Part shown: piece after piece, positions 1-32,653 of the stretch
Layout of the letters: every line of letters begins with the position of its first letter
Numbering within the stretch: position 1 is the stretch's first letter
DNA from: Methanothermococcus sp.
Lineage (GTDB): Archaea > AGJL01 > Methanococci > Methanococcales > Methanococcaceae
Direction of reading: 5' to 3'
NCBI RefSeq assembly: GCF_015523155.1
Contig: NZ_WAKW01000068.1
Location: 1-32,653 of the forward strand
Length of the DNA: 32,653 nucleotides
Program-made: the position numbers and the translations under genes
Notes under the pieces: generated by a model
What the model saw: only the letters and a program-made list of their open reading frames with translations
The model's database searches: none
Told to the model about the DNA's origin: nothing

Positions 1-196
1 ATCATATATATTAATCTTATTAAAAATATTTCTTTACATATATAGAATATATTTCATATTTTTAAAAATATAAGTATTTATGTTTTATAATAAAATTAAA
101 ATTTTAACATAAATAAATAAAAAACAAAAATTTTATATCTTTAAATTTAAAATCTTTTTATATATTTTTTAGTTATAATAAAAATAAGGTGTTTAA

Positions 197-1453
197 ATGG
201 AACTAGCCACCACAATTGGATATATTTCATTGTTGTTGATATCTGGCTCAATTATCGCAAAAATAGGGGAAAAATTAAATATTCCTGATATTCCCTTACT
301 TTTGATATATGGTTTAATTGTGGGTCCTTTTTTAGGAATTGTCCCTTCAAGTTATGCCCAAGGTATTTTTGGATATGTTGCCAATATAGGATTAATAATT
401 ATTTTGTTGGGTGGAGCATTTGAAATGAGATGGATTGTATTAAAAAGAGTTTTAAAAACTGTTTTAAAATTAGATACCATAGCATTAATTGGTTTGTTGG
501 GAATCTCTGGACTTATATATAATATAATATTTAAAATTCCTTATTTCAACCCAATAGGGTATTTATATGGTGCCATAACATGTGCCACTGACCCTGCAAC
601 ATTGATGCCAATATTTTCTAAATCAAATATTAATCCAGAAATTGCAATAACTCTTGAGGCTGAGAGTGTATTTAATGACCCGCTCGGCATTGTGGCTACA
701 ACTATGGTCTTGGCTACAATGGGTTTAACCAAAACTGTTAATCCTGTACTTAATTTTTTAAGTCTTGCAGTTGGTGGAATAATCCTTGGAATTATCGGCG
801 GAAAAATATTTGAAAAAAGCATTTTATTTTGTGATTTTAAAGAATATGTGGCACCTCTAAGTATAGGTATGGCTATGGCACTGTGGTATTTTGGAGATAA
901 GATATTCCCATATATTACAGGCTACGAAATAAGTGGATTTATGGCAGTGGCAATAATGGGTCTTTATCTTGGAAATACATTAACAAAATATCCCAATAAA
1001 TCCAAAGATGTTGAAAATATAGTTAAATTTTGTGATGATTTATCTACTCTGGTAAGGATATTAATTTTTGTATTTTTGGGGGCAAGTATTAATTTTTCCA
1101 TTCTTACAAATTACTGGTTTATGGGTCTTATATGTGCAATAGGTTCGATATTTGTTGCGAGACCAATAGGTGTATTTATTGCAACTTCAATACCTCCTTT
1201 TAGTTCTTTAAAGGAGAGATTGTATTTTGCATTGGAAGGTCCAAGAGGTGTAGTTCCAGCTGCATTATCTGCAACAGTATATGATGCAATAATGGAAAAC
1301 CCCCATTTAATTCCACAGGAAATTGTAAAATACATGCCTGCCCAGGAAATTGCAAGTTCCATACTTGTGGCAACATTTATGACCATACTGTTAAGTGTAG
1401 TTATAGAGGCTTCATGGGCAGATATATTGGCTAAAAAACTTTTTAAAGAATAA
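197..1453 (+). CDS. Cation:proton antiporter (CPA1/NhaP-like Na+/H+ exchanger)
   Basis: 418-aa hydrophobic multi-TM ORF; antiporter-like segments (ATDPATLMPIF, ESVFNDPLGIV, EGPRGVVPAAL); GGTG upstream of ATG. Confidence 0.9.
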   Translation: MELATTIGYISLLLISGSIIAKIGEKLNIPDIPLLLIYGLIVGPFLGIVPSSYAQGIFGYVANIGLIIILLGGAFEMRWIVLKRVLKTVLKLDTIALIGLLGISGLIYNIIFKIPYFNPIGYLYGAITCATDPATLMPIFSKSNINPEIAITLEAESVFNDPLGIVATTMVLATMGLTKTVNPVLNFLSLAVGGIILGIIGGKIFEKSILFCDFKEYVAPLSIGMAMALWYFGDKIFPYITGYEISGFMAVAIMGLYLGNTLTKYPNKSKDVENIVKFCDDLSTLVRILIFVFLGASINFSILTNYWFMGLICAIGSIFVARPIGVFIATSIPPFSSLKERLYFALEGPRGVVPAALSATVYDAIMENPHLIPQEIVKYMPAQEIASSILVATFMTILLSVVIEASWADILAKKLFKE

Positions 1454-1486
1454 TTAAATTTTTTATAATATATATGTGGTGATTAT

Positions 1487-2809
1487 ATGAAACAATTGAA
1501 TACTATTGGCACTAAACAGAAAAAAATAAATAAAATTTGTGTGATTGGATTGGGATATATTGGACTGCCAACAGCTTCAATGCTTGCAAATCATGGTTAT
1601 AGTGTTATAGGGGTAGATATTAATAAAAAAAGAGTGGAAGCTATAAAAAATGAAGAATTAGTAATTGACGAGCAGGGTTTGATGACACTTGTGAAGGGGG
1701 CCATAAACTCTGGAAACTTAAAAGTTAAGACAGAACCTGAAGAAGCAGATGCATTTATAATCTGTGTTCCAACACCCATAATATATAACAGTAAATATAA
1801 TAATAACGAAACTCCAAAATGTGATTTAACCTATGTTTTAAGTGCTGTTGAGAATATAAAACCCTTTTTAAAAGATGGAAATCTCGTATTGATAGAGAGC
1901 ACAATCCCGCCAAAAACAACGGAAATGATTTATAATTTAATTGATAAAAATATATATATGGCATACTGTCCAGAAAGGGTGCTGCCTGGGAAGATATTAA
2001 AGGAACTCGTGGAAAATGATAGAATAATAGGAGGCATAAATGAGGAATCCGCAGAGCTCGCAAGGGAAATATACAAATCTTTTGTAGATGGAGATATATA
2101 TTTGACAAATTCAACTACCGCAGAAATGGTAAAATTGATGGAAAACACATATAGGGATGTAAATATAGCACTTGCAAACGAATTTGCAAAGGTGTGTAAT
2201 GAGATGGATGTTAATGTTTGGGATGCCATAAATCTTGCAAACAAACATCCGAGGGTAAATATATTAAATCCTGGACCTGGGGTTGGGGGACACTGTATAA
2301 GTATAGACCCGTGGTTCATAGTGGAAAAATCTAAATATGCTGACCTTATAAAAAAGGCGAGAGAATTAAACGATAATATGCCAAAATATGTTTGCAATTT
2401 AATCGTAGAAGAATTTAAAAAATTAAATATCAATAATCCAAAGGTTGGTATTTTTGGAGTAACCTATAAAGGAAATGTGGATGATACAAGAGAAAGTCCT
2501 GCAAAAAAGGTAATAGAATGTCTTTTATCAAATAATTTTGAAGTTTCAATATATGACCCCCATGCAAAGATTTTTGAATATCCTTTGAATAAATTGGAGG
2601 ATTGCATCAGTAATTCAGACTGCATTATAGTTTTAACAGACCATGATGAGTTTAAGAATTTTAAAAAGAACGATATATCTGAAATATCCAAATTAATGAG
2701 AAACAAAATTGTAATAGATACTAAAAATATTCTAAATCATAATCTTTGGAAAGAGTCTGGATTTGAGGTCAAGTTATTAGGCGATGGAACAGCATGGAGC
2801 GTTAAATGA
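1487..2809 (+). CDS. wecC: UDP-N-acetyl-D-mannosamine dehydrogenase
   Basis: N-terminal Rossmann motif [17 protein letters not shown], catalytic region [18 protein letters not shown]-terminal [16 protein letters not shown]. Confidence 0.9.
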
Positions 2810-2824
2810 TTTTTTGGTGTTAGG

Positions 2825-3964
2825 ATGAAAATTGGAATAATACTTGGAACACGTCCAGAAATAATAAAATTATCTTCTATTATAAGGGTGCTGGAAAAAT
2901 TAAAGAGCGATAAAAAATTAAATGATACTTATAATAATATCAATAATATGAATTATTTTATTATCCACACCAATCAGCATTATTCTGAAAATATGGATAA
3001 AATCTTTTTTAAAGAGTTGAATCTCCCAGCTCCAAACTACAATTTAAATGTTGGTTCCGGAACACACGGAGAACAAACGGCAAAAATGCTAGAAGGTATT
3101 GAAAAAATATTGATAAAAGAAAAACCTAATGTAGTGATTGTTCAGGGAGATACAAATACCGTTCTTGCAGGGGCTCTCGCATCATCAAAATTAAAAATAA
3201 AAGTGGCACATGTTGAGTCAGGTTTAAGGAGCTACGATAGAAACATGCCTGAGGAAATAAATAGGGTTCTTACCGACCATCTATCCGATTACTTATTTAC
3301 TCCAACGGAAATTGCAAAGAAGAACCTATTGAAAGAAGGTATTGAACAGGAAAAGATTTTTGTTGTAGGTAATACAATCGTAGATGCCACACTTCAAAAT
3401 ATCAAAATTGCTGAGGAAAGGGATGATATAAAAAACTTTATAAAAACATTATCCAATGGAGAGGAATATTTTTTATTAACCCTTCACAGAGCAGAAAATA
3501 CAGATAATAAAGAGCGATTGAAAAATATAATTAAAGCAATAGGCGAAATAGCAAAATACCACAATAATAAAATCATTTTTCCCATTCATCCAAGGACGGA
3601 AAATAGATTAAAGGAATATAATTTATTTGATGAAATAAAAAATAACAAAAACATAAAAATAATTGAACCAGTGGGGTATTTGGAGTTTTTAATGCTTGAA
3701 AAAAATGCAAGATTAATTTTAACTGATAGTGGAGGAGTTCAAGAGGAAGCTTGCATTTTAAAAGTTCCATGTATTACATTAAGGGACAATACGGAAAGAC
3801 CTGAAACAATAAATGCTGGAAGTAATATTTTAGTTGGAGCAGATAAAGAAAAAATTATCAATGGAGTTGAATTAATGCTAAAAAAAGAGAGAAATTGGAA
3901 GAATCCATTCGGTGATGGAAATAGCGGTGAGAATATTATTAAAATATTGTTAAATCAAATATAA
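2825..3964 (+). CDS. wecB: UDP-N-acetylglucosamine 2-epimerase (non-hydrolyzing)
   Basis: MKIGIILGTRPEIIKLS, HVESGLRSYDRNMPEEINR, LTLHRAENTD, TDSGGVQEEA motifs; directly downstream of wecC. Confidence 0.93.
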   Translation: MKIGIILGTRPEIIKLSSIIRVLEKLKSDKKLNDTYNNINNMNYFIIHTNQHYSENMDKIFFKELNLPAPNYNLNVGSGTHGEQTAKMLEGIEKILIKEKPNVVIVQGDTNTVLAGALASSKLKIKVAHVESGLRSYDRNMPEEINRVLTDHLSDYLFTPTEIAKKNLLKEGIEQEKIFVVGNTIVDATLQNIKIAEERDDIKNFIKTLSNGEEYFLLTLHRAENTDNKERLKNIIKAIGEIAKYHNNKIIFPIHPRTENRLKEYNLFDEIKNNKNIKIIEPVGYLEFLMLEKNARLILTDSGGVQEEACILKVPCITLRDNTERPETINAGSNILVGADKEKIINGVELMLKKERNWKNPFGDGNSGENIIKILLNQI

Positions 3965-4133
3965 GTTATATTATCTTTTATTTTTATATTTTATTATTGT
4001 GTATAATTATGGCATTATATTACACAAAAACAAAAACTTTATATATTTTAGCACATATGGGATATAATGTAAATAAAATAACTATAAAATATAATATTTA
4101 ATGTATCATATTAAAAAATATAAAGGTGATATA

Positions 4134-4442
4134 ATGTTTGGATTTGGAAGAGGATTTAGAGGTAGAGGATTTTTTGGTTTTAGATATTTTGCAAGAGCTC
4201 CGTTAAGCAACGAAAGATATGAATATGTTGGAACATGCAGATGTGGGCTTGGACCACATGCATATTATAGAGATAGAAGAACTGGAAGTATTATCCCAGC
4301 AGCAGCAATGTATGGATATGATGCACCAACAGCAGTAGTTCCTGAAACTGAATTATCTGATAGATTGAGATATTTGGAAGAAGAAAAGAGATATTTAGAA
4401 GAGGAAATAGCTAAATTAAAAGAATCTTTAAAAAAAGAGTAA
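4134..4442 (+). CDS. Small Gly/Arg/Phe-rich protein with C-terminal coiled coil (DUF5320-like)
   Basis: ORF track starts at 4101, but GGTGAT precedes the internal ATG at 4134; FGFGRGFRGRGFFGF N-terminus, EEEKRYLEEEIAKLKESLKKE C-terminus. Confidence 0.65.
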   Translation: MFGFGRGFRGRGFFGFRYFARAPLSNERYEYVGTCRCGLGPHAYYRDRRTGSIIPAAAMYGYDAPTAVVPETELSDRLRYLEEEKRYLEEEIAKLKESLKKE

Positions 4443-4499
4443 ATAAAGAGAAATAAAATAATAATCTGTAAAATGAAATTATAAAATTAAAGTGGAAAA

Positions 4500-4691
4500 A
4501 TGACAGAGATGAAAAAATTTAAATGTTCAAAATGCGGTGAAATTATAGAAATTCCATACGGCATTCCAAAACCTGAATCATGCCCACACTGCGGAGCTCC
4601 TGGCATATATATTCACAGAATAGATGAAGGAGGAAGAGGTTTAGGTCCTGGAAGAGGTAGAAGGTGTGGAGCAAGAATGGGAAGGATGTAA
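4500..4691 (+). CDS. Small zinc-ribbon/rubredoxin-like protein with Gly/Arg-rich tail
   Basis: CSKCGEIIEIPYGIPKPESCPHCG (two CxxC knuckles) then GGRGLGPGRGRRCGARMGRM. Confidence 0.75.
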   Translation: MTEMKKFKCSKCGEIIEIPYGIPKPESCPHCGAPGIYIHRIDEGGRGLGPGRGRRCGARMGRM

Positions 4692-4869
4692 AATAAATGT
4701 TATTATAATATAATTTATATTAATATTTTATTTTAATATTTTTTTAAATGTAGGATAATATAATTTAATAGATGCCCATATTAATATATTTAATTTAATA
4801 AATTAAAAATAATGCAATATATTTATATATGGGAAGTATATATTACATAAAAAATTATTTGGTGATGTT

Positions 4870-5736
4870 ATGGCAGAATGCGATGGAAAATGTGATTCCT
4901 GCCCTTCAAGTAGTTCATGTTCAGATGTTAAGAAAGCTATAGAGATGCAGAATGCAAAAATAAGAGAAAATATGGGAAAAATAAAACATAAAATAGCTAT
5001 TTTAAGTGGTAAAGGTGGTGTAGGTAAATCAACAGTTACAGTAAATTTAGCAGCCACATTAAATACAATGGGTAAAAAAGTCGGTGTATTGGATGGTGAT
5101 ATTCATGGTCCAAATATTCCTAAAATGCTTGGTGTGGAAGATGTTCAACCTTTTGCCGATGAGAATGGAATATATCCCATTACAACACCAGAAGGAATAA
5201 AAACAATGTCAATTGGTTATTTTTTACCAAATAAAAATACTCCTGTAATATGGAGGGGTCCAAGAATAAGTGGAGCGGTTAGGCAGTTTTTAAGTGATGT
5301 TGTTTGGGGGGAATTAGATTATCTATTGATAGACACTCCACCAGGAACTGGGGACATTCAAATTACAATTATGCAAGCCATCCCAGATATCGATGGAGTG
5401 ATTATAGTTACAACCCCAGAGGATGTAGCAGTTCTCGATGCAAGAAAATCTGCAATAATGGCAAAGGAATTAAAAATGCCAATATTGGGGATAGTAGAAA
5501 ACATGGGTGGCTTTGTATGCCCCCACTGTAATAAGGTTGTTGATATATTTGGAAAAGGAGGTGGTGAGAAAGCAGCCAAGGAATTGGATGTTGAGTTTTT
5601 GGGTAGGATACCTCTTGATATAAAGGCAAGAGAGGCATCTGATAAAGGTATTCCTATGGTGTCTCTTGACTGCACCGCAACAGAGGAATTTAAAAAGGTT
5701 GTTAAGAGGGTTGTTGAGAAGGTTGAGAATAAGTAA
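4870..5736 (+). CDS. Mrp/Nbp35 family Fe-S cluster carrier P-loop ATPase
   Basis: N-terminal CDGKCDSCPSSSSC, deviant Walker A GKGGVGKSTV, CPHC motif near C-terminus. Confidence 0.92.
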   Translation: MAECDGKCDSCPSSSSCSDVKKAIEMQNAKIRENMGKIKHKIAILSGKGGVGKSTVTVNLAATLNTMGKKVGVLDGDIHGPNIPKMLGVEDVQPFADENGIYPITTPEGIKTMSIGYFLPNKNTPVIWRGPRISGAVRQFLSDVVWGELDYLLIDTPPGTGDIQITIMQAIPDIDGVIIVTTPEDVAVLDARKSAIMAKELKMPILGIVENMGGFVCPHCNKVVDIFGKGGGEKAAKELDVEFLGRIPLDIKAREASDKGIPMVSLDCTATEEFKKVVKRVVEKVENK

Positions 5737-5894
5737 TTATTTAATTATTACCTAATATTTATTACTCAATATTTAATCTACGTCACTGGGGTAATTATTC
5801 TTCTATTTTTCATTTTTTTAAATAAATGTATATTTTAGTTTTATTTTTAATTAACAGTATTTATTTATTGATTATTATCATCTTAGGTGTAATT

Positions 5895-6929
5895 ATGCTC
5901 CCAAACAAAACTGCACTAAAATTGATTAAAAAGTATATAAATATCTTTAAAGAAGGGAACAATATTGACGAATTTAAAAAAGAACTGATAAACAATCTTT
6001 TAAATAGTAGAGTGCTTGTTAAAACTGATGATGGGACATATACTTTGGTATCGGAGGAAGAATATGAGCTCATGCACTCACGAATCGGAGCTCTAACTGA
6101 AAGCGTGGAAAAATTTGCAATACCTTCAAATTTAAAAAATATGGATAATCCCAAAATATTGGATTTATGTAGTGGAATGGGGTATAATGCCATAGCGGCA
6201 CTTCATTTTAATAAAAACTGTAAAATTGACATGGTAGAATACAGTGAAGAAACGCTTTTTTTGTCTTTATGTCTAAATATTCCATATAAGGAGCATGAAT
6301 TAATAAAGGAAGTAATAAAAGATTATTTTTTGAATAATAATAGCAATAATAAAAGAATAAATTTGCATGTAGGGGACGCTAGAAAAATTGTTAAAAATCT
6401 AAATAAAAAATATAATATCGTATTCCATGATGCATTTTCACCACAGAGGGATGCAGTTTTATACACTGTGGATTTTTTGAAGGAAATTTATAATAAAATG
6501 AATGATGATGCTGTTTTAATTTCCTATTCTTCATCGATTCCTTTTAGAAGCGCTTTGGTGGAGGTTGGTTTTATACTATCAGAAGGAGCTTCCGTTGGAA
6601 GAAAAAGAGGTATAACAATTGCATATAAAAATCCTTCATCAGATAGAGATTTAAAAAGAATCTCAGAAGTTGATGAACGATTAATAGCTCTTTCAACAGT
6701 TGGTGTTCCCTATCGGGATAGTGATTTAGATTTAGACCATGATGCAATAGTAATGAATAGGGAAGTGGAGCGGAAAAAATTAAAAGAAGAATTATCGAAA
6801 ATAGATAGATATTATTCCACAAAAAAGGTAAAACTTGGTAAAATAGATGAAAAATTTTTGAATATTCAGAAACTTGATTCAAATTCCTCAGAAATAATAA
6901 AGAGGATGAAAGAGGAGTTAAGAAACTAA
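5895..6929 (+). CDS. SAM-dependent methyltransferase with MnmC-like domain
   Basis: ILDLCSGMGYNAIAAL SAM motif, FHDAFSPQRDAVLYTVDFL; AGGTG upstream of ATG 5895 (track start 5826 looks too early). Confidence 0.75.
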   Translation: MLPNKTALKLIKKYINIFKEGNNIDEFKKELINNLLNSRVLVKTDDGTYTLVSEEEYELMHSRIGALTESVEKFAIPSNLKNMDNPKILDLCSGMGYNAIAALHFNKNCKIDMVEYSEETLFLSLCLNIPYKEHELIKEVIKDYFLNNNSNNKRINLHVGDARKIVKNLNKKYNIVFHDAFSPQRDAVLYTVDFLKEIYNKMNDDAVLISYSSSIPFRSALVEVGFILSEGASVGRKRGITIAYKNPSSDRDLKRISEVDERLIALSTVGVPYRDSDLDLDHDAIVMNREVERKKLKEELSKIDRYYSTKKVKLGKIDEKFLNIQKLDSNSSEIIKRMKEELRN

Positions 6930-6943
6930 ATTATATTAAAATA

Positions 6944-7813
6944 TTAAATTAAATCATCTAAAACATAATCTATTAATTTCTCAGTTATATCTACCTCAGA
7001 AATCCTTGAAAGTGCCTCCCATGAAGGAGCTCCATTAACTTCAATTACCTTTAAACCATCTTTACTTTCCATTAAATCTACTCCCCCATATATCAGCCCA
7101 GTTGCATTTTTTGCTTTTATTGCGAGCTCTCTTATTTCATCGGTGATTTCGCATTTTTCCGCCTTTCCATTTTGGTGGATGTTTGTTATCCAATTGTCAG
7201 ATACTCGATACATTACAGATACAACTTCATCTCCAATAACAAAAGCCCTGATATCCCTGTAAATATCATGTGGATTGGTTATAAATTCCTGAATGTAAAA
7301 TACGCCATGTTTTTTTTTGAATTCATTTAACATGTTTAGCTTAGAAATTAGGGTTTTATTTTTTAACCTGACAATGCCTTTTCCCTGATTTCCAAATAAT
7401 GGTTTTAAAACACAGTCTTTAAACTTTTCTGACCACATTAGAGCTTTGTCAATATCTTCTGTAATTACTGTTTTTGGATGAGGGATATTGTTTATATTCA
7501 TTAACATAGATGTTCTGTATTTATTACCTGCGTTTTCAAGTCCTGCTGTGGGATTTATTAATGGAATATAATATTCTATATATCTAAGGACATCAAATCT
7601 ATAATAATTGGACATATCGCCAAGGTTTCTAACAAATGCACATTTTAAATCTGAAATATCATCTTTATTATGTTTAAATTTAACATCCATACCTGTAAAA
7701 GAAGCAATTTTGGATGGTTTAATATATACAGGAGTTATATCTTTCTTCTTCATAACTCTTTCTAATTCACAAGTAATCCAATCTTTTTCTTCCGATATTA
7801 TTCCCATTTTCAT
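6944..7813 (-). CDS. ATP-grasp RimK-family glutamate ligase (MptN/CofF type; tetrahydromethanopterin or F420 alpha-glutamate ligase)
   Basis: ATP-grasp features (VLKPLFGNQGKGIVRL, YIQEFI, GGVDLMESKDGLKVIEVNGAPSWEAL). Confidence 0.75.
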   Translation of the reverse strand: MKMGIISEEKDWITCELERVMKKKDITPVYIKPSKIASFTGMDVKFKHNKDDISDLKCAFVRNLGDMSNYYRFDVLRYIEYYIPLINPTAGLENAGNKYRTSMLMNINNIPHPKTVITEDIDKALMWSEKFKDCVLKPLFGNQGKGIVRLKNKTLISKLNMLNEFKKKHGVFYIQEFITNPHDIYRDIRAFVIGDEVVSVMYRVSDNWITNIHQNGKAEKCEITDEIRELAIKAKNATGLIYGGVDLMESKDGLKVIEVNGAPSWEALSRISEVDITEKLIDYVLDDLI

Positions 7814-7949
7814 ATTTTCACGTTGATATTTTTATCAATATTTAAAATAATCTTTAAAATATATAATATAAACCTCTTCTTTTATAATAAAATAAAATTG
7901 GGATGATAAATGATGACAGGATGATAAAGGATAACAATGATAATAAAAT

Positions 7950-7966
7950 CGAAACTTATATATACT
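7950..7966 (+). promoter_or_regulatory. Candidate archaeal BRE/TATA promoter (cgaaacttatatatact)
   Basis: BRE-like CGAAA followed by TTATATATA, about 170 bp upstream of tRNA-Ser. Confidence 0.5.
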
Positions 7967-8121
7967 AAATTATAGTTTATATTCAGTAGGTATTAAACAC
8001 GGAAAATTTAATGATTATTGTAAGTTAATAGATAAACACGAAATATATGTTAAATGGTATTCCAAATATATCTAAAAGTATATATATGAGCAGTTATTAT
8101 AACTGATTTAACAATTTGTTT

Positions 8122-8206
8122 GCAGAGGTAGTCTAGCTCGGAAAGGCGTGGGACTGGAAATCCCATGGGGCTTTGCCCCTCGGGGGTTCAAATCCCCCCC
8201 TCTGCG
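8122..8206 (+). tRNA. tRNA-Ser (anticodon GGA)
   Basis: Acceptor GCAGAGG/CCTCTGC, discriminator G, anticodon arm TGGGA-CTGGAAA-TCCCA, long variable arm GGGGCTTTGCCCC, T-arm GGGGG-TTCAAAT-CCCCC. Confidence 0.96.
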
Positions 8207-8302
8207 CTTTTTATTTTCTATTAATATTTTGCTATAAATATATAGTATTGTATTATATTTAGCGTTATAAAACACGATTATTATCTCTCGGAGGTGCAGA
8301 CA

Positions 8303-8755
8303 TTGACTCAAACAGAATTCAAACACAGAATTAGAATATCAAAAACAGATATTACTGGTGAGTATCCATTGGAATATGCCTTACAGGATATAAAAGGAAT
8401 CGGTAGGGCAATGGCTAAGGCAATATTGAGAATCACCAAATTGGATGGAAAACAACAGGCAGGTTATTTATCGGATGAAGATGTTCAAAAAATAGAGGAA
8501 GTTTTAAAAGACCCTGCGAAACACGGCATTCCATCATGGATGTTCAACAGGAAAAAAGATACCTACACAGGTGAAGATAAACACTTGATTGAATCAGACT
8601 TAGTGCTCACAGTTCAGGAAGATATAACCACTATGAAAAAGATTAGATGTTATAGAGGAATAAGACACGAATTAGGATTGCCATGTAGAGGGCAGAGAAC
8701 AAGAGGTGCATTTAGAAGAGGTTCGATAGTAGGAGTTAAGAAGAAAAGGAAATAA
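8303..8755 (+). CDS. rpsM: 30S ribosomal protein S13
   Basis: S13 sequence (EYALQDIKGIGRAMAKAIL, RCYRGIRHELGLPCRGQRTR); GGAGGTG at 8290-8296 favours TTG start at 8303 over track GTG at 8294. Confidence 0.93.
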   Translation: MTQTEFKHRIRISKTDITGEYPLEYALQDIKGIGRAMAKAILRITKLDGKQQAGYLSDEDVQKIEEVLKDPAKHGIPSWMFNRKKDTYTGEDKHLIESDLVLTVQEDITTMKKIRCYRGIRHELGLPCRGQRTRGAFRRGSIVGVKKKRK

Positions 8756-8816
8756 TTTAAAATAACTTTTCTTAAAATTCATAAATAAATAATTTAAAAG
8801 GAAAAAAGGTGAAAAA

Positions 8817-9353
8817 ATGGGTGACCCAAGAAAATTAAGTAAAAAATACGATACCCCCAATCATCCATGGATTGGAGAAAGAATAAAAAGAGAAAGAGAA
8901 TTGGCAATAAAATATGGATTGGTAAATAAGAAAGAATTTTGGAAAATGGAAACAAGATTAAGAACATTTAGGAGACAGGCAAGAAGATTAATAAGCGACA
9001 CAACCGAACAAGGTGCAAGAGAAGCTACCCAGTTATTTGGAATTTTGAAAAGATATGGTATTTTAGTTAAGGAAGATGCTACATTGGATGATGTTCTCTC
9101 ATTAAATGTTGAAAGTATCTTAGATAGAAGATTGCAAACCTTGGTATTTAGAAAAGGACTAGCAAAAACACCAAAACAAGCTAGACAATTTATAGTTCAT
9201 GGTCATATTGCAGTAAATGGAAGAAGAATAACTGCACCAAGTTATTTAGTTCCAGTTGATGAAGAGGATTTGATATCATACACACCGACATCACCATTAG
9301 CTTCTGAAAATCATCCTGAAAGAACAGAGGTAGTAAGTGAGGATAACAACTAA
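8817..9353 (+). CDS. rpsD: 30S ribosomal protein S4
   Basis: [18 protein letters not shown]4 domain [24 protein letters not shown]; operon context. Confidence 0.96.
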
Positions 9354-9393
9354 TTTAATCAAAAAATCAATAAAATAAAAATAAGGTGATTTA

Positions 9394-9768
9394 ATGAGTG
9401 AGAAATGGGGCGTAATCCATATTTATGCGTCATACAACAACACAATTATACATGTTACAGATATTACAGGAGCAGAAACAATTGCAAAAATTTCTGGTGG
9501 TATGATTGTAAAAAACCAGAAAGATGAGTCATCCCCTTATGCTGCGATGCAGGGTGCATTTAAAATAGCAGACATGATAAGAGAAAAAGGAATAGAAAAA
9601 GTTCATGTAAAGGTAAGAGCTCCGGGTGGAAACAAATCAAAGAACCCAGGTCCAGGAGCTCAGGCAGCTATTAGGGCATTGGCAAGAGCAGGGATTAGGA
9701 TTGGAAGAATAGAAGATGCAACACCAATTCCACATGATGGGACAACCCCAAAGAAAAGAAACAGATAA
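9394..9768 (+). CDS. rpsK: 30S ribosomal protein S11
   Basis: [21 protein letters not shown]...[20 protein letters not shown]. Confidence 0.97.
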
Positions 9769-9838
9769 TTTAATACATTTCCTGGGTTGATAAGGATATA
9801 ATAATTCATTATTACAAATCCCCCTCACTTTCAGGATA

Positions 9839-10447
9839 ATGAAACTGTTGGTGGTATCTTTGATAAATAACATTCAAAAAGAAAAAACAAAAATTGGGGA
9901 AAGGCTTAGATTTAATCTGAAAGCCCCATTATCTTTTTCCAGTGCATTGAGGAGGATAATGATTTCAGAGGTTCCAACCTATGCCATTGAAAATGTGTAT
10001 TTTTATGAAAACACATCCTCAATGTATGATGAATTGATTGCACACAGGCTAGGATTGATACCTATAAGGGGAAAACCAGTTAGTAGTGATGAAGTAATTA
10101 CCTTTGCACTTATTAAAGAAGGTCCTTGTGTGGTTTATTCTGGTGATTTGGAATCAGAAGCAGGGGAAGTGGTATTTAAACACATACCAATTGTTAAATT
10201 AAAAGAAGGGCAAAAATTGGAATTAGAATGTGAAGCTCTGGTGGGCGTAGGAAAAACCCATGCAAAATGGCAACCATGCAATGCCATTTATAAACAAATA
10301 GATAAGGATGAAGTGGAGTTTTTAGTAGAATCTTATGGGAATATGGATTCTGAGGACCTCTTAATATCATCAGTGGAAGTATTAAAAAACAAGGCTGAAA
10401 AATTTCTAGATGAGCTGGAAAGTTTTGAAATAAATGATGCAGAATAA
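9839..10447 (+). CDS. rpoD: DNA-directed RNA polymerase subunit D
   Basis: SSALRRIMISEVPTYAIENVYFYENTSSMYDELIAHRLGLIPI; position between S11 and L18e; a TTG at 9860 preceded by GGTGGT is an alternative start. Confidence 0.92.
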   Translation: MKLLVVSLINNIQKEKTKIGERLRFNLKAPLSFSSALRRIMISEVPTYAIENVYFYENTSSMYDELIAHRLGLIPIRGKPVSSDEVITFALIKEGPCVVYSGDLESEAGEVVFKHIPIVKLKEGQKLELECEALVGVGKTHAKWQPCNAIYKQIDKDEVEFLVESYGNMDSEDLLISSVEVLKNKAEKFLDELESFEINDAE

Positions 10448-10479
10448 TATGCATAATATAGAATAATAATGGTGAAATC

Positions 10480-10842
10480 ATGAGAAAATTGATGGCTACC
10501 AATCCAAAAATCGTTGAATTGGTTCAAAATCTTAAAGTAGAATCTTACAAAAACGATGCAAAAATTTGGAGAGACATAGCTAAAAGATTATCAAAACCTG
10601 CTAGAAGAAGAGCAGAAGTTAATATAAGCAAGATAAACAGATATACAAAAGATGATTATGTTGTAATCGTTCCAGGTAAAGTTCTTGGAGCTGGAAAATT
10701 AGGACACAAAGTAACTGTTGCGGCATTTTCATTCTCAGAAAGTGCTAAGAAAGCAATTGAAGAAGCTGGCGGAAAATGTTTAACCATTGAAGAGTTAATT
10801 AAGGAAAATCCAAAAGGTTCATTGGTAAAAATAATGGCTTAA
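10480..10842 (+). CDS. rpl18e: 50S ribosomal protein L18e
   Basis: VVIVPGKVLGAGKLGHKVTVAAFSFSESAKKAI; operon position. Confidence 0.95.
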   Translation: MRKLMATNPKIVELVQNLKVESYKNDAKIWRDIAKRLSKPARRRAEVNISKINRYTKDDYVVIVPGKVLGAGKLGHKVTVAAFSFSESAKKAIEEAGGKCLTIEELIKENPKGSLVKIMA

Positions 10843-10894
10843 ATAATTAGATAATTATATATATTAAACACGAAAAACCAAATTAGGTGAAATT

Positions 10895-11308
10895 ATGGTT
10901 GTTATAGATGCAGAAAATGCAGTTGTTGGAAGATTGGCATCTTATGCGGCAAAGCTCGCGTTATCAGGGGAAAATGTTGTTATCGTAAATGCTGAAAAGG
11001 CAATAATGACAGGAAACAAAGAATATATATTTGAGAAATACACTCAAAAAAGAAATAGAAAAAGTATTACAAATCCTAGAAGAATGGGTCCAAAATACCC
11101 AAGAAGACCTGATGACATTGTAAGAAGAATTATAAGGGGAATGGTTCCATACAAAAAGCCAAAAGGAAGAGATGCTTTTAAAAGAATTAAGGTTATGGTA
11201 GGAGCTCCGGATGATGTAAATGTTGATGTGGTATTAAATGAAATGCCAAATACAAATAAATATGTAACAATTGGAGAACTTAGTAAATACTTGGGAGCTA
11301 AATTCTAA
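10895..11308 (+). CDS. rplM: 50S ribosomal protein L13
   Basis: VIDAENAVVGRLASYAAKLAL; RRIIRGMVPYKKPKGRDAFKRIKV. Confidence 0.96.
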   Translation: MVVIDAENAVVGRLASYAAKLALSGENVVIVNAEKAIMTGNKEYIFEKYTQKRNRKSITNPRRMGPKYPRRPDDIVRRIIRGMVPYKKPKGRDAFKRIKVMVGAPDDVNVDVVLNEMPNTNKYVTIGELSKYLGAKF

Positions 11309-11321
11309 TTGAGGTGATTAG

Positions 11322-11726
11322 GTGAAAGTAATTCATACAGTAGGTAAGAGAAAAACCGCTATTGCAAGAGCTACTGCAAAGGAAGGCAAAGGTAGAATTA
11401 GGATAAACAAAAAACCAATAGAAATAATTGAACCAAAATACATTAATGCAAAATTAATGGAACCTGTAATATTGGCAGGAGATGCTATTAATAACATAGA
11501 TATTGATATTACAGTTAAAGGTGGAGGTATTGCTGGTCAAATGGATGCAGCAAGAACTGCCTTAGGTAAAGCAATTGTGGAATATACTGGAAGCATGGAG
11601 ATAAAAGAGAGATATTTGGAATATGACAGAACCATTCTTGTTAGTGATGCAAGAAGAACAGAGCCACACAAACCAAGTAAATCCACAAAAGGTCCAAGAG
11701 CTAAGAGACAGAAATCATACAGATAA
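11322..11726 (+). CDS. rpsI: 30S ribosomal protein S9
   Basis: [24 protein letters not shown]-terminal [14 protein letters not shown]. Confidence 0.97.
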
Positions 11727-11818
11727 ATTTATAATTTTTTTATTATTATCTATTTTGTATCGCATTAAGGAAATAAGATATTTTAATTTAGTTATTTCAT
11801 ACCATTTGGTGATATGTT

Positions 11819-12028
11819 ATGGTAATGTTTCCAATTAGATGTTTTTCATGTGGTAATGTAATATCAGAAGTATATGAAGAATATATTTCACGATTAAAAG
11901 ATGGGGAAAAACCTGACGAGATATTGGATGATTTAGGAATTAAAAAATACTGTTGTAGAAGGATGTTTATATCCCACAGAGTAGATAAAGACGGCAGGGA
12001 ATTGTTCGATGATATTATGGAATATTAA
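11819..12028 (+). CDS. rpoN: DNA-directed RNA polymerase subunit N (RPB10)
   Basis: FPIRCFSCGNVI...LGIKKYCCRRMFISH zinc-bundle signature. Confidence 0.96.
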   Translation: MVMFPIRCFSCGNVISEVYEEYISRLKDGEKPDEILDDLGIKKYCCRRMFISHRVDKDGRELFDDIMEY

Positions 12029-12053
12029 TTTAAATATACCATATTTACTTATT

Positions 12054-12128
12054 GGGACTGTGGGGTAGCCTGGTCCATCCTGTGCGTCTGGGGGGCGTGC
12101 AACCCGAGTTCAAATCTCGGCAGTCCCA
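12054..12128 (+). tRNA. tRNA-Pro (anticodon GGG); CCA encoded at 12129-12131
   Basis: Acceptor GGGACTG/CAGTCCC, T-arm CCGAG-TTCAAAT-CTCGG, anticodon loop CTGGGGG; genomic ACCA. Confidence 0.9.
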
Positions 12129-12152
12129 CCATTTATATTTACTTATTATTCA
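12120..12152 (+). repeat. Direct repeat copy 1 (tRNA-Pro 3' end plus downstream flank)
   Basis: gcagtcccaccatttatatttacttattattca identical to 12241-12273. Confidence 0.9.
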
Positions 12153-12169
12153 TTATATTTCAAATACTA

Positions 12170-12230
12170 GGTTCCAAAACGAACGAAGTGAGTTTTGGAT
12201 TTTTGATGCAACTTTTTCTAAAAGTTGCGT
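12170..12230. repeat. Insert with two hairpins: CCAAAAC-N11-GTTTTGG and GCAACTTTT-TCT-AAAAGTTGC
   Basis: Inverted repeats read directly from sequence between the two tRNA-derived direct repeats. Confidence 0.75.
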
Positions 12231-12240
12231 TTGAATCTAA

Positions 12241-12273
12241 GCAGTCCCACCATTTATATTTACTTATTATTCA
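12241..12273 (+). repeat. Direct repeat copy 2 (partial tRNA-Pro 3' end without tRNA body)
   Basis: 33-bp exact match to 12120-12152, preceded by degenerate T-arm-like gtttgaatctaa. Confidence 0.9.
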
Positions 12274-12335
12274 ACCATTATTTGTTGCACATGTTTATAG
12301 ATATGATGATATAAAAATAAAAAAGCGTGATTCTA

Positions 12336-12503
12336 ATGAAATGCACAAAATTTGAAAAGGCGAGACTCATTGGTGCAAGGTCTTTGCAGATTTCTAATGG
12401 GGCTTTTTTGACCATAGATGCAGAAAAACAATCCTCATTGGACATTGCTATGGAAGAATTTGAAAAAGGAAAAATTCCGCTAAAAGTTAAAGCCAACAAA
12501 TAA
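12336..12503 (+). CDS. rpoK: DNA-directed RNA polymerase subunit K (RPB6/omega)
   Basis: 55-aa ORF absent from the ORF track: MKCTKFEKARLIGARSLQISNGAFLTIDAEKQSSLDIAMEEFEKGKIPLKVKANK; follows rpoN. Confidence 0.94.
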   Translation: MKCTKFEKARLIGARSLQISNGAFLTIDAEKQSSLDIAMEEFEKGKIPLKVKANK

Positions 12504-12572
12504 TTAAAGATTTCCACCGCATTTAATTCATGATTATAAATATTTTCTTTTTAAAATATGTAGGGGATTTTT

Positions 12573-13532
12573 GTGGAAGATGAGACCACTATTGAAAGAA
12601 TTACTGCAAAAAAAGTTTTTAAAAATTCAAAAATAAGTGTAAAAATAACAACATTAACGAGGACTGGAATAGGTTATGATATTATAGATGTAGAAAATCC
12701 CGATTATGTTGTTTCAGATATAGAAAACATAATCGCACCTGAGCTCGTGGGGTATCCGGCATCTGACCAAGATTTTATAGATTCCATTATCTGTGGCACA
12801 TCAGTTGATAATCCAAATACCACCATGGGAGTTTCTATAAGTATATCAAGAGCTGCTGCAAATAGTCTCGGCATGCCTTTGTTTAGATATGTTGGAGGTT
12901 CATTATCTACGGAATTGCCTGTTGTAGGCTGTTCTCTTTTGACAGACAATAGCAACGAATTAATAGCCATACCCATGGCTGAATCCATTGATGAAATGAT
13001 AACCTGCTATGAAAAAATACTATCGGAGCTCTCTTCCAAATACAATACAGTAAATATTTATGGGGAGTGCGTATGCAACAATATTTTTGATGAATTAGAT
13101 GATTTTAAATTTATATTAAATGATATATCAGAAGAGGAGGATATTAAAATACTTGTAGGAGCTTCAATATATGAGTATGAATATGCCGAAAATCAAGATA
13201 TTTACGAAAAAATTTCTAGTTTAGATTATTTAGAGAGTCCTGAAATCGTGGAATTTGACGGCACACTTGCCATAGATGGCATTGATGAAGCAGCCGATTT
13301 TTCTAAAATAGAACCCTATACAATGGGAACACTAACTGAAATGTATCACTATATAAATTATATATTGGACAAAGGACTGACTCCTATAATTATGAGCAAT
13401 AACACTTCATTTTCACATATTGCAGTGGGATTAAGGGTGCCATTTTTAAGGAGCAATATTAATTCAAATGTTTTAAATGAGTTATGGGATATTGAAAGAA
13501 TATTAAATAATCCAAATGTAAATAGATTTTAA
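12573..13532 (+). CDS. Enolase-superfamily paralog, apparently catalytically inactive
   Basis: NTTMGVSISISRAAANSLGMPLFRYVGG and MGTLTEMYHYINYILDKGLTPIIMS resemble enolase, but metal/catalytic motifs are missing; GTG start with AGGGG RBS; position after rpoK. Confidence 0.75.
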   Translation: MEDETTIERITAKKVFKNSKISVKITTLTRTGIGYDIIDVENPDYVVSDIENIIAPELVGYPASDQDFIDSIICGTSVDNPNTTMGVSISISRAAANSLGMPLFRYVGGSLSTELPVVGCSLLTDNSNELIAIPMAESIDEMITCYEKILSELSSKYNTVNIYGECVCNNIFDELDDFKFILNDISEEEDIKILVGASIYEYEYAENQDIYEKISSLDYLESPEIVEFDGTLAIDGIDEAADFSKIEPYTMGTLTEMYHYINYILDKGLTPIIMSNNTSFSHIAVGLRVPFLRSNINSNVLNELWDIERILNNPNVNRF

Positions 13533-13570
13533 ATGGAATAAAAAAATATAAATACTGCGTATATTATATA

Positions 13571-13584
13571 GGAAATATATTTCC
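13571..13584. promoter_or_regulatory. Candidate NrpR-type operator GGAAATATATTTCC (GGAA-N6-TTCC)
   Basis: Perfect 14-bp palindrome between candidate TATA (aaatataaatac, ~13545) and the ferredoxin start. Confidence 0.55.
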
Positions 13585-13613
13585 TAATTTAATAAATAAT
13601 TAAGGGGTGAATT

Positions 13614-13802
13614 ATGAGTGTAGTAATTGATTATAATAAATGCGATGGTCCAGAATGTGCAGAATGTGTAAATGCATGTCCAATGGAAGTATTTGAAATT
13701 CAAGATAATAAAGTTGTAGTAGTTAGGGAAGACGAATGCACCTTTTGCATGGTATGTGAGGATGTGTGCCCAGCAGGGGCAGTAAAAGTTAAAGAAGATT
13801 AA
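13614..13802 (+). CDS. 2x[4Fe-4S] ferredoxin-like protein
   Basis: CDGPECAECVNACP (CX4CX2CX3CP) and CTFCMVCEDVCP (CX2CX2CX3CP). Confidence 0.92.
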   Translation: MSVVIDYNKCDGPECAECVNACPMEVFEIQDNKVVVVREDECTFCMVCEDVCPAGAVKVKED

Positions 13803-13881
13803 TTTTATTATTTTATAATTTTATAATAATATAATATTTTTAATTATTTTAAGATAGATATATATACTTATTCTAATTATA

Positions 13882-14145
13882 TTATTCTTTTTCCTCTTTT
13901 ACTCCTTCCATTTTATCAAGAGCATCAAATAATTCTTCCCAAGTATCTAGGCTTATTTTTGCATCTTCTTCACTCATAACCTCTAAGGCGTATCCAGTAT
14001 GTATAAGTATGTAATCCCCTATATTCACATTTTCAAGAAGTGCTAGTTTTGCCTTTTGTTTAACCCCTTTATATTCTGCGATAGCATATTTTTCTCCATC
14101 TTCTTCATATATTTTTACAACCTTACAAGGTATTGCCAAACACAT
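13882..14145 (-). CDS. hypC: Hydrogenase maturation factor HypC
   Basis: [13 protein letters not shown]-terminus and [20 protein letters not shown]. Confidence 0.95.
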
Positions 14146-14196
14146 AAAATCACCAAAATAAGATAATAAGTATTATAATTATTATTAATGATAATT

Positions 14197-14718
14197 CTAT
14201 AAATGTATATAGCTTAGAATATATTTAAAAATATCGGACATATTTGTAGAACCCAATAATACAAATGGCAATATAATTAAACCATGTTTTATTATTCTAC
14301 TTAAAAATACTGCAAGTATATATCTTTTAAATGGCATTTCAAAAGCACCACAAACCCAGCACATGATTTCAAATGGCAATGGGGTAAAGCTTATAACTAT
14401 AAATCCTACAATTCCATATTTTTTAAAAAAATTTTCTCCCTTTCTATAATCCTCTTTACTGAATAATTTTAGTGCCAATTTTTCTCCATATTTGGATGCC
14501 AAATAATAGGTAATTACAGACCCAGCAGTAGTGCCAAATGCACCGGCAAGTAGCACATATTTCCAGTCAAGACCCAGTGCTATTCCTGCTATCATGAATA
14601 TTTCCGTTGGTAATGGTTGGAATATCGGTTCTGAAAATCCTATTAAAAATATACCCAATATCCCATATTCATTAACAAGTTTAAACCCAATGGTTTTGAA
14701 TATTTCAAAATCTATCAT
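14197..14718 (-). CDS. DedA/SNARE-associated (VTT domain) membrane protein
   Basis: GFSEPIFQPLPTEIFMIAGIALG, AGSVITYYLASKYGEKLAL, multi-TM. Confidence 0.82.
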   Translation of the reverse strand: MIDFEIFKTIGFKLVNEYGILGIFLIGFSEPIFQPLPTEIFMIAGIALGLDWKYVLLAGAFGTTAGSVITYYLASKYGEKLALKLFSKEDYRKGENFFKKYGIVGFIVISFTPLPFEIMCWVCGAFEMPFKRYILAVFLSRIIKHGLIILPFVLLGSTNMSDIFKYILSYIHL

Positions 14719-14776
14719 GTTTTTCCTTTTTATATAATTTTAAATAGTATATGTATATATATTTAAATTATTTATG

Positions 14777-16027
14777 TTATCTAAACACCTTATAAAATGG
14801 GTCTGTTGAAGGGTGGATCTCTACAAAATCCTTATAAATATCAATTCCCTTTAAATATTGTGCAAAATATGGCATTATTTCCATTGATGGAGACATGGAT
14901 ATAGCACCAACTATTTTATTATTTTCATAATATATTTTATTTATCCCAATATTGTTTGAAACTCTGAAAAAATCTCCTTTCCCAACGCTGTTCGGGATTA
15001 TTTTATAATTATCTGTCTGTTTTCCAACATAAGATATGTTTAAATCCATTCGTATGGTGTGAGGTATAAAATCGTATTTTGGTTTTATAAGAGGTTTGTT
15101 GTTTAATTCATTGTATATATTTTCAGCTACAACCCTACCCTCCATTCTTGCAATTGGAGTAATTCCACCTTTTCCAGCAACACAATCACCACAGGCATAA
15201 ATATTTTTTTCTATTTTATTGGTTTTATTTTCTTTATTAATTACCCTCATATATTCATCTGTTTCAAATCTCGGTTTTCCACCAACTGCAAGTATTTTCG
15301 TATAACTATCGTCATTCAATAGCCTGTTTAATTCGTTGCCATCATTTGTAATTCTGAAATCAATAAATTTATAAATATACTGTCTAATGTCTTTGTCTTC
15401 AATCATCTTTAAGAATTTAGAACGGACATATACAACAACTTCACTTCCAAAGTTTGAAAATACCGACGCATACTCTGCGGCTACCGTCCCTCCACCAATT
15501 ATCAATATCTTTTCAGGGAATTCCTCCAAATTTACAATATCATAATAACCTAAACATTTTATTCCATTATATTTCGATGTATATACCTTTCCATTGGCAT
15601 AAACTACATAATCATAGTCATTTATATATTCTTCTTTAAACTCTTTATAGTATATATTTATATTTGCGAGCTCCTTTACTTCACCTTCAAGTTTCATTCT
15701 TATTTTATTTTGAATATCTGAAATCTTTCTTTGAAGTTCTTTAAATGAGATAATATCTTCTAAAACTATTTTTTTATTTTTATTATTATTTTTATTTTCA
15801 TTGTTGCTATTTTTATTATCCCCATTATTTTTTATTAAATTTAAATTATTTATTATATCTGCCATTTCTCGCAATCCATTTATATATGTGCAACCGTAAT
15901 TTAAGCAGGTTCCACCAACCTTATTTTTTTCATAAATATCTACATCAAAACCTTTTTTTGCTAATTCAATAGCACAGGATTTTCCAGCGGGACCGCAGCC
16001 TACAACAGCTATTTTTACATTTTCCAT
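14777..16027 (-). CDS. FAD-dependent pyridine nucleotide-disulfide oxidoreductase (dihydrolipoamide dehydrogenase-like)
   Basis: VVGCGPAGKSCAIELAKKG, redox CX4C (GGTCLNYGCTYI), second Rossmann ILIIGGGTVAAEYASVFSNFGSEVVV, YACGDCVAGKGG; GGTGA supports internal ATG at 16027. Confidence 0.85.
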   Translation of the reverse strand: MENVKIAVVGCGPAGKSCAIELAKKGFDVDIYEKNKVGGTCLNYGCTYINGLREMADIINNLNLIKNNGDNKNSNNENKNNNKNKKIVLEDIISFKELQRKISDIQNKIRMKLEGEVKELANINIYYKEFKEEYINDYDYVVYANGKVYTSKYNGIKCLGYYDIVNLEEFPEKILIIGGGTVAAEYASVFSNFGSEVVVYVRSKFLKMIEDKDIRQYIYKFIDFRITNDGNELNRLLNDDSYTKILAVGGKPRFETDEYMRVINKENKTNKIEKNIYACGDCVAGKGGITPIARMEGRVVAENIYNELNNKPLIKPKYDFIPHTIRMDLNISYVGKQTDNYKIIPNSVGKGDFFRVSNNIGINKIYYENNKIVGAISMSPSMEIMPYFAQYLKGIDIYKDFVEIHPSTDPFYKVFR

Positions 16028-16133
16028 ATTTTCACCAACCATGGTTTATATAGTATTTATGATATTTATAATATTATCGTTAAAATCGTATAAGTTAATA
16101 AACCATAATTAAAATAATTTTAAAAGTGATTAT

Positions 16134-17354
16134 ATGCATCCAACAAAGAAATTAAAAGGTTTAAAATCAAAATTACTCGATGGAAAAAAAATAGTAGTTG
16201 CAGTATCGTCATCAATAGCTGCAATAGAAACCCCCAAGTTGATGAGGGAGCTCATACGACATGGAGCAGAAGTGTATTGTATAGCCACGGAGGAAACTAA
16301 AAAAATTATTGGAGAACACTCATTGGAATTTGGCTGTGGAAATAAGGTGTGCTACGACATCACTGGAAGTATAAAACATGTAATGTTATACGATATATGT
16401 GATGCTATGGTAATTTATCCTGCTACTGCAAATATAATAAGCAAAATATCCCTAAATATTGCTGATAATATTGTAAATACCACTGCCACAATGTTTTTTG
16501 AAAAGAAGCCTATATTTATCGTTCCAGCAATGCACCAGAATATGCTCGACACAGTAAATAATCATTTAATCAATTTAAAAAATAAAAAAAATATATATGT
16601 TATACCCCCCAAGATGGAAGAGGAAAAGGCGAAAGTTCCTTCCGTTGAAGAGGTCGTATTGAATGTGATTGAAAGATTAAACAATAAAAGTAAAAAGGAA
16701 AATAATAATAAAAGTAAAAAAAAGGTTTTAATACTATCCGGCGGAACAGCTGAATTTATAGATAAAGTTAGAGTGATAAGTAATTTATCTTCTGGAAAAA
16801 CGGGATATTTACTTGCAGAGGCATTTTGTAGAGATGGATTTGATGTGGAGGTAATCCATGCCTTTGGAAAAGAACCACCATATTATATAAAATCTCACAA
16901 AGTCCTTACTGCAAAAGAAATGTTAAATAAAGCACTAGAATGTGGAAAGGATGCAGATATAATTATATCCTGTGCCGCAATATCTGACTTTACACCAGAA
17001 GAACAGATTGAAGGAAAAATTAAATCAGATAAGGATGTTGTAATAAAATTAAAAAGAAATCCGAAGGTATTGGCTGAGCTCAGAAAGGCATTTCCAGATA
17101 AAATTATAGTTGGATTTAAAGCAGAATATGGAATGGAAAAAGAGGAATTGAGAAATATTGCTACAAAAAAATTGAAAGAATATGATTTAAATTACATTGT
17201 GGCAAATGACCTATCCAAACATTATTTTGGAGACGACTACAACGAAGTGATATTAATTGGTAAGAACAAATTAAAAGAATTTAAGGGAAAAAAATCGGAG
17301 ATTATAGAAAATATTAAAGATGAAATAATAAATGAATTAAAAATAAAGAATTAA
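16134..17354 (+). CDS. coaBC: Bifunctional phosphopantothenoylcysteine decarboxylase/phosphopantothenate-cysteine ligase
   Basis: CoaC half (VAVSSSIAAIETPKLMREL, VIYPATANIISKI, VPAMHQNM) and CoaB half (LSGGTAEFIDKVRVISNLSSGKTG, VGFKAE). Confidence 0.94.
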   Translation: MHPTKKLKGLKSKLLDGKKIVVAVSSSIAAIETPKLMRELIRHGAEVYCIATEETKKIIGEHSLEFGCGNKVCYDITGSIKHVMLYDICDAMVIYPATANIISKISLNIADNIVNTTATMFFEKKPIFIVPAMHQNMLDTVNNHLINLKNKKNIYVIPPKMEEEKAKVPSVEEVVLNVIERLNNKSKKENNNKSKKKVLILSGGTAEFIDKVRVISNLSSGKTGYLLAEAFCRDGFDVEVIHAFGKEPPYYIKSHKVLTAKEMLNKALECGKDADIIISCAAISDFTPEEQIEGKIKSDKDVVIKLKRNPKVLAELRKAFPDKIIVGFKAEYGMEKEELRNIATKKLKEYDLNYIVANDLSKHYFGDDYNEVILIGKNKLKEFKGKKSEIIENIKDEIINELKIKN

Positions 17355-17467
17355 AATAACTAACTAACATATAAATGATTATAAATTATTTTTATAAATT
17401 GGTATATATCAAAAATATAATATGATAATATTAAATAATAACTAAATAAATAATAAACGGTGAAACT

Positions 17468-18403
17468 GTGAAAAACATAGGAATAGGATTATTTGGAGAT
17501 TTTAAAGATGCAGGGAAGAACTTAGGAAAAAAGGGAACTTCAACAGATATTACACTGTTTAATTACAAACAGGGCGATGATGCGGTATTCTTTGTAGAAC
17601 CTACCAAATACCCTGAAAAAATCACACCATTAATATACGCTATAAATATGATGGATTATGCACTGGTGTTCGTTGATGAGATAAAACCTGAGCTCGCAGA
17701 AACACTACTTGCATTGGATATGATGGGCGTAGAAAAAGGTTCTTTTGTTGTTGGTGAGTATGTGGATATCGAGCAATTGAAGGCGATAATCTCAAACACA
17801 TCCATGAAAAATTTTGAAATCAGGGAAAAGGACTATATCAAAATAAGGGAAGATATGGTAGCACTTCCACAGGAAATAGCAGGAAAACCAGATGAAAGCT
17901 TTGTAAAAATACCAATAGACCATTTTTTCACGGTAAGAAGTGTAGGAACTGTTATATTGGGGAGAGTAAAAAAGGGAACTGTAAAAATCCACGATAATTT
18001 AAGGGTTTATCCAACAGAAAATAAGGCAATGGTAAAAAGCATACAGGTGCATGATAAAAACTACGATGAAGCACCAACATTTTCAAGAGTTGGACTTGCA
18101 TTGAAGGGCGTAAAATCCGAAGAATTGGAAAGGGGCATGATTCTATCAAACGGTGATTTAAAAGTATCTGATGAAATCACACTTAATATGAAATGGAATC
18201 CATATTCTAAAAAGGAGCTCAGTGTTGGTGAAGGTTATCAAATAGCAATTGGATTACAAACCATAAGCTGCAAGGTAGTGGAAAAAGAAGAGGATACAAT
18301 TAAATTAAAATTAATTAAACCGGCGGTTTATGAATCGGGAGAAAAAGCTGTTCTTTTAGATGGAAGTGCAAAAATAAGAATAATAGGAGTTTCCGAATTG
18401 TAA
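17468..18403 (+). CDS. EF-Tu/SelB-like protein with degenerate GTPase domain
   Basis: EF-Tu domain-2-like PIDHFFTVRSVGTVILGRVKKGTVKIHDNLRVYP...VGLALKGVKSEELERGMIL; N-terminal domain lacks canonical G1/G3/G4 motifs. Confidence 0.8.
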   Translation: MKNIGIGLFGDFKDAGKNLGKKGTSTDITLFNYKQGDDAVFFVEPTKYPEKITPLIYAINMMDYALVFVDEIKPELAETLLALDMMGVEKGSFVVGEYVDIEQLKAIISNTSMKNFEIREKDYIKIREDMVALPQEIAGKPDESFVKIPIDHFFTVRSVGTVILGRVKKGTVKIHDNLRVYPTENKAMVKSIQVHDKNYDEAPTFSRVGLALKGVKSEELERGMILSNGDLKVSDEITLNMKWNPYSKKELSVGEGYQIAIGLQTISCKVVEKEEDTIKLKLIKPAVYESGEKAVLLDGSAKIRIIGVSEL

Positions 18404-18479
18404 TTAATTTATATTTATTTTATTTAATTTTGTTCAATAATGAAATAGCATATCATTTATGAATTAAAACGGTGAAATA

Positions 18480-19724
18480 ATGTTTCTTACAAAGGAAGAG
18501 GAAAAAATATACGATGGAGAATATGGGGAAGTCCTTGAAACCTGTATGAATCTTTTGGTATCTCTTGGGGATATATATGGTGCAGAAAAACTAATCCCAA
18601 TATCCTCTGCTCAGGTTTCTGGTGTATCCTACAAAACAATAGGGAAAAAAGGTTTAGAATTCCTGAAAGATATATCCAATAGCAACATTAAAGTATCCGT
18701 ACCTACAACACTAAACCCTGCGGGAATGGATTTAGATAAATATGTAGAGCTCGGATTCCCAAAAGAATTTGCAAAAAAACAACTTGAAATAATTGAGTGC
18801 TTTAAAAAAATGGATATAGAAATAGGATGCACATGCACACCTTATTTATCTGGAAACATTCCTATATTTGGCTCCCATATTTCATGGGCTGAATCCTCTG
18901 CGGTATCCTATGCAAATTCAATAATCGGAGCTCGGACAAATCGTGAAGGAGGACCATCTGCACTTGCATCTGCCATACTTGGAAAAACCCCATATTATGG
19001 CTATCATCTTGATGAAAATAGAATTCCCACACATATAATTGAAGTGGATGCCGAAATAACCAAACTATCTGATTACGGAGCTCTGGGCTCCATCGTTGGA
19101 AAGATTGTAAAAAATGGAATCCCATATTTCAAATTTAAAAAGTTGGATATTGATGATGTGAGCTCATATAAATCATATAAATTAAAAGGTCTTGGAGCAT
19201 CCCTTGCTGCAAGTGGTGGTGTTGCACTTTATCATATTGAGAACATCACACCAGAGGCTAAAATTGTAATGAAAAAGATTGAAGGAAGTAACTATAAAGA
19301 AATCGAAGAAATAACCATAACAGACGATGATATTAAAAATGAATACGAATTATTAAACTCTGCTGAATGCCCCGACTTAATATGTATAGGATGCCCACAT
19401 TGTAGTTTGGAGGAAATAAAGGAAGTTGTAGATTTTATACTAAAAAATAACCTAAATAAAAATAATAGATTTAAATGCGATTTATGGATATGCACATCAA
19501 TTCATATAAAATCAATATCAGATAGGATGGGATATACGGATATTATAGAAAATGCCGGTGGAAAAATCGTATGTGATACCTGTATGGTTGTGGCACCAGT
19601 TGAAGATATGGGTTATAAAAATATTGCCACCAACTCTGGAAAAGCTGCAAAATACCTCCCCAATTTTTGCAATAGTAATGTAATTTATGGGGATACGATA
19701 GATATATTAAAAAAAGGAATGTAA
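18480..19724 (+). CDS. Aconitase X catalytic (large-subunit) protein; candidate phosphomevalonate dehydratase large subunit
   Basis: AcnX/DUF521-type sequence: ISSAQVSGVSYKTIGKKG, CTCTPYL, GPSALASAILGKTPYYGYH, IGCPHCSLEE. Confidence 0.87.
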   Translation: MFLTKEEEKIYDGEYGEVLETCMNLLVSLGDIYGAEKLIPISSAQVSGVSYKTIGKKGLEFLKDISNSNIKVSVPTTLNPAGMDLDKYVELGFPKEFAKKQLEIIECFKKMDIEIGCTCTPYLSGNIPIFGSHISWAESSAVSYANSIIGARTNREGGPSALASAILGKTPYYGYHLDENRIPTHIIEVDAEITKLSDYGALGSIVGKIVKNGIPYFKFKKLDIDDVSSYKSYKLKGLGASLAASGGVALYHIENITPEAKIVMKKIEGSNYKEIEEITITDDDIKNEYELLNSAECPDLICIGCPHCSLEEIKEVVDFILKNNLNKNNRFKCDLWICTSIHIKSISDRMGYTDIIENAGGKIVCDTCMVVAPVEDMGYKNIATNSGKAAKYLPNFCNSNVIYGDTIDILKKGM

Positions 19725-19784
19725 ATATCATATAACTGATATGAAAATAGAAAATAGACAAAAAAGAGATATAAATATAGAAAA

Positions 19785-20243
19785 TTATTCCTCATGATTG
19801 CCATCATCAATTGGCGATACCATCACTTTTTTTAATGAATATCCTTTTGGACATTTTATCTTTTCATCAAACACTTTTAATATTTTATATTTGTTATAGA
19901 TGCCCTCTGGATGACATAATATATAATTCTCACATAGTATGTTGTTGCATTGTATATCTCTATGAGATATAGTTAAACCCTCCAATGCCTTTTTTGATTC
20001 CATCAATATAACAATATTATTTACCGGTTCTATCTCCACTACCTTAACCCCCCCTTCATGAATCTTACATGGATGATTCGCCGATCTCACACTAACAATT
20101 TTATATCTCTTTCCCACCACAAGTCCATCATGACAAATCTTTTTGAATCTGCATGATTCGCACTCTTTTAATAAACCATAATAAACAAATTCATTTCCAG
20201 TTTTTGCTATTTTACTACCAATTAATGTAATCCTTTTTTTCAT
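19785..20243 (-). CDS. UPF0179 family Cys-rich protein
   Basis: [28 protein letters not shown]...[25 protein letters not shown]. Confidence 0.85.
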
Positions 20244-20246
20244 AAT

Positions 20247-20354
20247 ATCACCTGAACGTAAGTGAAGGGAGCTATAAAATCCGCAGGATTTTATTCAATC
20301 ACCTGAATGAAATGAAGGTGAGCTATAAAACTCGAAGAGTTTTATTCAATCACC
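20247..20354. repeat. Tandem 51-bp repeat (20247-20297, 20298-20348) plus partial ATCACC, each unit with a hairpin
   Basis: Units align without gaps; hairpins ATAAAATCC-GCA-GGATTTTAT and ATAAAACTC-GAA-GAGTTTTAT. Confidence 0.9.
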
Positions 20355-20448
20355 AAAAACTATAATAATAAAAATAATGTTAAATATTTAAGAAATATAT
20401 TATAAAAATATAGTTATTTTTATTTAATTTTTATTATATGGTGTAAAA

Positions 20449-22314
20449 ATGTGCGGGATAGTTGGATATATTGGAAACAGAACGGCGTCTGAAATACTAT
20501 TAAAAGGATTGAAAAGATTGAAATATAGAGGATACGACAGCTGCGGTATTGGAATAATCGATAACAATAAATTGATTATAAAAAAAAGTGTGGGAAAAGT
20601 GGAGGAAGTTGCTAAGAAGGAGGATTTTTTAGAAGTTAATGGATACGGGGGCATAGGGCATTCAAGGTGGGCAACACACGGAGGCATTACAAAAGAAAAT
20701 GCTCACCCCCATACTGATTGCAAAGGGGAACTCTGCGTTGTTCATAACGGAATAATTTCCAACTACAAAGAATTGAGGGACATGCTGATAAAAAAAGGGC
20801 ATGTGTTTAAATCACAGACTGATACTGAGGTAATACCCCACTTAATTGAAGAGGAATTAAAAAAATACGAAAATCCATCAGAAGAGGATTATATAAATGC
20901 AGTTAAAAACACTATAAAAAAATTGGACGGTACCTATGCACTTTTAATATTAAATAAAAACTTCCCAAACTTGCTTATTGGATTAAGAAACGAAAGCCCA
21001 CTTATTCTTGGAGTAAAAGAGGACGAATGCTTTTTGGGAAGTGATATTTCGGCATTTTTAGAATGGACAAAAGAAATTATACCTTTGGAAGATGGAGATA
21101 TGGTAGTTTTAAGAAAAGAAAGCAATAATAACGATAAGGATAAAGATAAAACTAAAAATAAAAATAATAATGTAATAATATCCTACACCATATACAACAA
21201 CAATGAAAACATTACAGACAGAAGAGAAAAAACTATAATAGAATGGGATATTGAAAGTGCAGAAAAAGGGGGATACGAGCATTTTATGTTAAAAGAGATT
21301 ATGGAGGAGCCGGAGGTAATTAAAAACTCATCCAAAATATGCAATGATGAAATAAAAGAACTGGCAAAAGCACTTCATAATTATGATAAAGTATATATTA
21401 TCGCAATGGGGACTTCACTTCATGCTTCAATGGTTGCAGAATACTGGTTTTCAAAATTAAATAAATTAATAATACCTTGTGATTCATCGGAGTTTTTAAT
21501 AAAAGGCATAGTTGATGAGAATACCTTGGTAATAGGAATTACTCAAAGCGGTGAAACATACGACACCATAAAAGCAATAAAATATGCAAAAGAAAAGGGG
21601 GCAAAAACTGCCACAATAGTAAATGTCTTAGGTTCCACAGCAACGAGGGAGGCGGATATTACCATCATGATGGGCTCAGGTATTGAAATATCAGTCTGTG
21701 CAACAAAAACCTACATGTCTCAATTGATGATATTGTATAGATTATTTATTGAGTATGGGGAGGTAATTGGAAAAGACATGAGTATTTATAGAAAAGAACT
21801 TGAAAATATTCCGGAATATATAAAAGAAGTTATAAATGAAAAAGAAAGGGAGAATATAAAAAACATATCCAAAAACTTAGCTGCTAAAAACTACCTCTTT
21901 ATATCGAAGGGGATAAACTTACCAAATGCATTGGAAGGAGCTCTGAAATTTAAAGAAATTACATACTTACATGCTGAGGGCATGAGCAGTGGATTTTTGA
22001 AACACGGGACAATATCATTAATCGATGAAAATATGGATACTGTTGCACTTGTTCCCCCATCAAATTCAAACCTATTTAATTCAATAATATCGAATATTGA
22101 AGAGATAAAAGCCAGAAATGGAAAGGTCGTTGGAGTATCTCCGGTAAATATCGATATAGTTGATTACTTAATAAAAATACCTGATGTAATGGAGGAGGTA
22201 AGTCCTTTTGTTTATGCCCCAGCCTGTCAATTATTGGCATACTATAAGGCAGTAGAGCTCGGCAGAGATGTGGATAAACCAAGAGGACTTGCAAAGAGTG
22301 TTACGGTTGAATAA
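20449..22314 (+). CDS. glmS: Glutamine--fructose-6-phosphate aminotransferase (isomerizing)
   Basis: MCGIVGYIGNRTASEILLKGLKRLKYRGYDS; SIS domains; C-terminal DKPRGLAKSVTVE. Confidence 0.97.
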   Translation: MCGIVGYIGNRTASEILLKGLKRLKYRGYDSCGIGIIDNNKLIIKKSVGKVEEVAKKEDFLEVNGYGGIGHSRWATHGGITKENAHPHTDCKGELCVVHNGIISNYKELRDMLIKKGHVFKSQTDTEVIPHLIEEELKKYENPSEEDYINAVKNTIKKLDGTYALLILNKNFPNLLIGLRNESPLILGVKEDECFLGSDISAFLEWTKEIIPLEDGDMVVLRKESNNNDKDKDKTKNKNNNVIISYTIYNNNENITDRREKTIIEWDIESAEKGGYEHFMLKEIMEEPEVIKNSSKICNDEIKELAKALHNYDKVYIIAMGTSLHASMVAEYWFSKLNKLIIPCDSSEFLIKGIVDENTLVIGITQSGETYDTIKAIKYAKEKGAKTATIVNVLGSTATREADITIMMGSGIEISVCATKTYMSQLMILYRLFIEYGEVIGKDMSIYRKELENIPEYIKEVINEKERENIKNISKNLAAKNYLFISKGINLPNALEGALKFKEITYLHAEGMSSGFLKHGTISLIDENMDTVALVPPSNSNLFNSIISNIEEIKARNGKVVGVSPVNIDIVDYLIKIPDVMEEVSPFVYAPACQLLAYYKAVELGRDVDKPRGLAKSVTVE

Positions 22315-22365
22315 GTTAATGAAAATTTTTTCATTATATTTTTTTGTTAATGGTAAAGTTAAAAG

Positions 22366-23196
22366 TTAGAGCTCGCCATACACCCTCTTTAAAATCAGTG
22401 CATCATACTCCATCCTTGGACTTTCACATATAACAGTTCCCTTTGCATTGAAATCCTTCAATACTTTTAAAACCTCCTTATAATTAAAATTGGAAGCATT
22501 CAATGGTAGATGGTTCTTTTCCCCTCCTTTTCCAAATTCAATTCCAGATATATGGATATGCATGTCGTTTATTGCCCTTTTTCCCAATTTATTCTCCATA
22601 TTTTCCATTATTTTATAAAATGAATTATAGTCGTTTATTCTTCCCAAACTTCTTGCATATATGTGTGCAAAGTCAATACACGGCAATATATTTAGTTCTT
22701 CTGATAGTGATATGAGCTCCCCAATACTCCCAAACTGACTTATCTTTCCAGTGGTTTCCGGTCTCAACATTGCATTTATCTTATTTTCATTTAAGTATTC
22801 TATCATTCTATCAATATTTTTAAGCATAGTCCTATATACTTCATTTTTATCCATTTTAAGATAATACCCTGGATGAAAAACCACATTTTTATTCTTTTGA
22901 GAGTTTTTTCCAAAGATGCTTATTATTTTTGCCGAATTTATTATCCTATTAATGCTGTTTTCAATCTTTTCCTGCTCCTTTGCATTTAGGTTTATATAGT
23001 AGGGGGCATGAACGCTTAATATTATATCGTTTGAATAATTTTTTAACTCCTCTGCCTTTTCCTCTTTTATATTAACTCCCCTTACAAATTCTATTTCCAT
23101 GGCATTTAACTCTATCTTTTTTAAAAAATCAAAGGCTCCTTTTGTAGTTCTTGGTTTTACATTTATTGGTATTCCGGCTGTTCCAAAGTTTAACAT
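22366..23196 (-). CDS. TIM-barrel AP endonuclease family 2 (endonuclease IV-like)
   Basis: LSVHAPYYINLNAKE, NVVFHPGYY, LRPETTGK, PCIDFAHIYAR, DMHIHISGIEFGKGGEKNHLPL, ICESPRMEYDAL. Confidence 0.88.
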   Translation of the reverse strand: MLNFGTAGIPINVKPRTTKGAFDFLKKIELNAMEIEFVRGVNIKEEKAEELKNYSNDIILSVHAPYYINLNAKEQEKIENSINRIINSAKIISIFGKNSQKNKNVVFHPGYYLKMDKNEVYRTMLKNIDRMIEYLNENKINAMLRPETTGKISQFGSIGELISLSEELNILPCIDFAHIYARSLGRINDYNSFYKIMENMENKLGKRAINDMHIHISGIEFGKGGEKNHLPLNASNFNYKEVLKVLKDFNAKGTVICESPRMEYDALILKRVYGEL

Positions 23197-23287
23197 AGTA
23201 TCACATAAAAATTTATAAAATAAGATAATGTTAATGTAGTTTAGTGTTATAAGTAATAAAAAACTATTTAAATAAACTTGTGATAGT

Positions 23288-24127
23288 ATGAAAAATTTAA
23301 AATATTATTTAGAATTAATAAGGGCAAAAAATTGTTTAACAGCATCATTTGGGACTATTGTCGGTGGTCTAATAGCTTCGGGCTTTAAATTAGATTTAAT
23401 GTATAATATATTAATTGCATCCTTTATCGTATATTTAATCTGCGGATTTGGAAATGCACTTAATGACATATACGATATTGAAATCGATAGAATAAACAAA
23501 CCATTTAGACCACTTCCATCAAATAAAATATCCTTAAAAAATGCAAAAATATTTTCATGGTTGTTGGTGACTATCGGCTTATTGCTCTCAATGTTCAATA
23601 ATGTATGTTTTGTTATAGCAATTATTAACGCACTTGCATTGTATCTGTATGCTAAAAAATATAAAAGAAACAAAATAATTGGGAATTTAATGGTTGCATA
23701 CCTCACGGGTTCAGTATTTATATTTGGTGGTGCCTCAGTCAATAATATTGGAATTACATTAATTTTATTCCTATGTGCAATGTTTGCAACATGGAGCAGA
23801 GAGATAATAAAAGATTTTGAAGATATGGAAGGGGATTTAAAAGAAGGAGTAATGTCGCTTCCCATAAAATATGGTAAAAAATCCTTATATATTGCCGGGA
23901 TTTTTTTAATGGTTGCAGTTGTGCTAAGTCCATTACCTTATGTTATGGAAATGTTTGGGGAAATTTATTTAGTTGGAATATTATTATGTGATATTTTATT
24001 TATATATTCAATTGTTAAGCTGTTGAGAGCTCCCTCAAAAAATAGTGCTAAAAAATCATCAAAAAATATAAAGTATGTAATGAATTTTGTTTGCTTTTGC
24101 TTTATCATTGGTTCAATCCTAAAATAA
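23288..24127 (+). CDS. UbiA prenyltransferase, probable digeranylgeranylglyceryl phosphate synthase
   Basis: NALNDIYDIEIDRINKPFRPLPS and SREIIKDFEDMEGDLKEGVMSLPIKYG (two Asp-rich motifs), multi-TM. Confidence 0.9.
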   Translation: MKNLKYYLELIRAKNCLTASFGTIVGGLIASGFKLDLMYNILIASFIVYLICGFGNALNDIYDIEIDRINKPFRPLPSNKISLKNAKIFSWLLVTIGLLLSMFNNVCFVIAIINALALYLYAKKYKRNKIIGNLMVAYLTGSVFIFGGASVNNIGITLILFLCAMFATWSREIIKDFEDMEGDLKEGVMSLPIKYGKKSLYIAGIFLMVAVVLSPLPYVMEMFGEIYLVGILLCDILFIYSIVKLLRAPSKNSAKKSSKNIKYVMNFVCFCFIIGSILK

Positions 24128-24159
24128 AAAATAAAATTAAAAAACTAAAAATAAAGGAG

Positions 24160-25839
24160 TTAAAACAGTGGAATACCCACACCCAATATCTTATGTATTA
24201 TAAACTCAGTTATATAAGACACAATAGATACTATCCAAAGTATTATTGTAAAGTGCATAAGTAAAACCTGAGGATGACCACCATCCATCACTTTTATCAT
24301 ATAACCTGAGATTAATGCATATACAACCATACTTGCATACATTAAATAAGATATTATTGACAAATCACCTGGTGCCATGATGTTTATAACACTAATCATG
24401 GCTTCTGGAATATTCAGGGAACCGTATAAATTATTTACCATATTTGCCACACCATAGGAGGTATATAATGCAAGGGCTAGACCTCCTCCCAATCCATATA
24501 TTATAGCTGCAAATTGCTCAACACTTTGATATTTTGATTTTCTTAAATTAATTATTTTACGAAAATTATTTCCTATGATTTCAGAAGCTTTTCCAGGGTC
24601 CCCTCCCAAAAATGTACATCTTTCAAACATTTCGGAAAACAACTGTATCAAATAACTACATGTTTCAAAACCAAAAAGTCTCCATGCTTTATTGTTATCA
24701 ATTTTTATAGATACTCTCTTATAAAGTCGTTCTAAATCCTTTGTCAATGGACCAAAATCGTGTGACGATAAATACTTTAGAGAATCCTCCATACCTCCAC
24801 CTTTTGCACTGACTGAATCACCCAGTGATCTTAAAAAATCTGGAAAGTTATATTCTTTTCTTATAACTAAACTCTCCTCTCTTTTGGCAGCATACCCGCC
24901 GATTAAAAGAGGTGTAAATCCAGCAGCAAATATTATCTGATAGGGAATTGCAGATATTTTAGAAATTCCTGCAAGATATTTTCCCCAAATAAGAACGCCC
25001 AGAGTTATTATGGTTAAAATTACTGAAATTATCAAATATTTCCTAAGTTTTAAATCCACATGAGTAGGTTTCTCCCCTGTATGCCATAATCTATCTGCTG
25101 GCATTTTACTCTTTATAACATATACCAAACACACCTCTGCTATACTAAATCCAATCAGTGCCATTGTAACGGTGGTTACAAAATTATAGGGTGCTATGAA
25201 CGGGGCTATAACTGCAAATGTTACAAAAAATGCAAGAGAGGTAACTGCACTAATATACATTTCTTTAAACATGTCTAATGAATATAACGACCGTTTATAA
25301 AATGCAGCATAATCATTCATAACTATGGGCTGCTCCTTTGCTAAGAAATCTTTGAGCTCTTCACCACTATCTATTGAATATGCCATCCTATCTAAAAAAT
25401 CTGCAAACTCATTACTTGGAGTTCTATGTGCTAAAAATCTACAAGCTTCAGCAAGTGATTGATTCCATCTTTTTATCAATACATATATTTTTTTAGATTC
25501 ATTGGCTAATTGCCCAAGCTCCTCCTTTTCATGTGCAAGAATTTTCATGAGCTCTTTCCTGTCTAAATCAGTTATTGACAGAACACCAAATTTTGTTATA
25601 AATATGTGGAGTTTTTCGTTTATTTGGTTTTTTTGGTTATCTAATTCTATATAAGGATAACCTATGGCACTACCTAAAATTAATACTGGAATAATTAATA
25701 CTAATAATCGTATATATCCTGAAAAATAAGTTATTCCTATGACTACTAAAATAATAGAGAGAATAATTGAAGGTAGTATATATTTTAATAAATAATCTCT
25801 GGGCTTTAATCCCACACGGGATAGAATATTTAGGAACAT
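24160..25839 (-). CDS. flaJ: Archaellum assembly membrane protein FlaJ/ArlJ
   Basis: 559-aa T2SF-like multi-TM protein following flaI. Confidence 0.94.
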   Translation of the reverse strand: MFLNILSRVGLKPRDYLLKYILPSIILSIILVVIGITYFSGYIRLLVLIIPVLILGSAIGYPYIELDNQKNQINEKLHIFITKFGVLSITDLDRKELMKILAHEKEELGQLANESKKIYVLIKRWNQSLAEACRFLAHRTPSNEFADFLDRMAYSIDSGEELKDFLAKEQPIVMNDYAAFYKRSLYSLDMFKEMYISAVTSLAFFVTFAVIAPFIAPYNFVTTVTMALIGFSIAEVCLVYVIKSKMPADRLWHTGEKPTHVDLKLRKYLIISVILTIITLGVLIWGKYLAGISKISAIPYQIIFAAGFTPLLIGGYAAKREESLVIRKEYNFPDFLRSLGDSVSAKGGGMEDSLKYLSSHDFGPLTKDLERLYKRVSIKIDNNKAWRLFGFETCSYLIQLFSEMFERCTFLGGDPGKASEIIGNNFRKIINLRKSKYQSVEQFAAIIYGLGGGLALALYTSYGVANMVNNLYGSLNIPEAMISVINIMAPGDLSIISYLMYASMVVYALISGYMIKVMDGGHPQVLLMHFTIILWIVSIVSYITEFIIHKILGVGIPLF

Positions 25840-25857
25840 AAAATCACCTCAATTACC

Positions 25858-27492
25858 TCAGATAGGGAATGGAAGCCCCTCCAACCCTTTTTCATAGAAA
25901 CTCCATATTACATCTAAAACCTCATAATATCCAAACATGCCTCTTGCTATCATTTCTTCAAGTATTCTAGTTCGTAAATTTAATTCATCATATATCTCCC
26001 TTGGGTCATCGTAGCCAGCTACCTTTGCAATTTTATCTTCAAGAACATAACTGTTGTTAAGTCCTGTAAAATTATGTCTATCTTTTTGAGGGTCCCATTC
26101 AAATACTCCTCTTGTAATTACCCCATCTACTTCTTTATAATAACCTTCAATTTCTTCAATACCCACAACCCTTCTTAAAAACTTACCTCTGCTATATACA
26201 GCAAGTTGAAACACTGCCACATTGAGGTTGTCCATAAATGTTAATGGAATATTGATTGGGTCTCCGTTCAATCTTTGAATCATTTTCTTAACATTTGCAG
26301 CGTGGAATGTAGATAATACCGGGTGTCCTGTCTGCATTGCTTGGAATGCCACCGCACCTTCAACACTCCTTATCTCTCCAACAATAATATAGTTAGGTCT
26401 AGACCTCAGTGCAGCCCTCAATAAATCGAACAGTGTAACTCTACTTTCCTCAGGTCCCCTTTCTCTTGTCAGCAACTGTTGCCATACTGGCTGAGGTGGT
26501 TTAACCTCGGCAGTATCCTCACAAGAAAATACCTTCGATTTTGGTTTAATAAATGGTAATATGGCATTTAATGTTGTGGTCTTACCTGATGCAGTCTCCC
26601 CACAAATAAATATACTCATACCATATTCCAAGCAAAGCCATAAATATGCCGCAGTTTGAGCAGACATTGTCCCCCAGCTGATAAGTTGGGTAATACTTAT
26701 TGGAACGTCTGTAAATTTCCTAATAGTAAATGAAGGACCTTTCAATGAAACGTCGGTTGAATAAATAATATTTATCCTCGAACCATCTGGGAGGGAACCA
26801 TCAACAACAGGGTTTGCATCAGAAACAGGTCTTCCTATCCTTTCACACATGTTTTTTAAATAGTTTGAAAGTTCAATATCATCTTCCCACTTGATATTTG
26901 TAGGAAGCATGTCAAATATCTTATGGACAAGCTGACAGCCATTTGAGCCTATTACGTGTATATCCTCAATATAAGGGTCTCGTTTAATAGGTTCAAGCAC
27001 GCCTAACCCTATTAAATCCCTTTTTAATAAATATAAATATTTATCCCTTTCAGGTTTTGTAATTTCAATTTTTCCAGCATTTAGAAAATTAAAGAATTTT
27101 TTGCCCTTTTTTTTACTATTGACAACCTTGGTTGTTTTGTTAAATAAGTCAGTTAGTATTTTTCCAAATTCATCATCATTTTCAGGAGAATCCGCATAAG
27201 GGGCATATTCTAAAAGTTTATCCATTATCATTTTATAAGTTAATCTTTCATCAGGAGTTTCCAATCTTGGCTCTATGACTATATATTTTGTCTTAACATT
27301 CTGAGTTCCAAATATATGAACGAATAATGGATCACCAATCGGATAAAGAATATTTGGATATTTAAGTTCTTTTAAATCCCTTGATAAGCTCACCATGAAC
27401 TCAGGCATTTTTAAATAGGTTTTTTTGAAGTTATCCACATACTTACGCAAATGAGGATTTCTTTCCATACTGGTTTTAAACTCATCTGCCAT
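25858..27492 (-). CDS. flaI: Archaellum motor ATPase FlaI/ArlI
   Basis: Walker A FICGETASGKTTTLNAI, SCEDTAEVKPPQP, LRSRPNYIIVGEIRSVEGAVAFQAMQTGHPVLSTFHA; GGTGAT supports ATG at 27492. Confidence 0.96.
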   Translation of the reverse strand: MADEFKTSMERNPHLRKYVDNFKKTYLKMPEFMVSLSRDLKELKYPNILYPIGDPLFVHIFGTQNVKTKYIVIEPRLETPDERLTYKMIMDKLLEYAPYADSPENDDEFGKILTDLFNKTTKVVNSKKKGKKFFNFLNAGKIEITKPERDKYLYLLKRDLIGLGVLEPIKRDPYIEDIHVIGSNGCQLVHKIFDMLPTNIKWEDDIELSNYLKNMCERIGRPVSDANPVVDGSLPDGSRINIIYSTDVSLKGPSFTIRKFTDVPISITQLISWGTMSAQTAAYLWLCLEYGMSIFICGETASGKTTTLNAILPFIKPKSKVFSCEDTAEVKPPQPVWQQLLTRERGPEESRVTLFDLLRAALRSRPNYIIVGEIRSVEGAVAFQAMQTGHPVLSTFHAANVKKMIQRLNGDPINIPLTFMDNLNVAVFQLAVYSRGKFLRRVVGIEEIEGYYKEVDGVITRGVFEWDPQKDRHNFTGLNNSYVLEDKIAKVAGYDDPREIYDELNLRTRILEEMIARGMFGYYEVLDVIWSFYEKGLEGLPFPI

Positions 27493-27553
27493 TTCTATCA
27501 CCTTATATTTATAATAAAATTACTGCTGTTATATTATACGCAATTCATACGTT

Positions 27554-28246
27554 TTATGCTACGGACGATATTTCAACTGCAATACCTAAATTAGGTTCTA
27601 CCCTAAATACCATGGTTTTTTGATATGGACCTCTTGCTAAATTGTATTTTTCAATCCTTACGAGGTTCTTAACACTCCCTCCAAATGTGTAAATTTCAGT
27701 TTTTAATACCATTGTAGCAGCTGTTCTAAATAATGTTAAAACAGATTCAGGTAGTTCTTTTGGATTTATGGTGTAAATTACAATCTTATTCATAGCTGCT
27801 ATTCTTTTAAAAAAAGCTATTAAATCATTCACCTTAATGTCGCTTGCATCATTTACTATAAGGGATGATATAGTGTCATATATTACAACGTCTTTTTCAT
27901 AAAATGTCCTTGTTTCCATAAGTTTTTTTATAAAATCTTCCTTTTGGAGATTGTCTGATATTAATGGGTATACCGGAATGTACAGTAGAACTCCGCTCAA
28001 AAGTTTTTTATTTATATTATAATTTAATGACATCATTTGCTTTACAAACTCCAATGTTGTTAATTGTGTTGAAACATATGTAACAGAGTGAGCGTTTTGT
28101 AAAAAACCATAAGCTAATCTTTGAGCAATTATTGATTTTCCAGTAGACTCTTCCCCCTCGATAAGGATTATACTCCCATATGGGATGCCCCCACCCAACC
28201 TTTTATGAACATCATCCCTACTAAGTTCGATTCTTGCAAGCTTCAT
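27554..28246 (-). CDS. flaH: Archaellum ATP-binding protein FlaH/ArlH (KaiC-like)
   Basis: GGIPYGSIILIEGEESTGKSIIAQRLAYGFL; between flaG and flaI. Confidence 0.95.
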   Translation of the reverse strand: MKLARIELSRDDVHKRLGGGIPYGSIILIEGEESTGKSIIAQRLAYGFLQNAHSVTYVSTQLTTLEFVKQMMSLNYNINKKLLSGVLLYIPVYPLISDNLQKEDFIKKLMETRTFYEKDVVIYDTISSLIVNDASDIKVNDLIAFFKRIAAMNKIVIYTINPKELPESVLTLFRTAATMVLKTEIYTFGGSVKNLVRIEKYNLARGPYQKTMVFRVEPNLGIAVEISSVA

Positions 28247-28267
28247 AAAATCACCAGATATATGCCG

Positions 28268-28726
28268 TCATTGAATCTCTACCTTCAATGTCCTAGCCAC
28301 TCCATTTTCAGAAACCACTTTTATTCTATGGTATCCTGTTGTGTTGTAGTTAACATCGATTTTACCAACTTCTGATGGATTTAATACCTCATATGATGAA
28401 GTATCATCTACTACCATCGTGGAATTTATGGATTTAATCTCTCCATCAATTAATACTGTTAAAACTTCTTTATTGAATGTTATTGGTATTTTCCCAGTGT
28501 TTTTTATATATAAAGAAATAATACCTGTTGACTGATTCCTTGGAACATCTCCAGGGTCGTTGATTATTTCAAAATCCTGAGATAGTTTTGATGAAAGTAT
28601 ATCCCCTTTATTGTTAATTCCAATAGATAAATTGTGGGTGGTGGTCGCTAGAATCCCAGAAACAGCAGCAGCAATTATTAAAACGCTGACGAATATAATT
28701 ATTTCTGAGAACACATTGGAAGCCAT
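28268..28726 (-). CDS. flaG: Archaellum stator protein FlaG/ArlG
   Basis: N-terminal TM helix then beta-rich domain; operon position. Confidence 0.88.
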   Translation of the reverse strand: MASNVFSEIIIFVSVLIIAAAVSGILATTTHNLSIGINNKGDILSSKLSQDFEIINDPGDVPRNQSTGIISLYIKNTGKIPITFNKEVLTVLIDGEIKSINSTMVVDDTSSYEVLNPSEVGKIDVNYNTTGYHRIKVVSENGVARTLKVEIQ

Positions 28727-28776
28727 TAAATCACCTAACGATTAAATAAAACATAAAAATTTAAAAATATGTAATG

Positions 28777-29184
28777 CTAATTCAAATTATAATAATACAT
28801 ATTTCCATAATCCGAAACCACACATATTCTTGCTGGAGTAGTGGCATTTATTATAACTGTAATATTATTCAGTGGAGTTAAATACATCACATCTGGATTG
28901 ACTTCAAAACTTTTTGGGTTACCGTTGTACATTATAGTCCATTTATGTGGTTCAAGAGTTAATGAACCATTATTTAAAACTGTAATATATAGAGTGTTGT
29001 TTGAATTCACCACAGATGTTATTACCAATTTTTCATGTGCTTTATTGTTTAAATTATCTATATATTCAGAATATGCGTTATTTAATTTAACGGCATTCAA
29101 ATCAGCTGAACTATAAATATATATGGAACAAACCAATACTGTGGATAATATAATTATCAAACCAGCAGTTGAACTAAACCCCAT
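28777..29184 (-). CDS. flaF: Archaellum stator protein FlaF/ArlF
   Basis: N-terminal TM then beta domain; ATG at 29184 preferred over track TTG at 29196; overlaps flaE end. Confidence 0.85.
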   Translation of the reverse strand: MGFSSTAGLIIILSTVLVCSIYIYSSADLNAVKLNNAYSEYIDNLNNKAHEKLVITSVVNSNNTLYITVLNNGSLTLEPHKWTIMYNGNPKSFEVNPDVMYLTPLNNITVIINATTPARICVVSDYGNMYYYNLN

Positions 29185-29581
29185 AGTATTGTTCAACCCC
29201 CTTTTTTATTCTTCTTATTTCCCATTCTATTCTATCGAGCAATTCACTTGATATTTTTTTACCATTCAATCTTTCTATAAATAATAGTGAAACTAAGTGG
29301 TCAGCAATCGTAAGATTACCAGAAGGTTCGTCTATTTCTTCGTTTCCTGTTTTAATTCCTTTTAAGTATTTTAATAAACCCAATACTGCTTTATCAGACA
29401 GCCAGCCTAAATTATAGTAGAATTCCAATATATCGGCAATATTTGAATAACCTACTCGTTCTGACAAATATTCTAACCATTTGAAAGTAAATATTATTGA
29501 CATAGGGTCCTCTGGAATCTCTTTCAATTTAGCTGGTTTATGTGCCTCAAATAATATTGAAGATAACGACGATGTATCCAT
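29174..29581 (-). CDS. flaE: Archaellum accessory protein FlaE/ArlE
   Basis: FKWLEYLSERVGYSNIADILEFYYNLGWLS domain; AGGAGGG RBS before ATG at 29581. Confidence 0.92.
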   Translation of the reverse strand: MDTSSLSSILFEAHKPAKLKEIPEDPMSIIFTFKWLEYLSERVGYSNIADILEFYYNLGWLSDKAVLGLLKYLKGIKTGNEEIDEPSGNLTIADHLVSLLFIERLNGKKISSELLDRIEWEIRRIKKGVEQYYGV

Positions 29582-29606
29582 AAAAATCCCTCCTAATATT
29601 TTAGAT

Positions 29607-30593
29607 TTATACACTTTGCAATTCTTCTGCCCATTTTCTTATTCTGTTTATTTCCCTATCCATACTTTCTAATTCATCTACGGGTATTGGCCTACCTGCT
29701 AATTTTTCAATATAAAGTAAGGAAACGATATGATCTTCTGATATCATCTTATCCATGGGCTTCCTGAATTCTTCATTGAGGTATTTCATGTTTTTTGATA
29801 TTTTTATCAATCTATTAACCACATTTTCAGATATCCACCCCAAGTTATAATAGTAATCTAAAATATCAATTAAATTACTCAATCCAACTCTACTTATTAA
29901 AAATTCAAGCCATTTAAAGACCAACATAGTAGATAATGTATCCTCAGGTAATTCTTCAAGATTATATTTTTTATCATGCACTCCTGTTAAATCGGTTGGC
30001 ATATCAATGACCTCCTCTCCAATAATCGGAACATTTTTTGAATTTTCAGTTTTTATTTCCTCTACAATATGTTCTTCCTCTTTTTTCTCGATTTCAGGGG
30101 TTTTCAATTCTTCAGGTTTGTATTCTTCCACATCCAACTCTTCTGTAATTATCTTACTTTCTTTCTTTTCTTCCTTCATTACATCTGCTTTTTCATTGAT
30201 TTCTACTACCTCTTCCGATTTCTCCTGCTCCGTCCCTACATTTTCTTCCAAATTAATTAATTCATTTTTAATATTTTCAGATACCTTTGTTGCAGAAGAT
30301 ATTGCCGCGACTTTCATTAATGCATCTAATTTATTACTCAACTCATTTATTTTAGTGGCTAATTCTTCTGCTTTTTTATCCTCTGGTTTTTTACCCAAAT
30401 AAAGATCAGTGACTCTATGCACTATTCTATCTAATTGATTTTTTGTTAATTTTCTATTTTTCAAATTATTTTTTAATAATTCAACAATGAAAGAAGGAAT
30501 TTTGGTTTTTAAATTTTCTAGATATTCCTCCAATTCATCCTCGGTTAAGTAATCTTCCATTGAGGAAGAATAAAGTTCTGTTTCACTAACCAT
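29607..30593 (-). CDS. flaD: Archaellum accessory protein FlaD/ArlD
   Basis: Acidic N-terminal half and C-terminal domain paralogous to FlaE. Confidence 0.92.
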   Translation of the reverse strand: MVSETELYSSSMEDYLTEDELEEYLENLKTKIPSFIVELLKNNLKNRKLTKNQLDRIVHRVTDLYLGKKPEDKKAEELATKINELSNKLDALMKVAAISSATKVSENIKNELINLEENVGTEQEKSEEVVEINEKADVMKEEKKESKIITEELDVEEYKPEELKTPEIEKKEEEHIVEEIKTENSKNVPIIGEEVIDMPTDLTGVHDKKYNLEELPEDTLSTMLVFKWLEFLISRVGLSNLIDILDYYYNLGWISENVVNRLIKISKNMKYLNEEFRKPMDKMISEDHIVSLLYIEKLAGRPIPVDELESMDREINRIRKWAEELQSV

Positions 30594-31041
30594 TTGAACC
30601 CTCTCCTAATATTACTTTGGAGACTTCTTCTTCTGCAAGTATATTATTAATAACATCATCTAAATCGATATCATGCTGTTTTAGATATATATCTGCAAGA
30701 ATTACAACATCTTTTTGCAACTCATCAACTTTTTTTCTAAGGTTGTTTGCTTCATATTCCAATCTCTCCATTTTTTCTATGCTGGTTGCAGTAATCTTTG
30801 AAATACCTATAAATGGATTTACCTGATTTGAGACCACTTCATAAAGTGCCATTATGTCCTGAAAGTTCTCATTTATTTTATTTATATCCTCCCTTAGGGT
30901 TTCATTTTCCTTTCTTAAATTTGTAATCATCATCTCTATTTTTGGAAATCTTGATTCAAGCTCTCCAATTTTAGCAAGAAGCTCCTCATTTGCAGCCACT
31001 AATTCATCTCCCGATTCATACATATCATCTTCATCGAGCAT
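30586..31041 (-). CDS. flaC: Archaellum accessory protein FlaC/ArlC (in-frame portion; apparent start lies upstream in another frame)
   Basis: Coiled-coil ORF between flaB and flaD; open frame continues upstream to the A10 tract without a start codon. Confidence 0.85.
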   Translation of the reverse strand: MLDEDDMYESGDELVAANEELLAKIGELESRFPKIEMMITNLRKENETLREDINKINENFQDIMALYEVVSNQVNPFIGISKITATSIEKMERLEYEANNLRKKVDELQKDVVILADIYLKQHDIDLDDVINNILAEEEVSKVILGEGSNG

Positions 31042-31094
31042 GAATTCATCTTCCAGAGCTTTTTCATTATCCTCTCCTTTCTTTTTACCAAATG

Positions 31095-31139
31095 CTATTT
31101 TTTTTTTATTTCATCAATTATTTCAGATATATTTGGCAT
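31095..31139 (-). other. 5' fragment of flaC: MPNISEIIDEIKKK-stop, out of frame with the remainder
   Basis: GGTGA at 31145-31149 (complement), ATG at 31139, A10 tract (T10 at 31098-31107 on + strand) followed by TAG; difference to 31041 is 98 nt (not divisible by 3). Confidence 0.8.
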
Positions 31140-31150
31140 TTTTTCACCTG

Positions 31151-32008
31151 TTATTGAAGAGCCACTATTTTACTACCAAATACCGATGGTGTTCTAAATT
31201 CAATTATTCCTGATGCTCCATATTCTGGTATTACCTCACCAAATATTTTTTCTCTTGTAGCCACACCTGGCTCAAATATGACTCCTGTATTTACTGTAAG
31301 TATAACTTTATCACCATAGTTAATCGTAGGATGAGCTCCGTATGTGGATTTATCAGCATCCTGTAAAACGATTACTCCAAATTTAGGCACATTGTTTAGT
31401 ACCCATCCATCCTTTCCTACGGTAACTTCATCTGAATTTCTAATTACAACATAACTTCCATTGACATGCTCTCCTTCAGAGGTATTAATCATAGTGGTAT
31501 TAACTGAGTCGTTAGCTCCGTTAAGAACTAGTCCATTAAATATATTCTCTGTACCGTTTGTATCTGCATATTTGATAACACCTGAATACACCAATGATAC
31601 CTTTTTATCTTCATTTGATAGCGTAATTATTGTGGAAGATAAATCTATATCATCACCAATATTGGGTCCTATAAATATAGCTATACCTTTTATACGATTA
31701 TATTGGGGGTATTCCAATATACTTCGATATTTAGAGTTGTTTATTATAGTCTCGTTGGATGTCTTGTTTATAATTATAAAAGAATCCGTAGAATTAACGT
31801 CTGCATATCCTGAAACTTTGAGAACCTGAACACCACTTGCCACCTGTTCTGTGCTTTCCTGACCAACAGTGGATGCTTTGTGTTGTAATTTTCCAGCTGT
31901 GTTTATAATAACCGCCGCTGCAACTGCTGCAACCAATACTAAGGCAATAAATATAATTAAGGTTCCAATACCAATAGCACCCCTTTTGTTTTTAAGGAAT
32001 TTTAGCAT
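31151..32008 (-). CDS. flaB: Archaellin (FlaB), last copy before flaC
   Basis: Prearchaellin signal [34 protein letters not shown]; 9 N-X-S/T sequons. Confidence 0.95.
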
Positions 32009-32043
32009 AAATTCACCTCAAAAAAGAAAATTAAATAAATAAT

Positions 32044-32653
32044 TTATTGAAGTTGCACTACCTTTGAATTATTCAGGTATGTTGCAGGTGTTGTGAATGA
32101 AATCACACCAGGAGCTCCGAATTCTGGCTGTACTGTACCTGTTATATCTGACCTTGGACCCATGTTTAATCCCGTTGTGTTTAATACAATTGCTACAATA
32201 TCTCCTTTGTTGATAACAGGTGTAGAACTCTTACATGAGCCATCTGCATCCTGAATTACTACAATACCAAATTTCGTGTTTGATATATTGTTCCAAATAC
32301 TATCACTAAATATTGAACCACCACCTGTTAAACTGCTATAATCAGATGAGTTGTATTTGGCTACAAGTTTAGTTGAGCCATCACTTAGCATAACAACAGC
32401 CTGACTTAAATCAATAGGGGAACTTCCAGCGTTTGGTGAAACATATATTGCTGTTTTGTTGATGTTGGAATTGTTATGCATTCCCATAACTTGCAATACC
32501 TGTAATCCACTAGCAACCTGTTCTGTGCTTTCTTTACCTGTGGATGATGCCTTTTGTTGTAAGAATCCACTTGTGTTAATTAATACGCTTGCTGCAACTG
32601 CTGCAACCAATACCATGGCTATGAATACTATTAAAGTTCCAATTCCCATGGCA
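32044..32653 (-). CDS. flaB: Archaellin (FlaB), 5' end truncated by window edge
   Basis: [39 protein letters not shown]...; frame open to window end. Confidence 0.95.

Follow-up and report, generated by a model that had tools for sequence, protein, structure and literature searches.

An out-of-frame A-run in flaC of Methanococcales as a probable conserved programmed -1 frameshift site

Described slippage genes and the flaC locus

Frameshift recoding in Archaea has so far comprised one well-tested gene, fucA1, together with a number of predictions. In fucA1 of Sulfolobus solfataricus, which encodes an alpha-fucosidase, -1 ribosomal shifting has been demonstrated at the heptamer A_AAA_AAT; the gene is interrupted in S. 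solfataricus strains only, and its site is accompanied by rare codons and a putative stem-loop (PMC8211752). The Mg-chelatase pair ChlI/VWA has been predicted to undergo -1 frameshifting in Methanocaldococcus and Methanococcus (a GeneTack cluster), and this family reached up to 63% in E. coli reporters, with an efficiency that rises with run length (PMC3711429). In dnaX of Thermus thermophilus, an A9 homopolymer in a thermophile supports transcriptional slippage (PMC1088944, PMC5009743), and poly(A) runs are also found in phase-variable surface proteins such as Mycoplasma p78 (cited in PMC3711429). A 2021 review of archaeal recoding mentions no archaellum gene, and no report of flaC frameshifting was found in the literature searched, for which most subscription journals and supplements lay outside reach, leaving an earlier report possible.

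The flaC locus described here resembles each of these systems in part. As in fucA1, the shift would be by -1 at an A-rich heptamer in an archaeon, but the flaC run is longer and is kept across an order. The Mg-chelatase is the one known precedent in that order and has the same design, with the -1 direction, a run of A9–A11 in thermophiles and a stop codon close behind the run, often abutting it. The two genes differ in that both chelatase frames encode large domains (approximately 350 aa each), making the unshifted product a plausible protein, whereas the flaC shift lies 11–20 codons from the start across copies; because the zero-frame product of flaC is only a short peptide, a second functional product from that frame is unlikely. 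The dnaX DNA carries an unbroken frame, and slippage yields the shorter form, whereas flaC would need slippage for its functional protein. Like the phase-variable poly(A) genes, flaC is a surface-structure gene that contains a homopolymer; unlike them, it showed no in-frame allele and holds a single phase.

We analyzed a window of 32,653 nt from Methanothermococcus sp., in which all features of interest are read from the minus strand. The flaC gene is located between two archaellin genes on one side and an intact flaD–flaJ series on the other. The adjacent archaellin gene (31151–32008, PF01917) ends 11 bases 5' of the flaC start codon, the intact flaD (29607–30593, PF04659) overlaps the flaC end, and a further feature of the fla locus, recognized from the gene list and Pfam, spans 24160–29614. 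A ribosome-binding site, GGTGA (31144–31148), precedes an ATG at 31139–31137 that opens the leader ORF (31095–31139), in which 11 codons lead to the A10 run (31107–31098) and a TAG abuts it (31097–31095). Zero-frame translation thus gives MPNISEIIDEIKKK and terminates after 14 codons. The GGTG of the ribosome-binding site is invariant in five aligned relatives, and GGTGA, GGTGG or GGGGA is found in the other genomes.

The frame one base back from the leader reads IAFGKKKGEDNEK... and continues through the FlaC domain. This frame comprises 174 codons plus a stop (30586–31110, stop to stop), would be entered by a -1 shift at 31098, and encodes a product matching FlaC_arch (PF05377) with an E-value of 4.5e-24 and 85 bits against a cut-off of 27.8; the match and the place in the fla operon identify it as FlaC (ArlC). 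The FlaC frame opens after TGATGA (31116–31111), and its first ATG, GTG or TTG is the ATG at 31039–31041. Run lengths of 8 or 11 would bring leader and FlaC into frame, and the actual length of 10 does not. A preliminary description of this DNA had already reported the out-of-frame ATG 31139 with its GGTGA and early TAG, the joining of the frames by a -1 shift, the lack of a FlaC-frame start between TGATGA and ATG 31041, the two in-frame lengths and a slippery A_AAA_AAA heptamer within the run; each of these readings was recovered when we reread the sequence, with the heptamer in phase in the zero frame.

The run and its frame relation across Methanococcales

We searched 61 genomes for FlaC homologues and read the loci in all frames. 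In 18 flaC copies, belonging to two families, an A-run occupies the same place and follows an ATG leader that bears a ribosome-binding site and lies in another frame. Within Methanococcaceae, seven copies carry A10 (G000, G001a, G002, G003, G004, G011 and G012) and G001b alone carries A9; within Methanocaldococcaceae, nine genomes carry A9 and G034 carries A11. Plasmids allowed us to recognize G028 as Methanocaldococcus jannaschii DSM 2661, G024 as M. fervens AG86, G029 as M. sp. FS406-22, G027 as M. vulcanius M7 and G011 as Methanothermococcus okinawensis IH1. The run is uninterrupted and at least 9 A long in all 18 copies. Leader and FlaC stand in an exact -1 relation in 17 of them and in frame in none, and the heptamer A_AAA_AAA/C/G is in the right phase in all 17 copies with the -1 relation. 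The TAG abuts the run in 8/8 Methanococcaceae copies, although in G001b it is not in the leader frame. Since leader length and sequence differ between the families (MPNISEIIDEIKKK versus MGVKDIIESIKNKLSNLK...), indels have happened here, and the -1 relation has nonetheless been kept. Both the shift site and the frame relation are therefore conserved in two families, and as the copies share descent they do not amount to 18 independent trials.

The G001 MAG is mixed and holds two flaC types, the A9 type being located on a 3.2-kb contig (G001:C219, DQVU01000213.1). This copy has the other wrong phase and breaks the -1 rule, reflecting either real variation in run length or an assembly slip.

In the genus designated g3, which is taken as the mesophilic Methanococcus from its sequence and kinship, seven genomes lack the run and encode the same N-terminus within a single frame, for example MPNISEIIEEIKQKIKLGKK. 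Because the fusion is in frame in g3, the leader and the FlaC frame belong to one protein; judged by homology to this unsplit relative, the two split frames encode a single polypeptide. The 11 leader codons up to the run gave a pooled pN/pS of 0.13 in the run-bearing Methanococcaceae, compared with 0.12 in g3, 0.08 between these two sets and 0.43 within Methanocaldococcaceae, and on this codon evidence the leader is under purifying, protein-level selection. An amphipathic N-terminal helix is suggested, and only suggested, by hydrophobic moments of 0.30–0.52 with shuffle fractions of 0.03–0.25.

On a tree of FlaC, which is midpoint-rooted and has several weak deep forks, the distribution of the run is compatible with its having been gained once and lost twice, in g3 and in the divergent G009. 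These are the two lineages that live without the flaC run. The FlaC of G009 is 54% identical to the window protein despite belonging to the same genus, and is encoded in frame, without the run, on a long branch. Outside Methanococcales, no such run was present in the few outgroups seen, the phylum search having returned the same order only. Within Methanococcaceae, no FlaC match passed the cut-off in G005, G006, G007, G008, G010, G014 and G016; since G014 and G016 are nearly complete and belong to one genus, archaella may have been lost there.

Long A-runs are scarce in these genomes. Genome pattern searches found a single A10 in 1.7 Mb in both M. okinawensis and G012, which belongs to another genus, and in each case it is the one at flaC. 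A dinucleotide shuffle of the window predicts 3.4 A10 matches per 32.7 kb, and it is because A10 is near absent against this expectation that the flaC run is not explained as a by-product of A-richness. The window has 36 runs of seven A, but just 5 of eight and 1 of nine. Exact A9 runs number 5–19 per Methanocaldococcus genome and 46 in the draft G034, with one at flaC in each finished genome, and the sole run of at least 11 A in G034 is the flaC run. When some 60 other runs of A9 or longer were placed in frame, the ChlI/VWA Mg-chelatase pair was the sole conserved out-of-frame case.

Competing explanations for the split gene

We interpret the flaC A-run as a conserved programmed -1 frameshift site, with a probability of roughly 0.86. 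Because the split is kept across the order, the cell very probably must slip on purpose for FlaC to be made; that slippage occurs, at what level and how often are matters of inference. Programmed -1 slippage was one of four alternatives raised in the preliminary description, and conservation (17/18 copies at -1, 0/18 in frame) supports it well. The same counts tell against another of the four, reversible phase variation of motility, in which the run length would vary in the DNA and FlaC would come only from A8 or A11 cells. Runs of A9–A11 are expected to be mutable, G001b carries A9 where its nearest relatives carry A10, and an off-switch at flaC would work, given that a flaC deletion in Methanococcus maripaludis results in non-archaellated cells (PMC4187195). 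Such a switch should nevertheless show on-states among the species-level copies, yet one phase is held across two families despite unlike lengths and flanks, and cultured isolates such as M. jannaschii hold the off-looking sequence. With in-frame alleles absent from the 18 copies, phase variation is very improbable and does not serve as the main explanation.

Tolerated A-run indels have been proposed for A-rich endosymbiont genomes, and flaC could likewise carry a chance indel, unselected and rescued by general slippage. Long A-runs slip anyway, which would limit the damage, and the two lineages without the site show no evident harm. Random phases would, however, put about one third of the copies in frame, other A10 runs are near absent from these genomes, and a single added A would restore the frame in Methanococcaceae, where A10 is nevertheless kept in 7/8 copies. 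Since the -1 phase persists though an in-frame length is one slip away, we consider a tolerated indel improbable. The remaining two alternatives of the preliminary description fared poorly. If FlaC started downstream, at ATG 31041 or at a non-standard codon, the leader would be an unrelated short ORF, and this genome does offer an in-frame ATG at 31041; a comparison of FlaC N-termini among relatives, as the preliminary description had called for, places the first FlaC-frame starts at unrelated positions, with no start codon conserved among the copies read. M. okinawensis has Ile in place of the Met encoded at 31041, the first start lies inside PF05377 there and in G012, and the leader is homologous to the selected N-terminus of in-frame FlaC, so that a downstream start is scarcely credible. 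Termination-reinitiation was rejected, since G024 alone has the leader stop overlapping a FlaC-frame start as ATGA. Initiation at the ATA after the run was rejected too, since Methanocaldococcus lacks this codon at the site. Finally, finished genomes of cultured isolates contain the same site, and a sequencing or assembly indel in this MAG is therefore excluded.

The slipping agent and the supply of FlaC

Under programmed frameshifting, initiation would occur at ATG 31139 from its own ribosome-binding site, and after the 14 codons the reading would either stop at the TAG or, through a -1 slip on the A-run, pass into FlaC to give MPNISEIIDEIKKK-IAFGKKK.... We favour ribosomal slippage on A_AAA_AAN beside a stop codon, at even odds. 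Slippage by RNA polymerase on A9–A11, as in Thermus dnaX, would instead produce a mixed mRNA pool in which FlaC is encoded by the transcripts that have gained one A or lost two; the site would still be programmed, and we hold this as a genuine possibility that falls short of even odds. Both may be active. The polymerase is favoured by the length of the runs, since a homopolymer of about nine or more is the threshold for transcriptional slippage (PMC1088944) and all 18 flaC runs, at A9–A11 and unbroken, reach it, whereas a ribosomal heptamer needs 7. The chelatase runs of thermophiles are likewise 9–11 long, runs of at least 8 are sharply depleted in the window, and selection against slippage is visible from length nine in many bacteria (PMC1088944).

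No conserved structure was detected in the 75 nt 3' of the run, where z is near zero in most copies, and a downstream stem-loop was rejected because the low z-scores are scattered (G028, G029, G025 and G002) with no shared element. As no internal Shine-Dalgarno was obvious near the site either, the classical stimulators of ribosomal frameshifting are absent, and the lack of a stimulatory structure also speaks for the polymerase, although in Methanococcaceae, where every flaC copy has the abutting stop codon, that codon may substitute for a stimulator. Against the polymerase stand the in-phase heptamers and this abutting stop codon, and also the chelatase shift site of three g3 genomes, which is A6 only (TCA AAA AAY TAG), a heptamer of ribosomal type too short for polymerase slippage, together with the demonstrated ribosomal shift of fucA1. 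The ribosome is further favoured by the tRNAs of M. jannaschii, in which tRNA-Lys(UUU) was the only one seen for Lys (36 tRNA hits, one untyped); in E. coli, having this tRNA alone has been described as prone to shifting (PMC5009743).

ArlCDE are thought to form the cytosolic ring and switch of the archaellum motor (PMC8978795), and full-length FlaC would be available by no route other than the shift. Frameshifting would then be obligatory for motility, provided that thermophiles need FlaC as M. maripaludis does. Its likely role would be to adjust the amount of FlaC to that of FlaD/E, or to link motor assembly with translation conditions or growth state. A bolder reading, which we regard as unlikely, is that an order-wide obligatory frameshift gates this motor ring protein and regulates archaellum number or switching, possibly via temperature or Lys-tRNA supply. 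The site belongs to a well-studied machine and is present in M. jannaschii, a model archaeon. In-frame relatives can serve as natural controls, and M. maripaludis offers a genetically tractable host for testing it. Standard gene callers cannot place flaC starts correctly in thermophilic Methanococcales, and truncated FlaC sequences may consequently be in use.

Two observations concern the Mg-chelatase alone. Its -1 break is kept in the Methanococcus-type loci L206, L207 and L208 (G021, G017 and G020, respectively) with A6, versus A9–A11 in thermophiles. In L203 and L204 (G003 and G008, respectively) the two domains form a one-frame fusion despite a retained A9 run, representing either a natural reversion to one frame or a different state of the site.
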